Positions 1-64,000 of a DNA stretch of 64,000 bases are shown in pieces. Position 1 is the first letter of the stretch, and each line of letters begins with the position of its first letter. The stretch lies in contig NZ_AOII01000107.1 in assembly GCF_000337615.1 (NCBI RefSeq), positions 2,354-66,353 on the forward strand, in the 5' to 3' direction. The translations under genes and the position numbers were made by a program. The stretch comes from Natrinema pallidum DSM 3751 (GTDB lineage: Archaea; Halobacteriota; Halobacteria; Halobacteriales; Natrialbaceae). The notes beneath the pieces are model-generated. The model searched no databases. It had not been told where the DNA came from and was given only the letters and a program-made list of their open reading frames with translations.

Positions 1-82
1 CCGAACACGGAAGATAAGCTCGCCTGCGTTACGGTTAGTACTGGAGTGGGCGACCCTCTGGGAACTTCGTTTCGCCGCCACC
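1..82 (+). rRNA. rrf: 5S ribosomal RNA, 3' part (first tandem copy)
   Basis: This is the 3' two thirds of a haloarchaeal 5S rRNA; its 5' end lies outside the window. The conserved run CCGAACACGGAAGATAAGC and the later GTACTGGAGTGGGCGA are present and match the complete copy that begins about 70 nt downstream, with a handful of substitutions. 5S rRNA is part of the large ribosomal subunit and in haloarchaea is the last rRNA of the operon, so the 23S gene should lie just upstream. The exact 3' end is estimated by alignment to the second copy. Confidence 0.93.
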
Positions 83-111
83 ACTCATATCGACCAATTC
101 GGTCGACGGTT

Positions 112-153
112 ACCGATCGTGGTCTTGCGGCGGTTCGATTCCGCCGATCGGCA
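112..153 (+). ncRNA. tRNA-like processing element before the second 5S rRNA
   Basis: The segment folds like a tRNA lacking its D and anticodon arms. CCGATC (113-118) pairs with GATCGG (146-151) as an acceptor-like stem, and GGCGG-TTCGATT-CCGCC (129-145) is a perfect T-arm with a consensus T-loop. An unpaired A at 153 sits where a discriminator base would be, directly before the 5S sequence. In Haloferax volcanii the 5' end of 5S rRNA is reported to be matured by tRNase Z acting on such a tRNA-like element; the same role is inferred here, and it fixes the 5S start at about 154. It is not a functional tRNA, having no anticodon arm. Confidence 0.7.
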
Positions 154-275
154 TTACAGCGGCCACAGTGGCGAGGTGCCTCCCGTACCCATCCCGAACA
201 CGGAAGATAAGCTCGCCTACGTTACGGTCAGTACTGGAGTGGGCGACCCTCTGGGAAATCCGTTTCGCCGCTTCC
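154..275 (+). rRNA. rrf: 5S ribosomal RNA (second tandem copy)
   Basis: A complete 5S rRNA of about 122 nt, component of the large ribosomal subunit. It has the conserved blocks CCCGTACCCATCCCGAACAC and AGTACTGGAGTGGGCGA, and its two ends can pair (GCGG near the start with CCGC near the end). It lies directly after the tRNA-like processing element and directly before a strong hairpin terminator, so it ends the rRNA operon. A second 5S copy in the same operon is unusual; no tRNA-Cys, common after 5S in haloarchaea, is seen here. Confidence 0.96.
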
Positions 276-288
276 ATTCATATTTCCT

Positions 289-320
289 CCCCACACAGCA
301 CCTGCTGTGTGGGGTTTTGT
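289..320 (+). terminator. Hairpin terminator of the rRNA operon
   Basis: A perfect 12-bp inverted repeat (CCCCACACAGCA and TGCTGTGTGGGG) with a 2-nt spacer, followed by TTTT and further T-rich sequence. It lies about 14 nt after the second 5S gene and is the only strong stem between the 5S and the convergent RNase J gene, so it most likely ends or processes the rRNA transcript. Confidence 0.8.
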
Positions 321-390
321 ATTTATTTTACGACTGCGATACCATCGCCTGCTACTCGAGAGCGAGCCAAAAAACCGTAGTCGCGTCGGC

Positions 391-1737
391 TTAGACTAGT
401 TCGATGACGTTCCCGTTCGAGGTAACGTGGAGATCGCGGCCGAGCGTGTAGCCGCGGTTGGATGCCAGTTCGACGTACCCCGAGAATCCGCTCATGTCCT
501 GGTGGGCCGGGATGATGTGCTCGGGCTGTAGTGCATCGAGCATCTCGTAGTGGCCCTCCTGACAGAGGTGACCGGACACGTGAATGTCGTCATAGATGCG
601 TGCACCCTGCATGCGGAGTAGCTTTTCGGCCTGATAGCGCTGGCCTTCGTTCGTCGGCTCCGGAATGACCCGCGCGGAGAAGACGACTTTGTCACCGTCC
701 TCGAGCTGGTACGGTGTTTCGCCACGGCCCATTCGCGTAAGCGTTGCTCGAGGTTCACCTTGATGACCGGTGACGACGGGAAGGAAGTTCTCTTTCCCCT
801 CGTTCATGATTCGCTCGAAGGTCTGCTCGATGGATTGGCGATAGCCGACCATCTCGACGTCGGAGGGGAAGTCGATCCCGATCCGTTTTGCGGTTCCGGA
901 GTAGGTCTCCATCGAGCGGCCGAGGAGAATCGGTTCGCGACCGATGTCGCGGGCGAACTCGATGAGTGACTTGACGCGAGCGATATGACTCGAGAAGGTC
1001 GTAGCGACGATGCCGCCATCGTAGTCCTCCATGCTGTAGAGGGCGTCGCGCAGGTGTTCCCGGGCGACGGTCTCGGAGGGCGTGCGTCCTTTCTTGTTCG
1101 CGTTGGTACAGTCTTCGATGTAGCAGAGGACGCCATTGCCCTCGCGACCGATCTCGCGGAACCGCTCCATGTCGATCGGGTCGCCGATGACGGGCGTGTG
1201 GTCCATCCGTTTGTCGAGTCCGTAGACAACTGCGCCTTCGGGGGTGTGGAGAACGGGATTGATGGCCTGGACGATCGAGTGCGTCACGTTGACGAACTCG
1301 AGGTCGACCGCGCCGGAGTCGCCGATCGACATCGTCTCGCCGGCTTCCATCTTGACGAGGTCGTTGTCGGTGTTGAACTTCCCTTCCTCCTCGAGTTCGC
1401 CTTTGACCAGTTCGATGGTGAACGGTGTCGCGACGATGGGTGCGTCGTACCGGTGTGCGAGTTTACTGATCGCACCGATGTGGTCCAAGTGGCCGTGGGT
1501 GGGGACGATCGCTTTGACATCCCCTTCGAGGTCGCTCATGACCCGGTCGTCGGGGATCGCGCCCATATCGATCAGGTCGAGACTGTGCATGCCTTCGGTT
1601 CGGATGTTGTCGTGAATGAGTACCTTCGAGAGGTTGAGTCCCATGTCGAAGATCACGATGTCGTCACCGGCGCGGACAGCTGTCATCTGTCGGCCGACTT
1701 CCTCGTAGCCGCCAATTGTCGCAATTTCAATGTCCAT
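391..1737 (-). CDS. rnj: RNase J family 5'-3' exoribonuclease (beta-CASP)
   Basis: A 448-residue metallo-beta-lactamase/beta-CASP ribonuclease, most like archaeal RNase J, which degrades RNA 5' to 3' in the cytoplasm. The metal-binding motif HGHLDH lies at residues 81-86. Later signatures typical of the fold are visible: [11 protein letters not shown] in the beta-CASP region and the C-terminal SGHLCQEGH and [10 protein letters not shown]. The start ATGGACATTGAAATTGCG gives the usual N-terminus [15 protein letters not shown]. It converges on the rRNA operon and appears monocistronic. The length is normal for the archaeal family, which lacks the bacterial C-terminal domain. Confidence 0.9.
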
Positions 1738-2276
1738 TGGTAGGGCCGATCATAGCAGTCCTGTGGACAGTCGTGCAGCCGGAATGGCTACTGGGAGCTG
1801 CGTCCTGCAACGTGAGCCGGCTTCGATCACGTCCTCGGTGGGTCGAATCGACGGCTCAGTCCCAACTGTGCCAGGGACAGCGCCTGTTTCGGTTAGTGAA
1901 TCAACGACTCTCCCGACGTAAGTAGTTCTGGGTTTCAAGGCGAGTTCGGGGGCAGGTGTGGTCTCGAGGCGACTGTCGCGAGTGGAACACTGGCGTTCGA
2001 TCGGGTGAGCACACGAGCCGCGTCGCCGTTCCGCACTGGAGTCGCGACGGACAGACCGGTTTCCGTCGGTGTCGTGATGAGGAGAACGTGACTCGGAAGC
2101 ACTGGCTGTGGCCGCGGGCCGTCTCGTCGACGACCGGTGTGGTGTTTCCAGACTGAGTTGCTGTCTGCCGGTCGGACTGGGATCGGCGCGGGCGAAGCGT
2201 GGCTGTGTGGCGGTGGATGAGCCGCGATCCCGTCGGGTACGTGAGTTCGAGCGCGTGTGTATGGGGTAAAACCGAG
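1738..2276. other. Intergenic region, no gene recognised
   Basis: About 540 nt between the RNase J start and the PadR regulator. Open frames exist in several registers, but their translations are low-complexity, Arg/Ser/Thr-rich and match nothing I recognise, as expected for out-of-frame reading of GC-rich DNA. A CTATGAT element on the minus strand about 20 nt before the RNase J start could be its TATA box. No repeat or strong hairpin was noticed. Confidence 0.5.
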
Positions 2277-2552
2277 TTACCTGTCGATATACTGTTGTTC
2301 CCACTCCCGGCGCTGTTCGATGGTCTGGTGGCCGCGGTCACTGATCTCGTAGTAGTTAGTGCGCCGGTCGAGTTGCCCCTTCTCGACGAGGTCTTTGTTG
2401 ACGAGCGTATCGAGATTGGGGTACAATCGCCCGTGGTTGATTTCGCTGTTGTAATACGTTTCGACCTCGTCCTTTACGTCCTGCCCCGACGGTTGATCGG
2501 CCCCTGCGATCACGTACAGCAGGTCGCGTTGAAACCCAGTCAGATCGTCCAT
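2277..2552 (-). CDS. PadR family transcriptional regulator
   Basis: A 91-residue winged helix-turn-helix regulator of the small haloarchaeal PadR type. The N-terminus MDDLTGFQRDLLYVIAG and the wing/dimer part HGRLYPNLDTLV...VEKGQ.DRRTNYYEI are diagnostic. The open frame extends 31 codons further upstream, but that extension is unlike the family, so the internal ATG was chosen. PadR proteins bind palindromic DNA and usually repress a neighbouring gene; no target is obvious, because both sides are long intergenic regions. It acts in the cytoplasm as a dimer; the ligand is unknown. Confidence 0.85.
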   Translation of the reverse strand: MDDLTGFQRDLLYVIAGADQPSGQDVKDEVETYYNSEINHGRLYPNLDTLVNKDLVEKGQLDRRTNYYEISDRGHQTIEQRREWEQQYIDR

Positions 2553-2997
2553 TTTGTATTCGGGTGGACGGACGGGAACCCGACTATTTGTTATCGATTT
2601 CGTATCAACCGGTTCGAATACGTTCAACGGAGCTAACTGAGTCATTCGTAGTACTGTCCGTCCTTTCGTCTAGTAACCACGTCCTACAGCCGGCCGTTTA
2701 GTTCCAATCCGGTGTCACAGCCGAAAATCTCGGACGGTGAAACGATCAACACGCTGATCACGGCGCTGTCATGCGAGCAGGTGTCCGTGATGAGCAGGCT
2801 ACGACGGCATCCGTCCGCTGCTAGAACCCGGTTGTTGTGCTCCAGTGATGGTGATCGACGATCGAGTGGGACCCCTCACTGGGACAGCGGGTTCGGGCCG
2901 AGCGGCCGGTCGGCGATAGCGTCCGCTGGTTGTCGAGTTGGATTGCGAAGAATGATATTCGAAGTGTGAAACCCGTTACCGAACGTAAAAAGCCGTA
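2553..2997. other. Intergenic region, no gene recognised
   Basis: About 445 nt between the PadR regulator (its upstream side) and the 3' end of the cold-shock gene. It should hold the PadR promoter. The open frames across it have no recognisable protein signature and are rejected as genes. No structured element stood out. Confidence 0.45.
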
Positions 2998-3192
2998 TTA
3001 CAGGCGGGTGACGTTGGTGGCGCGGGGGCCTTTGGGGGCCTGTTCGATATCGAATTCGATGTCTGTGCCTTCTTCGAGGTCCGGACCGCCAACGTCTTCC
3101 ATGTGGAAGAAAACGTCATCGTCCGCGTCGTCCGTCTCAATGAAACCGTAGCCGCCTGTGTCGTTGAAGAAATCAACGTTTCCTTTCGCCAT
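2998..3192 (-). CDS. cspA: Cold-shock domain protein CspA
   Basis: A 64-residue single cold-shock domain. The nucleic-acid binding motifs are RNP1-like GYGFI (residues 14-18) and RNP2-like DVFFHM (26-31). The protein is acidic, as usual in halophiles, and full length for the family. CspA proteins bind single-stranded RNA or DNA and act as RNA chaperones; several copies are common in haloarchaea. An inverted repeat overlapping the likely TATA box upstream suggests regulated transcription. Confidence 0.95.
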   Translation of the reverse strand: MAKGNVDFFNDTGGYGFIETDDADDDVFFHMEDVGGPDLEEGTDIEFDIEQAPKGPRATNVTRL

Positions 3193-3219
3193 TGCAATTC
3201 AATCGAGGCCCGGGACACG

Positions 3220-3237
3220 TATAACAGTTGTGTTATA
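3220..3237 (-). promoter_or_regulatory. Inverted repeat over the cspA promoter
   Basis: TATAACA-GTTG-TGTTATA is a perfect 7-bp inverted repeat with a 4-nt spacer, 28-45 nt before the cspA start codon. On the cspA strand it overlaps the CTATAAC sequence that looks like the TATA box. A palindrome on the TATA box is the expected layout for a repressor operator, but its AT-rich halves could also be two facing TATA boxes. Confidence 0.5.
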
Positions 3238-3623
3238 GGTCGTGTGTCGAAACAAAAATAATTAGTGCCGAAAGACGACGATCGGACGCCATATCGCTCG
3301 AGAACCGGCCCCTCGGTTTTCACTGCCCACTGATGAGTTAACTCTCGAGAAGGTCAGTAGGAGGGCGCTCTGTGCCGGAACGGTCGTCTGGGGCGTGCTG
3401 ATGGGGTCACTTGCTAACGGAAGGGGTCGACGAACGCAGTCGATCCGGCCCGGTCCGGGGCGATCCGAACCGACTGTTCGTCCAGAGTCGGGGTCGAACT
3501 CACCGTGGTCTGTTCGGCAGGCTTTCGACTGGGATGGTCGAACGGACTCGAATCCGATCCCGTCCATACTCGAGTACTCCGTGAATAGCACCGTTTAGGT
3601 GGATTCGGTGGATACGCCGTCCT
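3238..3623. other. Intergenic region between cspA and the VUT transporter
   Basis: About 390 nt separating two divergent genes. GTTTAGG about 30 nt before the transporter ATG is a plausible TATA box. Open frames on both strands are Arg/Pro/Ser-rich and unrecognised. Nothing else is seen. Confidence 0.4.
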
Positions 3624-4349
3624 ATGAGTCAGACACAGACCCGTCACGGGCCGACGATCGCACAGGTCGCGCTGATCGGTCTCTTCGTGACGGCGCTCGT
3701 GACTGCACAGTTGACCGCCTCGAAGGTGCTCGCGTTCGAACTTCCCGTTGCGCTGCCGATCACGGGGGCGCAACTCGCGTTACCCGGTGCCGCGCTCGCG
3801 TACGCGCTGACGTTCCTCGCGAGCGACTGTTATACCGAACTCTACGGGCGTCGTGCGGGACAGATCGTCGTCAACGTCGGCTTCGTGCTGAACTTCGTCG
3901 TTCTCGCGCTCGTCTGGTCGACGATCGCCGCGCCGGCGGCCCCCACGAGTGTCGATCCCGGCGCGTTCGAGACGGCCCTGGGGGCGTCGACGAACATCGT
4001 CATCGGGAGCCTGCTCGCGTACGTCGTCAGCCAGAACTGGGACGTGATCGTCTTCCACCGCATTCGGGAGTCCACCGGCCCCGAGAAACTTTGGCTCCGT
4101 AACATCGCCTCGACGGCGAGCAGTCAGGCGATCGACACCGTCATCTTCGTCACGGTGGCGTTCGCCGTCGCACCCGCTGTCCTCGGCGTCGGTGCGGTCC
4201 TCGAGCCCGACCTCTTGCTCTCGTTGATCGTCGGCCAGTACCTGCTGAAACTCGCGATCGCCGTTCTGGACACGCCGATCGTCTACGCTATCGTCTCGCT
4301 CGTGCGCTCGCGCAAGGAGGGATCGGCCGAGGACGCCAGTACCGCCTAA
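3624..4349 (+). CDS. VUT family (YhhQ-type) queuosine precursor transporter
   Basis: A 241-residue integral membrane protein with about six hydrophobic segments. It resembles the VUT/COG1738 family, whose bacterial member YhhQ imports 7-deazaguanine precursors of queuosine. Family hallmarks are the early LTASKVLAFELP segment, the acidic TFLASDCYTELYGR loop, SQNWDVIVFHRIR and the C-terminal IVGQYLLKLAIAVLDTPIVY. In archaea such import would feed archaeosine synthesis in tRNA; the substrate is inferred from the family. It ends in a short charged tail and stands as a single gene. Confidence 0.85.
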   Translation: MSQTQTRHGPTIAQVALIGLFVTALVTAQLTASKVLAFELPVALPITGAQLALPGAALAYALTFLASDCYTELYGRRAGQIVVNVGFVLNFVVLALVWSTIAAPAAPTSVDPGAFETALGASTNIVIGSLLAYVVSQNWDVIVFHRIRESTGPEKLWLRNIASTASSQAIDTVIFVTVAFAVAPAVLGVGAVLEPDLLLSLIVGQYLLKLAIAVLDTPIVYAIVSLVRSRKEGSAEDASTA

Positions 4350-4442
4350 GCGCCCACGGTTCGCAGCCACTCTCCGCATAGCCGCCCTGGGGGTTTCGGT
4401 TCGAACGGGGAGCGTTTAGTAGCCCGCTCGAGAGGGTTGAAT

Positions 4443-5540
4443 ATGGACGAACGCGTGCGCGAACACGCCGCCGTGTTGGTCGACTGGAGCGCTCGAGTCG
4501 AAGCGGGCGATGACGTGGTCCTCTCGGTGGGACCCGCCGCCCACGAACTGGCGGTCGCCGTCGCCGAGAAACTCGGTGATAGGGGGGCGAACCTCCTCGC
4601 GACCTACGGCTCGGGCGAGATCACCCGCGCTTACCTCCGGGCACACGACGGCGACTTCGACGAGAGCCCGGCCCACGAACTCGCCGTCGTCGAGAACGCC
4701 GACGTCTACCTCTCGCTTGGTGGGGGCCGGAACACGAGCGCGATGGCCGACGTTCCCGGCGAGCAGCGCCGAGCCTACAACGAGGCGCGAACCGAGATTC
4801 GTGAGCGGCGACTGGGGACCCGCTGGGTCTCGACGGTCCATCCGACGCGATCGCTCGCCCAGCAGGCGAACATGGCCTACGAGGAGTATCGGGACTTCGC
4901 CTACGAGGCGATCCTGCGGGACTGGGAGTCGCTGGCCGACGAGATGGCCCAGTTGAAGGAGGCCCTCGATGCCGGCTCCGAACTGCGGCTGGTCTCGAGG
5001 GGCACCGATCTCACCATGAACATCGAAGGGCGGACGGCGGTCAACAGCGCCGCGTCGGTGGCGTACGACTCGCACAATCTCCCCAGCGGCGAGGTCTTCA
5101 CCGCGCCCGACGCGACCGAGGGCGAGGTGACCTTCGACGTGCCGATGACGATCCGGGGCGAGTCCGTCAGGAACGTCCGCCTCGAGTTCGACGACGGCGA
5201 GGTCGTCGACTACGACGCCGCGCAGGGTGGAGATGTCATCGACGACATCCTCGAGACCGACGCGGGTGCACGTCGACTGGGTGAGGTCGGCATCGGAATG
5301 AATCGCGGAATCGACCGCTACACGGACAATATCCTCTTCGACGAGAAGATGGGCGAGACCGTTCATCTGGCGCTCGGGCGAGCCTACGACGCCTGTCTCC
5401 CCGACGGCGAGTCGGGCAACGAGTCGGCCGTTCACGTCGATCTGATCACTGACGTAAGCGAGGAGTCCGTCCTCGAGGTCGACGGGGAGGTACTCCAGCG
5501 AAACGGCGTCTTCCGATTCGAGGACGGGTTCGACGCGTAG
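4443..5540 (+). CDS. M29 family aminopeptidase (AmpS/PepS-like)
   Basis: A 365-residue metallo-aminopeptidase of family M29 (thermophilic aminopeptidase type), a cytoplasmic enzyme releasing N-terminal residues. Recognisable parts are TDLTMNIEGR, NLPSGEVFTAPDATEGEVTF with the metal-ligand Glu, GEVGIGMNRGI, and a late His-Asp pair in AVHVDLITDV. The ATG two codons after a possible TTG was chosen. TTTAGTA lies about 26 nt before that ATG, which fits a leaderless transcript. It is slightly shorter than bacterial members (about 410 residues). Substrate range cannot be told from sequence. Confidence 0.88.
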   Translation: MDERVREHAAVLVDWSARVEAGDDVVLSVGPAAHELAVAVAEKLGDRGANLLATYGSGEITRAYLRAHDGDFDESPAHELAVVENADVYLSLGGGRNTSAMADVPGEQRRAYNEARTEIRERRLGTRWVSTVHPTRSLAQQANMAYEEYRDFAYEAILRDWESLADEMAQLKEALDAGSELRLVSRGTDLTMNIEGRTAVNSAASVAYDSHNLPSGEVFTAPDATEGEVTFDVPMTIRGESVRNVRLEFDDGEVVDYDAAQGGDVIDDILETDAGARRLGEVGIGMNRGIDRYTDNILFDEKMGETVHLALGRAYDACLPDGESGNESAVHVDLITDVSEESVLEVDGEVLQRNGVFRFEDGFDA

Positions 5541-5700
5541 TTCCGCCGCGCATCGTCCGTCCCCCATGCCGGAGGCGGACCCCCCGTCGATCGGCAGCGG
5601 CCGGGGTGGGCTCGGTGTGGCTCCGACCGCGACGGCCGAGGGTCCTGCCGGCGGTCTCCGTCTCCGTCACGTTCTCCAGTCTCGAGCCCTAACGACGACT

Positions 5701-6315
5701 ATGCGCGATCGGCTCCGGGCCGGCGTTGCCGTCTTCAACGACGGCCACTACCACGCCGCCCACGACGCTTGGGAGGACCGCTGGCTCGATCTCGAGTCGG
5801 GGAGCGACGACGAGCGACTGCTCCACGGCCTGATTCAGTACAGCGGCGCGGTCTATCACGCCCGGGAGGGGAACTGGGAGGGGGCCGTCGGGCTCGCGGC
5901 GAGCGGCGGCGGGTACCTCGCGAATCTACCGGCTGACTATCGCGATCTCCGACTCGCGCCGGTTCGTTCGTTTCTCGCACGGCTCGCGGCCGATCCCGAG
6001 ATCCTCGAACGCAGGGTGCCAGTTCGAATCGAACACGAAGGCACGCTCCCGACGCTGTCGACGCTCGGGTTCGAGCCGACGGCGCTCGCCGCCGTCGTGC
6101 TCGCCGAGGCGTTCGGCTACGACGAGGAGCCGGTCGACCGAGCGCGCACGTACGCACGCCAGGATCTCGAGGCCGGCGCGGACGACAGCACGTTCATCAC
6201 GCTGCTGTTCGATTTCGTCCGCGAGGACGAGAATCGCGGGATCGTCTATCAGCGGCTCACCGATCACGTCGGCAGGCGGCGGGCGCGCGAGGAGGACGTG
6301 AAGGGACTGTTCTGA
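5701..6315 (+). CDS. DUF309 domain protein
   Basis: A 204-residue protein whose N-terminal half is a DUF309 domain: FNDGHYHAAHDAWEDRW (about residues 12-28) carries the conserved His/Trp-Glu helix, followed by LLHGLIQYSGAVYHAREGNW. DUF309 proteins are helical, of unknown function, and widespread in bacteria and archaea. The frame is open for 45 more codons upstream, but that stretch is Gly/Pro-rich and unlike the family, so the internal ATG is used. It lies 160 nt after the aminopeptidase gene on the same strand. Confidence 0.8.
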   Translation: MRDRLRAGVAVFNDGHYHAAHDAWEDRWLDLESGSDDERLLHGLIQYSGAVYHAREGNWEGAVGLAASGGGYLANLPADYRDLRLAPVRSFLARLAADPEILERRVPVRIEHEGTLPTLSTLGFEPTALAAVVLAEAFGYDEEPVDRARTYARQDLEAGADDSTFITLLFDFVREDENRGIVYQRLTDHVGRRRAREEDVKGLF

Positions 6316-6412
6316 ACGGGTTTCCACGGGTCTCGAGCGACGAGTGCCACGGTTGGCCGTACGTCCGCCGAACCGCATGGTACTTATCGACGCTTTCCCT
6401 TCCACCGAACGA

Positions 6413-7186
6413 ATGGCACAGTCAGTCCTGCTTACGGGGGCTGCGGGGCGGGTCGGAGAGGCCATCCTCGGCGGCCTCGCTGATGACCACGAGTGGCGAT
6501 TACTGGATCGAAATCCGCCGACCGACGACCAGCCGGGCGAGTTCGTCGTCGCGGACATCACCGACGACAATGCCGTCCGCGAGGCGATGGACGGGATCGA
6601 TGTCGTGATCCATCTCGCGGGCGACCCGCGCCCCGAAGCGCCGTGGGATAGCGTGCTGACCAACAACATCGACGGCACACAGACCGTTTTCGAGGCGGCC
6701 GTCGACGCGGGCGTCGAGAGCGTCGTCTTCGCCTCGTCGAACCACGCCGTCGGCAACTACGAGACCGACGCGCGCACGCCCGAGCTGTACCGCGAGCACG
6801 ACGACTATCTGCTCGACGGCACCGAACTCCCCCGCCCGAGCAACCTCTACGGGGTCTCGAAGGCCGCCGGCGAGACCCTCGGCCGGTACTATCACGACGA
6901 ACACGACCTCTCGGTCGCCTGCGTCCGCATCGGCAACCTCACCGAAGGCCATCCGCCGATCGACTACGAGCGCGGGCAAGCGATGTGGCTCTCATACCGG
7001 GACTGTGCGCACCTGTTCGATCGCTGTATCCGCGCCGATTACGGGTACGAGATCGTTTACGGCATCTCCGACAACGACCGGAAGTACTACTCGATAGAGC
7101 GCGCCCGCGAGGCCCTGGGCTACGACCCGGAGGACAACTCCGCGTACTACGACGGCGAGGAGCGGGTCGCCGAACCGGACGCCTGA
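6413..7186 (+). CDS. azf: NAD-dependent glucose-6-phosphate dehydrogenase (Azf-like)
   Basis: A 257-residue extended SDR enzyme with the Rossmann motif GAAGRVG (residues 9-15) and catalytic YGVSK. It closely resembles haloarchaeal Azf, the NAD-dependent glucose-6-phosphate dehydrogenase that starts the oxidative pentose phosphate pathway in Haloferax volcanii: shared stretches include HLAGDPRPEAPWDSV, NNIDGTQTVF, ASSNHAVG, ELPRPSNLYGVSKAAGETL and YGISDNDRKYYS. The same fold includes uronate dehydrogenases, the main alternative. Start chosen at ATGGCACAGTCA; TACTTATCG lies about 25-30 nt upstream (leaderless). The open frame reaches 23 codons further up but across this promoter. Confidence 0.78.
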   Translation: MAQSVLLTGAAGRVGEAILGGLADDHEWRLLDRNPPTDDQPGEFVVADITDDNAVREAMDGIDVVIHLAGDPRPEAPWDSVLTNNIDGTQTVFEAAVDAGVESVVFASSNHAVGNYETDARTPELYREHDDYLLDGTELPRPSNLYGVSKAAGETLGRYYHDEHDLSVACVRIGNLTEGHPPIDYERGQAMWLSYRDCAHLFDRCIRADYGYEIVYGISDNDRKYYSIERAREALGYDPEDNSAYYDGEERVAEPDA

Positions 7187-7285
7187 TCGGTCGCGATCGG
7201 ACCTCGTTCCCGTGTTCCCCTCGAGAGCCGGCAACCGATTCCGACGAGCCACGACGTTTTGTCGTCGGCGGTCACATTCCCAGCC

Positions 7286-8257
7286 ATGGAGTACACCACG
7301 CTCGGATCGACTGGGATGACTGTCAGCCGGATTTGCCTCGGCGGTATGAGTTTCGGGACCGGCCAGGAATGGATGCTCGAGCCCGAGGACAGCAAAGCAC
7401 TCATCGAGCGCGCGATCGATCTCGGGATCAATTTCTTCGACACTGCGAACGTTTACTCGACGGGCGAATCCGAAGCGATTCTGGGCGAGGCCCTCGACGG
7501 CTACGACCGCGATTCGCATGTCGTCGCGACGAAGGTCTTCGGTGACATGAACCCGGAGAATCCGAACGCGAGCGGGCTCTCCCGCAAAGCCATCGAGCAG
7601 GAACTCGAGGCGAGCCTCGACCGACTGGGCATGGACACGATCGATCTCTATCAGACACACCGCTGGGACTACGACACGCCGATCGACGAGACCCTTCGCG
7701 CGCTCGACGATGCGGTCCGTCGCGGACAGGTGCGGTACGTCGGCACGTCGTCGATGTGGGCTCACCAGTTCGCAGATGCGCTCCACACCAGCGACGCGCT
7801 GGGCCTCGAGCGGTTCGTGACGATGCAAAACCACTACAACCTCTTCTACCGGGAGGAAGAGCGGGAGATGTTACCCCTGTGCGAGCGGGAAGACATCGGT
7901 GTCATCCCGTGGTCGCCGCTGGCCCGCGGCGTCGCAACCCGGCCCCACGAGGAGATCGAAGCCACGACGCGCGGCCGAACCGACCAGTACCTCGAACAGA
8001 TGTCGTACCTGCAGGGTGGCGGCACGGAGATCAACGAACGGATTCAGGAACTCGCCGCCGACAAGGGCGTCTCGATGGGGCAACTCTCCCTCGCCTGGCT
8101 CCTCCACAAGGACTGGGTCGACGCCCCCATCGTCGGGACGACCAGCGTCGAACACTTAGAGGACGCCGTCGAAGCCCTCGAGATCGACCTCTCGAGTTCC
8201 GACATGGAGTATCTCGAGGAGCCCTACGAGCCGCTGCCGGTCGCGGGCCACGAATAA
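7286..8257 (+). CDS. Aldo/keto reductase
   Basis: A 323-residue TIM-barrel NAD(P)H-dependent oxidoreductase. The catalytic tetrad is visible: Asp52 and Tyr57 in FFDTANVYS, Lys83 in VVATKVFG, His125 in YQTHRWD. It belongs to the YajO/MocA-like branch (start MEYTTLGSTGMTVSR). The substrate is unknown. It is a close paralogue of the reductase at 20433-21413: most of the C-terminal two thirds is shared, down to the identical ending EEPYEPLPVAGHE. Unlike that copy, it has no regulator gene beside it. Confidence 0.9.
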   Translation: MEYTTLGSTGMTVSRICLGGMSFGTGQEWMLEPEDSKALIERAIDLGINFFDTANVYSTGESEAILGEALDGYDRDSHVVATKVFGDMNPENPNASGLSRKAIEQELEASLDRLGMDTIDLYQTHRWDYDTPIDETLRALDDAVRRGQVRYVGTSSMWAHQFADALHTSDALGLERFVTMQNHYNLFYREEEREMLPLCEREDIGVIPWSPLARGVATRPHEEIEATTRGRTDQYLEQMSYLQGGGTEINERIQELAADKGVSMGQLSLAWLLHKDWVDAPIVGTTSVEHLEDAVEALEIDLSSSDMEYLEEPYEPLPVAGHE

Positions 8258-8373
8258 GGATCGTCTTCCGCGCCGGGAACGGCGTCCATCCTCGAAACTG
8301 TAGCCGTAGCTGACGCTCCGAGAGGCCGACGGCCATCGCAATCCCCTTGCACGCCGCACTCGAGTGTCCGTCC

Positions 8374-8739
8374 ATGTCCACGGACACGGCACCGACGGAT
8401 GCCGAGGCCGCCTGTTTCGAGGCCGGCATCAAGTTCGGCTCGCTCTACCACCAGTTCGCCGGCACACCGGTCTCGCCCGATACTGCTCCGAGCCTCGCGG
8501 CGGCGATGGCGGACTCGATCGAGAATCAGCCCCACTGTCGCGAGGTCACCGTCGACGTCCGTACCGACGAACTCGAGGCCGCGCTCGCCGAGTCGACGGC
8601 CGACTACACCGAACTGACGGGCCGCTTTCTCGAGGTCGAGATCGTCGTCGACTACGAGGGCTGTGAGGTCGTCACCCGGATGGAAATGGAGGACGGCTAT
8701 CCGTTGATGCGACTCGAGTCGGTTCGGAGTCGGGAGTAA
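8374..8739 (+). CDS. mptD: Archaeal dihydroneopterin aldolase (MptD)
   Basis: A 121-residue protein of the archaeal MptD family (formerly DUF372). MptD cleaves dihydroneopterin to 6-hydroxymethyl-dihydropterin in tetrahydromethanopterin/folate-type pterin synthesis. Family features are AACFEAGIKFGSLYHQFAGT near the N-terminus, a central SIENQPHC, GYTELTG-like YTELTGRFLEVEI, and the end EMEDGYPLMRLE. Start at ATGTCCACGGAC, since the 9 codons upstream are not family-like. It stands alone after the aldo/keto reductase. Confidence 0.82.
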   Translation: MSTDTAPTDAEAACFEAGIKFGSLYHQFAGTPVSPDTAPSLAAAMADSIENQPHCREVTVDVRTDELEAALAESTADYTELTGRFLEVEIVVDYEGCEVVTRMEMEDGYPLMRLESVRSRE

Positions 8740-9088
8740 GCTTCGCTCTTACCGAAATCGAACTCGAGCCTTCGAGCAGTCACGAGGCTCTGCTTGACCG
8801 TGATCGATCTCGAGGTCGCGGCGATCGACCACGCCGACAGACACCGGTATACCGTCACTCGAGACCAGTATCGGGAGATCGGGTCCGATCCGTAACTGCG
8901 TTGTAGCACCTCGTTACCGGTCCGACGCATGCTAACAGCGGACGGACCTGGCAGGAATAAGACCATTCTGTTCGAGGTCGTTCCTTTCGAAACGCCACTA
9001 CCGTTTGGCCGATATCGGTCCGCTTCCGACCGATTTCACTTTCACTTTCGGGCTATCTTTTAACCATAGTGCCCGCAAAGACGATGAC
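8740..9088. other. Intergenic region
   Basis: About 350 nt. CTTTTAACC about 27 nt before the next ATG is a good TATA box for a leaderless transcript. A 31-codon frame from a GTG at 8800 to a stop at 8895 has reasonable codon use (it ends QYREIGSDP), but it is too short and unrecognised to call. Nothing else is seen. Confidence 0.4.
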
Positions 9089-9541
9089 ATGAGCCAAGCC
9101 ACGCTCGGCGACGACGAGGAACTGTTCGGCGAAGCGGCCAACGAGATGCGCGAGGACGTCGAAACCTCGCTCGAGGCGGCCTGGGCGGCGCTGCCCGACG
9201 CCGACGATATCTGGGAGACCGACGCCGACAACGTGCTGGGTGTGCTCAACGGACTCAACTCGGCGCTCGAGGCGGGCGACGCCGAGGAGAACCTCCGCGA
9301 TGCGAAGAAGTGGTTCACCATGGGCCAACGCGCCGACGCCTTCGACGACGCCGCCGATCTCGAGGCGGAAATCGAAGCCCTCGAAGCAGCCGTCACGGAT
9401 ATTTCCGCGGCCGGCGACCAGGTCGGCGAACTCACGTCGACGGTTCCGGCCCTTCGCGGAACGCTGCAGGATGCCGGTCCCGCGGCGACCGACGACGAGC
9501 CAGCGGACGCCGACACGGATGCGGACGAAGACGAGGAGTAA
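9089..9541 (+). CDS. DUF5790 family protein
   Basis: A 150-residue haloarchaeal protein that I recognise as the DUF5790 type; function unknown. It is helical and highly acidic, with MSQATLGDDEELFGEAANEM at the start, WAALPDADDIWETDADNVLG in the middle and a disordered Asp/Glu-rich tail after residue 125. No membrane segments are present and it is probably cytoplasmic. The chosen ATG lies about 27 nt after a TATA box, which decides it against an upstream in-frame ATG 84 nt earlier. It is convergent with the creatininase-family gene. Confidence 0.72.
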   Translation: MSQATLGDDEELFGEAANEMREDVETSLEAAWAALPDADDIWETDADNVLGVLNGLNSALEAGDAEENLRDAKKWFTMGQRADAFDDAADLEAEIEALEAAVTDISAAGDQVGELTSTVPALRGTLQDAGPAATDDEPADADTDADEDEE

Positions 9542-9579
9542 CCGCTTCCCGCCGCCGACGGACCGCTCGCCTGCACCCC

Positions 9580-10317
9580 CTACCGGCGCTCGGGCCGCGA
9601 GACATCGCGCTCGGCGACCGCCTCGAGCAGCCGAGCCAGCGCGTCCGCCGCTAACTCGAACAGTTCTGCACCCCGCTTGGCGTCACCGTCGTCCGGATCG
9701 CCGACGACTCCGTTTTCCGTAAACTCCGCCGCGTCGTAGGCCATGTTGACGTAGCTCGTCCAGTCGCCCCAGCCGTCGGCTCCGCCGGCTCGAGCCGCTT
9801 CGATCCGGTCCTCGCGGATCAATGCCGGCTCGAGGTGTCGCAGGAGTCCCGTCTCGAGGGGGCCGCCGTGGCCCATCTCGTCGCTGTGCTCGCCGACGGC
9901 TTCGAACCAGGTGAAGGGGACGGCGTACGCGTCGCCGGCTCGCGTGAGCCGGCCGCCCACCTCACGGAGGGCATCGACGTTGCCGCCGTGGCCGTTGACG
10001 AGGACGACCCGATCGAACCCGTGGTGAGCGAGGCTGTCGACGGCCTCGCCGACGTAGTCGCGGAACGTATCCTCGGAGACCCACATCGTTCCGGGGAACT
10101 GCCGGTGCTCCTCGGCGATCCCGACCGGAATCGCCGGCGCACGCACGACCTCCCGGTCGACCCGCTCGATCCCGGCGTCGGCGATCGCTTCGGCGGTCAG
10201 CACGTCCGTCCCGAGAGGCGCGTGGGGGCCGTGTTGTTCCGTGCTTCCGACGGGGACGACCGCAAGGTCCGTCTCGAGGTCCCGAACGTCCGTCCACGTC
10301 GCCGTTGTGAGGTCCAT
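9580..10317 (-). CDS. Creatininase family protein
   Basis: A 245-residue metal-dependent amidohydrolase of the creatininase superfamily. The metal-binding motifs are VPVGSTEQHGPHAPLGTD (about residues 20-37), VLVNGHGGN (about 108-116) and GHGGPLETGLL. In archaea this superfamily includes ArfB, the formamide hydrolase of flavin and F420 synthesis, as well as true creatininases; the sequence alone does not decide between them. An in-frame ATG nine codons upstream is possible, but MDLTTATWTDV is the family-like start. It is divergent from the PAP2 gene, with about 130 nt between. Confidence 0.83.
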   Translation of the reverse strand: MDLTTATWTDVRDLETDLAVVPVGSTEQHGPHAPLGTDVLTAEAIADAGIERVDREVVRAPAIPVGIAEEHRQFPGTMWVSEDTFRDYVGEAVDSLAHHGFDRVVLVNGHGGNVDALREVGGRLTRAGDAYAVPFTWFEAVGEHSDEMGHGGPLETGLLRHLEPALIREDRIEAARAGGADGWGDWTSYVNMAYDAAEFTENGVVGDPDDGDAKRGAELFELAADALARLLEAVAERDVSRPERR

Positions 10318-10447
10318 ACCGGAGTATGCCGACCGTGTCGGCATGAAACCCGCGGTGGTCGACACGCCCCGGTCTCGCTCCCCGGACCCACGGACCCTGC
10401 ATGTTCCCGCCCGAGCGTTATCCACGCTACCGTCGAAGAGGGGCCGT

Positions 10448-11470
10448 ATGAACCGCGGCGCTGCCCTTCTCGAGTCGATTCGCGACTTCGTCCCGCAGTG
10501 GGGTGTGGCCGTTGCCGCGGCCGTCACTCGACTCGGCGACGGCCTGCTGTTGCTCGCGCTCGGCATCGGCGCGTCGTGGGCGATCGCGTGGCGACGGACG
10601 GGGCAGCGCGGCCGGCAGTTCGGGACCGGCCGGCCCTCTCGACGGCCCGACGGACCCTGGTTCCTCGCCGTTATCGTCGGCGGCCTGGCGACGATGACGG
10701 CGCTGAAGCACCTCTTTTCCTTACCGCGTCCCGAACTCGCGACGGTCGAGTCGACCGTCTTTCCGTCGCCGATCCGCTCGGTGTCCCGCTCGAGCGCGAG
10801 CGCCGGCGGCTACGGCTTCCCGAGCGGTCACGCGGTCGGTGCGACCGTCACCTACGGGCTGTTCGCGATGGTGTTCGAGACGGGGACGCGACGCCTCCGT
10901 CTCGCGGGGGCCGGTGTGATCGTCACCGCCGTCTGTCTCACGCGGCTCGTGCTCGGCGTCCACTACCCGCTCGATGTGGTCGCAGGCGTCGTCGTCGGGT
11001 GGTGTTATCTCGCCGGCGTGCGGTGGCTCCTCGAGCGGTCGCCGTTCGATCGAACGGCAACCGCGTTCGCACTCGCATTGGGACTCGCCGGCGCGGCGAT
11101 GGTCGCCAGCGGCCGTGCGGACAGTGCCGTCGCGTACGCGGCGCTCGCGGCCGGCGCGCTCGCAGGCTGGACCCTCGAGCAGTCGACACCACCGCTCGGG
11201 TCGACGGCCGTCGACCGACGCCGACTAAAGCCGGTGGCGCTGCTGGTCGCGGTCGTTTCCATCGCCGCCGTCGTCGGGATCGGCGTCTCGAGCGGGCCGT
11301 CGAAACTGCTCGTTTCGGCTGCCCTTCTCGGCTTCCTGTCGACACTGCCGGCACTCGCCTTGTCGCGCGTGCGAATGGTCGTCCAGCGCCGCTTGCAGCG
11401 GTGTCACGGCGAACGCAGGCCGAACCCGTTTGCGTCGCCGACCCCTTCGCGTACGTATGTCCGACGATAG
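10448..11470 (+). CDS. PAP2 family membrane phosphatase
   Basis: A 340-residue membrane protein with the three phosphatase motifs of the PAP2 superfamily: KHLFSLPRP, FPSGHAVG, and TRLVLGVHYPLDVVAG with the catalytic His. PAP2 enzymes dephosphorylate phosphatidate or isoprenoid pyrophosphates at the membrane surface; in archaea an isoprenoid pyrophosphate substrate is plausible but not shown. The last third (from about residue 190) has extra hydrophobic segments after the catalytic domain. Its end overlaps the start of the next gene by 14 nt. Confidence 0.88.
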   Translation: MNRGAALLESIRDFVPQWGVAVAAAVTRLGDGLLLLALGIGASWAIAWRRTGQRGRQFGTGRPSRRPDGPWFLAVIVGGLATMTALKHLFSLPRPELATVESTVFPSPIRSVSRSSASAGGYGFPSGHAVGATVTYGLFAMVFETGTRRLRLAGAGVIVTAVCLTRLVLGVHYPLDVVAGVVVGWCYLAGVRWLLERSPFDRTATAFALALGLAGAAMVASGRADSAVAYAALAAGALAGWTLEQSTPPLGSTAVDRRRLKPVALLVAVVSIAAVVGIGVSSGPSKLLVSAALLGFLSTLPALALSRVRMVVQRRLQRCHGERRPNPFASPTPSRTYVRR

Positions 11471-11801
11471 CCGCGAACGCGGCGTCGAACTCGGCGAGCT
11501 ACGGGAGACGCTGGAGCGCGAGGAGTATCCCATCGGCCACGACGAGTTGCTCGAGAAACACGGCGACGAAACGGTCGAGATGAGCGGCAATACCACGACG
11601 CTCGCGGATCTCATCGGGCCGCTGGGCGAAGACGAGTATCGGGATTACGGTGCGGTCGAGCAGGCGATCATGAATATGGTCGGCGACGAGGCGATCGGAC
11701 GGAAGAACTACAGCGACCGCACGCCGCCCGCAGCGGGCGAAGAGCGGCAGGACGAGGGCGGACCGGGGCAAGACGACCAAGGAGAGCAGGAATCGTTTTA
11801 G
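11457..11801 (+). CDS. DUF5789-like small acidic protein
   Basis: A 114-residue haloarchaeal protein of unknown function. The core ELRETLEREEYPIGHDELLE, then MNMVGDEAIGRKNYSDR, resembles what I know as the DUF5789 family. The last 25 residues are Gly/Glu/Gln-rich and likely disordered. It overlaps the PAP2 gene by 14 nt, so the two are probably co-transcribed. No membrane segment or catalytic motif is visible. Confidence 0.7.
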   Translation: MSDDSRERGVELGELRETLEREEYPIGHDELLEKHGDETVEMSGNTTTLADLIGPLGEDEYRDYGAVEQAIMNMVGDEAIGRKNYSDRTPPAAGEERQDEGGPGQDDQGEQESF

Positions 11802-11846
11802 GCCGCTGGTCGGAGACATCGACCGCGGCGTCGATCGCAGCACTCG

Positions 11847-13844
<1,998 letters not shown>

Positions 13845-13876
13845 TGGCCGTGCTCAGGGGTCGCCGGCAATAAGGA

Positions 13877-14521
13877 TTATCGACGCACCGACCCATGCTC
13901 GGCGGCGACCGCTACCGGCACGATCGGCTCGTGTTCCGCCCTCGTGACGGCCTGCGTGAGCGTCTCGGAGCCGCTCCCGATAATACCGCCCCGATTCTCG
14001 AGGTCAATGTCGACCTCGTCCCCGACTTCGATGCCGGTCTCGTTCGCGTAGCCGCGTGGTACTTCGAGGACCCACTTTCCGCGCCCGGTGTATCTGAGCT
14101 CTTCCCCGTCCTCGTCGGGACCGGGCGCGCGGGCGTGGTGAATCGTCGTGATCTCGCGATCCGCGTCGATGAAGACGATGTCGATATCGAAGTCCATCCC
14201 GCGCATCACGTAGGTCTGTTCCCGTTCCTCGTCGTGGACGAACAACATGCCATTACCCGGCTCGAGCGAGTCGTGGTCGCTCAACCCGGTGTACCGCTCG
14301 ACACCGGAGTCCGCGACCGCCACGTCGACGACGGCTTTGGGGATGCGGTTACCGCCACCGTCCGCAGTCGTCTTCCCGTCGCCCCCGCCATCGAAAACAC
14401 GGACCTCACCGCTGTCAGGAGCCCACGGAGCCGAGACGAGCCCCACCTGAACGAGAAGCAGGCCGACGAGAGAAAGACCGGCGATCACGAGTAGACCCCG
14501 CAATACGTACTCGACTGCCAT
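13877..14521 (-). CDS. DUF192 family protein, membrane-anchored
   Basis: A 214-residue protein with one N-terminal transmembrane or signal segment (LLVIAGLSLVGLLLVQVGLV) and a C-terminal DUF192 domain. The domain signature is RYTGLSDHDSLEPGNGMLFV, with YVMRGMDFDIDIVFID and GYANETGIEVGD. DUF192 proteins are small beta-rich domains of unknown function, often secreted. An ATG five codons upstream is also possible. The domain is predicted to face outside. It lies about 30 nt upstream of the ABC transporter on the same strand, so co-transcription is possible. Confidence 0.82.
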   Translation of the reverse strand: MAVEYVLRGLLVIAGLSLVGLLLVQVGLVSAPWAPDSGEVRVFDGGGDGKTTADGGGNRIPKAVVDVAVADSGVERYTGLSDHDSLEPGNGMLFVHDEEREQTYVMRGMDFDIDIVFIDADREITTIHHARAPGPDEDGEELRYTGRGKWVLEVPRGYANETGIEVGDEVDIDLENRGGIIGSGSETLTQAVTRAEHEPIVPVAVAAEHGSVRR

Positions 14522-14583
14522 GCAGATGTCCTGCACGACGAGAGAGTAAAGGTTATTCGGACGGACCCACTCGTTGCGGATGC

Positions 14584-14657
14584 GGGCTCGTGGTCTAGCT
14601 GGTCATGACGCGGCCTTTACAAGGCCGAGGTCGGTGGTTCGAACCCGCCCGAGCCCA
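14584..14657 (+). tRNA. trnV: tRNA-Val (anticodon TAC)
   Basis: A 74-nt tRNA. The acceptor GGGCTCG pairs with CGAGCCC and is followed by discriminator A. The anticodon stem CGGCC/GGCCG encloses TTTACAA (anticodon TAC, codon GUA), and the T-arm has GGTTCGAACCC. No intron and no encoded CCA. AAAGGTTATT about 30 nt upstream is a plausible TATA box. Confidence 0.96.
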
Positions 14658-14850
14658 CTATTGCTGGCGCGAACGATTTCGTGAGCACCGGCAGTGTGAC
14701 GAAAAGACGGTCCGAATCAGGGAACCGCTTCGCTGTGACCGTGGTTCGAACCGGCAGGATGTCGTCGCCTCAGTCCGACGAACGACCGCGGTAGTCCCCT
14801 CGAGTCGGCCGAATCCATGTTCCTCTCGACCCGAGATCAACCCGGACCGG

Positions 14851-15297
14851 TCACTGCTTGAGTCGCGCGACGTTTTCGCGGATCTGGCCGAGGAGGCCAT
14901 CCCCGGACTCGGTCTGGAGCGCGGCGTGCAGCGTCGAGTTCTCCGGCTCGTCCTCGACGACGATCCGGAGGTACGGCTCGAGCTGTTCGAAGTTGTCCGC
15001 GAGGACGACGGTATGGTTGTCCTCGTCGTGGTCGACGACGCCTGCATCGTCCAGTTTCGGGACGTGACACTGGACCGATGAGACGTAGACGCTCTTGTAT
15101 TCGTTCTTCGCGACTTCGTCGGGCGGCACGTCGTGTTCCCAACCCGCGACCGTCTCCGCCAGCGTCGAGAGTTCGATCGGCTCGTCGTGTCCGCGCAACG
15201 CATAGAGGAGGTAGCGACGGCGGCGGTTCGCCAACAGCTCGAGGATGGTGTTGGCGTCGAGTTCTCGGGCCTCCTGACTCGAGGTAAGGGCTGCCAT
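14851..15297 (-). CDS. Winged-helix regulator, DUF7344-like
   Basis: A 148-residue haloarchaeal DNA-binding protein with an ArsR-like winged helix. The signature start LELLANRRRRYLLYALRGH is followed by the recognition region YKSVYVSSVQCHVPKLDDAG and the wing VVDHDEDNHTVVLADN. I recognise this arrangement as the DUF7344 type, a large haloarchaeal group without an assigned function. The C-terminal 40 residues form a further helix. The gene sits between two tRNA genes and close to an integrated element, but looks intact and native in composition. Confidence 0.78.
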   Translation of the reverse strand: MAALTSSQEARELDANTILELLANRRRRYLLYALRGHDEPIELSTLAETVAGWEHDVPPDEVAKNEYKSVYVSSVQCHVPKLDDAGVVDHDEDNHTVVLADNFEQLEPYLRIVVEDEPENSTLHAALQTESGDGLLGQIRENVARLKQ

Positions 15298-15486
15298 AAC
15301 ACGATATTACTCCCCAGTGCTGAAAAGGGTGTCTTGAATATCCGAAATTCCAACAGACGCCGGGTAATCACGTATAGAAATCCCGTATCGTTCACGTTAC
15401 TCGGTTTCCCGACACTTACTCGGACCGTCGAACCGGTATCGGGTCTCCTGTAAGTGGCGTGGAACACCGATTCCGATTCGAAATCC

Positions 15487-15496
15487 TTTTTTATAC
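15487..15496 (+). promoter_or_regulatory. TATA box of tRNA-Phe
   Basis: TTTTTATACC lies about 22-31 nt before the mature 5' end of tRNA-Phe, the expected place and sequence for an archaeal TATA element in an otherwise GC-rich flank. Confidence 0.65.
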
Positions 15497-15517
15497 CCTG
15501 GACGGAGAATGGGGTAG

Positions 15518-15591
15518 GCCGCCTTAGCTCAGACTGGGAGAGCACTCGACTGAAGATCGAGCTGTCCCCGGTTCAAATCCGGGAGGCGGCA
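15518..15591 (+). tRNA. trnF: tRNA-Phe (anticodon GAA)
   Basis: A 74-nt tRNA. The acceptor GCCGCCT pairs with AGGCGGC and has discriminator A. The anticodon loop CTGAAGA gives anticodon GAA, and the T-arm has GGTTCAAATCC. The 3' half is repeated in degenerate form about 1.9 kb downstream, marking it as the attachment site of an integrated element. The tRNA itself is intact. Confidence 0.96.
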
Positions 15592-15715
15592 TCCTTTTGC
15601 GGTTCGTTGCAGATTGACCGTACAGCGGTGGATTTCGGCAGTGTTGCCCCCGCGATTTCCGGAGAGATTTGAACCGGCTCACGAACGCACCCTTCGCCGT
15701 CGGGCGTTTCATTAC
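15542..15715 (+). repeat. Left copy of the tRNA-Phe-associated direct repeat (att-like)
   Basis: This covers the 3' half of tRNA-Phe and about 120 nt beyond it. It recurs at 17449-17659: the first 26 nt match with one or two changes, then GGGAGGC, GATTTCGGCAGTGTT, GATTTGAACCGGCTCACGAA and CGCCGTCGGGCGTTTC are shared. The conserved part runs well past the tRNA, further than a normal integrase core. On the minus strand GGTTCAAATC(T/C)CTCC resembles a tRNA T-arm in reverse orientation. Confidence 0.75.
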
Positions 15716-15847
15716 ATTGTACGTGCCGAGGCATCTTCATTCCTTCCCTTGTTACGGGATGAATTGTGGAGTATCGTCGGCTACGAGTGTCGTTTTCGCG
15801 TGATTTGGATTCAATAGTGGTGAGTGAGAAGGTTGTCTCGCGCCCGC

Positions 15848-16423
15848 TCACCGGAGGTGTTCGAGAATCTGTAGGATACGGAATCCGAGTTCGCCGTAGT
15901 CCTTCTCGGTCTGCCCCGCTCGCTCGCGCAGTTCCTCTATGCGCTCGGTGTACTCTTCGTTGATTACGAGTTCGAGTTCTGCGTCCCGTTTCTCTTCGAA
16001 CTCGTCGGCCAGATCGTACAAGCCTGTTAGCAAGAATTTCTCGTCACGGTCTCCGCGCACGACGGGCGACCAGAACTGGAACACGTAGGAATCGGCGTCG
16101 AATAGGTCGGTGACGTACTCTTGATCAGCAGTGAACTTCTGCCAGAGCCGTTCGAGGGTGTGCTGGTAGTCTTCGTTCCCGTACTCTGCCCACCGGTTGG
16201 TGGCAGGCGTCCCCGAGTAGTGAAGTCCGTCGATATGCGTCACAACCTCGCAGGTGTAGATGATTTGCTCACCCTCGTCGGTATTCTCTACACCAATCAC
16301 GTCGATCTCGAGTTGGTCGCCTTGCTCCTGCGACCGTTGATTGTACATCACCAACTCACACCCCTCTATCAACCGAAGGTACGATCCTACCAGTAATTCA
16401 CCTGATTCGGGCTGTTCAGTCAT
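15848..16423 (-). CDS. Putative PD-(D/E)XK nuclease-like protein in integrated element
   Basis: A 191-residue protein carried by the tRNA-Phe element. The N-terminal half reads like a restriction-endonuclease fold: helix VGSYLRLIEGCELVMYN with Glu20, strand EIDVIGV with Asp41, then YTCEVVTHIDGL with Glu59. In a classical enzyme a Lys would follow as ExK; here it is EVV, so activity is uncertain. The C-terminal part is helical and charged. The start is the ATG giving MTEQPESGELLVGSY; 41 upstream in-frame codons look unrelated. Intact, unlike its neighbours. An inactive nuclease-fold protein is equally possible. Confidence 0.55.
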   Translation of the reverse strand: MTEQPESGELLVGSYLRLIEGCELVMYNQRSQEQGDQLEIDVIGVENTDEGEQIIYTCEVVTHIDGLHYSGTPATNRWAEYGNEDYQHTLERLWQKFTADQEYVTDLFDADSYVFQFWSPVVRGDRDEKFLLTGLYDLADEFEEKRDAELELVINEEYTERIEELRERAGQTEKDYGELGFRILQILEHLR

Positions 16424-16460
16424 ACACCTACTCGTGATTGGCACCTGAAAAAATGGGTGG

Positions 16461-16823
16461 TCAGAACCCGAGCGAGACTTCGACTTCGTATTCTTCGATA
16501 CGGCTCGCGTCTTGACTCGTGTACATACAGTCGAACTCCCATTCACGACCAGCCGCGAGATCGTTCACGTTGTCGGGTCCTTCACCGATCTGCGTTCCAT
16601 CGGCGTCGAGGAACGTTGCGGTCGCTTCGACGTAAGAGAGTTCCCGGTCAGCGTTGTTGACAGCAGTGCCACGGACACTGGACTGAAATCCCTCGTCGTA
16701 GAACTCGTGGTCCAGAATCTCTACGTCCGACTGGTCGCTGTCGTCATCATTGTTCTGTTTCTCACTCCGCTTGTCGTAGTGCTTATCAAGTACGTCCGAA
16801 CCCACGTTCATGCAGTCGCTCAC
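16461..16823 (-). pseudogene. Chimera: integrase C-terminus fused to an FxLYD-type domain
   Basis: A 120-codon open frame starting at a GTG. Residues 1-22 (SDCMNV.SDVLDKHYDKRSEK) are the C-terminal end of a haloarchaeal tyrosine recombinase, including the catalytic Tyr (HY). Residues 34-120 (EILDHEFYDEGFQSSVRG to EEYEVEVSLGF) form an FxLYD-like beta-sandwich domain, normally found in secreted or lipid-anchored proteins behind a signal peptide, absent here. An acidic linker QNNDDDSDQSDV joins them. A TGA lies in frame about 17 codons before the GTG. Most likely a deletion product with no expressed function. Confidence 0.65.
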
Positions 16824-17415
16824 GACCTTTTCAGGCGCATCTTCGGAAAGATGGTGCGTGAACTTTCACGTCGAATATCGTGGGAAGAGACGTTCACTGG
16901 ACACTTGCTGTAGCCGTTGTCGTGGGTTCCCTCACAGGTATCCGGATCACGATTATGTGGACAGTCTACTCCGTCGTAGCACGGTCGAGTGACTTTGTAG
17001 ACCGTCTCCCGTGAGAGACGACTGTACTGACTGGTGACGAGAGGCTTTCGGCCGGAGTCGCCCCGCGTATCTGGTCGGTTATGTTCGATGTAGCCATCCA
17101 TGGCGCTACAGACGGTGCCACTCAACACGATGATTCGTTCACCCTCCTTCCCGTTCTTGAGCGCGGTACCAGTTTCGGGTCGGTGACGGGCTTAAGCTCC
17201 CCGTCGTCGCGCCGCCACGTTTGGAACTCTTGGAGCTTCCGCCCGGTGAGGTCGTTCATGTTGTCAACGTCAGCCTACCTCGTTGCACATCGAATGAAGT
17301 GCTTCAGTCGATAGTGGTAGCCGTCGAGAGTCGATTGGGACACCTCGCGCTTGCGAGCGTTGAGGTACATTTCCTTTGCGCGTTCCGGTGAGATGGGTCG
17401 GAGTTCCTGACTCAT
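16757..17415 (-). pseudogene. Tyrosine recombinase (phage-type integrase), broken
   Basis: Remains of a haloarchaeal XerC/D-like integrase. The start MSQELRPISPERAKEMYLNA and QSTLDGYHYRLKHFIR are the N-terminal core-binding domain. It then shifts frame and meets a stop, resumes as DNMNDLTGRKLQEFQTWRRD, lacks the middle of the protein with the first catalytic Arg, and continues from GTALKNGKEGERIIVLSGT to SHDIRRES. There one base is missing (AGTTCACG where AGTATCACG is expected), so the final part with HYDKRSE lies in another frame. At least two frameshifts and an internal deletion make it inactive. Confidence 0.8.
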
Positions 17416-17448
17416 TTCAATCACCGAAACACCCGACCAGCATGGCAC

Positions 17449-17659
17449 GCACTCGACTGAAGATCGGGCTGTCCCTGTCCCCGCGAGCGAAGCGAGCAGG
17501 TTCTTAGGCGTAATTCAGAATTCGGGAGGCGCATCCTTCTCCAATTCGTCACGTAGCGGCCATACAGCAGCTGATTTCGGCAGTGTTTCTGCCTCGAGTC
17601 GGAGGGATTTGAACCGGCTCACGAACGTCCCCATCGCCGTCGGGCGTTTCGTTATTCAC
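17449..17659 (+). repeat. Right copy of the tRNA-Phe-associated repeat, interrupted
   Basis: A degenerate copy of the tRNA-Phe 3' half and its downstream flank. GCACTCGACTGAAGATCGGG matches the anticodon arm. The T-arm is then replaced by about 45 nt containing GCGAGCGAAGCGAGC, after which GGGAGGC and the flanking blocks shared with 15592-15715 resume. It lies just upstream of the integrase remnant, as an attR-like end would. The loss of the T-arm means it cannot encode a tRNA. Confidence 0.72.
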
Positions 17660-17724
17660 GAAAACACCGTGGGCGAAGCCGTAGTCCCTAGTGCCCGCGT
17701 GCCGATCCAGAATATTAACTGTAC

Positions 17725-17743
17725 GTGGAGCGTTCCGCTCCAC
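17725..17743 (+). promoter_or_regulatory. Palindromic candidate operator before the HTH-10 gene
   Basis: GTGGAGCG-TTC-CGCTCCAC is a perfect 8-bp inverted repeat with a 3-nt spacer, ending two nt before the ATG at 17745. The TATA-like AATATTAAC lies about 25-34 nt before the ATG, so the palindrome would cover the transcription start of a leaderless mRNA. Autoregulation by the encoded regulator is a reasonable inference, but a hairpin in the 5' end of the mRNA is also possible. Confidence 0.55.
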
Positions 17744-17744
17744 A

Positions 17745-18422
17745 ATGACGGTTACGACTGAATTACGGCTCCGATCAGCCTCGCTGCCGCTTGTGGAGCT
17801 TACGGCGTCACTGCAACCCGACGAGGTCGAGTGCGTACACGCACTCTGTCTACAGTCGGACGTTCGGATATTTACCGTCCGGATCGATTCGACGGACGAT
17901 GTCTCCGACGACGACCTCGCGGCGCTCGAGGAAGTCGTGGAGGTGACGGCGCTCGGACGCACGAACGGGAAACGGATGTACCAACTCACCGTCGAACTCG
18001 CGGACGCCATCTCGGAGGCGTTCGACCCCGACCGGTTCGACGGGGCGCAACTGGAGCCGACGACCATCACGCCGGAGGGCTGGTACGAGAAGAAGGTGTT
18101 CAAAGACTACGAGACGTTCGCCGAGTTCCGAACGAGTTGTGAGGAGCACGGTATCCCCATCGAACTCGTCTCGATCACCGCTGACGCCTCATCAACTGCT
18201 GACTCGTCACGGCACGGATTAACCGACCGCCAACACGAGGCGCTCACGCTCGCGATCGCTCGCGGCTACTACGACAGCCCACGCCGAACCTCGATGGAGG
18301 CGCTTGCCGAAGAGTTGGGCATTTCACAACCCGCGCTATCGACTCTGCTCCGTCGTGCGGAGCGGCAGGTCCTCACGTCCGCGCTCGACGCACGGAAACA
18401 CGTCGAGACGGTCTCCAGCTAA
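17745..18422 (+). CDS. Bat-type HTH-10 regulator (copy 1)
   Basis: A 225-residue haloarchaeal regulator related to the bacterio-opsin activator. Residues 1-150 form a beta-rich input domain (GWYEKKVFKDYETFAEFR is a typical stretch). Residues 158-210 form the HTH-10 domain, with the diagnostic GLTDRQHEAL and GYYDSPRRTSMEALAEELGI and recognition part SQPALSTLLRRAE. It is a clear paralogue of the gene at 19633. An SDR gene follows on the same strand after a 237-nt gap. It probably controls that neighbour or itself; the signal is unknown. Confidence 0.88.
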   Translation: MTVTTELRLRSASLPLVELTASLQPDEVECVHALCLQSDVRIFTVRIDSTDDVSDDDLAALEEVVEVTALGRTNGKRMYQLTVELADAISEAFDPDRFDGAQLEPTTITPEGWYEKKVFKDYETFAEFRTSCEEHGIPIELVSITADASSTADSSRHGLTDRQHEALTLAIARGYYDSPRRTSMEALAEELGISQPALSTLLRRAERQVLTSALDARKHVETVSS

Positions 18423-18597
18423 TATCGCCTGCATGTGCCCGTATCCGGATACTGACGATAGGACCAGTCTCGAGTCGCTGACAAGGAATTCGTCGGCGAT
18501 CGAGTTCGGATCACCGACGGACTTCGGGGATCGCTGCTTGACGAGCCGGTTCCGGACGCGAGTACGCGCCCGAGAGTCTCGGTCCGGCCCACTGGAC

Positions 18598-18630
18598 TAC
18601 TTAAACACCCTTTCCATATAACAGCAGTCC
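18598..18630 (+). promoter_or_regulatory. Promoter element of the SDR gene, shared with the AKR gene
   Basis: TACTTAAACA followed by CTTTC and, after a short gap, AACAGCA. The same order occurs before the aldo/keto reductase at 20433. The first block fits a TATA box; it lies 55-62 nt before the SDR ATG, so the mRNA should have a leader of some 30 nt. The conservation extends beyond what a TATA box needs, suggesting a common regulator. Confidence 0.55.
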
Positions 18631-18659
18631 CAAACCGGTCGCGACCCTCGGTTCGGGTG

Positions 18660-19424
18660 ATGACAACAGCATTCGGTTCTGAACTGGACGGGCAGGTCGC
18701 GATCGTTACGGGAGCGTCTTCGGGCATCGGCGAAGCAACGGCTACCGCGCTGGCATCGCGCGGTGCGAGCGTCGTTCTCGCCGCCCGACGCGAGGACGCA
18801 CTCGAGGAAGTCGCCGCCCGGATCGAGGACGAAGACGGGGAGGCGCTCGTCGTTCCGACCGATATCACGGACGACGACGACATCGATGAACTGGTCGAGA
18901 CGACGACTGACGAATACGGTCGGATCGATATCCTCGTGAACAACGCGGGCTACATGCCGCTCGCACACATTGCGGATGCGGATCGGGAAACCCTCACGAC
19001 GACCATCGATGTCAATCTCGACGGGCTGCTCACGCTCACCCACGCCGTCGTTCCCACGATGCTCGAGCAAGAACGCGGACACGTCGTGAATCTCTCCTCG
19101 GTTGCCGGACGGTTTGCGATGGAGAACAGTTCGCATTATATGGCGGCGAAAGCCGGCGTGACCGGCTTCGGCCGGGCGCTTCGACGCGACGTCGCCCAAG
19201 AGGGACTCCGCGTTTCGACTATCGAACCGGGGGCAGTCAACACGGCGCTCACCGAGGACATCCCCGACGACGAGGTCAAGTCCTACGTCGAGGACTACAA
19301 CCAATCGATGCGACAGCTCGAGCCCGCTGATATCGCGCGGACGATCACGTTCGTCGTGACACAGCCAGACCACGTAGATATCAACGAAGTCCTGATCCGG
19401 CCGACGGATCAGGTTCAACCGTAG
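18660..19424 (+). CDS. Short-chain dehydrogenase/reductase
   Basis: A 254-residue classical SDR. Cofactor motif TGASSGIG (residues 17-24), NNAG at 94-97, and catalytic Ser147, Tyr160 and Lys164 (YMAAK) are all present. AARRED after the second strand suggests NADP(H) preference. The substrate is unknown. A GTG codon just before the ATG could also be the start. It follows an HTH-10 regulator and uses a promoter resembling that of the reductase at 20433, so the two enzymes may be induced together. Confidence 0.92.
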   Translation: MTTAFGSELDGQVAIVTGASSGIGEATATALASRGASVVLAARREDALEEVAARIEDEDGEALVVPTDITDDDDIDELVETTTDEYGRIDILVNNAGYMPLAHIADADRETLTTTIDVNLDGLLTLTHAVVPTMLEQERGHVVNLSSVAGRFAMENSSHYMAAKAGVTGFGRALRRDVAQEGLRVSTIEPGAVNTALTEDIPDDEVKSYVEDYNQSMRQLEPADIARTITFVVTQPDHVDINEVLIRPTDQVQP

Positions 19425-19632
19425 CGCACAGCCGAGGGCAGCAAACTCGGCCGGCATCGGTATCGGACAGCGCCAGTGACGGTCGGTGTCCGAGACGACG
19501 GCCGCCTCGGGGATGCGCATCGTCTTGTAAATCAAGATACTCCTGTCCGGAGACGTAATCCGTGATAGAAACGACGATCATGACGGCCATTACCCCTGTG
19601 AGACGCGCGATAACGGAGGCAAACCCCATCCG

Positions 19633-20316
19633 ATGACGATCACGACTGAATTCCGTCTCGAGTCACCCTCGCTTCCGCTCCTCGATGTCGCCGAATCGGT
19701 TCGGAGTACGGAACTAACGTGCGTTCACGGGCTCCAACTCCGAGACGGCGTCCAGTTGTTCCTCGTCCAGATCGACAGCACGGACGACGTCTCCGAAACG
19801 GAACTCACAACGCTCGAGAACGTGAGGGCGGCGACGCTGGTCGGACACACGAGCGACGAAGCGATTTACAAGATCACCGTCGAACTCGAGGACCGACTCA
19901 CACGCCTCTTCGATCCCGAACGGTTCGATATCGCACCAGTCGAACCGCCCACGATTTCGCCGAAGGGCTGGTACGAGCACAAACTATTCAAGAGCTACGC
20001 GGAGTTCAACGACTATCGAGCCTGCTGTCAGGATCGTGACATCGAACTCGAACTCGTTTCGGTCAGCCCCGATCCGTCCGCGATCGAGGGCCCCTCACGG
20101 CACGGATTAACGGACCGTCAACACGAGGCGCTCACGCTTGCGCTCGCTCGTGGCTACTACGACAGTCCGCGTCGAACGTCGACCGAAGACCTCGCCCACG
20201 AACTCGGCATCTCGCAGCCGTCGATGTCGAGTCTCCTTCGCCGCGGTGAACGACAACTCTTCTCGTCCGTACTCGACTCTCGGAAAGAAGGGCGGATTCG
20301 GTCCGGCAGGGAGTGA
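19633..20316 (+). CDS. Bat-type HTH-10 regulator (copy 2)
   Basis: A 227-residue paralogue of the regulator at 17745. The shared parts include IDSTDDVS, the central WYE.K.FK.Y.EF motif, and the HTH-10 domain with HGLTDRQHEALTLALARGYY and LGISQPSMSSLLRRGERQL. The input domains differ more than the DNA-binding domains, which fits a duplication followed by change in the sensed signal. It is followed by an aldo/keto reductase. No palindrome like the one before copy 1 is seen; GATAACGG about 20-28 nt upstream could be its TATA box. Confidence 0.88.
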   Translation: MTITTEFRLESPSLPLLDVAESVRSTELTCVHGLQLRDGVQLFLVQIDSTDDVSETELTTLENVRAATLVGHTSDEAIYKITVELEDRLTRLFDPERFDIAPVEPPTISPKGWYEHKLFKSYAEFNDYRACCQDRDIELELVSVSPDPSAIEGPSRHGLTDRQHEALTLALARGYYDSPRRTSTEDLAHELGISQPSMSSLLRRGERQLFSSVLDSRKEGRIRSGRE

Positions 20317-20362
20317 CGGTCACCGGGACGAACTCGACTCGTCCGTCTCCCGCTCGGTGGGG

Positions 20363-20432
20363 TACTTAAACATGCTTTCTGAACAGCATCGAGTCCATGA
20401 GAGACGACCCCCAACTATAGGTTGTCTCAACC
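20363..20432 (+). promoter_or_regulatory. Promoter and leader of the aldo/keto reductase
   Basis: TACTTAAACA, then CTTTC and AACAGCA, repeats the element before the SDR gene. The leader ends with two nested inverted repeats: GAGACGAC (20401-20408) can pair with GTTGTCTC (20421-20428), and GGTTG-TCT-CAACC (20420-20432) abuts the ATG. The leader of roughly 40 nt could thus form alternative stems that hide the start region. The function is inferred only. Confidence 0.5.
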
Positions 20433-21413
20433 ATGGACTACACGACCCTTGGATCGACCGGGATGGAGGTCAGTTCGCTCTGTCTCGGCTGCATGAGTTT
20501 CGGATCGAGCGAGTGGCAACCGTGGGTCCTCGACGAGGAGGAGTCACGGGAGATCATCGAACGGGCGATCGACCTCGGCATCAACTTCTTCGACACCGCG
20601 AACGTCTACTCGTCGGGCAAGTCCGAGGAAATCCTCGGGAACGTTCTCGCAGAGTACGATCGTGACGAACAGGTCGTCGCGACGAAAGCATTCTTGCCCC
20701 CTGAGGAGGACCCGCATCCGAACGCGACGGGGCTTTCCCGGAAAACCATCGAGCAGGAACTAGCGAACTCGCTCGATCGGCTCGGCATGGAGACGGTCGA
20801 TCTTTACCAGATTCACCGCTGGGACTACGAGACCCCTATCGAGGAGACGCTGCGGGCGCTCGACGACGCCGTTCGCCGCGGGCAGACCCGCTATATCGGT
20901 GCCTCCTCGATGTGGACGTATCAGTTCGCGGATGCGCTCCACACCAGCGACCGTCTCGACCTCGAGCGGTTCGCGACGATGCAGAACCACTACAACCTCG
21001 TCTACCGCGAGGAGGAGCGCGAGATGCTCCCGTTCGCAGACCGGGAGGGGATCGGCGTGATGCCGTGGTCGCCGCTCGCTGGCGGCTACCTCACCCGTCC
21101 TCACGACGAACTCGAGGCGACGACGCGCGGCGAGACGGACAAGTACATCGATCAACTCCCGTATCGGGATGGCGGCGGTCCCGCGGTCAACGAGCGCGTC
21201 GCAGAACTCGCCGACGATCACGGTGTCACGATGGCACAGATCGCGCTCGCATGGCTCCTTCACAAGGAGTGGGTCACGACCCCGATCGTCGGGACGACCA
21301 GTGTCGAACACCTCGAGGACGCCGTTGAGGCGCTGGAAATCGATCTGTCGGACTCGGATATCGACTACCTCGAGGAACCCTACGAGCCGCTGCCGGTCGC
21401 CGGACACGAGTAG
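20433..21413 (+). CDS. Aldo/keto reductase, paralogue of the 7286 gene
   Basis: A 326-residue NAD(P)H-dependent TIM-barrel enzyme. The catalytic residues are Asp54 and Tyr59 (FFDTANVYSS), Lys85 (VVATKAF) and His128 (YQIHRWD). It shares the start MxYTTLGSTGMxVS and the exact ending EEPYEPLPVAGHE with the reductase at 7286-8257. It lies 116 nt after the second HTH-10 regulator and has the promoter element also found before the SDR gene. Likely regulated by that neighbour; the substrate is unknown. Confidence 0.92.
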   Translation: MDYTTLGSTGMEVSSLCLGCMSFGSSEWQPWVLDEEESREIIERAIDLGINFFDTANVYSSGKSEEILGNVLAEYDRDEQVVATKAFLPPEEDPHPNATGLSRKTIEQELANSLDRLGMETVDLYQIHRWDYETPIEETLRALDDAVRRGQTRYIGASSMWTYQFADALHTSDRLDLERFATMQNHYNLVYREEEREMLPFADREGIGVMPWSPLAGGYLTRPHDELEATTRGETDKYIDQLPYRDGGGPAVNERVAELADDHGVTMAQIALAWLLHKEWVTTPIVGTTSVEHLEDAVEALEIDLSDSDIDYLEEPYEPLPVAGHE

Positions 21414-21563
21414 CCGCGCGCCGTCCGGACGATCACGCGATCGGCTCGAGGGGGGAGAGTCCGATACCGTCACTGGAGTCGAGCGACGGCCATCCCGTTC
21501 GGTAACCGGTGTTCTAGCCGGGGAAGCCAACCCCTCAAGGGGGACGAGGCTGTTGTTCCGTTC

Positions 21564-22424
21564 GTGAGCAGTAACTCGATCACAAACGAGAGCGACACGT
21601 TCGAGATCGGCGGTTCGACCGTTCGTCGGCTGGGGTTCGGCGCGATGCGGATCACCGGCGAGGACATCATCGGTGCGCCGGAGGACGAGGCGTCCGCACG
21701 CGAGGTCGTCCAGCACGCGGTCGACTGCGGCGTCGATCTCATCGATACGGCGGACTCCTACGGTCCCGCGGTGAGCGAGCGCCTCATCGGCGAGGCGATC
21801 GGCGACCCCGACGACGTCCTGATCGCGACCAAGGCCGGCCTGCTGCGCAACAGCGAGGGCGAGTGGCTCGCCCACGGCGACCCGGACTACATCCGTAATC
21901 AGGTCCTCACGTCCCTCGACCGGCTCCGGACGGACACGATCGATCTCTATCAGTTCCATCGGCCGGACGACGACACGCCTTTCGAGGACTCCGTCGCGAC
22001 CTTCGCGGAACTCAAAGACGAGGGCCTCGTCGACGCGGTCGGCGTCAGTAACGTCTCCGCGGAACTCCTCGATCGAGCCCGTGAGCAGGTCGAGATCGAG
22101 ACCGTCCAGAACCGGTACAACCTGAACGACCGCGGCAGCCGGGAGGTGCTCGAGATCTGTGCCGAGGTGGGGATCGGCTTCATCCCGTGGGCCCCGATCG
22201 ACGGCGACGATCTGGCCGAACACGGCGACCTCCTCGACGAGATCGCCGAACGCCACGACGCGACACGACGACAGGTCGCGCTGGCCTGGCTCCTCGAGCG
22301 GTCCGCCGTCATGCTCCCGATTCCGGGCACGTCCGATCCCGCCCACCTCGAATCCAACCTCGCGGCCTCGCAACTCTCGCTCGGTGACGACGAGGTCCGC
22401 CGACTGACCGCGGCCGCCGACTGA
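21564..22424 (+). CDS. Aldo/keto reductase, divergent
   Basis: A 286-residue aldo/keto reductase of a different branch from the two others here. The catalytic residues are Asp61 and Tyr66 (LIDTADSYG), Lys90 (IATKAG) and His132 (YQFHRPD). It resembles the oxidoreductases with an AMRITGEDIIGAP-type N-terminus that are common in actinobacteria and haloarchaea. It begins with GTG; no in-frame ATG is better placed. It follows the previous reductase after 150 nt and may be under its own promoter. The C-terminus IPGTSDPAHLESNLAA binds the cofactor. Confidence 0.88.
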   Translation: MSSNSITNESDTFEIGGSTVRRLGFGAMRITGEDIIGAPEDEASAREVVQHAVDCGVDLIDTADSYGPAVSERLIGEAIGDPDDVLIATKAGLLRNSEGEWLAHGDPDYIRNQVLTSLDRLRTDTIDLYQFHRPDDDTPFEDSVATFAELKDEGLVDAVGVSNVSAELLDRAREQVEIETVQNRYNLNDRGSREVLEICAEVGIGFIPWAPIDGDDLAEHGDLLDEIAERHDATRRQVALAWLLERSAVMLPIPGTSDPAHLESNLAASQLSLGDDEVRRLTAAAD

Positions 22425-22460
22425 AGGTCGACGTTCGACGGGTGTCCCCCGAGCGACCGG

Positions 22461-23744
22461 TCACCCCTCGAGTCGGCCGGCGATGCGCCGGGAGAGCGCC
22501 GTAAGGTAGAACGAGCCCCAGATCGCGGCGATGACGGCCCCGACGACGTCGTAGACGAGATCGACGATCGTGTCGGTGAGCCCGTGCTGGGCGAGGACCG
22601 CGTCGAGCCCGACCCGTTGTGCGCTTCGGTCGATCCCGAACTCCATGAGTTCCCAGATGACGCCGAATGCCAGGACGAACACGAGGATGAACGCGAACAG
22701 CATCGCGGGCGGGATGTAGATCTCGTCGGTGTGGAGGTCGATCGCCCGGACGACCGCGTAGCCCGCCGCAGCGACGATCGACGCCGAGATCGTATGCGTC
22801 AGGCTGTCCCACGGGCCGATCTGGGCGTACAAGCCGGCCGAACCGAGGACGTGGAGAAACACGGCCGCCGTGAGCCAGAACACGAGCCCCGGCTCGAGTG
22901 GCAGTTTGGCGTCTCGCTCGAGGACGGCCGGGAGGAACGTGATCGCGAGCGCGATGGCGGCGTTCGAAACCGTCGTCAGGTCGCGGCCGGCGATGCCATA
23001 CAGCAGGAGGACGGCGAGGGCCGCCTGCATGAGGCGCGAGAGCCGTCTGACGGTCCCGTCGGGGACGTCCAGGAGATCACGGATCAGGGACGGGACGGGG
23101 GCAGGTTCCCCGTCGGGCGACGTCTTCCGCGGCGTCGGTGAGCCTCTGGCCTCGTTATCATCCGCGCCGTAGGACTGGAAGTAGCGCCCGAAGACGGCAC
23201 CCGCGAGCAGGCCGGCGACCGCCGCGTAGGCGAAGTTGTACATCAATGCACGATTGGCGGCATCCTGTGAGCGGCCGTCTAGAATGTAGTCGGTCTCGAG
23301 GGTCACGTCGGCGAGCCACTGGGCGACGTGCCATGCCCCGGCGACGGCAAGGGTCGTCAGTACGACGAGTACCACCGCGAAGGCGTGGTTCATTCGTACC
23401 GCGGTGAAGCGGTCGATCTCGACGCACACGACGAGCGCGACCGCAGCGACGGCGACGTACACGGCGATCGACGTCAGGAACGATACACCGGATATCGCCG
23501 CATCGATGACGGGGAGCAAGACCAGACACAGTAGTTCCCAGGGTGGCATCACGAGCGGATTTCGGAACGCGGCGGCCGGCAGTAAGACGATCGCGACCGC
23601 GAACGCGGTAAACGCGAACCAGCGGTAGGCGTCGAAGAGTCCGTGGGCGATCGCGAGGGCGACGAGTGCGGCCGTGACCAGCCAGGCGAGCGCCGCGTTT
23701 CGCCGCGTTTTGTCGACCCGCCCGTCGAATCGACCGTCCGCCAT
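22461..23744 (-). CDS. Polytopic membrane protein with DUF2238-like C-terminus
   Basis: A 427-residue membrane protein with roughly ten or more hydrophobic segments. The C-terminal 150 residues resemble the YjdF/DUF2238 family: GPWDSLTHTISASIVAA, FGVIWELMEFGID and TIVDLVYDVVGAVIAAIWG carry the conserved Asp, His, Trp-Glu and Asp positions. The N-terminal half, with more membrane helices and a cytoplasmic loop rich in Pro/Ser/Asp around residue 230, is not recognised. The internal ATG (MADGRFDGRV) is preferred over one 13 codons earlier. Function unknown. It is convergent with the reductase at 21564. Confidence 0.7.
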   Translation of the reverse strand: MADGRFDGRVDKTRRNAALAWLVTAALVALAIAHGLFDAYRWFAFTAFAVAIVLLPAAAFRNPLVMPPWELLCLVLLPVIDAAISGVSFLTSIAVYVAVAAVALVVCVEIDRFTAVRMNHAFAVVLVVLTTLAVAGAWHVAQWLADVTLETDYILDGRSQDAANRALMYNFAYAAVAGLLAGAVFGRYFQSYGADDNEARGSPTPRKTSPDGEPAPVPSLIRDLLDVPDGTVRRLSRLMQAALAVLLLYGIAGRDLTTVSNAAIALAITFLPAVLERDAKLPLEPGLVFWLTAAVFLHVLGSAGLYAQIGPWDSLTHTISASIVAAAGYAVVRAIDLHTDEIYIPPAMLFAFILVFVLAFGVIWELMEFGIDRSAQRVGLDAVLAQHGLTDTIVDLVYDVVGAVIAAIWGSFYLTALSRRIAGRLEG

Positions 23745-23951
23745 ACGCTCCCTACGCGACGACGCTCCTAAACGCGAGAGCATGCGAGAGCCACCGAACG
23801 ACCGGTGTACGTCGGCCGGGACCGTCGTATCGCGCTCGATTTACTCGCCGCCGACCGTCTTTAGTCGTGCTCCGGCGGTCCCCGAAGGAACCACGCTGGA
23901 ACCGCTCGCTCCGTACCGAAGACTGATATTTCAGCTTCCGAACGTTGTCGT

Positions 23952-24800
23952 ATGGTCGCACACGACGACCTCGAGCACGGACAGGCCCGCGTCAACGGCG
24001 TCAAACTGCACTACGTGACCGCTGGCGACGGACTGCCCCTGGTATTGCTCCATGGCTGGCCACAGACCTGGTACGAATGGCGGAATGTCATTCCACACCT
24101 CGCCGACGAGTACACCGTTATCGCGCCCGATCTTCGCGGACTGGGCGACTCCGAAACCCCCGTTTCGGGGTACGACAAGGACACCGTCGCGACCGACGTT
24201 CGGGCCCTCCTCGACCACCTCGGACATGGCGACGACCCGATCGTGCTCGTCGGCCACGACTGGGGAATGCCGACCGCGTACGCCTATGCCGCCCAGTACC
24301 GCGACCATGTCCGTGCACTCTGCGTGCTCGAGGCCGGGCTACCGGGGATCAACGAGGACGAGAAACGCCAGCTTTGGCACACCCGCTTTCACAGTGTACG
24401 CGACCTCCCGGAGCAGTTGGTCGCCGGCCGAGAGCGACTCTATCTCGACTGGTTCTACAAGGAAGGCGCGTACGACCCCTCGGCGATCGACGACGACGCC
24501 CGTGAGGAGTACGTCCGCTGTTACTCGCAGGCCGGCGGGTTGCGGGGCGGCTTCGAGTACTACCGCGCCTACGAGACCGATGCCGAGCGCAATCGAGACC
24601 ACGCCGAGGAGCCACTCGAGATGCCCGTGCTCGCCCTCGGCGGCGCGGCGTCCTTCGGGGACCTCCCGATCGGGGACATGAAAGCGGTCGCGACCGATGT
24701 CGAGGGCGAGGTCGTCGACCGCGCCGGTCACTGGATACCCGAGGAACGGCCGGCGTACTTCGTCGAACGCCTGACCGACTTTCTCGCGGACGCGGCGTGA
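23952..24800 (+). CDS. Alpha/beta hydrolase (epoxide hydrolase / haloacetate dehalogenase type)
   Basis: A 282-residue alpha/beta-hydrolase. The oxyanion motif HGWPQTWYEW (about residues 33-42) and the nucleophile motif VGHDWGM, with Asp instead of Ser, place it among epoxide hydrolases and haloacetate dehalogenases. The catalytic His is in the late DRAGHWIPEERP. The ATG is closely preceded by a GATATTTCAG stretch that could be a TATA element (about 25 nt). Substrate cannot be told from sequence. Single gene. Confidence 0.9.
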   Translation: MVAHDDLEHGQARVNGVKLHYVTAGDGLPLVLLHGWPQTWYEWRNVIPHLADEYTVIAPDLRGLGDSETPVSGYDKDTVATDVRALLDHLGHGDDPIVLVGHDWGMPTAYAYAAQYRDHVRALCVLEAGLPGINEDEKRQLWHTRFHSVRDLPEQLVAGRERLYLDWFYKEGAYDPSAIDDDAREEYVRCYSQAGGLRGGFEYYRAYETDAERNRDHAEEPLEMPVLALGGAASFGDLPIGDMKAVATDVEGEVVDRAGHWIPEERPAYFVERLTDFLADAA

Positions 24801-24832
24801 ACTGCCACGGACGCGAACCGGGTGGCTCGAGG

Positions 24833-25186
24833 TCAGTACTGGTCTCGAACGCGGTCGATCTGACACCGGACACAGAGATCGTCGGCGAAACAGGCGATAT
24901 CGTCGTACGGGCACTCGTATTCGTCGATCTCGACGGACAGACGGCGCTTTGCGCGCTCCCACTCGGTCTCCCAGTCGTCGATGTCCATCTCGGACGACGT
25001 GAAGACGACCGCGCCGTCTCGATCCAGGATCTTCGCGACGGTGACCGAGCGGTGGTTCTCTTTGACGACGGCGATCGCGTCCTCGTAGGACGGACACCGG
25101 ATCTCCTTTCGCCCCGACTGATCGTCCAAGAGACGGACGACGATGGAGCCGTCGTACTCCTCGGTCGGCTCCAGTCCATTGGTCAT
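24833..25186 (-). CDS. Uncharacterised haloarchaeal protein with C-terminal cysteines
   Basis: A 117-residue acidic protein, not recognised as a named family. The first part is beta/alpha (IVVRLLDDQSGRKEIRCPSY, then AVVKENHRSVTVAKILDRDG). Near the C-terminus four cysteines in CPYDDIAC and CVRC could bind zinc or an iron-sulfur cluster. Its acidic composition and GC-rich third codon positions support a real gene. It converges on the hydrolase gene and lies upstream of tRNA-His. Confidence 0.65.
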   Translation of the reverse strand: MTNGLEPTEEYDGSIVVRLLDDQSGRKEIRCPSYEDAIAVVKENHRSVTVAKILDRDGAVVFTSSEMDIDDWETEWERAKRRLSVEIDEYECPYDDIACFADDLCVRCQIDRVRDQY

Positions 25187-25393
25187 GGCAGCTACTGTTG
25201 GAACGCCGCGACAAAAAGTTGCGCGTCAGCGCCCGGACTCGCGTCTCCCTGGTCTTGCCCGCTCGCCGTATCACTCGTCTCGCGTGGTTCGATCTCGCTT
25301 TTCGGCTTGTCCACGTCTCTCCCCGGTCAACGGAGCGGCGATGCCGCTCCGACCCGTCGCTCACCTCGTTCGTGACGGCGTCGGGAAAAGGAA

Positions 25394-25466
25394 GTCCGGG
25401 TGCGAGAATCGAACCCGCGTCTCAGCCTCCACAAGGCTGAAGGATAACCACTACCCCAACCCGGAC
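25394..25466 (-). tRNA. trnH: tRNA-His (anticodon GTG)
   Basis: Read on the minus strand, acceptor GTCCGGG pairs with CCCGGAC. The anticodon loop TTGTGGA gives GTG, and the T-arm has GCGGG-TTCGAAT-CCCGC. About 73 nt, no intron. A 12-bp palindrome ACGTGTACACGT abuts its 5' end, and a TATTTTAG stretch on the minus strand some 35 nt upstream is a plausible promoter. Confidence 0.95.
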
Positions 25467-25642
25467 ACGTGTACACGTTATCCTACAGCCGGTTGGACTA
25501 AAATACGTTACGACTCTCCGACGCGGTGTGGGTCTCCGTACCGCGCGATTTCCGTCCCGTAACTGCGCGACGGTCGTGCGGGACATCTGCCCCGCTCGTG
25601 ACCGGGACACTTTTCGGCGTACGGCGGGTAGCGCCCACAAGC

Positions 25643-26098
25643 GTGGCCATCACCGACAAGATCTACATCAAGAACCACCGGCAGCTCAGCTCCCAACTCG
25701 AGACGAACATTCCCAAGGGAGCGTTCAAGGGCGCGACGCTCGACATGCTCTTTCAGGGCGACGGCCTCGAGAAGTTAGACGACGCGACCCGCGACCGGGT
25801 GCTCGATTTCACGCAGGACTTCCTCGACTGCAACTGCGACAACAATCCCTACTGTGGCTGTCCGGAGCGGAAGTTCATCCAGTACCTCCTCGAGTTGCGC
25901 GCCCAGGGGCTGGGGCCGGACGCGATCGTCGACGTGATGACCGACGACTACATGGTCTATGCCTACCCCGGCGACGTGCTGTCCTTCCTCGACAACGGCG
26001 TCCGCACGCTCGAGGCCGCCGAGGGGCTCGCTCGCGTCGAAGGAGCGGACGAGAAGTACGATCAGATTCGGCAGGCGAAACGGGAACTCGAGCGATAG
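25643..26098 (+). CDS. DUF5814 domain protein
   Basis: A 151-residue haloarchaeal protein that I recognise as the DUF5814 type. The N-terminus VAITDKIYIKNHRQLSSQL and the cysteine-rich DCNCDNNPYCGCPERKFIQY are typical and could bind a metal. MTDDYMVYAYPGDVLSFLD follows, then a helical tail. It begins with GTG; an in-frame ATG 117 nt upstream would add residues that do not look like the family. The function is unknown. It lies just beyond tRNA-His. Confidence 0.78.
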   Translation: MAITDKIYIKNHRQLSSQLETNIPKGAFKGATLDMLFQGDGLEKLDDATRDRVLDFTQDFLDCNCDNNPYCGCPERKFIQYLLELRAQGLGPDAIVDVMTDDYMVYAYPGDVLSFLDNGVRTLEAAEGLARVEGADEKYDQIRQAKRELER

Positions 26099-26264
26099 GT
26101 CCGTCTCGAGGCGTTCGGGCGAGGCACTACTGCGGCCGGCTACCTACAAGCGATGTCTCGGACGGCTTTCGAGCCTATTGATACGATGCTTACGAGCGTT
26201 CAGTCGGCGGTCGACGAACCCGGAACTCCGTTTCACGCTCCGGACGTTCCGACAACCCCTCCGC

Positions 26265-26393
26265 TTGCTACACGAGCGAAACGAGGCGGGACGCGACGCG
26301 GTGGGGGAGTTCGATCTCGACGATGCGACGCGTGCGAACCTCGAGCGACTCGGCTATTTAGCGCCAGGCCTTCAATTCTTCTCTAACCAGTAA
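26265..26393 (+). pseudogene. Possible relic of a sulfatase C-terminus
   Basis: In one frame the sequence reads LLHERNEAGRDAVGEFDLDD, then ATRANLERLGYLAPG, before a stop. Haloarchaeal sulfatase/arylsulfatase proteins typically end with just such a pattern (Asp-rich, then ATREQLEDLGYL-like). No start codon or preceding sulfatase domain is present; upstream codons in this frame are Arg/Ser-rich. If the resemblance is real, this is the tail of a deleted gene. The match is short, so it may be coincidence. Confidence 0.3.
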
Positions 26394-26431
26394 TCTGAAT
26401 CGTCTCGGACCCGCGTCTCCTGTCGCCGTTA

Positions 26432-26845
26432 CTACCGTAGCTGGTACGATTCGTCTTCGTCGTCTAACTCGTCGAGCAACAGTACCTCGTCTTCCTCGTC
26501 CTCGAGTCGGTCTTGCAGGTCGTTGACGTATCCTTTGTACTCGTCGAGTTGTTCACGGAGGTGCTCGGCCTCAAGTTCGAGCCGTTCGTGTTCGCGAATG
26601 AAACGCTTCGGGACTTCGACGGTCGGCGGGAACGAGATCTCCTCGTCGGCTCCCGCTCCGCCGGTGCGGGCCTCGAGTTCGTCCTCGGGGACGACTTCGA
26701 CCTGGCCGTCGTGTTCGACGAGGCGGTCGACGTAATCCCGGAAGACGGCGGACAGCGAGATGTCACGTTCCTCGGCGATCGCCTGTAGCGCCTCGAACGC
26801 GTCCTCGTTGACCCGGAACGAGATCGTCTTGTTCTTGTTCCCCAT
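26432..26845 (-). CDS. Ribbon-helix-helix / coiled-coil protein
   Basis: A 137-residue acidic protein. The first 45 residues (NKTISFRVNEDAFEALQAIA, then RDISLSAVFRDYVDRLVEH) look like a CopG/Arc-type ribbon-helix-helix DNA-binding domain. From about residue 80 a long heptad pattern (EHERLELEAEHLREQLDEY) indicates a coiled coil, followed by an Asp/Glu tail. The chosen ATG gives the typical MGNKNKTISFRV; twelve upstream codons are rejected. Probably a DNA-binding dimer or oligomer; no target is known. Confidence 0.78.
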   Translation of the reverse strand: MGNKNKTISFRVNEDAFEALQAIAEERDISLSAVFRDYVDRLVEHDGQVEVVPEDELEARTGGAGADEEISFPPTVEVPKRFIREHERLELEAEHLREQLDEYKGYVNDLQDRLEDEEDEVLLLDELDDEDESYQLR

Positions 26846-26986
26846 TGCTACCCGTAGTCGTCGGTCACGACACTTAATCATTTGTCAGACGACCGGTGCG
26901 AGCGACGACTGGGCCGTTCGTCCGGTGCTCGAGCGTGCCCGCCGTCCGCTCGAGTGCGCCGAAACAGACCCGTTCGAGAGTCGCGT

Positions 26987-27637
26987 TCAGCCCGTCGCTT
27001 CCGCGTCCGCGTCGTCCGCGTCCCCGACGTTTTCGAGGCTCTCGAGCGCCTGAATTACGTCGTTGCGGTAGTTGACGACGGGGGAGTCGTACCGTTCGCG
27101 GGCCATTTCGGCGTACTCGTTGGTCGGTGCCGTCGAGCCGCTTTCGGGCGCTTCCTGCTCGGCTTCCCAGGCCTCGAATGCCTCGATGCGATCGAGGGTT
27201 CGCTCAGCCGTCTCGACGACCCAGCGGTCGCGGGTCTCGTCGTCGACGACCGCGATGGATTCCGGTCGCAAGGAGACGTTGACGGTTCCGTCGTCGGTCT
27301 CGTAGGTTCGCGGTTTGCCGACGATGGAGACGTATTCCGGCGGCTCCGTATCACGGAGTACCGATGCGGCCTCGGGCTGGTACTGCCCGGCGTAGACGAA
27401 GAACGTTCCCGTCGGACCGACGACGCGGCCGCGCCAGTACTCGCTGTCGTCGCCGACGTCCTCGGTCTCGGTGAGGGTTCCGACCACGAACACGCGGTTC
27501 GCGCGGTCGCCCGTCGGGAGCAAGGCGTAGTTGGGCGCTCGCTCGTCGTCGCTCTCTTTGAATGCGTACGTCGAATCGTTGAATTCGGAGGCGAAGACGC
27601 GGCGGGCGACTTCGCGCGTGAGTTCGGACTGGCTCAT
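26987..27637 (-). CDS. rpap3: RPA-associated protein (Rpap3-like)
   Basis: A 216-residue single-stranded DNA-binding protein partner with one OB fold: RVFVVGTLTETEDVG, WRGRVVGPTGTFFVYAGQYQ and YVSIVGKPRTY are typical of COG3390. In Haloferax volcanii the matching gene is co-transcribed with rpa3 and the products are reported to associate. It starts one nucleotide after the rpa3 stop, so translational coupling is likely. The C-terminal third is acidic and partly disordered. Involved in DNA replication and repair. Confidence 0.9.
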   Translation of the reverse strand: MSQSELTREVARRVFASEFNDSTYAFKESDDERAPNYALLPTGDRANRVFVVGTLTETEDVGDDSEYWRGRVVGPTGTFFVYAGQYQPEAASVLRDTEPPEYVSIVGKPRTYETDDGTVNVSLRPESIAVVDDETRDRWVVETAERTLDRIEAFEAWEAEQEAPESGSTAPTNEYAEMARERYDSPVVNYRNDVIQALESLENVGDADDADAEATG

Positions 27638-27638
27638 G

Positions 27639-28568
27639 TTACATCGACCTCGCTTTGATCAGCAGTTCCTCGGCATCCGCCGGCCCGTCGAGTTCCTCGA
27701 CGTCGTCGGCCAGGACGTACCGGCCGAAGGTGGGCCCCTCGATGCGGTAGTAGGTGCCGACGATATCCGCTCTGATCTCGTCGGCGACGACGGTCGTATC
27801 GAGCGCGTCCATCGCCATGTCCTTGGCCTCTTCGAGGCTCAGTCCCGTCAGGTCCTCGGTCGCGTCCTTGTCGAAGATGACCTCGTGGGCGTCGATACCG
27901 TCGTCGACGACGGCCTTGATGCGGAGGTCGAACTCGCCGTCGCCCTCCCCGTGTTCGTTACAGCGCCCGTTCTGGAGGACGCGGGTACAGTCCTCCTCCG
28001 GACAGCGCTTGATTAGCCCGCTGCCGCTTTGCATGTCGACCAGTGCCCCCTCGATTTCGCTGGTGTCGTTACCGACCTCGAGGTCCTCGTCGAGTTCCTC
28101 GATTACCGTCGTCGAGTTGAGTTTGACCGAGTATCGGCCCTGATACTCGTCGGTGACGACGTTGCGAAGTTCGTAGACGCCCCCTTCCTCGAGCGCGGGC
28201 AGTTCCGATTTGGCCCACTTGGTGAACTTGATCGTCCCCGTCGGATCGCCCAGCAGGCCGACCTGTGCGACCGAGTCGCTGCGGGGGTCCCAGAGTTCGA
28301 TGACCTTCGCGGTGAGGTCGATCCACTCCTCGGGTTCGTCGACGTCCTCGATGGTGACCGCCTCGCTGTCGCCGCTCGAGATGTCCTCACGCTCGAGACC
28401 GGCCTCCTCGAGATAGTGGTTGGTGACGCTTCGCCGTGCCTCGTCCATCGGCACTTTGTACTCGTCGACGAGCGTGGTCAGGCGCTCTTCGACGTCCTCG
28501 ACGTCGACGTCGAGGTGGTCCGAAAACTGCTCGTGGATGTCGTCCGCGTGTTGTCGTACGTCGCTCAT
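27639..28568 (-). CDS. rpa3: Replication factor A homologue Rpa3
   Basis: A 309-residue single-stranded DNA-binding protein. The N-terminal helical part starts MSDVRQHADDIHEQFSDHLD. An OB fold follows around residues 75-160 (WIDLTAKVIELWDPRSDSVA, GLLGDPTGTIKFTKWAKSEL). The C-terminal zinc ribbon includes CPEEDCTRVLQNGRCNEH. Together with the downstream partner it should coat ssDNA in replication and repair. GAGGAGG about 10 nt before the ATG is a good ribosome binding site, and a TATTTAAA box lies about 60 nt upstream, so the mRNA has a leader, unlike most genes here. Confidence 0.92.
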   Translation of the reverse strand: MSDVRQHADDIHEQFSDHLDVDVEDVEERLTTLVDEYKVPMDEARRSVTNHYLEEAGLEREDISSGDSEAVTIEDVDEPEEWIDLTAKVIELWDPRSDSVAQVGLLGDPTGTIKFTKWAKSELPALEEGGVYELRNVVTDEYQGRYSVKLNSTTVIEELDEDLEVGNDTSEIEGALVDMQSGSGLIKRCPEEDCTRVLQNGRCNEHGEGDGEFDLRIKAVVDDGIDAHEVIFDKDATEDLTGLSLEEAKDMAMDALDTTVVADEIRADIVGTYYRIEGPTFGRYVLADDVEELDGPADAEELLIKARSM

Positions 28569-28626
28569 TGTGTCTCGCCTCCTCTTTGGTTTCACTGGGA
28601 GGCATACGCCCGTTCGCGCCCGATAG

Positions 28627-28634
28627 TATTTAAA
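28627..28634 (-). promoter_or_regulatory. TATA box of the rpa3 operon
   Basis: TATTTAAA (TTTAAATA on the minus strand) lies 59-66 nt before the rpa3 start. Transcription should begin about 25 nt further in, leaving a leader of about 30 nt that contains the GAGGAGG ribosome binding site. Confidence 0.6.
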
Positions 28635-28819
28635 GTACCGCCACCGGAGCGAAAGTGAACGTCGGCGAAAGAAACCGCCAGACGGCGTCGAGGGGTCGTG
28701 TTCAGTATGTCGTCCGGTGTCGCTGTCATCCGGCTGATCTGGTCGCTCCCGCCGGCCGTCGTGTCGATCGTCACCCACCGCCGACGGGCCTATGTGTCCT
28801 GCGGTCGAACGGTGTGCCA

Positions 28820-29131
28820 ATGCCGGATCGGCGTCAGCTCGAGCGGTTCCTCCGCTCGACGCTTCAGGAGGCGGGCGAGCAGTTCGAGGAGTTCCGGAAA
28901 TCGACCGACGAGCAACTCGGGGAGGCCCGGGACTCCTACGAGGTCGCGAAGAACGCTCGCGGGTTGCCGGCCGACGATGCGGGCCGGGCAAAGATCGTCT
29001 GTCGGCGCTACGCCGAACAGCGGGCGGCGAAGCTCGACGCGGAGTATCGACCGGCCTGTTACGAGGCGGACCACCCCGACTGCGAAGGGTGTGCGGAGGA
29101 CGTCCGGGCCGGCCGGATCGAAACCTGGTAA
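28820..29131 (+). CDS. DUF7091-like small protein
   Basis: A 103-residue haloarchaeal protein of unknown function. The N-terminus MPDRRQLERFLRSTLQEAG is helical. The C-terminal part AKIVCRRYAEQRAAKLDAEY then CYEADHPDCEGCAEDVRAG contains cysteines that could bind metal. I recall this as the DUF7091 type. The open frame extends 55 codons upstream, but that part has no family resemblance, so ATGCCGGATCGG is used. Confidence 0.68.
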   Translation: MPDRRQLERFLRSTLQEAGEQFEEFRKSTDEQLGEARDSYEVAKNARGLPADDAGRAKIVCRRYAEQRAAKLDAEYRPACYEADHPDCEGCAEDVRAGRIETW

Positions 29132-29220
29132 CCCGGCTCGACCCGTCGTCGCCGAACTGCTCCAGCGCGTCCGCGACGTGGTCGCCCACCGTCGCACCCT
29201 TCAAAAATCGATTCCGTGGC

Positions 29221-29430
29221 TTAGTTCGGGCCCGATAGCTCGGCTTCGGCGTTTCCGTTCGGGGGCCACACCGCCCAGAGCACGATCGCGAGGACGACCG
29301 CGCCACCGAGGACGAGCGACTCGAGAACCGAGAGTTCGATCCCGAACCACGAGAGCGCCGTCCGGAACTCGACCACGAACGGGACGAGGACGGCGATGAC
29401 GACCAGCAGTGCGCCCTTCGAGATGCGCAT
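29221..29430 (-). CDS. Small membrane subunit of ba3-type cytochrome oxidase
   Basis: A 69-residue protein with two transmembrane segments (GALLVVIAVLVPFVV and VLGGAVVLAIVLWAVW). It is the last gene of the oxidase cluster; its start directly follows the stop of subunit I. Haloarchaeal ba3-type oxidase operons have small subunits called CbaC and CbaD flanking the two large ones; by position this one would be the gene after cbaA. The symbol is left open because these short proteins are hard to tell apart. Confidence 0.7.
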   Translation of the reverse strand: MRISKGALLVVIAVLVPFVVEFRTALSWFGIELSVLESLVLGGAVVLAIVLWAVWPPNGNAEAELSGPN

Positions 29431-31176
29431 CTACGGCATCACCTCGCGGACCGACTCGAGAACGAGTGCGGGATCGGTTTCGATGGCGAGTTGGAAGCCA
29501 CTGATATCGGGACCGAACAGGCCGCCGGAGTCGACGATACTCGCGAGCGGCAGCGTGTAGCCGACGATCACGAGCACGACGGCGATCGCGGTCCAGAGCT
29601 TGAGATTGTCGAGGACGGCCGGCGAATCTTCGGGACCCGAGAGCGTGCCGGCGTAGGTGTTTGCGGGCAGCGAGTCGCTATCGTCGTTGAACGAGGTGAG
29701 GACCATGTTCAGCAGGAACATGGCCAGCGCGACGGTCAGGAGCACTGCGCCGAGTGCCACCTGGGCGTTGATCTCGCCGACGGTCCCGACGGCCGGTTCG
29801 AAGTTGAAGCCCTGGTACTGCGGTTCGGCGGTTCGGCGTGGCATCCCGAACAGCCCGGAACGGTGCATCGCGTTCGACATGAACGTCATGCCGACGAACC
29901 AGAGAAGGACCTGCCCGAGTGCGAGCTGGCGACTCCACAGCGCCTTGCCGGTAACCTGTGGGATGAACCAGTAGGCGGCCGCCATGAACGTCAGGGCGAC
30001 GGCGGTCCCGACGGTGAGGTGGAAGTGACCGACGACCCACCAGGAGTTGTGGACGAGGTAGTTGATGTTCATCCCAGCGTTGATCATGCCCGAGAAGCCG
30101 GCGGCGGCGAACATCAGGCCCGCAAGCGCCATCCCGGTAAACACCGGGTCGCGCCACGGGAGGGCCTTGAGCCAGCCGAGATAGCCCGTCCCCCCGCGCT
30201 GTCGTGCGCCGTGTTCCATGCTGGCAACGACGGTAAAGGCCGTCAGCAGGCTGGGCAACAGCAGGAACATCGTGTTCGTCATCGCGATGAACTTGTACCC
30301 CTCCGCGATGCCGGGATCCAGATACTGGTGGTGGATCCCGACCGGCGTCGACAGCAGCAGGAAGAGGACGAAGACCACGCGCGCAAGCGGGTCGCTGAAC
30401 AGTTTGCCGCCGGAGAGTTTCGGCAGCATGATATACCACATCATGTACGCCGGCATCAGCCAGAAGTAGACGACGGCGTGACCGAAGTACCAGAACAGCG
30501 TTCTGGTCAACAGCGGGTTGACGGAGTCGACGATCCCCAGCGACCACGGCAGGAGGAAGACGAGAATCGACAGCGCGACGCCGAGCGTACAGAGATACCA
30601 GAACAGCGTCGTCGTCAGCGCCATGAACGTCGGCAGCGGAATCCGCTCGTCGGGGTTCTCTTTCCGCCAGGCCCACCAGGTCCGGAACCAGTCAGCACCG
30701 GCGAGCCACGAGCCGACGACGAACAGCACCAGCCCCACGTAGAACGCGGGATGGGCCTGCAACGGCGCGTAGAACGTAAAGAGAACGTCGGCGTACGTCG
30801 GAATCGCGTCGACGACCCCGCCGAGGATCGAGACGCCGACCAGTATCGTTCCGACGACCATCATGATGTACCAGGCCCAGGTAAAGCGGATATCGACGAC
30901 GCCGCGATCGAGACTCGTCGTCACCGCCCAGGTAAAGATCCCCACGAGGAAGAAAATCGTGAAGGTGATCGCCAGCAGTACGCCGTGGGCGGTGAGGACG
31001 GTGTAGTAGTCCGCCGGATCGATGAACCGGAGGACGTCCGTCCGGTGGAGCGCCTGTACGAGCCCGAGCAGGCCGCCGATCGCCAGGGCCATGAACGAGC
31101 TCCAGAAGGCCGCCTTGATTACCTTCGCCTCTGCCGGGAACTGATCGAGATAGGTCCGACTCGCAGTGCTACTCAT
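29431..31176 (-). CDS. cbaA: Cytochrome c oxidase subunit I, ba3 type
   Basis: A 581-residue heme-copper oxidase catalytic subunit with about 13 transmembrane helices. His64 in TAHGVLL is the low-spin heme ligand. GHAVVYFWLMPAYMMWY carries the first CuB ligand and the Tyr of the active site, HHQYLDP the other two CuB ligands, and SWWVVGHFHLTVG the high-spin and low-spin heme ligands. The absence of the usual D-channel pattern and the YFWLMP motif place it in the ba3 (B-type) group. It reduces oxygen to water and pumps protons. Its start overlaps the end of the subunit II gene by 8 nt. Confidence 0.95.
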   Translation of the reverse strand: MSSTASRTYLDQFPAEAKVIKAAFWSSFMALAIGGLLGLVQALHRTDVLRFIDPADYYTVLTAHGVLLAITFTIFFLVGIFTWAVTTSLDRGVVDIRFTWAWYIMMVVGTILVGVSILGGVVDAIPTYADVLFTFYAPLQAHPAFYVGLVLFVVGSWLAGADWFRTWWAWRKENPDERIPLPTFMALTTTLFWYLCTLGVALSILVFLLPWSLGIVDSVNPLLTRTLFWYFGHAVVYFWLMPAYMMWYIMLPKLSGGKLFSDPLARVVFVLFLLLSTPVGIHHQYLDPGIAEGYKFIAMTNTMFLLLPSLLTAFTVVASMEHGARQRGGTGYLGWLKALPWRDPVFTGMALAGLMFAAAGFSGMINAGMNINYLVHNSWWVVGHFHLTVGTAVALTFMAAAYWFIPQVTGKALWSRQLALGQVLLWFVGMTFMSNAMHRSGLFGMPRRTAEPQYQGFNFEPAVGTVGEINAQVALGAVLLTVALAMFLLNMVLTSFNDDSDSLPANTYAGTLSGPEDSPAVLDNLKLWTAIAVVLVIVGYTLPLASIVDSGGLFGPDISGFQLAIETDPALVLESVREVMP

Positions 31177-31960
31177 TCGTGTCACCTCCATCCGTCCCGC
31201 TGACGACCGAAAGCGTCCCGCTTTCCTCGTGGTCGTCGACCGTGAGCGTCCAGTCGTGCTCGCCCTCTCCGAGCGCGTCAGTATCGACGTCGAACGTGAG
31301 CTCCGCGCTGCCTTCGCCGTCGATGGTCACGTCCCGTTCGTACTGCTGCTCACCGATCTCGAGGGTCGCGGTCGTCTCGAGTCCGTCCTGCATCCCGTTG
31401 CTCACGGTGGCGTTGATCGTCGTCTCGTTGCCTGCCTCGACTTCGCGTGGCGCGTCGGTCGAGAGTTCGGTCAGATCGAACTCGTCCTCGGGGACGACGG
31501 TCAGCAGGCCTTCCATCGTGTGGTGGCCTTCCCCGCAGTACTCGTTACAGAGGATGCCGTACTCGCCCGGCTCGTCGAATTGGACGGTCATCTCCGATAT
31601 CTGACCGGGAACGACCATCGTGTTGACGTTCGTTCCGACCACGGTGAAGCTGTGGGTCACGTCGCGACTCGTCACGTAGAACGTCACTTCGCTGCCGGCC
31701 GGCACCTCGATCTCGCTCGGCGAGTACGACCACGCCTGGGCGACGACGTTGACTTCGTACTCGTTCCCGCCGAGGTGTTCGACGCCGGTCTCGCCGAACC
31801 GCTCGTGATCGGAGATCTCGTTGGGATCGATCGATCCGGCGTCGTCGTCGATCATCGCGATTCCGGGGCCGACCGCCCCGTAGGTAATCGTCGCGATAAA
31901 CCCGACGATCAATACCATGGCTGCGACCAGCCAGGCCTTTTCGTAGGTGTGGATATTCAT
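31169..31960 (-). CDS. cbaB: Cytochrome c oxidase subunit II, ba3 type, with extra C-terminal domain
   Basis: A 263-residue protein with one N-terminal membrane anchor (residues 9-28) and an external cupredoxin domain. The binuclear CuA ligands are His103, Cys138, Cys142, His146 and Met149 (ILCNEYCGEGHHTMEG). It accepts electrons from a blue copper protein or cytochrome. After the cupredoxin domain (about residue 165) there is an additional beta-rich domain of about 85 residues resembling a CARDB/Ig-like fold, not part of minimal ba3 subunit II. Translationally coupled to subunit I. The start is the ATG giving MNIHTYEKAWLVAAMV. Confidence 0.93.
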   Translation of the reverse strand: MNIHTYEKAWLVAAMVLIVGFIATITYGAVGPGIAMIDDDAGSIDPNEISDHERFGETGVEHLGGNEYEVNVVAQAWSYSPSEIEVPAGSEVTFYVTSRDVTHSFTVVGTNVNTMVVPGQISEMTVQFDEPGEYGILCNEYCGEGHHTMEGLLTVVPEDEFDLTELSTDAPREVEAGNETTINATVSNGMQDGLETTATLEIGEQQYERDVTIDGEGSAELTFDVDTDALGEGEHDWTLTVDDHEESGTLSVVSGTDGGDTNE

Positions 31961-32160
31961 GCCAGTCCCACCACCGTCAGAAGCGCCCCGACGACGGTCG
32001 GCCCGTTGCCGAGGAACTCGACGAAGTACATGAATAGCCACAGCAGTACCAGTATCAGGAAGTAGATCCCGATCAGGATCGCCGTCCCGATCGGATCGTA
32101 CTCCTCGTGACCGATCTCCCGAACCTGATCGGTCTCGCTCTGTTCCGTTGCTGAAGCCAT
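31957..32160 (-). CDS. Small membrane subunit, first gene of the ba3 oxidase operon
   Basis: A 67-residue protein with a polar N-terminus (ASATEQSETDQVREIGHEEY) and two membrane segments (AILIGIYFLILVLLWLFMY and TVVGALLTVVGL). It overlaps the subunit II start by 4 nt and leads the operon. In the described Natronomonas ba3 operon a small cbaD gene precedes cbaB, so this is the likely equivalent, but the assignment rests on position and size. It probably stabilises the complex. Confidence 0.7.
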   Translation of the reverse strand: MASATEQSETDQVREIGHEEYDPIGTAILIGIYFLILVLLWLFMYFVEFLGNGPTVVGALLTVVGLA

Positions 32161-32260
32161 ACGGAGTGGTAGGTGAGGGGGATGACTTACCACCGGCCGT
32201 GCTTCCCACTCCGTGGGAACGTCTCGTGGTTTTAACTCGTCTACGAACTCATTGACGGAT

Positions 32261-32476
32261 ATGTTCGAGACCGCCACGCCGCGACAGGCGGCGACTACGG
32301 GATTACTCGCGTTCATCCCGGTGATCGTCTACGGGGTGACCCACTCGCTGTTCGCCAGCGGCGTTACTACTGTCAACCTCGTCATCATCTTCAGCTCGCT
32401 GTATATCGCCATGTCGCCGGTCGACGGTGGACACGGGCACGACCACGCCGGTGACGCAAGCGGTACCGCAAGCTGA
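32261..32476 (+). CDS. Small membrane protein associated with the oxidase cluster
   Basis: A 71-residue protein with two membrane segments (TGLLAFIPVIVYGVT and TTVNLVIIFSSLYIAM) and a His/Asp/Gly-rich tail GGHGHDHAGD that could bind copper. TTTTAACT about 25-30 nt before the ATG indicates a leaderless transcript divergent from the oxidase operon. Similar short proteins accompany ba3 oxidase genes in haloarchaea, so a role in the oxidase or its copper loading is plausible. Sixteen upstream in-frame codons are rejected because they cross the promoter. Confidence 0.62.
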   Translation: MFETATPRQAATTGLLAFIPVIVYGVTHSLFASGVTTVNLVIIFSSLYIAMSPVDGGHGHDHAGDASGTAS

Positions 32477-32490
32477 GCCCCGTCCTTCTC

Positions 32491-33339
32491 ATGCTTTCAG
32501 GGTCGCTCCTGTCGGACCCGGTTTCGCCTCCGCTTGCGGTCCCCCTCGAGAGCGCCGTCTCCCTGCGCTCGGGTGCCGAGCACGTCGACCTGCTCGTTCT
32601 CGTCGTCGTCGGACTCCTCGCGGGCGCACACTGTCTGGGAATGTGTGGCCCGCTGGTGACGACCTACGCGGACCGGATCGGGTCCGCGAGCGACACGCGT
32701 CGCGACGACACGTTGACCGCCTTCGAGGTGCGCCAGCACGCGTTGTTCAACCTCGGCCGAACGGCGAGCTACGCGGCCATCGGCGGTCTGTTCGGGCTTC
32801 TGGGGGCGGTGACGATCGCCTCGAGCGAGGCCGTCGCAGCCATCGGCGATTCCGTCAGGGGCGCGACCGGCATTCTCGTCGGCATCGCAATTGTCGGGAG
32901 CGGCCTGTACTACCTCCGGGGGAAAACAGCCGTTCCCGGTCACGATCTGCCGGTCCTCGGCTCGCTGTTCCGACGGCTGTCGGGGCTGCTCTCGAGCCGG
33001 ATCGATCGGCTCGCCACGTCGCCGGGGATCGTCGGGCTCGGGGCGGTCCACGGACTGATGCCCTGTCCGATTATCTATCCGGCCTACCTCTATGCGTTCG
33101 CACTGGGGTCGCCAGCGCGGGGGGCACTGTCCTTGGCGGCGCTCGGGGTGGGAACGATTCCGACGCTGTTCCTCTACGGCACTCTGTTGACCACGATCCA
33201 GGCGGACACGCGCGTTCGGCTTCACCGCGGGCTGGGCGCGGCGTTCGTTCTCCTCGGCTACATCCCGCTCTCGCACGGACTCATGCTGTACGGCATCCAC
33301 CTCCCACATCCGCCGCTCCCGTTTGCACAACCGTTCTAA
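32491..33339 (+). CDS. SafE/UreH-domain membrane transporter (CcoH/CcdA-like context)
   Basis: A 282-residue membrane protein of the sulfite exporter TauE/SafE, UreH-domain type. GAHCLGMCGPLVTTYADR is the signature of its first repeat and AVHGLMPCPIIYPAY of the second. Both contain Cys and Pro in a membrane helix, as in proteins that move heavy metals or electrons. It starts 14 nt after the small oxidase-associated gene and ends one nt before the copper ATPase gene, so the three form one operon. A role in copper handling for the CuA and CuB centres is inferred from this context. Confidence 0.83.
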   Translation: MLSGSLLSDPVSPPLAVPLESAVSLRSGAEHVDLLVLVVVGLLAGAHCLGMCGPLVTTYADRIGSASDTRRDDTLTAFEVRQHALFNLGRTASYAAIGGLFGLLGAVTIASSEAVAAIGDSVRGATGILVGIAIVGSGLYYLRGKTAVPGHDLPVLGSLFRRLSGLLSSRIDRLATSPGIVGLGAVHGLMPCPIIYPAYLYAFALGSPARGALSLAALGVGTIPTLFLYGTLLTTIQADTRVRLHRGLGAAFVLLGYIPLSHGLMLYGIHLPHPPLPFAQPF

Positions 33340-33340
33340 C

Positions 33341-35788
33341 ATGGGGTACGAATCACGACCGTCAACGGACCCGTCCGCACCGGAAGCCGGCCCCTCGAGC
33401 GCGCGTTCGACGCGGCCGGCCAGCGACACTGCGACCTGTGACCTCTGTGGCCTTCCGACCCCCGCTGACCCGCTTACCGGGCCGGACGGTGACGGCACGT
33501 TCTGTTGTCGGGGCTGTCTCGAGGTCTCCCGAACGCTCGACCGGGCCGACGACGCGCCCGACGAGTCGGCCGTCAAATCGCGCCTGGACGAGTCGCAAGA
33601 CGAGGGCGGACTCGACGATCTCGACGGGGAAGACGCCTTCCTCGCCGTCGACGGCATGCATTGTTCGACCTGCGAGGCCTTCCTCGAGACGACCGCGGAG
33701 CGAACGGAGGGCGTCCTCGGGGCGACGGCCAGCTACGCGACGGATACGATCCGGCTCGTCTACGATCCCGATCGGATTTCGGCCGACGAACTGCCGGAAC
33801 TGATCTCCGGCCACGGCTACACCGCGTCCGACCGAGCGGCCGCGGGCGCGGAGACGGACCCCGACGACGGGCTCGCCCCGCTCTTGCTGGGTGGCTTCTT
33901 CGGGATGATGGTCATGGTGTGGTACGTCCTCTTCCTCTATCCCACCTACTTCGGCTACGAACCGGTCGCCGACTTCGGCGGCTACGCCGGCTCCTTTCTG
34001 GCGTCGAATATCTTGGTGTTCACCTCGTTTATCCTCTTTTACACCGGCTATCCCATCCTTCGCGGAGCGTACGTCAGTCTCCGCGCGGGCCGGCCGAACA
34101 TGGACCTCCTCGTCGCGACGGCCGCGGTGGGGTCGTACACCTTTAGCGCGGTCGCGACGCTGCTCGGACGGACCCACCTCTACTTCGACGTCACCGTCGC
34201 GATCGTCCTCGTCGTCACCGCGGGCACCCGTTACGAGCAGACGGTCAAGCGCCGCGCGACCGGCCTCCTCTCCGAACTGACCGAACGCCAGGTCGACGAC
34301 GCTCGCCTCGAGAGCGGCGAGACGGTGCCGCTCGAGGCCGTCGAGCCCGGCGACCGTCTTCTCGTCCGGCCGGGCGAGCGTGTACCACTGGACGGCGAGA
34401 TCGCGTCTGGAACCGCCGCGATCGACGAGTCGCTGGTGACCGGCGAGTCCCTGCCCGTCGAAAAAGCGCCAGGGGATTTCGTCCGCGGCGGGACGGTGGT
34501 CACGGACGCGCCGATCGTCCTCACGGTCGGCGACGAGGCCGAAAGCACGCTCGATCGACTCGTTTCCCTGCTCTGGTCGATTCAGAGCGCCCGGCCGGGC
34601 GTCCAGCGGCTCGCGGATAAACTCGCGACGATCTTCGTCCCGCTGGTCGTCGTCCTCGCCGTCGGTGCGGCGGTCATCTCGCTCGCGACCGGCTCGAGCC
34701 CGTCGGAGGCGTTGTTGCTCGGGCTTACCGTCGTGATCGTCTCCTGCCCGTGCGCGCTTGGGCTCGCGACGCCGCTCGCAATCGCCGCGGGCGTTCAAGC
34801 CGCCGCCGAGCGCGGCATCGTCGTCGCCACGGAGACGATCTTCGAGGACGCTCCGGCCGTCGATGTCGTCGTCCTCGATAAGACGGGCACGCTCACGACC
34901 GGCACGATGACCGTCGAACGGGTCCACACCGCCGACTCGATCGCGCCGGACGACCTGCTCCGGCGCGCCGGGACGCTCGAGGCGCTTTCCGAACATCCGA
35001 TCGCCGCCGCCGTCGCCGATGCCGCACCGAACACCGCGACCGACGACGCCACTGCCGGGGACGCGGTCGCGGCGTTCGAGCGGGCGGACCGCGGCGTCGC
35101 CGGGCGTGTCGAGGGCGAGCACATCACGGTCGGCCATCCCGAGTTCCTCCGCGAGCGCGGCCTAGACATCCCCGATGCGCTCGCGTCGCGCGTCACCGAC
35201 GCTCGCGAAGTCGGCCACGTGCCCGTCGCCGTCGGCTGGGATGGCCGGGTCCGCGGTGTGATCGCCGTCGGCGACTCGCCGCGCGCGGAACTGGACGACG
35301 CGCTCGAGGCGGTCGCCGCGGGTCGTGAGGTCGTCGTCCTCACCGGCGACGAGGGGCCGGCGGCGGCGGGGCTCCGCGAGTTGGACGGCGTCGACGAGGT
35401 CTTTGCCGGCGTCCCGCCGGAAGCGAAGGCCGAAACCGTCGATCGGCTCCGGGGACGCGGGACGGTCGCGATGGTCGGCGACGGGAGCAACGACGCGCCC
35501 GCGTTGGCCGCCGCCGATGTGGGGATCGCGATGGGCGGCGGGACGAAACTCGCGACCGACGCGGCCGACGCGGTGATCGTCGACGACGATCTCGAGGCCG
35601 TCGCCGAGACGTTCACCGTCGCGACGCGGACGCATCGACGGATCCGACAAAACCTCGGCTGGGCGTTCGCCTACAACGCGGTCGCGATTCCGCTCGCGGT
35701 CGCCGGGCTGCTGAACCCGCTGTTCGCCGCCGTCGCGATGGCAGCGAGCAGCGCGCTCGTCGTCTGTAACTCGGCGCGATCGATCTAG
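33341..35788 (+). CDS. ccoI: Copper-transporting P-type ATPase (CcoI/CopA-like)
   Basis: An 815-residue heavy-metal ATPase. The N-terminus has a cysteine motif CDLCG...FCCRGC (residues 33-59) typical of CcoI, then an HMA domain with GMHCSTC (about residue 105). The membrane metal motif is SCPCALGLATP, phosphorylation DKTGTLT, actuator TGES, and hinge GDGSNDAPALAAADVGIAMGGG in shorter parts. It moves Cu+ across the membrane using ATP. Next to an oxidase it most likely supplies copper for the enzyme rather than detoxifying. Its start is one nt after the stop of the SafE-like gene. Confidence 0.92.
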   Translation: MGYESRPSTDPSAPEAGPSSARSTRPASDTATCDLCGLPTPADPLTGPDGDGTFCCRGCLEVSRTLDRADDAPDESAVKSRLDESQDEGGLDDLDGEDAFLAVDGMHCSTCEAFLETTAERTEGVLGATASYATDTIRLVYDPDRISADELPELISGHGYTASDRAAAGAETDPDDGLAPLLLGGFFGMMVMVWYVLFLYPTYFGYEPVADFGGYAGSFLASNILVFTSFILFYTGYPILRGAYVSLRAGRPNMDLLVATAAVGSYTFSAVATLLGRTHLYFDVTVAIVLVVTAGTRYEQTVKRRATGLLSELTERQVDDARLESGETVPLEAVEPGDRLLVRPGERVPLDGEIASGTAAIDESLVTGESLPVEKAPGDFVRGGTVVTDAPIVLTVGDEAESTLDRLVSLLWSIQSARPGVQRLADKLATIFVPLVVVLAVGAAVISLATGSSPSEALLLGLTVVIVSCPCALGLATPLAIAAGVQAAAERGIVVATETIFEDAPAVDVVVLDKTGTLTTGTMTVERVHTADSIAPDDLLRRAGTLEALSEHPIAAAVADAAPNTATDDATAGDAVAAFERADRGVAGRVEGEHITVGHPEFLRERGLDIPDALASRVTDAREVGHVPVAVGWDGRVRGVIAVGDSPRAELDDALEAVAAGREVVVLTGDEGPAAAGLRELDGVDEVFAGVPPEAKAETVDRLRGRGTVAMVGDGSNDAPALAAADVGIAMGGGTKLATDAADAVIVDDDLEAVAETFTVATRTHRRIRQNLGWAFAYNAVAIPLAVAGLLNPLFAAVAMAASSALVVCNSARSI

Positions 35789-35809
35789 ACCGGACCGACG
35801 ACGGAGCGC

Positions 35810-36043
35810 TTATGCGTCGTCGTCGGCCGTTACGACCCGTTCGACCGCCCGGCGCTCCCCGTCCTCATAGACGTAGGTCGTCCCGTCGTCCTCGTCGCGC
35901 GTCCGTCGATGGCTGCCGTCGCAGAACGGAAACGACTCCGAAAGCCCGCACTGACAGACAGCGATATCGCCCTTTTCATCGTCGAGGTCCGACGGCTCGA
36001 GTTTCCGTGGGCCGGTCTCCTCGAGTTCGACGAGTCGTGTCAT
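35810..36043 (-). CDS. CDGSH-type iron-sulfur protein
   Basis: A 77-residue protein with the complete CDGSH motif VCQCGLSESFPFCDGSH (about residues 30-46), whose three Cys and one His bind a 2Fe-2S cluster. The start MTRLVELEETGPRKLEPSDL is family-like; 44 further upstream codons are not. Such proteins are small redox or iron-sulfur carriers in the cytoplasm. It converges with the copper ATPase. Confidence 0.92.
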   Translation of the reverse strand: MTRLVELEETGPRKLEPSDLDDEKGDIAVCQCGLSESFPFCDGSHRRTRDEDDGTTYVYEDGERRAVERVVTADDDA

Positions 36044-36240
36044 CGAACGCTTTTCCGCCCGCTCACGCCAAAAGTGATTCGACGGTCTCGAGCACGGGAC
36101 CGTCGTGGCCGTTTCGCTGGCGAGCGGTCGGTTTGGCCGTCCGCGGTGCGATCCGGTCACGGGGTCCGATGCCATATCACACGCCTTTCGGGAACGGCAA
36201 GGTTCTTAGTACCGGTCTCGGATATCGAAACGAGAACAGT

Positions 36241-36531
36241 ATGTCCTCCGCCGCGGCAATGCCGACTGCGCTCGCGCTCGCGGTCGTCAAGACGCTCGTC
36301 CTCCTCGTCGGCGGCGTTATCACGTTCTTCGCGTACAAGGCCTACCGGCGAACCCGACAGCCGGCGCTTGGCTATCTCTCGCTTGGGTTCGGCCTCGTCA
36401 CGCTCGGGCTGGTCCTCGCCGGAATGCTGTACGAAATCCTCGACGTCCCGCTGATGACCGGTATCCTGCTCGAGAGTCTGCTCGTCCTGGCCGGCTTCCT
36501 CGTTATCGCCCGTTCGCTTTACGTCACCTGA
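36241..36531 (+). CDS. DUF7521-like membrane protein
   Basis: A 96-residue protein with three transmembrane helices (VVKTLVLLVGGVITFFAY, LGYLSLGFGLVTLGLVLAGM, ILLESLLVLAGFLVIA) and a short basic loop KAYRRTRQP after the first. I recall this arrangement as the DUF7521 family of haloarchaea, often next to regulators; none is adjacent here. TTCTTAGTA about 30-37 nt before the ATG could be its TATA box. Function unknown. Confidence 0.75.
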   Translation: MSSAAAMPTALALAVVKTLVLLVGGVITFFAYKAYRRTRQPALGYLSLGFGLVTLGLVLAGMLYEILDVPLMTGILLESLLVLAGFLVIARSLYVT

Positions 36532-36937
36532 ACTGCGTTCGATCCATCGAACGGACGGTGCCCGTCTCGTCGCGGCTCACTTACTGCCAACCCTTAGCGG
36601 AGCGTCCGGCCCGAACAGCGAACCCACCAAATTCTTTTGGGAATACTGGTATGTGTGTTGCCGTGAAACAACCGCGGCACGGCAGGAGAGACGGCACTGG
36701 CCCATGGAGCTCGACCTGCCGTCGTACCCCCCTTCCTCCCGTCCGCGACGACTCGTCCCATCGAAGTCCCGGCCCGTCCGACTCGACCGACGGTGACGAC
36801 CTCCTGTGCCGATCACCCAGAGGTAAGTACGTCCCGACTCGAGTAGGGGCTATGCAAGCCGATTTCGACTGCGCAACGGCAGCCGACGGTCGCGGCTCGA
36901 GTCGTTCGTTCCGTTTCATGTTCCCGAGTGATCCGTC
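36532..36937. other. Intergenic region
   Basis: About 405 nt. The frames here give Arg/Pro/Ser-rich translations without family resemblance, so no gene is called. CAAATTCTTTTGGGAATACTG around 36630-36650 is an unusually AT-rich island that could hold a promoter for an unrecognised RNA, but nothing more can be said. Confidence 0.35.
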
Positions 36938-38122
36938 ATGAGCGGGTCCGACGATCCCGAACTGGCCGTCGGCGCGGATGCGTTCGCGGACCGAGGCGCG
37001 GGTCTCGAGGTCGCCGTCGTCGGCGCGGGGGCCGTCGGCGCGACTGCGGCCTACGACCTCGCGAGCGAGGGTGCGGACGTGACCCTCTACGACCGCGGGT
37101 CCGTCGCGAGCGATGCGAGCGGGCGAGCGGCGGGAATCTGCTACGACGCCTTCGCTGACGGACTCGACGCCGCCATCGCGAACGACGCGCTCGAACGGTT
37201 CCGTGCCTTCTCGGGCGATGACACCTTCCCGTTCGTCGAGTGTCCCTACGTCTGGCTCGCTCGCGAGAACGACGCGGACAGGGCCGATGCGATCCGCGAG
37301 CAGGTGCGTCGCATGCAGGACAACGACGTCGTCGCCTTCGAAATGGACGGTGATGCGCTCGGGGAGCGCTTTGCCGCCCTGCGGACGGACGACATCGCAG
37401 TTGCGGGGGTCGCCGGCGGGGCGGGCTACACCGACCCGGCCCGGTATACGGCCTGCCTCGCGGCTGCGGCCACCGGTGCCGGCGCAACCCTCGAGACCGA
37501 CACGCCGGTCGAGGTACGGGCCGACCCTCCCCGCGTCGTCCGTCCGGACGGCGCAGTCCACGAGGCCGACGCCGTCCTGGTGGCCGCCGGGGCCCGAACG
37601 AAAGCACTGCTCGCGGACGCGGGGCTCTCCATCGCAATGAAACCCTACCGCGTGCAGGCGCTCGTCGCCGACGGTGACTTCGCGGAGCCGATGTGTTACG
37701 ATGCGACCGGCGACTTCTACCTGCGGCCCCACCCCGACGGCTTCCTCGCGGGCGACGGCACCGAAGAACGCGAGGCCGATCCCGACGCGTACGATCGCAG
37801 TGCCGACCCGACGTTCGCGGCCGATCTCAGCGAACGGATCACACACCGGGTTCCGAGCGTTGCGGACAGCGACCTCGAGCGGGCGTGGGCCGGACTCTGT
37901 ACGGCGACGCCGGATCGGGACCCGCTGGTCGGAGCGCTTGCGGACGGGCTCTACGTCGCGACCGGGTTCCAGGGCCACGGCTTCATGCGTGCGCCGGCGA
38001 TCGGCGAGCGGATCGCGGAAGAAATACTCGGCGGGTCGGGAATCGACGCTTTCGACCCGACCCGGTTCGACGGCGACGAGACGTTCGATGTCGTCGAGGG
38101 AATGACGCTCGATCGGGACTGA
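36938..38122 (+). CDS. FAD-dependent oxidoreductase (DAO family)
   Basis: A 394-residue flavoenzyme of the D-amino acid oxidase/glycine-sarcosine oxidase family. After 22 acidic residues the FAD-binding motif EVAVVGAGAVGATAAYDLAS begins the Rossmann fold. RAAGICYDAF follows, and GLYVATGFQGHGFMRAPAIG near the C-terminus is the second flavin-contact motif. It should oxidise an amine or amino acid; the substrate is unknown. Single gene, convergent with Hsp20. Confidence 0.88.
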   Translation: MSGSDDPELAVGADAFADRGAGLEVAVVGAGAVGATAAYDLASEGADVTLYDRGSVASDASGRAAGICYDAFADGLDAAIANDALERFRAFSGDDTFPFVECPYVWLARENDADRADAIREQVRRMQDNDVVAFEMDGDALGERFAALRTDDIAVAGVAGGAGYTDPARYTACLAAAATGAGATLETDTPVEVRADPPRVVRPDGAVHEADAVLVAAGARTKALLADAGLSIAMKPYRVQALVADGDFAEPMCYDATGDFYLRPHPDGFLAGDGTEEREADPDAYDRSADPTFAADLSERITHRVPSVADSDLERAWAGLCTATPDRDPLVGALADGLYVATGFQGHGFMRAPAIGERIAEEILGGSGIDAFDPTRFDGDETFDVVEGMTLDRD

Positions 38123-38123
38123 G

Positions 38124-38597
38124 TCAGTCGTCGATGGCGACCGGTTCCGTTTCGGTATCCGAATCCCGTTCGCGGTCCGTTTCGGCCTCCGACTCGCCGC
38201 TCTCCGCGGTACTTCCGACCGATGATCCCTTCGGCAGTTCGACGCGCAACGTTCCCGTTTCGCTGAGTCGCGCCGTGCCGGCGTCCGGATCGACGACCGC
38301 GTCGGGCGGGAGTTCCGCTTCACCGTTCAGCGACATTCCGCGACCGGGGAACCGTCTCTCGTACCCCTCGTGGAACTGCCGGAACCGGTCGATGCGAATC
38401 TTGACGTGTCCGTCGAGGTAGCGGACCTGCACGTCGTCCGGTTCGGCTCCGGGCGCGTCGAAGACGACGCGATACGAGGTGTCGTTCTCGAGGATGTCGA
38501 CGGGAAGGGATCGGTGACTCTGGACGCGACCGTTCGCGCGACCGATCTGTCGGTAGAGCATGTTTCCGACGGATTTCCCGAGTTCTTTGAGGCTCAC
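38124..38597 (-). CDS. Hsp20 (alpha-crystallin) family protein
   Basis: A 157-residue small heat shock protein-like protein. The alpha-crystallin domain spans about residues 30-125: LPVDILENDTSYRVVFDAPG, DDVQVRYLDGHVKIRID and TLRVELPKG are typical. The tail after residue 128 is Ser/Asp/Glu-rich. It begins with GTG, because an in-frame stop lies three codons upstream. GAGGTGA six nt before this GTG is a near-perfect Shine-Dalgarno sequence, rare among the genes here. It likely forms oligomers that hold unfolding proteins; relatedness to GvpH-type proteins is also possible. Confidence 0.85.
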   Translation of the reverse strand: MSLKELGKSVGNMLYRQIGRANGRVQSHRSLPVDILENDTSYRVVFDAPGAEPDDVQVRYLDGHVKIRIDRFRQFHEGYERRFPGRGMSLNGEAELPPDAVVDPDAGTARLSETGTLRVELPKGSSVGSTAESGESEAETDRERDSDTETEPVAIDD

Positions 38598-38803
38598 GGA
38601 GGCTCACCTCGGGTGGTGTGGACGGCGCTGACGGCGGCCGCGGGGACCGAGAGAAAGGTCTGGGAGTTCATGGCAGACATGGCCGTACGGACGGCTACGG
38701 CAGCTGCGTTGATATCTCTTTCGTCGGGATCAAAAGAAAGGTCTGACGAGGGTGCCTGGACTCGGGTCGTGCTCGTCGGGATGGGGGACCGGGCGAACAC
38801 CGC

Positions 38804-38962
38804 TCAGAGTTCGACCCGCTCGAGGCAGTCGGTCCCGCCACAGACCGGACACGACAGGTCCGAGACGTCGAAGTCGTCGGGAACGTCGTAGGTGTAGTGG
38901 TTCTCGAAGATATCGAGAAAACAGTCCGAAGCGGTACAGACGATCTCTTCCGTCGGAGGCAT
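38804..38962 (-). CDS. DUF7559-like 52-residue zinc-ribbon protein
   Basis: A short gene read directly from the minus strand: MPPTEEIVCTASDCFLDIFE, then HYTYDVPDDFDVSDLSCPVC, then GGTDCLERVEL. Two cysteine pairs (C-x4-C and CPVC) plus a further Cys suggest a zinc ribbon. I recall a haloarchaeal family (DUF7559) with the same MPPT start and CPxCGGTD ending. All 52 codons are open and GC-rich at third positions. It lies upstream of Hsp20 on the same strand after about 200 nt. The function is unknown. Confidence 0.8.
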   Translation of the reverse strand: MPPTEEIVCTASDCFLDIFENHYTYDVPDDFDVSDLSCPVCGGTDCLERVEL

Positions 38963-39070
38963 ATCGGCCCTTGGCGGGCCGAACTAATCAACATTGGCTT
39001 CACCCCCGGTGACTGCAGGCAGTGCGCCCGTTTGTGGAGGCTCGGGACCGTTTGCGGCTTTCGGTTGCGG

Positions 39071-40318
39071 TCACTCGGACGGCAATTCGACATCCGATGC
39101 AAGCCGATTGATGACCGCCGGTCCCTCGCGATCCCTGACGACCAGTCCAGCGTCCGCCAGCGACGTGAGATGGTGGCTTATCGTGCTCGGGTCCCGATCG
39201 AGTTCGTCCGCGAGCGTCGTCGTCTGTGCCGGCCCGCGCTCGGCCAGCACTTCGAGTATCCGTCGGGTCGCCGGCTTCTCGAGTGCGGTCCGGAGCGCGA
39301 TGTCGACTTCGTCTGTCGCGTCGGTCCGATAGTAACACCGCTTACCCTGGACCTTCTCCGAACGAAGCAGCGTCTCCTCCTCGAGAATGCGGAGGTGGTG
39401 CCGAACCGTCGACAGCGATGCGTCGGTCGCGGCCGCGAGTTCGGAGAGGGAGATCCCGGGATCGTCTCCGACCACTCGATAGATTTCCGCCCGGGACTCG
39501 TGTGCGAGCGGATCGGAGTCGTCGAACCGGCTGTATCGGAACAGCGACCCGAGATATCGCCACCAGTCGTCGGTACTGGCCCGCTCGAGGGACAGCCGTG
39601 CTAGCCGAGCCGTTCCGCCGAGCGACGACCGTCCGACGACGAGTGGCGTGCGTCCGACCGCCGAGGCGTTGACAGCGGTTGCCGTGAGCAGGGTCGCAAG
39701 CGCAGTCCTAGCCGCGTCGCCCCGACTCGGCGATGTCTCCGGCGTCGACTCGTCACCCTCGTCGGCGTTCGTTTCGCTGGGTCCCGTCACCGTCGTGACG
39801 GGGTCACTCCTCTCGCCGAACGCGGGGTCGGTTCCGCTGCTATCGGACGGGAGGTCAGTCGTGTTGTTCAAGTCGCTAGCATCGTCGGAGACGTTCGAAC
39901 CGCCGGCGGTATTGGAGTCATCCGACCCGCGGAGACCATCTCCGTTGCTTGTATCGTCGGAGTTGTCAGAACCATCGAGACTGTCGGTGGAATCAGGGGA
40001 ATCGGAGGCGTCGGAAGGATCGGATTCGTCGGGACTGTCAGCGGAATCAGGGGAATCGGAGGCGTCGGCGGAATCTGAGGTATCGGACTCGTCGGGACTG
40101 TCGGTGGAATCAGGGGGATCGGAGGCGTCGGAAGGATCGGACACGTCCGGGGTGTCTTGGATCGCGAGTGGCGAACGGATGTCGTCCATGCGGTTTAGCG
40201 CCTTTCCGGTCTCGAGGCCGACGGTTGCCGTTGCTCCCGCAGTGAGCGTTGTCGCGAGGAGGACCGCGACGATACTCGCGCGGAGTATCGATCGGAGCGC
40301 TGTTCTTCTGGTCATCAT
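39071..40318 (-). CDS. Membrane-anchored regulator with two winged-helix domains and Asp/Ser repeats
   Basis: A 415-residue protein. Residues 11-34 are a signal or membrane segment (ILRASIVAVLLATTLTAG). Residues 61-122 are a repeat of DPSDASDSPDSTDSPDES-like units. A second, weaker hydrophobic stretch at 202-230 (ALATLLTATAVNASAVG) would return the chain to the cytoplasm. Residues 275-335 and 350-410 are two winged helices (LSELAAATDASLSTVRHHLR; TLADELDRDPSTISHHLTSL). Thus a surface-exposed acidic loop may be linked to a DNA-binding output. The start is the first of two adjacent ATGs. Targets and signal are unknown. Confidence 0.75.
   Translation of the reverse strand: MMTRRTALRSILRASIVAVLLATTLTAGATATVGLETGKALNRMDDIRSPLAIQDTPDVSDPSDASDPPDSTDSPDESDTSDSADASDSPDSADSPDESDPSDASDSPDSTDSLDGSDNSDDTSNGDGLRGSDDSNTAGGSNVSDDASDLNNTTDLPSDSSGTDPAFGERSDPVTTVTGPSETNADEGDESTPETSPSRGDAARTALATLLTATAVNASAVGRTPLVVGRSSLGGTARLARLSLERASTDDWWRYLGSLFRYSRFDDSDPLAHESRAEIYRVVGDDPGISLSELAAATDASLSTVRHHLRILEEETLLRSEKVQGKRCYYRTDATDEVDIALRTALEKPATRRILEVLAERGPAQTTTLADELDRDPSTISHHLTSLADAGLVVRDREGPAVINRLASDVELPSE
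39953..40138 (-). repeat. Tandem coding repeat (Asp-Ser-Pro units)
   Basis: About three imperfect units of 54-63 nt inside the preceding gene, encoding 18-21 residue units (DPSDASDPPDSTDSPDES; a longer middle unit; DPSDASDSPDSTDSLDGS). Unit lengths are multiples of three, so copy number can vary without breaking the frame. Not a CRISPR: there are no unique spacers. Confidence 0.7.
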
Positions 40319-40746
40319 ACTCGAGGGTCCGTCCGTGGGTCGTCCGCGGTTCGTGAGCGTGCCGTCTGAACGACGGGTCTCCGGTCGTGAAACTGGCCGG
40401 TGGCCCGGCGGCACGGCTCACTGTGGAGGGGACGGATCAGCGGGCGGTACCATCGGGGGAGCGGAGACGGGCGGACGCACCGCTCGCCTGTCCACGGACT
40501 GCCGTCCCGTCCGTTTCGACCACTTCGGTTGTTAGATACAATCCACTCCCGATGCATTAAACTACTGCAACCGGACGATGTCGGTCGGTGACGGGCGTGG
40601 CCACCCCCTGACGCGCGCAGCGCCGCGTGGGCAGTGCCACGGACTCACGACCGCACTTAGCGCGATCGACGACCGCCGATCGACCGCTCGAGGCGGACCG
40701 ACGGCGTGTAGTCACCGTTTTATCGCTTGAGGCGCTATCGAGAGCC
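40319..40746. other. Divergent intergenic region
   Basis: About 430 nt between the membrane-anchored regulator and the radical SAM gene. GTTTTATCGC about 20-28 nt before the radical SAM ATG is a clear TATA box (leaderless). An AT-rich stretch TTGTTAGATACAATCC around 40530 may hold the regulator's promoter. No gene is recognised. Confidence 0.45.
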
Positions 40747-42474
40747 ATGACTGACCCCGAGACGCTGTCGGTGACGATCGTCGACGGCTACGTCGACGAG
40801 CCCGCACACTTCGGGGTGCCGCCGTACATCTCGACGTACCCCCGATACGCGGCCGGCGCGCTCGTCGACGCGGGCGTTCCGCGCGATCAGATCACGTATC
40901 ACACGATCGACAGGCTTCGCGACCAGCCCGACTACTGGCGGGATGTCGATGAGGCCGATCTCATGATTTACCTGGGCGGGATGACCGTTCCCGGCAAGTA
41001 CGTCGGCGGCACCCCGGCCGAACCCGACGAGGTCCGCAAACTGGCCTGGACCGCCACCGGGACGAGCCTGATGGGCGGGCCGGTCAAGTTCGGCGTCGGC
41101 GAGGAAAACGCCGGCGCGACCGAAACCGAGCGTCAGGACCTCGATTTCGATTTCGTCGCCAAAGGTGACGTCGAGGCCGCCGTCCACGACCTCGTCGACA
41201 GCGGTCTCGAGGGATTCAACAACCGAATGCGCGACCTCGACGAAGTGTCGCGGTGGGCCCAGCAGGGTGCGTTCATCGTCGAACAGCATCCGAATCATCC
41301 GGCACACCTCATCTGCGAACTCGAGACCTCGCGGGGCTGTGCGTATCGCTGTTCGTTCTGTACGGAACCGCTGTACGGCAACCCCGAGTTCCGGCCGCCG
41401 CCGACGGTCGTCGGCGAGGTCGATGCCCTCTCTGACTACGGCGTCAAACACTTCCGGATCGGTCGACAGGCCGATATCCTCGCCTACGGCGGCGACGGCG
41501 AGGCTCCTAACCCCGACGCCGTGCGCCAACTCTACAGCGGCATCCGCGAGGTCGCGCCCGACCTCGAGACGCTCCACCTGGACAACATGAATCCCATCAC
41601 GATCGTGAACTGGCCCGAGAAGAGCCGGGAGGGGATTCGGATCATCGCCGAGCACAACACGCCCGGCGACACGGCTGCGTTCGGCCTCGAGTCGGCCGAT
41701 CCCGTCGTCCAGGAGGAGAACAACCTGAACGTCACCGCCGAGGAGTGTTTCGAGGCGGTCAGGATCGTCAACGAGGCGGCCGGGTGGCGGCCCGGGGAGG
41801 ACCCCGCAGACGCGCCCACGTTCGGCGACGGCGCGCCGCGCCGACTCCCCAAGCTCCTCCCCGGGATCAACCTCCTGCACGGGCTCAAGGGCGAGCGCGA
41901 GGAGACCTACGAACGCAACCGTGCGTTCCTCCAGCGGGTGTACGACGAGGGCTACATGCTCCGTCGGATCAACATCCGGCAAGTGATGGCCTTCGACGGG
42001 ACCGACATGAGCGATACGGGAGCCGAGATCGCACACGACCACAAACAGCTGTTCAAACGCTACAAAAAGCGGGTCCGCGAGGAGATCGATAACCCGATGC
42101 TCGAACGAGTCGCGCCGCCGGGAACCGTCCTGCCGGACGTCCACCTCGAATACCATCAGGACGGCACGACCTTCGGCCGCCAGCTCGGGACCTACCCGCT
42201 GCTCGTCGGGGTGCCGGGCGAACGCGAACTGGGCCGGACGATCGACGTCGCGGTCGTCGACCACGGCTACCGTTCGGTAACCGGCGTCCCCTACCCGCTC
42301 GATCTCAACGCGGCTTCGATGAACGAACTCACCGCCATCCCCGGCATCGGCGACAGCACCGCCGGCGACATCGTCGTCAACCGTCCCTACGAGTCGATCG
42401 CCGATGCCGATCTCGGGACGGCGTTCGATCTCTCCCAGTTCGTTACGACCCGATCGCTCGAGTCCGCGGACTGA
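40747..42474 (+). CDS. Radical SAM protein with C-terminal helix-hairpin-helix
   Basis: A 575-residue iron-sulfur enzyme. The radical SAM motif is CAYRCSFC (about residue 200), preceded by ELETSRG. The N-terminal 170 residues form a B12-binding-like region (MTDPETLSVTIVDGYVDEP, YPRYAAGALVDAGV). The C-terminal DLNAASMNELTAIPGIGDST is a helix-hairpin-helix, a nucleic-acid or protein contact module. This resembles archaeal radical SAM proteins of unknown reaction. ATG chosen at the TATA box distance of a leaderless mRNA; 40 upstream in-frame codons are rejected. Confidence 0.85.
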   Translation: MTDPETLSVTIVDGYVDEPAHFGVPPYISTYPRYAAGALVDAGVPRDQITYHTIDRLRDQPDYWRDVDEADLMIYLGGMTVPGKYVGGTPAEPDEVRKLAWTATGTSLMGGPVKFGVGEENAGATETERQDLDFDFVAKGDVEAAVHDLVDSGLEGFNNRMRDLDEVSRWAQQGAFIVEQHPNHPAHLICELETSRGCAYRCSFCTEPLYGNPEFRPPPTVVGEVDALSDYGVKHFRIGRQADILAYGGDGEAPNPDAVRQLYSGIREVAPDLETLHLDNMNPITIVNWPEKSREGIRIIAEHNTPGDTAAFGLESADPVVQEENNLNVTAEECFEAVRIVNEAAGWRPGEDPADAPTFGDGAPRRLPKLLPGINLLHGLKGEREETYERNRAFLQRVYDEGYMLRRINIRQVMAFDGTDMSDTGAEIAHDHKQLFKRYKKRVREEIDNPMLERVAPPGTVLPDVHLEYHQDGTTFGRQLGTYPLLVGVPGERELGRTIDVAVVDHGYRSVTGVPYPLDLNAASMNELTAIPGIGDSTAGDIVVNRPYESIADADLGTAFDLSQFVTTRSLESAD

Positions 42475-42574
42475 ACCTCGTAGTCCGGTCGAACCGCGTC
42501 GCCTGCCAACCGACGACACGGTGTCGGTAGTTCTATTATGGAGGCGGATCTGAGGTGAAATCGAGGGTCTGCCT

Positions 42575-42988
42575 GTGGAAATATCTGAAAAGCTGCTGTG
42601 TCTGTTCAGTACGGACGTTTCGGAAGAGGAGGATCGTTACGTCATCGAAGTACCACGTCAGGAGGTCGAGACCGGCGATATCGACCCGGGCGAGGTCTAT
42701 CGCGTTGCGCTCATCTCGCGCGAAGACGAAGAGACGAGCGACGACGACGGTTCGGCGGCGACCGCGCCACAGAGCGCTCCGTCCGAGCCACAGCCGCCGG
42801 TCGACTCCGGCGAAACGCGCTACGTCGAGATCGAAGACATCGGCAAGCAGGGTGACGGGATCGCCCGCGTCGAGCGCGGCTACGTCATCATCGTTCCCGG
42901 GGCCGACGTCGGCGAGCGCGTCAAGATCGAGGTCACCGAGGTCAAATCGAACTTCGCTGTCGGCGATATCATCGAAGATACGTTCTAG
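42575..42988 (+). CDS. TRAM domain protein
   Basis: A 137-residue protein with a C-terminal TRAM domain (residues 78-137: RYVEIEDIGKQGDGIARVER, GYVIIVPGADVGERVKIEVT). The N-terminal half is acidic with a low-complexity linker of Ser/Ala/Pro. TRAM domains bind RNA, and small archaeal TRAM proteins act like cold-shock RNA chaperones. It starts with GTG; no ATG gives the same N-terminus EISEKLLCLFSTDVSEEED. TTCTATTATGG about 35-45 nt upstream is a likely TATA box, so a short leader is expected. Confidence 0.85.
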   Translation: MEISEKLLCLFSTDVSEEEDRYVIEVPRQEVETGDIDPGEVYRVALISREDEETSDDDGSAATAPQSAPSEPQPPVDSGETRYVEIEDIGKQGDGIARVERGYVIIVPGADVGERVKIEVTEVKSNFAVGDIIEDTF

Positions 42989-43160
42989 CGCGGCCTTTTT
43001 GCGTCCGGGTCGGCGACGCCGACCTCGCGCAAACCCGTGACGAGAAGGGGCGGGTACGAGCACCGTCTCCGCCCGGCGATCTCAGTTACCTCTGCCCTTC
43101 CGAGCAGTAGCTGCCGAACTGCTACTCCGACAGCGTGATCGATGTCGTCAGTTGTACCCC

Positions 43161-43871
43161 TCACTCAGTTTCCTCGAGCGGCGTCCCGTCGACCCGCTTT
43201 GCTCCTTCGGAATCGTGGACGACGATCTCGCCGGGGCTGGGGTCGGCGGGCGCGTACTCGTCTCTGACGGCGATGGCCTCCTCGAGTTCCCGCACGGCTC
43301 GTTCCTTCAGCGCTCGAGCCAGTGCCTCGGCGTCGTCCCGGGAGATATCGCGGCCGAGCCCGTCACACTCGTGGGCGCGGAGGACGCCGTCCTCGTCGCC
43401 GGCGTCGTGTTCCGCGTCCAGCGCAACGCTGTCGACGGCCTCGCCCATCGGTTGGCTGGTGCCGTCGAGTGCGATACTGAACGGGTAGGTCCGACAGATC
43501 AACGGGCGGTCGTCGTGAGCGGTACAAGCTCCCGTCCCCGCCTCGTCTTCCTCGTAAAAGGTACAGTCGCCACAGCCGTCAGTCTGCAGTGCCCACTCGA
43601 AGGTCTCGCCCTCGAGTCCGTCGTCACCCGCCGAGAGCCCGTATGGCATGGGCCGAGCGATGTCACGCCAGTCGTAGTCGTCGTCCTGCTTGCTTTCCTC
43701 GAGCGCGCGCACTTCGTCGGGAAAGACGGTCGCCGTGTGATCGTCCTCGGCGTCGGCCTTGCAGCAGGCTCCACAGCGAGTACACTCGAAGCCGATCGAT
43801 TCGATCGCGTCCGCGAGGTCGGCAACGGACAGTTGGCGGGCGTCCTCGAGTTCGGCGTCGAGCGATTGCAC
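43161..43871 (-). CDS. YkgJ-type cysteine cluster protein
   Basis: A 236-residue protein of the YkgJ family. Its metal cluster motif begins FECTRCGACC (about residues 28-37) and continues with CGDCTFY and DRPLICRTYPF. The family is thought to bind zinc or an iron-sulfur cluster; the function is unknown. The first 25 residues are helical and the C-terminal 70 are acidic. It lies 30 nt after the MBL-hydrolase gene on the same strand and may be in its operon. Confidence 0.86.
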   Translation of the reverse strand: MQSLDAELEDARQLSVADLADAIESIGFECTRCGACCKADAEDDHTATVFPDEVRALEESKQDDDYDWRDIARPMPYGLSAGDDGLEGETFEWALQTDGCGDCTFYEEDEAGTGACTAHDDRPLICRTYPFSIALDGTSQPMGEAVDSVALDAEHDAGDEDGVLRAHECDGLGRDISRDDAEALARALKERAVRELEEAIAVRDEYAPADPSPGEIVVHDSEGAKRVDGTPLEETE

Positions 43872-43901
43872 GCTCGGGGGGAGGGGGCCGACGCGGAAAA
43901 G

Positions 43902-44744
43902 TCAGTCGCCCTCGGGCGGGGTCGCCCGGTCGCCGTCCCACGCGATACGACCTTCGACGGCGAGTTTCTCGAGGTGGGCGCGGACCGTCGCCCGCGCGAG
44001 GTCGCGCACGCCGGAGAGATCCTTCTCGTACGCTCCGTCGAGGATTTCGCCGATCGTCTCGGCACCGTCGGTGACGGCCTCGAGCACCCGTTGTTCGCGG
44101 TCGGCCCGGTGGGAGAGCAGTCGTTCGAGGGTCGCTCGAGGGGCGTCGATTTCGGGACCGTGGCCCGGATATAGTACGGGCGGGTCCATCGCCCAGAGCC
44201 GACGCAGCGTCGTCACGTACGCGCGCATGTCGCCTTCGGGTGCGCCGACGACGACGCTCCCCTCGCGGACGGCACAGTCGCCACACAGGATCGGGCCGGT
44301 GCGGCCGGCCGCGATCGCGATGTGATCCGGCGCGTGGCCCGGAGCGTCGAGGAGTCGAACGTGCTCGTCGCCGAGTGGGATCGTCGTCCCCGGTGCGAAC
44401 GTCCGATCGGGGGCCAGACCCGTCGCGTCTCGAAACCGATCGACGCGCCCGTCACGCGCCCAGACGGTCGCACCGGTCTCGGCCGCGTAGGCGTCGACGG
44501 CACCGACGTGATCGGGATGGGTGTGGGTGACGAGGACGTGGTCGACGGCTTGCTCCCGGACCGCGCGGTCGAGGGCATCGGTTCGGGCTGCCGGATCGAC
44601 GAGGATGGCCGATTCGGGGTCGGATTCGCGACCATCCCGGTCGTCGTTCGGCGACGAGCCCGTCGGCTCCCGAAGCAGGTAGGCGTTGGTCTCGCCGGTC
44701 GGCGCGCGCGTCGCAACCGGGACGGACCACCGAGTGACATCCAT
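43902..44744 (-). CDS. MBL-fold metallo-hydrolase (LACTB2-like)
   Basis: A 280-residue metallo-beta-lactamase fold protein. The metal motif HTHPDHVGAVDAY (about residues 73-85), LDAPGHAPDHIAI, CGDCAV and YPGHGPEI are in normal order. The C-terminal 75 residues form a small helical domain (LERLLSHRADREQRVLEAVT) seen in LACTB2-like enzymes, which are hydrolases or endoribonucleases. An insertion rich in Asp/Arg/Ser lies near residue 32. The substrate is unknown. Confidence 0.88.
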   Translation of the reverse strand: MDVTRWSVPVATRAPTGETNAYLLREPTGSSPNDDRDGRESDPESAILVDPAARTDALDRAVREQAVDHVLVTHTHPDHVGAVDAYAAETGATVWARDGRVDRFRDATGLAPDRTFAPGTTIPLGDEHVRLLDAPGHAPDHIAIAAGRTGPILCGDCAVREGSVVVGAPEGDMRAYVTTLRRLWAMDPPVLYPGHGPEIDAPRATLERLLSHRADREQRVLEAVTDGAETIGEILDGAYEKDLSGVRDLARATVRAHLEKLAVEGRIAWDGDRATPPEGD

Positions 44745-44840
44745 GTCCGGACGGTGCGACCGAGCGGAAAAAGGCGTATCGACGGACGGCCGGTGTGCGG
44801 TTCCACCTCCCCCACGTGGTAGCGACCCGCGCCGATCGAA

Positions 44841-45122
44841 TCAGTGGTTGAGGAAGTAGACCTGCTTGCGGGCGTCTCGGAAACTGTACCTCGAGCCGAC
44901 GAGTCCGACGTCCTCGAGTCGGTTGAGCGCGTAGCGAACGGTGCGGTCGGGAAGCAGCGATTCCTCGGCGAGTTGGCCCTGCGAGAGCGGCGACTCGGTC
45001 TCGAGGACTTTCGCGACGAGTTTGGCACTCGGTGGGAGATCACGGAGGCGGTCGCGGTACTCGTCCTCGGAAAGGGTTTCCTCGGCGGCAGCGCCACGGT
45101 TCTCGGCTGTACTCGTGCTCAT
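44841..45122 (-). CDS. Small winged-helix transcriptional regulator
   Basis: A 93-residue DNA-binding protein. After 20 disordered residues the winged helix runs LPPSAKLVAKVLETESPLSQ, GQLAEESLLPDRTVRYALNR, then the wing LVGSRYSFRDARKQVYFLNH. This is the common haloarchaeal MarR/TrmB-like single-domain regulator. Its targets are unknown. AT-rich sequence beyond 45165 (ATATAGGG and CTTATAC on the minus strand) supplies candidate TATA boxes. Confidence 0.82.
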   Translation of the reverse strand: MSTSTAENRGAAAEETLSEDEYRDRLRDLPPSAKLVAKVLETESPLSQGQLAEESLLPDRTVRYALNRLEDVGLVGSRYSFRDARKQVYFLNH

Positions 45123-45344
45123 ACCTACGTCAGCGGAATCGTCAGTGGTAAACCTTCCCTATATGTGGATACGAACAATGCAGTTTGTATAAGGCATAGA
45201 GTACTGTATTAACACACTAATATTTCGGCGCGTTTCCGGTGTCGATCGGTCCGTGAACGCGGCGACGGCGGGCGACGAACCGGCCGCCCTGGTCGGCGGA
45301 CTCCAGTATCGTTTTATCCCATCGCAACAGTAGATTCGCCCAGT

Positions 45345-46052
45345 GTGAAAGGACAGGAGTGGTACCAAGCCGACGACATCGCCGAGGAATACGACGACAA
45401 GCGGTTCTCCCAGGGTGGCCAACTGATCGACCGCCGGGAGAAGGAGGCCGTCCTTGAGGCCATCATGCCGGTCGAGGACCGGAAGGTCCTCGAAATCGCC
45501 TGTGGTACCGGGCGATTTACCGTCATGCTGGCCCATCAGGGGGCCGACGTCGTCGGACTCGATATCTCGGCAGCGATGTTACAGCAGGGACGCCGGAAGG
45601 CGAAAAACGCCGACCTCGCGGGGACGATCGAGTTCCTCCGCGGTGACGCCGGGCGGCTGCCGTTTCCGGACGATCACTTCGATACCGTGGTCGCGATGCG
45701 GTTCTTCCATCTCGCGGACGATCCCAAGGCGTTCTTGGAGGAAATGCGACGGGTCTCTCGCGATCAGATCGTCTTCGATACGTTCAATCGGTTTTCGACG
45801 CGCAGCGTCTACAACTGGGCGCTTCCGATGGGGTCGCGACTCTACTCGACGAGCGAGGTCGCGGTCCTCCTCGCGAAGACCGATCTCACCCTCGTCGATG
45901 TCGAGGACGACTTCCTCCTCCCGTACGGCCTGTATCGGTCGATCCCCAACGGCCTCGCGTCCCCGCTTCGCGCACTCGACAAGGCGGTCGGCGAACTCCC
46001 GGTCACCGACCACTTCGCGTCGGTGTCGTACTGGAACGCACGCGTTCGCTGA
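45345..46052 (+). CDS. Class I SAM-dependent methyltransferase
   Basis: A 235-residue Rossmann-fold methyltransferase. SAM-binding motif I is VLEIACGTGRFTVML, followed by GADVVGLDISAAML, then FLRGDAGRLPFPDDHFDTVV. The substrate is unknown. It starts at GTG with TTTTATCC about 28 nt before (leaderless). The glycosyltransferase 53 nt downstream has its own TATA box, but the pair may act in one pathway such as cell-surface glycan modification; that is only inferred from adjacency. Confidence 0.88.
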   Translation: MKGQEWYQADDIAEEYDDKRFSQGGQLIDRREKEAVLEAIMPVEDRKVLEIACGTGRFTVMLAHQGADVVGLDISAAMLQQGRRKAKNADLAGTIEFLRGDAGRLPFPDDHFDTVVAMRFFHLADDPKAFLEEMRRVSRDQIVFDTFNRFSTRSVYNWALPMGSRLYSTSEVAVLLAKTDLTLVDVEDDFLLPYGLYRSIPNGLASPLRALDKAVGELPVTDHFASVSYWNARVR

Positions 46053-46105
46053 CCGAACCGAGTGAAATCCCATCTATTTACTATCAGGGGTCCCTATCGG
46101 GCAGT

Positions 46106-47005
46106 ATGAAGCTCTCGGTAGTCGTCTCGACGCTCAACGACCGGGAGCGATTGCTGTCGTGTCTCGACGCCCTCGCGGCGCGGACGCCGTCGTCGACGGA
46201 GGTCATCGTCGTCAACGGCCCCTCTTCGGACGGGACGACCGGCGTCGTCCGAGAGCGCGACGATGTCGACGTCCTGGTCGAAATCTCCGAACGGAACCCC
46301 GGCGTCTCCCGCAACGCCGGCTTCGAACTCGCGACGGGGGACGTCATCGCCTTCCTCGACGGTGAGTACGCCATCGACCACAGCTGGTATTCCGCCATCG
46401 ACGAGTCGCTGGCCGACGAAACGGCCGTCGTCACCGGCCCCGTCACCGGCGGCCCCGTCGGGACCGATCTCCAGTCACCGCGGCGGGTCGCGGGGCAGCC
46501 CGTCACCCTCTTTCACGGCGACAACGTCGCGTTCGAGCGCTCCGTTCTCGAGTCCTTGGACGGGTTCGACGAGTATCTCGAGGACGGGAGCGAGCGCGAT
46601 TGCGCCCACCGCGTGGCCGGCCTCGGCCACGACGTGTCGTGGTCCGCGACGATGGCCGTTCGGTGTGAGATCGGGACGGACGGCGGCCGGGCCGACCCCG
46701 ACTGGGGGACGACCTACCGGTCGCTGTCCTACCGGCTCGCGAAGAATTACGGGCCGCGACCGACCGTCCTCGCTCGAGCCGTCGGGAGCGCACTGTGCGA
46801 CGGCGGCAGCGGCGTTCGCCGGCTGGTCTCCGGCGAGGCCACGCCGACGGGGTGGGTCTCGGACGGCACCGATGTCGTGACGAACATTACGCGCGGGCTC
46901 TGGGACGGCGTTCGTGCCCGGTATACCGATCGCTCGAGTCAGCGCAACCCGAACGGGCTCTCGAAGCGTCACGACCGAGCGGTCCGGGTTTACGACCGAC
47001 GCTAA
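46106..47005 (+). CDS. Glycosyltransferase family 2
   Basis: A 299-residue GT-A fold glycosyltransferase. The nucleotide-sugar domain starts MKLSVVVSTLNDRERLLSCL. EVIVVNGPSSDGTTG and NPGVSRNAGFELATGDVIAF then give FLDGE, where other GT2 enzymes have DxD. GFDEYLEDGSERDCAHRV holds the catalytic ED-like pair. The C-terminal 100 residues are unlike well-known subfamilies. ATTTACTATC about 25-34 nt upstream is a good TATA box. The acceptor is probably a lipid or protein glycan. Confidence 0.86.
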   Translation: MKLSVVVSTLNDRERLLSCLDALAARTPSSTEVIVVNGPSSDGTTGVVRERDDVDVLVEISERNPGVSRNAGFELATGDVIAFLDGEYAIDHSWYSAIDESLADETAVVTGPVTGGPVGTDLQSPRRVAGQPVTLFHGDNVAFERSVLESLDGFDEYLEDGSERDCAHRVAGLGHDVSWSATMAVRCEIGTDGGRADPDWGTTYRSLSYRLAKNYGPRPTVLARAVGSALCDGGSGVRRLVSGEATPTGWVSDGTDVVTNITRGLWDGVRARYTDRSSQRNPNGLSKRHDRAVRVYDRR

Positions 47006-47140
47006 TCCTGCGGTTCGATGTCGGAGCCCGACCGGACGCGCGGTGTCTCTTCTCACAGGCCACCAGCCAGCCGCTCCCGATCGATCCCCGTGAGGGGCGG
47101 ACTCGCGATGTCGGTCGGCCCGCCATCACCGACGCTTCCG

Positions 47141-48124
47141 CTACAACCGATCCGGCGCGAGCGCGTCGATCGTCGTCTCCGCGACCGCGTTCGAGGCCGG
47201 TTCCGGAACCACGACGATCGGGTGATCGATTCCGGTCTCGGCGACGAGCGTCCGGAGCCGATCGCGGGCCTCGGCGGGCGGTCCGGCGACGCCGAGATCA
47301 GCGACCATCTCGTCGGTGACGGCGCTTACGGCCGCGCTCCGCTCGCCGTCGCGCCACGCCTCGGCGATCCGGTCCGCCTCGTCCGGGAACTCGGTCGCGA
47401 CCGCTCTGCGATACCCCTCGCCGCTCCCGACGTAGTACGCGACGTGTCGCCGCAGCGTGTCACGGGCCTCGGTCGGGTCCGCACTGACCGCCGCGGGCAC
47501 GTAGGGCGCGATCGTGATGTCGCCCGGATCGCGGTCGCGTTCCCGCGCGGCCGTCGCGACCTCTTCGAACGCGTCCTCGAGCCGCGAAAACGGGATATTG
47601 TGCGGGATCCAGCCGTCACAAAGCCGGCCGACGACGCGGCGATTCGCCGGCCCGAGTCCGGCGTGGTAGATCGGGACCGAGCTCTCGATCGACGGGAACG
47701 CCGCTGCCTCGAGCAGTTCGCCGTCGTAGTCGACCGGCTCGCCGGTCCCCGCGGTGAACGCGCGCAGCAGTTCGATCGTCTCGTGAGCGCGCCGTACCGG
47801 CCGGTCGAACGCCATCCCGTGGAGGTCCTCGACCGCCGCGGCCGTGCTCGTGCCGAGGCCGAGCGTGAACCGCCCGTCGGACGCGTCCTCGAGCGAGGCC
47901 GCCGTCATCGCGAGGACGGCCGGCGACCGGGAGTAGACGTTCAGGATCGCGGTCCCGATTTCGATCTCCTCGGTCCGACAGGCCATTTCGGTGGCCTGGA
48001 CGACGCCGCTGGCACCCCAGAGCTCGCCGACCCAGACCGCGTCGTACCCCTGCGATTCGGCGCGGACGGCGACGTCCGCGAGGTCCACGTCGCCGAAGGC
48101 CGTGACCATGAGTCCAACGTCCAT
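47141..48124 (-). CDS. LLM-class flavin-dependent oxidoreductase (F420/FMN type)
   Basis: A 327-residue luciferase-like monooxygenase superfamily enzyme, resembling F420-dependent methylene-tetrahydromethanopterin reductase-type proteins. GYDAVWVGELWG, EIEIGTAILNVYSRSPAVLA and GRFTLGLGTS are typical of the barrel. The late GPPAEARDRLRTLVAETGID is the usual C-terminal motif. F420 or FMN could be the cofactor. GGGAGGCGC before the ATG serves as a ribosome binding site; nine upstream codons of the frame are rejected. Confidence 0.87.
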   Translation of the reverse strand: MDVGLMVTAFGDVDLADVAVRAESQGYDAVWVGELWGASGVVQATEMACRTEEIEIGTAILNVYSRSPAVLAMTAASLEDASDGRFTLGLGTSTAAAVEDLHGMAFDRPVRRAHETIELLRAFTAGTGEPVDYDGELLEAAAFPSIESSVPIYHAGLGPANRRVVGRLCDGWIPHNIPFSRLEDAFEEVATAARERDRDPGDITIAPYVPAAVSADPTEARDTLRRHVAYYVGSGEGYRRAVATEFPDEADRIAEAWRDGERSAAVSAVTDEMVADLGVAGPPAEARDRLRTLVAETGIDHPIVVVPEPASNAVAETTIDALAPDRL

Positions 48125-48283
48125 GCGCCTCCCGTTGTGCTCCAGTGACAAAAATCGACGCCTCGGTCGGGTCGCGCACTCCGGCCGATTACCGGCTACG
48201 AACGGCCCTCCCGCCCCGTCACTCGTGTTCGGCGTCCGTCCCGAGGGTGGTTCGAAACCCTGTCGGTGACATCTGTGCTCCTC

Positions 48284-49891
48284 TCATGCCCCGCGACCGT
48301 CGAAGACGACCTCGCCGTCGACGAGCGTCATCGCGACGTCGATCTCGTCGATCCGATCCGAACGCTCCCACGGCGACGCCTCGAGCACGACCAGATCGGC
48401 GCGCTTGCCGGATTCGACCGTCCCGAGTCGGTCGTCGTCGAAGCCGGCGACGGCTGCACCCCGCGTGTACGCTCGCAGCGCCTCGGTGACCGAGAGCCGC
48501 TGTCGGTCCGTCGGCGCGTTCACTGCGTGGTGGACTCCCAACAGCGGGTCCAACGGCATGCAGTCCGAGCCGAACGCGAGGGGGACACCCGCATCGAGCA
48601 CCCGGCGGAACCGGTTCGTCCGCTCGCGTCGCTCCGTGCCGAGACACCGGTCGTAGAGCCCGCCCTCGGCGGCCCAGCGATGGAAGTTCGGCTGCATCGA
48701 GGCGACGATCCCCGTCTCGGCCATGCGCTCGAGGTGGTCGTTGGTCGCCAGTTCCGCGTGCTCGATCCGGTGGCGCGAGCCGCCGGGATCCGCGGTCGAC
48801 TCGAGGATCGACAGCGTCTCCGCGATCGCTTCGTCGCCGATGGCATGGACACAGACCTGATACCCTTCGCCGTCGGCGCGGTCGACGAGGGTGGAAAGCG
48901 CGTCGGGGTCGACGACCCACTGCCCGCGGTCGCCGTCGGGTGCGGGCGTATCGTCTTCACGACTGGCATCGTCTGTAGCGTCCCGGTCTCCGTCTGCGTC
49001 CGCGTACGGCTCCCGAAGCCTCGCCGTCCGACTCCCGAAACTCCCGTCCGAGAAGGATTTGATCGCCCCGGTCCGGACCCGTTCGCCGCCGTCGTTCGTC
49101 CCGACGCCGATGTCGACGAGCGCCTCGAGGTGGTCGCTCCAGTAGTCGATCCGGACGCGCAGGGGAAGGTCGCCGTCGGCGGCCATCTCGCGGTAGGTCC
49201 GCGGGGCGACCGAACCCCGAACCTTGTCGTGGACGCCGGTGACGCCGCGTTCGACCGCGTACTCCGTCGCGGCCGCGAGCACTGTCCGCATCTCCTCGCG
49301 GTCGGCCGTGAGCCCCGTCCTGACCGCCTCGGCGGCGTCCTCGACGGCGACCCCGGTCGGCTCGCCGCCCTCGGTCCGGAGGTCGGAGTCGGGCAGGTCG
49401 TCGGCGAGGCGCTCGAGCGCGACCGTGTTCAGCGAGGCGGTGTGTAGATCGACCCGCATCGCGACGACCGGCCGATCCTCGCTGACGCGGTCGAGGGCCG
49501 CCCGTGTCAGCGGCGTCGACCGTGCGTCGGTCCATTCGCTTTCGTCGTAGCCGAATCCGAGAATCCACTCGCGGGCCGGGTCACGCGCGGCCTGCTCGCG
49601 GAGCAGTCGCACACACTCGTCGGGACCGTCGGCGTCCGAGAGATCGGCGTGGACGAGGTGTTGCCCCAGTTGCTCCATGTGCGTGTGCGCGTCGATGAAT
49701 CCCGGGAGGACGACCCGCCCGCCGCAGTCGATCACGTCGGTTTCGACGCCCGCGAGGAACGTGACCTCGGACGGTCTCCCGAGACGGACGATCTCGCCGT
49801 CGCGGATCGCGACTGCGTCGGCGACGGTATCAGGCTCGGTGAGCGTGTGGACCTCCACGTCGACCAGCAGGCGATCAGCGGCCGCAGTCAT
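48284..49891 (-). CDS. Amidohydrolase family protein (YtcJ/NfdA-like)
   Basis: A 535-residue metal-dependent amidohydrolase. Metal-binding GFIDAHTHMEQLG comes after a small beta-sandwich. DYWSDHLEALVD, GAIKSFSDGSFGSRTA, CVHAIGDEAI, HRIEHAEL and AFGSDCMPLDPLLG follow in the order seen in YtcJ-type proteins (exoenzyme-like amidohydrolases, N-substituted formamide deformylase relatives). A loop rich in Asp around residue 310 is probably a halophilic insertion. Substrate unknown. It lies 160 nt upstream of the LLM-type gene on the same strand. Confidence 0.88.
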   Translation of the reverse strand: MTAAADRLLVDVEVHTLTEPDTVADAVAIRDGEIVRLGRPSEVTFLAGVETDVIDCGGRVVLPGFIDAHTHMEQLGQHLVHADLSDADGPDECVRLLREQAARDPAREWILGFGYDESEWTDARSTPLTRAALDRVSEDRPVVAMRVDLHTASLNTVALERLADDLPDSDLRTEGGEPTGVAVEDAAEAVRTGLTADREEMRTVLAAATEYAVERGVTGVHDKVRGSVAPRTYREMAADGDLPLRVRIDYWSDHLEALVDIGVGTNDGGERVRTGAIKSFSDGSFGSRTARLREPYADADGDRDATDDASREDDTPAPDGDRGQWVVDPDALSTLVDRADGEGYQVCVHAIGDEAIAETLSILESTADPGGSRHRIEHAELATNDHLERMAETGIVASMQPNFHRWAAEGGLYDRCLGTERRERTNRFRRVLDAGVPLAFGSDCMPLDPLLGVHHAVNAPTDRQRLSVTEALRAYTRGAAVAGFDDDRLGTVESGKRADLVVLEASPWERSDRIDEIDVAMTLVDGEVVFDGRGA

Positions 49892-50056
49892 GCGAAAGTG
49901 CCGGCGGGCGAGCGACAAAACAGTTCCGTCCTCGCACGGATCGCGCGCCCGTCGGGAGCAGTAGGGTTCGCCAAACAGCCCACTCGAGCGCGTACGACGG
50001 GCTTACGGCCCCCGCTCGAGCGCAAGGTTGACTTGGCCGTCAGTTGACCGGCCCGT

Positions 50057-50446
50057 ATGATCGATCGCGAAGGCCGCGTCATCTTCGGCTCGTTGCTTCT
50101 GGTCGTCCTGTCACTCGCCGGATCGATCGCCGTGGAGCGCCAGTTCGGAGTCGCGATCTGGGACCGACCGCTCCTCGCGTTCCTCCTGTTCGCCGGCGTC
50201 GCCGTGGCGGTGCCGCAATTGTACCTCGCGGCCACCGACGACACCGAGGCTCGGTTCCGGAGCAGGGTCCGGTTCGCTGCGGTCGCGACGGCGACGCTCG
50301 CGATCGTGTTCGCCGCCGATGCGGACGGGGGTCGCCATCTGGTGATCGCCCTACTCGGAACCGGTTCGATCGTCGCGCTCGTCTGTTACGAGGTGGTGGC
50401 GGACTATCGCACGCCGAGCGACGACTCCGTGACGGGAGTTCCGTAA
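50057..50446 (+). CDS. Four-helix membrane protein, unknown function
   Basis: A 129-residue protein with four predicted transmembrane segments (FGSLLLVVLSLAGSIAV, LLAFLLFAGVAVAVPQLYLA, FAAVATATLAIVFAA, LVIALLGTGSIVALVCYEVV). No motif is recognised. It lies upstream of hmgA on the same strand with about 80 nt between, but a separate TATA position for hmgA (GCAACTGTTAGG) makes co-transcription uncertain. Similar small proteins are common in haloarchaea without assigned role. Confidence 0.62.
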   Translation: MIDREGRVIFGSLLLVVLSLAGSIAVERQFGVAIWDRPLLAFLLFAGVAVAVPQLYLAATDDTEARFRSRVRFAAVATATLAIVFAADADGGRHLVIALLGTGSIVALVCYEVVADYRTPSDDSVTGVP

Positions 50447-50528
50447 CCGCCGCAATGCCGTCACCGTGACCGTGGGCTTCCCGTGGCAATCAGCAACTGT
50501 TAGGACCCACCACCCTCTTGGCCCATCC

Positions 50529-51755
50529 ATGACGGACCCCGAGGACCTCGCCGAGCGGGTACGCGAGGGCGACCTTCGCATTCACGAACTCGAGGAGCAC
50601 GCCGACTACGACACCGCAGCCCACGCACGCCGGTTGCTCGTCGAACGCGAGACGGGAACCGAACTCGAGGCGATCGGCGACTACGCGTTCCCCGCCGAGG
50701 AGGCGGATCCGAACATCGAGAACATGATCGGCGCGGCGCAGGTGCCGATGGGCGTCGTGGGTCCCGTTCCCGTCGCGGGCGGCGCGGCCGACGGCGAGCA
50801 CTACCTGCCGCTCGCGACGACCGAAGGCGCGCTGCTGGCGTCGGTCAACCGCGGCCTCGGCGTGATCCGGTCGGCCGGCGGCGCGGACGCGCGCGTGACG
50901 AAAAACGGGATGACTCGAGCGCCGGTCTTTCGGGTGGCAGGCGTGGCGGAGGCCGCCGAGACGGTCGAGTGGGTCGAGGACGAGTTCGAGACGCTCCGGG
51001 CGGCCGCCGAGTCGACGACCAGCCACGGCGAACTGCTCGATATCGAGCCCTACGTCGTCGGCGACTCCGTCTACCTGCGCTTCGCCTACGACACCAAGGA
51101 CGCGATGGGAATGAACATGGCCACGATCGCCACCGGCGAGGCCTGCGAACTCGTCGAGAGCGAGACGCCAGCCTCCCTCGTCGCGCTCTCGGGGAACCTC
51201 TGTTCGGATAAGAAACCGGCCGCCATCAACGCCGTCGAGGGACGGGGACGCTCCGTGACGGCCGATGCTCTGATCCCCGGCGAACTCGTCGAGGATCGCC
51301 TCCACACGACCGCCGACGCCATCGCCGAGGCCAACACGCGAAAGAACCTGATCGGCAGCGCCAAAGCTGGAAGCCTGGGGTTCAACGCTCACGCCGCCAA
51401 CGTCGTCGGCGCGGCCTTCCTCGCGACCGGCCAGGACGAGGCCCAGGTCGTCGAAGCGGCGAACACGATCACGACCATGGACGCTCGCGAGCGCGAGGAC
51501 GGCACCACCGACCTCTACGCCAGCGTCTCGCTGGCCTCGCTCGAGGTCGGAACCGTCGGCGGCGGCACGAAACTTCCGACCCAGGCCGAGGCACTCGATA
51601 TTCTCGGCCTCCGGGGCGGCGGCGACCCGCCGGGCTCGAACGCCGACGCGCTCGCCGAGATCATCGCCGTCGGCGCGCTCGCCGGCGAACTCTCCCTGCT
51701 CGGCGCGCTCTCTTCGCGACACCTCGCGAGCGCTCACGAGGATTTGGGTCGGTAG
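50529..51755 (+). CDS. hmgA: Hydroxymethylglutaryl-CoA reductase (NADPH)
   Basis: A 408-residue class I HMG-CoA reductase, the key enzyme of the mevalonate pathway that supplies isoprenoids for archaeal lipids. Conserved blocks are ENMIGAAQVPMGVVGP, LATTEGALLASVNRG with the catalytic Glu, DAMGMNMAT, GNLCSDKKPAAIN with the catalytic Lys, GTVGGGT, and the C-terminal SRHLASAHEDLG with the catalytic His. It is cytoplasmic and lacks the eukaryotic membrane domain. The protein is the known target of statins in haloarchaea. ATG chosen at MTDPEDLAERV. Confidence 0.97.
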   Translation: MTDPEDLAERVREGDLRIHELEEHADYDTAAHARRLLVERETGTELEAIGDYAFPAEEADPNIENMIGAAQVPMGVVGPVPVAGGAADGEHYLPLATTEGALLASVNRGLGVIRSAGGADARVTKNGMTRAPVFRVAGVAEAAETVEWVEDEFETLRAAAESTTSHGELLDIEPYVVGDSVYLRFAYDTKDAMGMNMATIATGEACELVESETPASLVALSGNLCSDKKPAAINAVEGRGRSVTADALIPGELVEDRLHTTADAIAEANTRKNLIGSAKAGSLGFNAHAANVVGAAFLATGQDEAQVVEAANTITTMDAREREDGTTDLYASVSLASLEVGTVGGGTKLPTQAEALDILGLRGGGDPPGSNADALAEIIAVGALAGELSLLGALSSRHLASAHEDLGR

Positions 51756-51826
51756 CGTCGACAACTCTGTCTCGCAGACAGCGCATTGCAGTTCGGGTGC
51801 GCTCAGTCAGGCGGGACCGAACCCGG

Positions 51827-52192
51827 TCAGCACTCCGCTGTTGGCTCCCCGGACCCGTCGTCGCGGCGTCGCCTCGTTCTGATCGCGATGTACCCACCCG
51901 ACAGGACGAGCAGTACCAGTCCGAGCGCGACGTGGGCTCCCGTCGATCCGACCAAGACGAGAAGCCACCCGACGGCACCGCCCCCGTGTCCGAGCGTGAG
52001 ATCGTACTGCCCGACGCTCGCGTGGACCGCGGCGAGAGCGGCGAACGTCGCCGCGAGAACCCATGTCGCCCCGACGGTGGCGTCGATTCCGACGACGGTC
52101 TCGCTGACGACTCGTCCGTAGACGAGCAACCCGATCGCGGCCACCAGCCCCGCGCCGACGACAGGTGCCTGGAGGTCGACGGTTTCTGCCAT
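51827..52192 (-). CDS. Small membrane protein, unknown function
   Basis: A 121-residue protein with four hydrophobic helices (VVGAGLVAAIGLLVYG, ATVGATWVLAATFAALAAVH, GAVGWLLVLVGSTGAHVALG, LVLLVLSGGYIAIR) and a charged C-terminal tail. No family is recognised. A His-rich loop (VHASVGQYDLTLGHGG) separates helices two and three. It is convergent with hmgA and lies 52 nt after the zinc-ribbon gene on the same strand. Confidence 0.6.
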   Translation of the reverse strand: MAETVDLQAPVVGAGLVAAIGLLVYGRVVSETVVGIDATVGATWVLAATFAALAAVHASVGQYDLTLGHGGGAVGWLLVLVGSTGAHVALGLVLLVLSGGYIAIRTRRRRDDGSGEPTAEC

Positions 52193-52244
52193 ACCCTACG
52201 GACCCCCCGTGACGGGATAGCCGTGGCGATACGACGCCGACGAC

Positions 52245-52769
52245 CTACAACAGTCGATACCGCCCGCGGCTCTCGCTGACGACCCCGCGCCGCGTCAGTT
52301 TCTCGAGCACGTCCCGTGCGTCTGCGGCCGAGACGCCGCGCTCACTGGCGTACTCGGCGACCTCGTCGTCCGTCGGTTCCTCGAGCGCGTCGAGGGCCCC
52401 TTCGACGATCTCCCGTTTGCTCCCGCTGCGGCTCGGCCCGCGCGGGTCGCGGTCGCCGGCCGCGTCGACCTCGTCGACATCCAGGCCGGATTCCGCGAGA
52501 TACTCGTCGTCGTCGACGACGCCGTCGGCGACCGCCGTCTCGAGGGCGGCAAAGGAGTCCAGTTCGGCGAAGGCCTCCCCCTCGCCCTGGCGGGTGGCGA
52601 GCATCGAGGCGCGAACGTCGCGGGCGTGGGCGGCGTCGTCGGTCTCGACGAACTTCTTGCGTTTCTCGTAGGCCCGGCGCGAGCCACAGCGGGGACACTG
52701 GGTCGTCTCGGAGCGCCCCTCGATGATCCAGAGGTTCGAGCACTCGCTACAGCCGACGACGGCGTACAT
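52245..52769 (-). CDS. DUF5817 domain protein with zinc ribbon and winged helix
   Basis: A 174-residue protein. The N-terminus MYAVVGCSECSNLWIIEG with QCPRCGSRRAYEKRKKFVET forms a zinc ribbon of the haloarchaeal DUF5817 type. A helical middle precedes a C-terminal winged-helix-like part (EYASERGVSAADARDVLEKL, then TRRGVVSESRGRYRLL). Both ends can bind nucleic acid, so a regulatory or RNA/DNA-processing role is likely. The frame is open far upstream, but the ATG at MYAVVGC is the family start. Confidence 0.8.
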   Translation of the reverse strand: MYAVVGCSECSNLWIIEGRSETTQCPRCGSRRAYEKRKKFVETDDAAHARDVRASMLATRQGEGEAFAELDSFAALETAVADGVVDDDEYLAESGLDVDEVDAAGDRDPRGPSRSGSKREIVEGALDALEEPTDDEVAEYASERGVSAADARDVLEKLTRRGVVSESRGRYRLL

Positions 52770-52857
52770 GTCTTGCCGTGAGCGTTCGACCCTGTTTAAT
52801 CGCTCGGAGTGGCGGCAAGTGACAACGCTTCTGTATGCGCCCCGCCAGGGGTGTCCC

Positions 52858-53670
52858 ATGAGCGACGACGAAGGCATCGACACGCCCGACGAGATAGCCG
52901 GCATCGGTGATGCCCGCGCGGTGCTCGGTATCGATCGCGACGCGGACGACGACGTGATCGATGCCGCGTTCGAACGGCTCGCCGACGACGCGGACGGCGA
53001 CCGATACTGGACCGCGGTCGCAGCCCGCGAGGTCGCCCGACTCGGCTCGGTACGGAACGGACTGGTGATCGCCGACGTGCTTCGGCGGCAACCGACGCCG
53101 GCCGATCTCACCTCCCTCGCCGATGCGGCGTCACTGCTCTCGTACAGTCCGCCGCCGAGCGAGTCGCGGCAACGAACCTCCTACAACCGCGGTCTCAGTC
53201 GCACGCTCGAGACCATCACCGAGCGGCTCGCAACCCTCGCGGCGGGGTCCGAGTTCGACGTCCCCGAGGGGACCGTCCGAGCGGTCGAGGTCGCGTCCCA
53301 TGCGCTTCGAGAGCGGGATCTCACGGCCGGAAAGCGGTGGGTGCTCGGGCCGGAAGCCGGGACGGAGACGACAGCGAGCGGCGGGTCGGCCGCCGAACCC
53401 GACCCGATGCCGGACCGAGACACGCTCATCCACGGGTGGGCGTACAGCGTCACCTCGGACGGCTCGATCGAGTACTACGCCGCGCCGAACGGCGATACGC
53501 TCATCAGACTCACGACGGCGACCGCTCCCGGCGGCCCGGAGACCGGCTGTGAAGCGACGCGTATCCGGGACGGCGACGACTGGGAGACACGAACCGGCAG
53601 ATACGGTGAACTGAAGCGCCTCGTCAAGCGATGGATTATCGACCACGACGCGACCGATAGGCCCCGCTGA
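52858..53670 (+). CDS. Uncharacterised haloarchaeal protein with J-domain-like N-terminus
   Basis: A 270-residue acidic protein, not assigned to a known family. Residues 15-45 (DARAVLGIDRDADDDVIDAA) look like the start of a DnaJ domain, but the HPD motif is missing. A helical middle contains YNRGLSRTLETITERLATLA. The C-terminal 75 residues read as a small beta-sheet domain (YSVTSDGSIEYYAAPNGDTL). The ATG is preceded by a promoter region shared with the divergent DUF5817 gene. Function unknown. Confidence 0.65.
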   Translation: MSDDEGIDTPDEIAGIGDARAVLGIDRDADDDVIDAAFERLADDADGDRYWTAVAAREVARLGSVRNGLVIADVLRRQPTPADLTSLADAASLLSYSPPPSESRQRTSYNRGLSRTLETITERLATLAAGSEFDVPEGTVRAVEVASHALRERDLTAGKRWVLGPEAGTETTASGGSAAEPDPMPDRDTLIHGWAYSVTSDGSIEYYAAPNGDTLIRLTTATAPGGPETGCEATRIRDGDDWETRTGRYGELKRLVKRWIIDHDATDRPR

Positions 53671-53770
53671 CCGTCACTGCACACTTGCTCGCACGACGGT
53701 CGTGCGAGCGGCGTGTCCCTCGGTCCGATGCCCCCGTCTCGAGTCGAACCCGACTGCGACGCCAGCGTGC

Positions 53771-54103
53771 TCAGTGTGCGGAGACGTCCGAGAGGACGTT
53801 CAGACAGTAAACGCCGGCGAGGATGAGTCCCATCCCGGCGACGGCCGCCCCGTCGAGGTGTTCGTCGAACGCGAGCACGCCGATGGCCGCGACGCCGATG
53901 ATCCCGAGCGCGGCCCACGTCGCGTAGACGATGCCGACCGGCAACTCCTCGAGCGTCAGCGAGAGCAGATAGAAGGCGAGGCCGTAGCCGATCACGACGC
54001 CGAGACTCGGCAGCGGTCGCGAGAACCCGTCGGAGAGTTTGAGGGCCGTCGTTCCGAACAGTTCCGACAGGATCGCCCCGCTGAGTATGACGTACGGGTT
54101 CAT
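53771..54103 (-). CDS. SMR family (EmrE/SugE-like) transporter
   Basis: A 110-residue protein with four transmembrane helices. The essential Glu14 of the first helix is in ILSGAILSELFGTTALKLSD. GYGLAFYLLSLTLEELPVGI and VYATWAALGIIG carry the conserved Tyr/Trp, and ILAGVYCLNVLS ends the protein. SMR proteins act as dimers that exchange protons for cationic drugs or guanidinium. A TTTCTATAAC box lies about 20-25 nt before the ATG on the minus strand. Confidence 0.92.
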   Translation of the reverse strand: MNPYVILSGAILSELFGTTALKLSDGFSRPLPSLGVVIGYGLAFYLLSLTLEELPVGIVYATWAALGIIGVAAIGVLAFDEHLDGAAVAGMGLILAGVYCLNVLSDVSAH

Positions 54104-54377
54104 ACAGCGACGTAGTTATAGAAAACTACTATTCCTTTCGCATCGCTGCGGATCGACGGGACGGAACCCGCCGGTATCCGCGGACCCGTGTGTGCGCCGT
54201 CGCCGTTTCGCCGCTGTGGAACGGGGTTCGCACACGACCTCGAGCCGGTGTGACGGTCGACGAGTACAGCAATCACGCGAATAGTACGGCCGTCAGCGGG
54301 GCAATCAGTGGGTCCGTGAGCACGCTAATAGCTACGAATACCACGGAGTTATATATTCGACTTCGAAAGAGGGACCG

Positions 54378-55754
54378 ATGGCAACCGAGTCACGGTCGTC
54401 GGACTCGTGGGGTATCGGACGGATCGGGTCGTTTCTCGAGCGTCTGGGGCCGACGTGGCTCGCCGGCGCGATCGCGGCGGGGCCGGCGACCATGGCCAGT
54501 CTGCTGGTCGCGGGCGCGAGCTTCGGCTACGCCCTGCTGTGGGTGGTCGTCCTCTCGGCCGTCCTCGGGACCGTCGGGCAGTATCTCTCGATGCGGCTGG
54601 GACTGCTCACCGAAGCGGGCATCGTCGCGGTCGTCGAACGCCACCTCGGCTCGCGGTGGGCCTGGGTGCTCGTGATCGACGTTGTAGTAGCTGCGGGGTT
54701 AGCACAGCTCGTGATTATGAAGACGCTCGCGGACGTGACTGCGACGATCGCCGCCAGTGCGGGCGTCGGTATCGCCGCCCTGACCGATCCGCGACTCTGG
54801 GGCGTCGTCTGGGCGGTGGTGCTCGCCGGAGGGCTCGCGGGAGGTGGCTACCGCTTCGCGGAGGTCGGCGCGAAGGTCCTCGTCTCGGTCGTCGTCGCCG
54901 CGTTCGTCGCCTCGGCGTTCGTCGTCCCGATCGACCCGACAGCGGCGGCGAGCGGGCTGCAACCCACGATCCCGGCCGGCGTCGACGGGGCGCTCGTCGC
55001 CGCGGGCATCCTCGGCGGTGCGGTCCACATCACGCTGTTGACGATGCAAAGCTACACGATGCGCGCCCGCGGCTGGACGCGCAGCGAGACCGACATCGCG
55101 ACGTTCGACGTCGTCAGTTCGATGCTCGTCGCTTTCGGCGTCTTCAGCCTCGCCGTCTTCCTCGTGGCGGCGAGCGTCCTCCCGTCGACCGGCGTCGATC
55201 CGGCGACGATCGACGGCGTCGGAGCCGCGCAAACGCTCGGTCCGATCGCCGGCGAGTACGCCACGTGGCTGTTCTTCGCCGGACTGTTGGGTGCGGCAGT
55301 TTCGACGCTCGGGGGCAACACGATCGTTCCGCCGTACCTGCTCGCCGACAAGTTCGGCTGGGATCGGTCCGTCGATGATCCCCGCTACCGGGCCACGATC
55401 GTCGTCGCCGCGCTCGTCTCGGCGATCGGCCCGTTTCTCGGCGGGACGTTCTTCCAACTTCTCGTCCTCACGCTCGCGTTCGGACTCGTCGGGACACCCT
55501 TCGCTATCGCGGTGCTCCTCTCCCTGTTGAACGACCCCAGCGTCGTCCCCGAGACGAACTCGGTGCCGGCCAACGTCGGCGGCCTCGCGCTCTTTGCCGT
55601 CGCCACCGTCCTCGCTGGCGAGTTCGTCCTCGCGGAACTCGAGACGGTCACCGAGCCGCTTTCGGCGTTCGTCGTCGCCTTCGCGGCGGCGATGGCACTG
55701 GCGATCATCGGCGTCGCTGGGCGGTACGGCCGTGATAGGGTCGCCGCTCGCTGA
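54378..55754 (+). CDS. Nramp-family-like transporter, divergent metal site
   Basis: A 458-residue membrane protein with about 11 helices arranged as in Nramp divalent-metal transporters. The first helix reads GPTWLAGAIAAGPATMASLL where canonical Nramp has the metal-binding DPGN; both Asp and Asn are gone. Helix 6 reads GGAVHITLLTMQS, keeping a His but not the usual Met-Pro-His. It therefore may carry another ion, such as Mg2+, or not be a Mn/Fe transporter at all. GTTATATATTCG 21-32 nt before the ATG is a strong TATA box for a leaderless mRNA. Confidence 0.82.
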   Translation: MATESRSSDSWGIGRIGSFLERLGPTWLAGAIAAGPATMASLLVAGASFGYALLWVVVLSAVLGTVGQYLSMRLGLLTEAGIVAVVERHLGSRWAWVLVIDVVVAAGLAQLVIMKTLADVTATIAASAGVGIAALTDPRLWGVVWAVVLAGGLAGGGYRFAEVGAKVLVSVVVAAFVASAFVVPIDPTAAASGLQPTIPAGVDGALVAAGILGGAVHITLLTMQSYTMRARGWTRSETDIATFDVVSSMLVAFGVFSLAVFLVAASVLPSTGVDPATIDGVGAAQTLGPIAGEYATWLFFAGLLGAAVSTLGGNTIVPPYLLADKFGWDRSVDDPRYRATIVVAALVSAIGPFLGGTFFQLLVLTLAFGLVGTPFAIAVLLSLLNDPSVVPETNSVPANVGGLALFAVATVLAGEFVLAELETVTEPLSAFVVAFAAAMALAIIGVAGRYGRDRVAAR

Positions 55755-55790
55755 GCCGGATCGCGCATCGGTCGCGTTCGCGACGCGAGG

Positions 55791-55949
55791 TCAACCCAGA
55801 ACGGCGGTGATCACCGCGAAGAAGACGAGCGCGCCGCCGGCGGTAACGGCGGCCGAGACCGTCAGCGGCAGGAGGACTCGCGCGGCCGTCCGTACCGTCT
55901 CCGTCGCCGATTCGACCGCGGTTGCGGGACCGTGAACGTCTCGTTCCAT
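55791..55949 (-). CDS. Small single-helix membrane protein
   Basis: A 52-residue gene read directly from the minus strand: MERDVHGPATAVESATETVR, then TAARVLLPLTVSAAVTAGGA, then LVFFAVITAVLG. An amphipathic acidic N-terminus precedes a hydrophobic C-terminal half that would cross the membrane once or twice. Codon use is native. It converges with the Nramp-like gene 36 nt away. No family is known to me; without a homologue search it remains a probable gene. Confidence 0.5.
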   Translation of the reverse strand: MERDVHGPATAVESATETVRTAARVLLPLTVSAAVTAGGALVFFAVITAVLG

Positions 55950-56081
55950 ACCAGCGATGCCCACATCCTGGCCCTTGAAAGTCAGTCAGACGGCCGACAG
56001 ACGCCGATGCGATTTCAGCCGCGTCCGTCTGTGTGTTACTCGAGCGGCTGGCCCGAACACGTTTTCCGGACAGTCGTGGCC

Positions 56082-56519
56082 TCAGTCGATCGCTTTCCGC
56101 ATCTCGACGTGCGGGATACCGGCTTCCTCGAACTCCTCGCCGTGGCGTTCGTACCCCAGGCTCCGATAGAAGTCGGCGGCCCGCGTCTGTGAGTGGAGTT
56201 TCAGCGCCGTGATTCCCGCATCGATGGCCCGCTGTTCGAGCGCGTTCATCAGTGCGCGACCGACGCCGTCATCCCGGTGGGACTTGCGGACCGCGACGCG
56301 TTCGACTTTACCCACGCCCGCCTCGTACTCGCGCAGTCGCGCCGCACCGATCGGCTCCGCACCGTCGTACGCGACGAAGTGGACGGCGGTCTCGTCGTGG
56401 TCGTCGTACTCCAGTTCTTCGTCGACGCCCTGCTCCTCGACGAACACCGCCCGTCGGACCGCGAAGGCGTCGTCGCGCTCGCGATCGGTCTCGGCGGCCC
56501 GCACCTCGAGATCGTCCAT
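56082..56519 (-). CDS. GNAT family N-acetyltransferase
   Basis: A 145-residue acetyltransferase. VRRAVFVEEQGVDEELEYD and the acetyl-CoA loop VAVRKSHRDDGVGRALM (R-x2-G-x-G/A type) with LKLHSQTRAADFYRSLGYE give the GNAT fold; the start pattern FVEEQGV resembles ElaA-like members. Small amines or proteins could be the acceptor. The gene follows the hairpin array beyond icd on the same strand, so it could share the icd transcript if that is not terminated. Confidence 0.92.
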   Translation of the reverse strand: MDDLEVRAAETDRERDDAFAVRRAVFVEEQGVDEELEYDDHDETAVHFVAYDGAEPIGAARLREYEAGVGKVERVAVRKSHRDDGVGRALMNALEQRAIDAGITALKLHSQTRAADFYRSLGYERHGEEFEEAGIPHVEMRKAID

Positions 56520-56630
56520 CGAACGGGTGTACGGCCACCGATGACGAGTGCGTTACGATACGCGCTGCTCGAAGCGTGACTCGCCGTTTGCCGGACACGC
56601 CGGAAAGAGAATCGGGAGAGTAGAACGCTT

Positions 56631-56772
56631 CCGAGAACCCCCTCCAGGAGGTTCTCGGGTACGTCAGAACGCCTCACGTTCTGACTGTCCGAAACGCCGG
56701 CGTCCGCCAGCGTTTCGATATGCTTGCGATGTCGCCGCAAGCGGACGAGAACCCCTCTACGAGAGTTTCTCG
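56631..56772 (-). repeat. Array of five consecutive hairpins downstream of icd
   Basis: Five inverted repeats follow one another: CCGAGAACC/GGTTCTCGG (56631-56639, 56650-56658), GTCAGAACG/CGTTCTGAC (56663-56671, 56677-56685), CGAAACGC/GCGTTTCG (56690-56697, 56710-56717), GCTTGCG/CGCAAGC (56722-56728, 56736-56742) and CGAGAA/TTCTCG (56746-56751, 56767-56772). The last overlaps the icd stop codon. The first and last are similar to each other over about 26 nt. All arms are perfect. Such a chain is not explained by coding, and would fold the icd 3' untranslated RNA into a row of stems. Confidence 0.75.
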
Positions 56773-58019
56773 ATGTTCGTGACGACTTCGTCGGCGAACT
56801 CGCTGGTGGCGAGTTTCTCGGCGTCCTCGAGGTTCCGCTCGAGGTCGTAGGTAACCTTGCCCGAGGAGATGGTCTCCTCGACGGCGTCGCGGACGAGGTC
56901 GGCGGCGTCGTCCCAGCCGATGTAGTCGAGCATCATGCGGCCCGAGAGGATCATGGCGGTCGGGTTGACCTTGTCCTGGCCCTCGTACTTGGGCGCGGAG
57001 CCGTGGACGGGTTCGGCCAGCAGGAGGCCGTCGCCGAAGTTCGAACCGGGGGCGATGCCGAGGCCGCCGATCTGTGCGCCGGCGGCGTCGGACATGTAGT
57101 CCCCGTTGAGGTTCATCGTCGCGATGACGTCGTAGTTGTCCGTGCGGGTCAGGAGCTGCTGGAGCATGTTGTCGGCGATACGGTCGTTGACGACGACCGC
57201 GTCCTCGGGAGCCTCGCCGTCACGCTCCTCCCAGAGGGTGTCCTCGGTGATGACTTCGTCGCCGTACTCCTCTTCGGCGACCTCGTAGCCCCAGTCGCGG
57301 AACTGGCCCTCGGTGAACTTCATGATGTTCCCCTTGTGGACCAGCGTGACCGAGTCGCGGTCGTGTTCGAGGGCGTAGTCGATGGCGCGGCGGACGAGTC
57401 GCTTCGTCCCAAATTCCGTGATCGGCTTGACGCCGATGCCGACGGGGCCGTCGTGGATGGTGTTGTCGAAGCCCATGTCCTCCTCGACGAACTCCTTGAC
57501 TTCCTCGACTTCGTCGGTACCTTCCTCCCACTCGATGCCGGCGTAGACGTCTTCCGTGTTCTCACGGAAGGTAACCATGTCCATCTGTTCCGGCTCGGAG
57601 ACGGGCGACGGGACGCCGTCGAGGTAGTAGGTCGGGCGGACGTTCGCGTAGAGGTCGAGTTTCTTCCGCAGTGCGACGTTCAGCGAGCGGAAGCCGGCAC
57701 CGACGGGTGTCGTCAGCGGGCCCTTGATCGCGACGCGGTGTTCCTTGATCGCTTCGACGGTCTCGTCGGGCAGGTTCTCGTCGTACTTCTCGCGGGCGGA
57801 CTCGCCGGCGTAGAGACGCATCCAGTTGATGTCGCGGCCGGTCGCCTCCGCGGCGGCCTCCAGGACCGTCTGTGCGGCGGGACCGACATCGCTCCCGACA
57901 CCGTCCCCGTAGATAATCGGGATGATCGGGTTATCAGGAACCTCGAGTTCGTCCTCGGTTCCCTCTTTCAGCGTGATCCGTTCCCCGTCCTCGGGGACCT
58001 CGATCTTGTCGTAGCTCAT
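56757..58019 (-). CDS. icd: Isocitrate dehydrogenase (NADP+)
   Basis: A 420-residue enzyme of the citric acid cycle that oxidises isocitrate to 2-oxoglutarate with NADP+. Substrate-binding Ser/Asn/Arg are in GAGFRSLNVALRKKLDLYAN with VRPTYYL. FRENTEDVYAGIEW and NIMKFTEGQFRDWGY hold the catalytic Tyr/Lys region. NLNGDYMSDAAGAQIGGLGI and EPVHGSAPKYEGQD are the metal and cofactor parts. The length fits haloarchaeal enzymes. The ATG for MSYDKIEVPEDGE was chosen; 16 codons upstream are not family-like. Confidence 0.97.
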   Translation of the reverse strand: MSYDKIEVPEDGERITLKEGTEDELEVPDNPIIPIIYGDGVGSDVGPAAQTVLEAAAEATGRDINWMRLYAGESAREKYDENLPDETVEAIKEHRVAIKGPLTTPVGAGFRSLNVALRKKLDLYANVRPTYYLDGVPSPVSEPEQMDMVTFRENTEDVYAGIEWEEGTDEVEEVKEFVEEDMGFDNTIHDGPVGIGVKPITEFGTKRLVRRAIDYALEHDRDSVTLVHKGNIMKFTEGQFRDWGYEVAEEEYGDEVITEDTLWEERDGEAPEDAVVVNDRIADNMLQQLLTRTDNYDVIATMNLNGDYMSDAAGAQIGGLGIAPGSNFGDGLLLAEPVHGSAPKYEGQDKVNPTAMILSGRMMLDYIGWDDAADLVRDAVEETISSGKVTYDLERNLEDAEKLATSEFADEVVTNIEKLS

Positions 58020-58578
58020 TTCGTCTGTACGGTTCTTCGACGGGGGTAAAAGGTCTACCATTTCCATCGCGGGCCGGCAAAAGTTGAACGATTCCCTGCC
58101 CTTCTTGAGTGGCTCATCCTCCCGAAAACGCCCGTGTTGGCGGAGACACTAGGTCGGCGTATGGCGGCTCTCGATATGGTGTCCCATCATATGGTGGGTA
58201 CACGCACGCCGAAATCAGCACGTTCGTCCGCACCCGTCGTTTGTACACCCTTCGACGGCGCGGTTGGCGGAACGGACTCCCCGTGGCTGCCACCGCGAAC
58301 CGACGTCCGCCCGCCGGGTGCGTCGTTCGTGCCCTCGGTCTCGCGGTGGTCACGGGACTCGAGTCGATACCGGCGACGTTCGACGTGGATCAATGGCGTC
58401 TCTCACGCCGTTCGACACCAGGTACGCGGCGAGTATAACGCGTGGCGACCGTTTCATCGATGTCGACGGCGTTACGGGTCGTTTCCTTCCCGAACGGTCG
58501 GTTCAGCGAACCGTTCGGTTGCCGCCCGAGGGATGCCACCGCCGCCTGCGGCCGGGGATTCGACGATCGTCGTGAGGA
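58020..58578. other. Intergenic region
   Basis: About 560 nt between icd and a small zinc-finger gene. Open frames yield Arg/Ser/Pro-rich, unrecognised translations. ATATGGTG occurs twice within 25 nt (58176-58200) and CCCATCATATGGTGGG is nearly self-complementary; its role is unknown. The icd promoter should lie in the first 60 nt (CTACCATTTCC region). No gene is called. Confidence 0.4.
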
Positions 58579-58611
58579 ACATTTATTATTGACGTATCCG
58601 TGGATCGAACC

Positions 58612-58737
58612 ATGTTTCGAGCGCCGCAGTACGCCTCGAGTCGATGTCCGCGCTGTGACGTGACGCTGTCGAACGTGCAAGGGGTCGTCGCCTGTCCGGC
58701 GTGTAACTGGATCGATGGGGAGCCGACGACCCACTGA
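58612..58737 (+). CDS. 41-residue zinc-finger micro-protein
   Basis: A short gene read directly from the sequence: MFRAPQYASSRCPRCDVTLS, then NVQGVVACPACNWIDGEPTT and a final His. Two knuckles CPRC and CPAC can bind one zinc. TTTATTATT, 22-33 nt before the ATG, is a strong TATA box for a leaderless transcript. Small double-CxxC proteins of this kind are well known in haloarchaea and some affect growth or swarming; this one's role is unknown. It lies 74 nt before map on the same strand. Confidence 0.72.
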   Translation: MFRAPQYASSRCPRCDVTLSNVQGVVACPACNWIDGEPTTH

Positions 58738-58811
58738 GACGGCTGCGAGTCGTCTCCAGCGTTCGTCGGAGAGACGGAACCTCTTTTTGTCGACCCATCC
58801 AACCCCGTGAT

Positions 58812-59711
58812 ATGGCCGAATCCGAGGTGGACCTCGAGTCCGAGAAGTACGAAAAGCACCGCGAAGCGGGGGCGATCCTCGCGCAGGTACGTGAAGAAGC
58901 CGCCGAGCGCGTCGAGGTCGGTGCGAGCCACCTCGAGGTCGCCGAGTGGGCGGAGGACCGAATCCGGGAACTCGGCGGTCAGCCCGCGTTCCCCGTCAAC
59001 ATCTCCGTCGACGAGGAGGCAGCCCACGCGACGCCGTCGATCGACGACGAGACGACCTTCGGCGAGGAGATGATCAACCTGGACATCGGCGTCCACGTCG
59101 ACGGCTGGCTGGCCGACACTGCCATCACCGTCGATCTCTCCGGCACTCCGGAACTCGCCGAGGCCTCCGAACAGGCCTTGGAGGCCGCGCTCGAGATCGT
59201 CGAACCCGGCGTCGGGACCGGCGAGATCGGGGCCGAAATCGAGGACGTCATCGACGGCTACGGCTACAACCCCGTCGTCAACCTCACTGGCCACGGGCTG
59301 GGTCACTGGGAACAACATACCTCGCCGAACATCCCGAACCGCGCCGTCTCGCAGGGGACGACGCTGGAGGTCGGCGACGTCGTCGCGATCGAGCCGTTCG
59401 CGACCGACGGCGGCGGCAAAGTCACCGAGGGAGCGAGCGAGGAGATCTTTTCGCTCGAGCGCGAGGGCACGATCCGAAACCGGCAGGCCCGCGAGGCCCT
59501 CGAGCAGATCACCGACGAGTTCCGGACGCTGCCGTTCGCGACGCGATGGCTCGAGACTGACCGACCCGAAATGGCGCTGCGCCGACTCAAGCGCAACGAT
59601 ATCGTCCACAGCTATCCGGTGCTCAAGGAGGACGACGACTCCCTCGTCAGTCAGAAAGAGCACACGCTCATCATCACCGAGGACGGCTGCGAAGTGACGA
59701 CCGAACGGTGA
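58812..59711 (+). CDS. map: Methionine aminopeptidase, type II
   Basis: A 299-residue enzyme that removes the initiator methionine from new proteins. The metal ligands are visible: Asp in INLDIGVHVDGWLADTAITV (two), His in GHGLGHWEQHT, Glu in VAIEPFATDG and Glu in QKEHTLIITEDG. The insertion after residue 190 is typical of the archaeal/eukaryotic type II. Residues AHATPSIDDET supply the substrate-contact His. It follows the micro-protein gene. Confidence 0.96.
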   Translation: MAESEVDLESEKYEKHREAGAILAQVREEAAERVEVGASHLEVAEWAEDRIRELGGQPAFPVNISVDEEAAHATPSIDDETTFGEEMINLDIGVHVDGWLADTAITVDLSGTPELAEASEQALEAALEIVEPGVGTGEIGAEIEDVIDGYGYNPVVNLTGHGLGHWEQHTSPNIPNRAVSQGTTLEVGDVVAIEPFATDGGGKVTEGASEEIFSLEREGTIRNRQAREALEQITDEFRTLPFATRWLETDRPEMALRRLKRNDIVHSYPVLKEDDDSLVSQKEHTLIITEDGCEVTTER

Positions 59712-60045
59712 CCGTCTTGTTGAGGTAACGACCGCGACTCACACTCGCCGCGGACGTCGGTGTATTACGGGACGGCGTGATCGGTATCGTCTGTCGTTGG
59801 CCGCCGCTATCGTCGTCTCCGACTGTAACGAGGGAGGAGCCAGAAGCTGACGCGACAGCCACCCGCGACCGTCTGTTATCGCCGTTTACGAGCGCTGTAG
59901 GGAGCGAGCGTGCGTGAGACTCATCCGTTCATAGAAATTCCACACCCAGTCACGCCAAGGGGAGGTCCGCCATCGACGAGCGACCGATCTGGCGGGCACC
60001 AACCTGAAACGGGTCCGAATCGAGTCCTCGTATTCCCACCACTCG
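59712..60045. other. Intergenic region
   Basis: About 330 nt between two convergent genes. No open frame has a recognisable product and no strong terminator-like hairpin was found. Nothing else is seen. Confidence 0.4.
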
Positions 60046-60246
60046 TTACGCGTTGTTCATCCGCTGACTCGAGCGGTTACCACACCGTTGACACTCGCTC
60101 ACCCGGTACGGTTCGCGGGAGAACTGTGCGTTTTCCTGCTTGACGCTTTCAGTTCTGATCTGGACGGACACCTCGTGGAGCGTTTCTAAGTCACACTCCT
60201 CACAGTGCTCGGTCATCCCGTTGACGGAGTCATCAGTCGTTGCCAT
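60046..60246 (-). CDS. DUF7835-like zinc beta-ribbon protein
   Basis: A 66-residue small protein. NGMTEHCEECDLETLHEVSV and VSECQRCGNRSSQRMNN provide two CxxC pairs for one zinc. I recall this pattern as the DUF7835 haloarchaeal family. GTTTAAGATA, 27-36 nt before the ATG on the minus strand, fits a TATA box. Probably a nucleic-acid or protein-binding micro-protein; function unknown. Confidence 0.82.
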   Translation of the reverse strand: MATTDDSVNGMTEHCEECDLETLHEVSVQIRTESVKQENAQFSREPYRVSECQRCGNRSSQRMNNA

Positions 60247-60500
60247 TATCTGATTACTTGCAGTAGCCCTATCTTAAACCCACGCTTCATTTTGAGCCGT
60301 GAGCCATCAAAACCGCATGAGGGCGGCGACCTCGATTCGAGATCGTCTGAGAGCGTTCGATACCGTTTAGATCCGGTTTTCGTGGCTTTATAGGGGAATT
60401 ATGAGTCACTGTTGCATGGATTTACGGACGAATTACCCGTTCGTTCCGGCCCGAGTCGGCGGACTGAAACGCTTTAGGGACACCTCGAGTGGTATCGAAC

Positions 60501-61040
60501 ATGGAACAGGTGTTCGCACCGTGGCGAATCGAGTGGATCAGACGCGACGAACCGAACCCCGAGATCGAGGAGTGCGTCTTCTGTGAACTCCCCGATCTGG
60601 GCGACGATCGGGAGAACTTGCTCGTCGCGCGAAGCGAACACGCGTTCGTCATGCTGAACAACTATCCGTACAACCCGGGACACCTGATGGTGATCCCGCA
60701 TAGCCATACCGGCGAGTACGCGGCTCTCGCGGAGGATGTCCTGCTCGATCATGCCTGCTTGAAACAGCGGACGTTCGACGCGCTCGAGGCCGCCCTCGAA
60801 CCGGACGGTTTCAACGCCGGCTTGAACCTCGGTGATGGGGCCGGTGGCTCGATCGACGACCACCTCCACACACACGTCGTGCCGCGGTGGGAGGGCGACA
60901 CCAATTTCATGCCCGTGCTCAGCGAGACGACGGTGATCGTCGAGGCGCTCGAGGCGACCTACGACCACGTCCACGACGCGTTCGCCGCACAGGAGGGGAC
61001 GACGGTCCCCAGCGAGGGCGGTGCCGTCGTCGTCGAGTGA
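60501..61040 (+). CDS. HIT family nucleotide hydrolase/transferase
   Basis: A 179-residue histidine-triad protein with the active-site HLHTHVVPRW (about residues 125-134) and the upstream YPYNPGHLMVIPHSHTGEY. The N-terminus MEQVFAPWRIEWI and CVFCELPDLGDD (with a CxxC) match the Aph/HIT branch acting on dinucleoside polyphosphates or ADP derivatives. CTTTAGG about 25-30 nt before the ATG is the likely TATA box, so a GTG four codons upstream is rejected. Confidence 0.93.
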   Translation: MEQVFAPWRIEWIRRDEPNPEIEECVFCELPDLGDDRENLLVARSEHAFVMLNNYPYNPGHLMVIPHSHTGEYAALAEDVLLDHACLKQRTFDALEAALEPDGFNAGLNLGDGAGGSIDDHLHTHVVPRWEGDTNFMPVLSETTVIVEALEATYDHVHDAFAAQEGTTVPSEGGAVVVE

Positions 61041-61195
61041 CGGCACCGCTCGCCTGCGGGTGATCCATGGCCCCGACAGTCGGGGACGCGCTCGAGCGCC
61101 GCTGGACGGGTGGATCGATCCCCCAGCGCCATAGCCGGCACCACGGGCCAATCGACGGGACACTTTTGATGATAGTTGACGTGGGTTAGGATAGC

Positions 61196-61603
61196 ATGGA
61201 CTACGAGGTAGTTCACACCGACGACGTGCCGATGAGCGATCTCTCCGCGGTCGACGAGGCCCCGCCGGACCTCCGTATCCGCGCGCTCGACGACTTCTTC
61301 GACACCGATGCGCTCAATCTCAAACTCTGGTACTTCGAACCCGGCGAGGAGATTCAGTACCACGCGCATGCCGAACAGGAGGAGCTGTACTACGTCCTCG
61401 AAGGAGAGTTCTCGCTGAAACTCGGCCGTTCGGGCGAGGAAACGTACGTCGACGCCGGCCCGGGGACGTTCTGGATCGCCAAGCCGGCGGTCGGCCACGG
61501 CCACCGCAACGTCGGCGACGAGGAGGGCGTCGTCCTCGCGATCGGTGCACCCGCGGTCGAGGACCCGGGACTGGATCCCCACGGACTCGACGACGGCGAC
61601 TAG
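61196..61603 (+). CDS. Cupin domain protein
   Basis: A 135-residue single cupin barrel. The first motif is YHAHAEQEELYYVLEGEFSL (G-x5-H-x-H-x3,4-E-x6-G) with metal-ligand His/His/Glu, and the second PAVGHGHRNVG. The function is unknown; such small cupins can be isomerases, dioxygenases or sensors. It appears monocistronic, with AT-rich sequence ACTTTTGATGATAG about 30-50 nt before the start. Confidence 0.9.
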   Translation: MDYEVVHTDDVPMSDLSAVDEAPPDLRIRALDDFFDTDALNLKLWYFEPGEEIQYHAHAEQEELYYVLEGEFSLKLGRSGEETYVDAGPGTFWIAKPAVGHGHRNVGDEEGVVLAIGAPAVEDPGLDPHGLDDGD

Positions 61604-61626
61604 CCGCGGCGAGCGCCCGCCCCGCG

Positions 61627-61863
61627 TCAGGCGTAGGTCGTCTCGAGATAGTCGAGGATGCGGTCCGACTCGGCCATCGTCACGCCGGACGCTTCGTCGA
61701 CGACGACCGGCACCTGTCGCTGGCCAGAAACGCGCTTGACCTCGTCGCGCTTCGAGTGCAGTCCCTCGACCCAGACGCTCTCGTAGTCGACGTCGAGTTC
61801 CTCGAGTCGATCCACGACGTGTTCACAGTACGGACAGCCCTCGAGACGGTAGAGCGTTATCAT
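61627..61863 (-). CDS. Glutaredoxin-like protein (GST N-terminal fold)
   Basis: A 78-residue thioredoxin-fold protein with active site GCPYCEHVVDRLEELDV, the cis-Pro in QRQVPVVVDE, and MAESDRILDYLETTYA at the end, as in GST N-terminal domains and small glutaredoxins. It likely acts in thiol-disulfide exchange in the cytoplasm, with gamma-glutamylcysteine as the probable haloarchaeal thiol. 32 upstream in-frame codons are rejected in favour of MITLYRLEGCPYC. Divergent from the redoxin gene. Confidence 0.92.
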   Translation of the reverse strand: MITLYRLEGCPYCEHVVDRLEELDVDYESVWVEGLHSKRDEVKRVSGQRQVPVVVDEASGVTMAESDRILDYLETTYA

Positions 61864-61975
61864 ATCTCTCGCTACGGGACGGGCGGTCAAAAGAATACGT
61901 CCTGACGCGTCCGATATCGGCGGTCCCTTCGGCCGCGGAACGGAGTTTTTTGTAGTCACGTGACAGTCCTCACGT

Positions 61976-62455
61976 ATGCCTCCGAGCGAGGGTGAGACTG
62001 TACCCGACTTCGCGTCGCTCCTCTGTGACGGCGAGACGTTCCGCTCGACGCCCTTCTCCGACGCGCTCGGCGCTCGCGGCGGCGTCGTGGTCTGTACCGG
62101 CTTCGTGTTCAGCGCGATCGCACGGAACTGGTGGAAGCGCTTCGTTCGCGCCGGCTGGGACGAGTTCGACGGCGTGCCGGTACTCGGCGTGAGTCGCGAT
62201 GGTCCCTACGCGCAAAACGAGTTCCTCCGCTGGCTGGGTCGACCGGACATCCGGTTCTTCGTGGATGTCAACGGCGACGTCAGCGAGGCGTTCGACCTGC
62301 TCGGCGACCGGTCGCACATGGCGAACGTCTCGACGCCCTGGCGCTCCGCGTTCGTGCTCGATCCCGACCGCGAGGTCCAGTACGCTTTCGTCGCTGACGA
62401 CTGGATCTCGCCGCTCCCCGTCGCGGACATCGAGACCGCCGTCGCGGACCTGTAA
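61976..62455 (+). CDS. Redoxin-domain protein lacking the peroxidatic cysteine
   Basis: A 159-residue AhpC/TSA-fold protein (PDFASLLCDGETFRSTPFSD, VLGVSRDGPYAQNEFLRWLG, FVDVNGDVSEAFDLL). Where peroxiredoxins have the PxxxTxxC active site it reads GFVFSAIARNWWKRF, with no Cys in the usual place; the nearby VVVCTGF has a Cys before the loop instead. Peroxidase activity is therefore doubtful. TTTTTTGTAG about 20-28 nt upstream indicates a leaderless mRNA. Divergent from the glutaredoxin gene, with about 110 nt between starts, so shared redox regulation is possible. Confidence 0.85.
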   Translation: MPPSEGETVPDFASLLCDGETFRSTPFSDALGARGGVVVCTGFVFSAIARNWWKRFVRAGWDEFDGVPVLGVSRDGPYAQNEFLRWLGRPDIRFFVDVNGDVSEAFDLLGDRSHMANVSTPWRSAFVLDPDREVQYAFVADDWISPLPVADIETAVADL

Positions 62456-62487
62456 CGAGACGGCCTCGAGCCCGGGGAGCCCCGTGG

Positions 62488-62853
62488 TCAGGGCTCACAG
62501 TACAGCAGTCGCCCGTTGCACGTACACTCGATCCGAAGCGGCTCGTCGTAGGTCACCGAGACGTGGTCCATCGCCCGGACGTAATGTCCTGGGGTTCCCG
62601 TCCGTGACCGCTCGTTGAGTTGTGAGAGCAGTCCGGCTTCGTGCAACTCCTCGACTTTCCTGTACGCCGTCGACTGGGGGAGATCGAGGGCCTCGGAGAT
62701 ATCGCTCACCGTCGCCGGCTCCTCGACGTATAGAAACACCGCTCGCGCGTCGTCGTCGCTGAGCAGGTCCATGATTCGGTAGGGGTCACACCCGAGTTCG
62801 CCGTCCCGGTCGATCCGCGGGCACCGACTCGGTTGGTCGACTGTGTCGCCCAT
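62488..62853 (-). CDS. Winged-helix transcriptional regulator
   Basis: A 121-residue ArsR/HTH-20-like regulator. MDLLSDDDARAVFLYVEEPA, then TVSDISEALDLPQSTAYRKV and EELHEAGLLSQLNERSRTGT, form a winged helix. The C-terminal part contains a short beta region with CTCNGRLLYC. Common among haloarchaea; targets unknown. It may be co-regulated with nothing nearby: the redoxin gene converges on it. Confidence 0.84.
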   Translation of the reverse strand: MGDTVDQPSRCPRIDRDGELGCDPYRIMDLLSDDDARAVFLYVEEPATVSDISEALDLPQSTAYRKVEELHEAGLLSQLNERSRTGTPGHYVRAMDHVSVTYDEPLRIECTCNGRLLYCEP

Positions 62854-62946
62854 ATGTCACACTTCGGTCCGTCCTTACTTTGCTCCCGGTCCCTATTCCC
62901 GAGAACTGGGAGCCGCCGCCACCGGTCGAGCCCCGATGCCGTGACG

Positions 62947-64000
62947 CTATCTCGGCTTCCCGAACGCGTACATCGTCTCGTGGGCCGTCACCTCGAGATC
63001 GACGAAGTCGCCGGGCGCGATGCCGTAGTCGCTCGCGTTCTGGACGATGAGCTGTCGGTACGCGGAGTCACGACACTTGACCGAGTCGGCGGTGCCCTCC
63101 TCGACGACGAGGACGTCTTCCCGGACCTCGCCGACCATGTCCGCGTAGGCATCGGCGACGAGGTCGCGTTTGACCGCGCTCATCTCCTTCGAGCGCTCCT
63201 TTTTCACCGTGCCGCCCAGCCCCTTCATCTCGGCGGCGTCGGTTCCCGGCCGCTTCGAGAAGCGAGTGACGTTGATCTTCTCCGGACGGGTCTCGCGGAG
63301 CAGCGCCATCGACTGTTCGTGGTCCCGATCGGTCTCGGTCGGGAAGCCGACGATGAAGTCCGTCGACAGCGTCCAGTAGTCCAGGTAGTCGTCGAAGGTC
63401 TCGACGACCTCGACGTACTCCGCGACCTGATGCTGGCGGCGCATATCGCCGAGCACGTCGTCGCTGCCCGACTGAACGGGCGCATGCAGGAAGTCGTAGA
63501 GTTCGTCGTACTCGGCGAAGACGGCGGCGAGTTCCTCGCGGATGCCGTGGACGCCCTTCGGGTTGGCCATCCCGACGCGGACCCGGAAGTCGCCGTCGAT
63601 CTCACAGATCGCCTCGAGCAGCCGGTGGAGTTTGCGGTCGCCCTCGTCCCAGCCGTAGACGCCGGTGTCCTGTCCGGTGATGCGGATCTCCTTCGCGCCG
63701 GCGTGGATCAGCGCGCGGGCCTTCTCGACGTTCTCCTCGATCGAGGGGGAGTCGATCTTGCCGGTGGCCTGCTTGGTGATACAGTACGAGCAGTCGGACA
63801 TACAGCCCCGCGCAATCGGGAGAATGCCGACGACGCCGTCGAGGATGGGTTCGGCGTCGGGCGTCGTCGTCGGACACTCGCCGTTGGTGACGGCTTCGGG
63901 AACCTCGTCCCAGTGGAGGACCTGGCCGTCGACATCGGCTCGGTCGAACTCCTCGCCCTGGGCGAGCGCCATACAGCCCGTGATGAAGAGATCGGCCGTC
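62947..64000 (-). CDS. tRNA t6A37 methylthiotransferase (archaeal CDKAL1/MtaB-like), partial
   Basis: The C-terminal 350 residues of a MiaB-family radical SAM enzyme; the N-terminal UPF0004 domain continues past the window end. The radical SAM cluster motif is CMSDCSYC. RITGQDTGVYGWDEGDRKLH, GMANPKGVHGI and HAPVQSGSDDVLGDMRR are family signatures. A TRAM domain ends the protein (QLIVQNASDYGIAPGDFVDL). It adds a methylthio group to t6A37 of tRNAs decoding ANN codons. An ITGCMALAQGEE stretch at the edge contains the last Cys of the N-terminal cluster. Confidence 0.93.
   Translation of the reverse strand, partial: TADLFITGCMALAQGEEFDRADVDGQVLHWDEVPEAVTNGECPTTTPDAEPILDGVVGILPIARGCMSDCSYCITKQATGKIDSPSIEENVEKARALIHAGAKEIRITGQDTGVYGWDEGDRKLHRLLEAICEIDGDFRVRVGMANPKGVHGIREELAAVFAEYDELYDFLHAPVQSGSDDVLGDMRRQHQVAEYVEVVETFDDYLDYWTLSTDFIVGFPTETDRDHEQSMALLRETRPEKINVTRFSKRPGTDAAEMKGLGGTVKKERSKEMSAVKRDLVADAYADMVGEVREDVLVVEEGTADSVKCRDSAYRQLIVQNASDYGIAPGDFVDLEVTAHETMYAFGKPR

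Follow-up and report, generated by a model that had tools for sequence, protein, structure and literature searches.

We analyzed a 64,000-nucleotide stretch of the Natrinema pallidum DSM 3751 genome (the window), in which four genes on the plus strand between 17.7 and 21.4 kb are arranged as two regulator-enzyme cassettes. An earlier note on this DNA, made from the letters alone, had described paralogous HTH_10 regulators that each precede an oxidoreductase of a different family, and domain searches confirmed this arrangement. The features are as follows.

17745..18422, plus strand: R1, an HTH_10 one-component regulator of 225 aa (PF04967, E 5.9e-20; family alignment), with an input domain at residues 1-150 that carries C30-x-H32-x-x-C35 and C132, and HTH_10 at residues 159-210
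18598..18634, plus strand: SDR promoter element (genome matches, conservation across 92 non-redundant sites), with TATA-like TTAAA at 18601-18605, dyad half-sites at 18610-18621, initiator-like CCA at 18630-18632, and a predicted +1 at ~18632
18660..19424, plus strand: SDR-family oxidoreductase of 254 aa (PF00106, E 4.9e-60), with an alternative GTG start at 18657
19633..20316, plus strand: R2, an HTH_10 regulator of 227 aa and paralogue of R1 (PF04967, E 2.5e-18), which retains C30, H32, and C132 and has Q at position 35
20363..20399, plus strand: AKR promoter element (genome matches, site conservation), with TTAAA at 20366-20370, dyad half-sites at 20375-20386, and initiator-like CCA at 20395-20397, where the start site is predicted
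20433..21413, plus strand: aldo/keto reductase (AKR) of 326 aa (PF00248, E 4.1e-74)

The SDR carries the superfamily motifs TGASSGIG, NNAG, and S..YMAAK, read by eye from the translation, and a phmmer search against the PDB placed clavaldehyde dehydrogenase (2jah) closest to it. The AKR is akin to aryl-alcohol dehydrogenase-like, YdjG, and YghZ AKRs, with NCBIfam matches below the cut-off. Its PDB relatives are 7utf, 8hwn, and 3n6q, with aryl-alcohol dehydrogenase-like, DepB, and YghZ-type AKRs among the closest solved structures, and the Asp-Tyr-Lys-His tetrad of the superfamily was found by eye (FDTANVY, ATKAF, YQIHRW).

Haloarchaea carry dozens of HTH_10 genes, few of which have a described role; the source genome has 37 HTH_10 matches. 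R1 and R2 scored 71.3 and 66.1 bits for this domain against a cut-off of 23.1 and are 57% identical to each other over 218 aa, and R1 is 92-93% identical to its counterparts in Natrinema gari and N. altunense. As the note had observed, the DNA-binding domains are more alike (51 of 64 residues, 80%) than the input domains (73 of 150, 49%). This order is usual for the family, as it occurs in 99% of its pairs, but the R1/R2 DNA-binding identity lies ~2 SD above that of pairs with similar input identity (mean 0.69, SD 0.055). Gene conversion was ruled out as the source of this likeness: identity at fourfold sites is 17/32 in the DNA-binding domain versus 28/40 in the input domain, which argues for selection at the protein level rather than recent conversion. 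In a tree of 74 regulators, R1 and R2 are not sisters, so that a recent tandem duplication is without support, and the pair would stem from a more ancient duplication or have been acquired in two independent events. The suggestion of a duplicated control module held in part: a regulator-plus-promoter module is repeated before different enzyme families, but it is not a fresh local copy.

Four input-domain residues are conserved among the 74 relatives (C30 in 62, H32 in 67, C35 in 53, and C132 in 62), and this conservation suggests a sensor role for the Cys/His set. Pfam searches gave no PAS or GAF match in either regulator; the BAT-associated domain PF15915 reached 19.8 bits in R2 against a cut-off of 25.8 and had no match in R1. 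An AlphaFold model of R1 from an alignment of eight sequences was weak (pLDDT 67, pTM 0.53), and its best PDB fold match was moderate at most (5m86, TM 0.42), which makes these fold matches unusable.

The promoter pattern that had been noticed before both enzyme genes is real. The sequence TACTTAAACANNCTTTC occurs exactly at 18598-18614 and 20363-20379 (chance expectation in the window, 0.01), and a third piece, AACAGCA, is likewise exact at both promoters. Unbiased, two-strand motif discovery in the 300 bp up- and downstream of ~57 regulators (family and class relatives) returned, at a width of 24 bp, one motif, TTTAAA-YR-nn-CTWTC-nnn-ATAGCAT on the target strand, which coincides with this pattern at both window promoters. 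An 18-bp model was discarded, as it recovered coding-sequence bias only.

Across 92 non-redundant sites, the motif extends into a core-promoter element of ~50 bp with the consensus TAYTTAAAYRnSCTWTCnnGATAGCATCR(n3)YCCA and a later CC, and each main target class taken alone (SDR, cupin, AKR, or Zn-ADH) yields the same consensus. A CTWTC-NN-GATAG dyad sits between the TATA-like box and the initiator-like YCA, and symmetry peaks at its center (mean complementarity of 0.55 versus ≤0.41 at the other centers tested). All conservation lies downstream: no conserved block, including a BRE, was found upstream of the TATA-like TTAAA in the 92 sites. The YCA block (positions 30-32) reads as an initiator; its distance from TTAAA is fixed, and that to the ATG varies from ~32 to 52. 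With the A of YCA taken as +1, the dyad would span roughly -22 to -11.

The element is specific. In the 3.9-Mb genome, only the SDR and AKR promoters match the pattern with ≤2 mismatches. Among 394 haloarchaeal genomes, the 24-bp pattern with ≤1 mismatch gave ~70 matches in 34 genomes versus 2 for the reversed control, and a rescan of 0.93 Mb of regulator loci gave 145 sites versus 0 in reversed sequence. Three of the 34 genomes, which hold only an insertion sequence (IS)-like repeat, were left out. A close relative of the regulators (E ≤ 1e-55) was present in 29 of the remaining 31 element-bearing genomes versus 9 of the 363 others (Fisher p ~1e-33, indicative only since the genomes are related). 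A thirtieth genome, G213, has a regulator just under the threshold directly beside its site. Two element matches that had no part in motif finding (G271:C18 and G213:C15) adjoin regulators that fell under the first cut-off. At the level of single sites, 115 of 126 distinct scored sites lie ≤5 kb from a regulator; since these loci were mostly picked for their regulators, comparing whole genomes is the fairer test.

The pattern is not common before unrelated genes; had it been, this would have spoken against the earlier proposal. The genes that follow the sites encode SDRs (39), cupins (28), AKRs (27), and Zn-ADHs (12), with a few quinone-reductase-type proteins, alpha/beta-hydrolases, and others. 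One IS-borne look-alike, TTAAACAAGCTGTCTCGATAGCAC, and a close variant are repeated in G205, G236, and G091 (L198, L197, and L199), with 12 matches in G205 alone. Where it could be read (L197 and L199), it lies by a transposase-like gene; it may be a chance likeness or a captured promoter and was set aside. Five further loci (L191, L192, L194, L140, and L134) have element sites with no regulator within the fetched stretch, and the readable ones precede an SDR or cupin gene, which suggests regulation in trans. The L134 site precedes a shortened SDR-like reading frame.

If a cassette is defined by a close regulator relative and an oxidoreductase or cupin gene preceded by a TATA-CTWTC-GATAGCAT element, both window cassettes belong to this class. 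Of the 29 genomes of the genus, 3 have a tandem pair like R1/R2 at this place, and paired or multiple regulators recur in further genomes in other arrangements. On the Natrinema versiforme plasmid pNVE500, two regulators stand back to back, one facing an SDR gene and the other an AKR-cupin-AKR-flavodoxin series, all with generic annotation only. The window pair is therefore not unique and is, judged from gene content and promoter sequence, one instance of a recurrent haloarchaeal cassette family that looks widespread.

Our preferred model, which we hold to be somewhat more probable than an even chance, is that these are tandem cassettes in which the regulators act as local repressors at a core-promoter operator and are released by an electrophile or redox signal; we infer the binding, the repression, the signal, and the enzyme substrates. 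A regulator dimer would bind the CTWTC-NN-GATAG dyad, which lies after the TATA box and before the predicted start site, and block polymerase recruitment at the SDR or AKR promoter. Once an electrophile, carbonyl, or oxidant reaches the input domain with its Cys/His set, the regulator would let go of the DNA; the SDR and AKR would then be produced and reduce the toxic carbonyl. The sign of regulation is drawn by analogy with archaeal TrmB-type sites, which inhibit polymerase recruitment when downstream of the TATA box and activate when upstream (PMC10817205); with the dyad downstream of TATA, repression is the most likely mode. The relatives of the enzymes, together with flavodoxin and Fe/Mn SOD genes among the neighbors of other cassettes, suggest a role in carbonyl or redox stress. 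Near-identical operators predict cross-talk, and R1 and R2 probably cross-regulate, in which case their differing input domains could answer different inputs and feed one small regulon of common targets. Counting against the repressor model, R2 lacks C35 and some relatives lack C132. The model also requires a leader of ~25-45 nt, while transcripts in Haloferax are mostly leaderless (72%; PMC4983044).

The main rival is activation, in which the element is again the binding site but the bound regulator assists TBP/TFB or polymerase upon a signal, the promoter itself being weak. We regard this as a serious reading, if an unlikely one. The characterized HTH_10 proteins Bat, NarO, and DmsR are all activators (PMC11218638), the missing BRE could be expected of activator-dependent promoters, and the archaeal activators Ptr2 and BarR are quoted as having further DNA contacts downstream of TATA (PMC7830388). 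The usual archaeal activator site lies upstream of TATA, however, where nothing is conserved in the 92 sites, and the conserved dyad occupies the position at which polymerase loads. The same leaderless transcripts of Haloferax favor a quite improbable alternative: the element would lie upstream of the true promoter, which would give leaderless SDR and AKR mRNAs, and TTAAA would belong to the regulator's site instead of being the TATA box. A site upstream of the promoter would suit HTH_10 activators. Neither the lack of a TATA-like sequence 27 nt before the start codons nor the YCA spacing, fixed to TTAAA and not to the ATG, agrees with this alternative.

Two other readings were weighed. The look-alike promoters could be generic haloarchaeal core promoters, with regulators acting elsewhere, and the element does include a TATA-like box as well as an AT-rich ATA that resembles a -10 element. 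We rejected a generic TATA/-10 identity on the match counts: with only two matches in 3.9 Mb, ~70 matches against 2 for the control across the class, and strong co-occurrence with the regulators, this explanation is scarcely credible. That the SDR and the AKR act one after the other in a single pathway answering two signals, the two-step route of the earlier note, fits the adjacency of the cassettes in three close species and the neighboring SDR and AKR cassettes on pNVE500. In other genomes, SDR, AKR, ADH, and cupin cassettes stand alone or in many different mixtures, and we consider such a route very unlikely.

The cassettes resemble several known systems in part. Like Bat, NarO, and DmsR, R1 and R2 have a C-terminal HTH_10 domain and an N-terminal input domain, and like NarO and DmsR as described, they have no PAS or GAF match. 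Bat, NarO, and DmsR activate anaerobic or phototrophic genes, whereas the R1/R2 subfamily adjoins genes for SDRs, AKRs, ADHs, and cupins. A conserved site upstream of the TATA box, as expected of such activators, is absent from the 92 sites; the candidate operator lies inside the core promoter instead. In bacteria, YqhC and NemR are electrophile-response regulators with thiol-based sensing. Escherichia coli YqhC-yqhD/dkgA and NemR also place a local regulator beside aldehyde or carbonyl reductases (AKR, ADH), although they belong to unrelated families (AraC and TetR) and act at bacterial promoters; the parallel in thiol-based electrophile sensing is proposed for R1 and R2 from their conserved Cys/His. 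With archaeal TrmB-type regulators, too, repression or activation depends on where the site lies with respect to TATA (PMC10817205), but they are a separate, sugar-responsive protein family that acts on central metabolism and not on local cassettes.

The open-licence literature yielded no HTH_10 protein from haloarchaea that regulates SDR, AKR, or cupin genes or aldehyde stress, and the cassettes appear to define an undescribed subfamily of the known HTH_10 regulators with its own promoter element. For one HTH_10 subfamily, an operator and a set of targets can thereby be predicted, along with a sign of regulation that is open to test. If the model is true, it would describe an archaeal carbonyl/electrophile-response system and offer a clear example of a single promoter element that enzyme families of unrelated kinds have in common and that moves between replicons. 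We advance more tentatively, at rather less than an even chance, the wider proposal of an undescribed archaeal electrophile-response system in which HTH_10 thiol-switch repressors act at a core-promoter operator. Several paralogues per genome would connect different sensors to one ~50-bp element that four unrelated enzyme families have come to use and that spreads on plasmids and through tRNA-adjacent insertions.

Signs of mobility were found in several places. R1 relatives occur on plasmids of eight haloarchaea. In the window, a second AKR gene (21564-22424) lies directly downstream of the cassette AKR and lacks the promoter element; unlike the cassette AKR, it has a close relative in 29 of 29 genomes of the genus. 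The gap between tRNA-Phe and the relative of this second AKR is ~0.65 kb in G390, versus ~6 kb for the window genes, which places the cassette pair in extra DNA beside tRNA-Phe. The 3' flank of tRNA-Phe (15518-15591) is duplicated at 17531-17654 with 72-91% identity and a spacing of ~1.94 kb, and a tRNA-Phe-like stretch begins at ~17448. This repeat resembles the att-type duplication that an integration next to the cassettes would leave behind.

Some smaller features complete the picture. The region is flanked by genes for a DUF7344 protein (14851-15297) and a haloalkane-dehalogenase-like alpha/beta hydrolase (23952-24800). In G270, which has element sites elsewhere, the regulator relative at C26:145450-145776 is partial and contains an in-frame TAG. 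Upstream of R1, a perfect 8-bp inverted repeat, GTGGAGCG-TTC-CGCTCCAC, spans 17725-17743 and ends 1 base 5' of the start codon; this potential hairpin is imperfect in the close relative L011.
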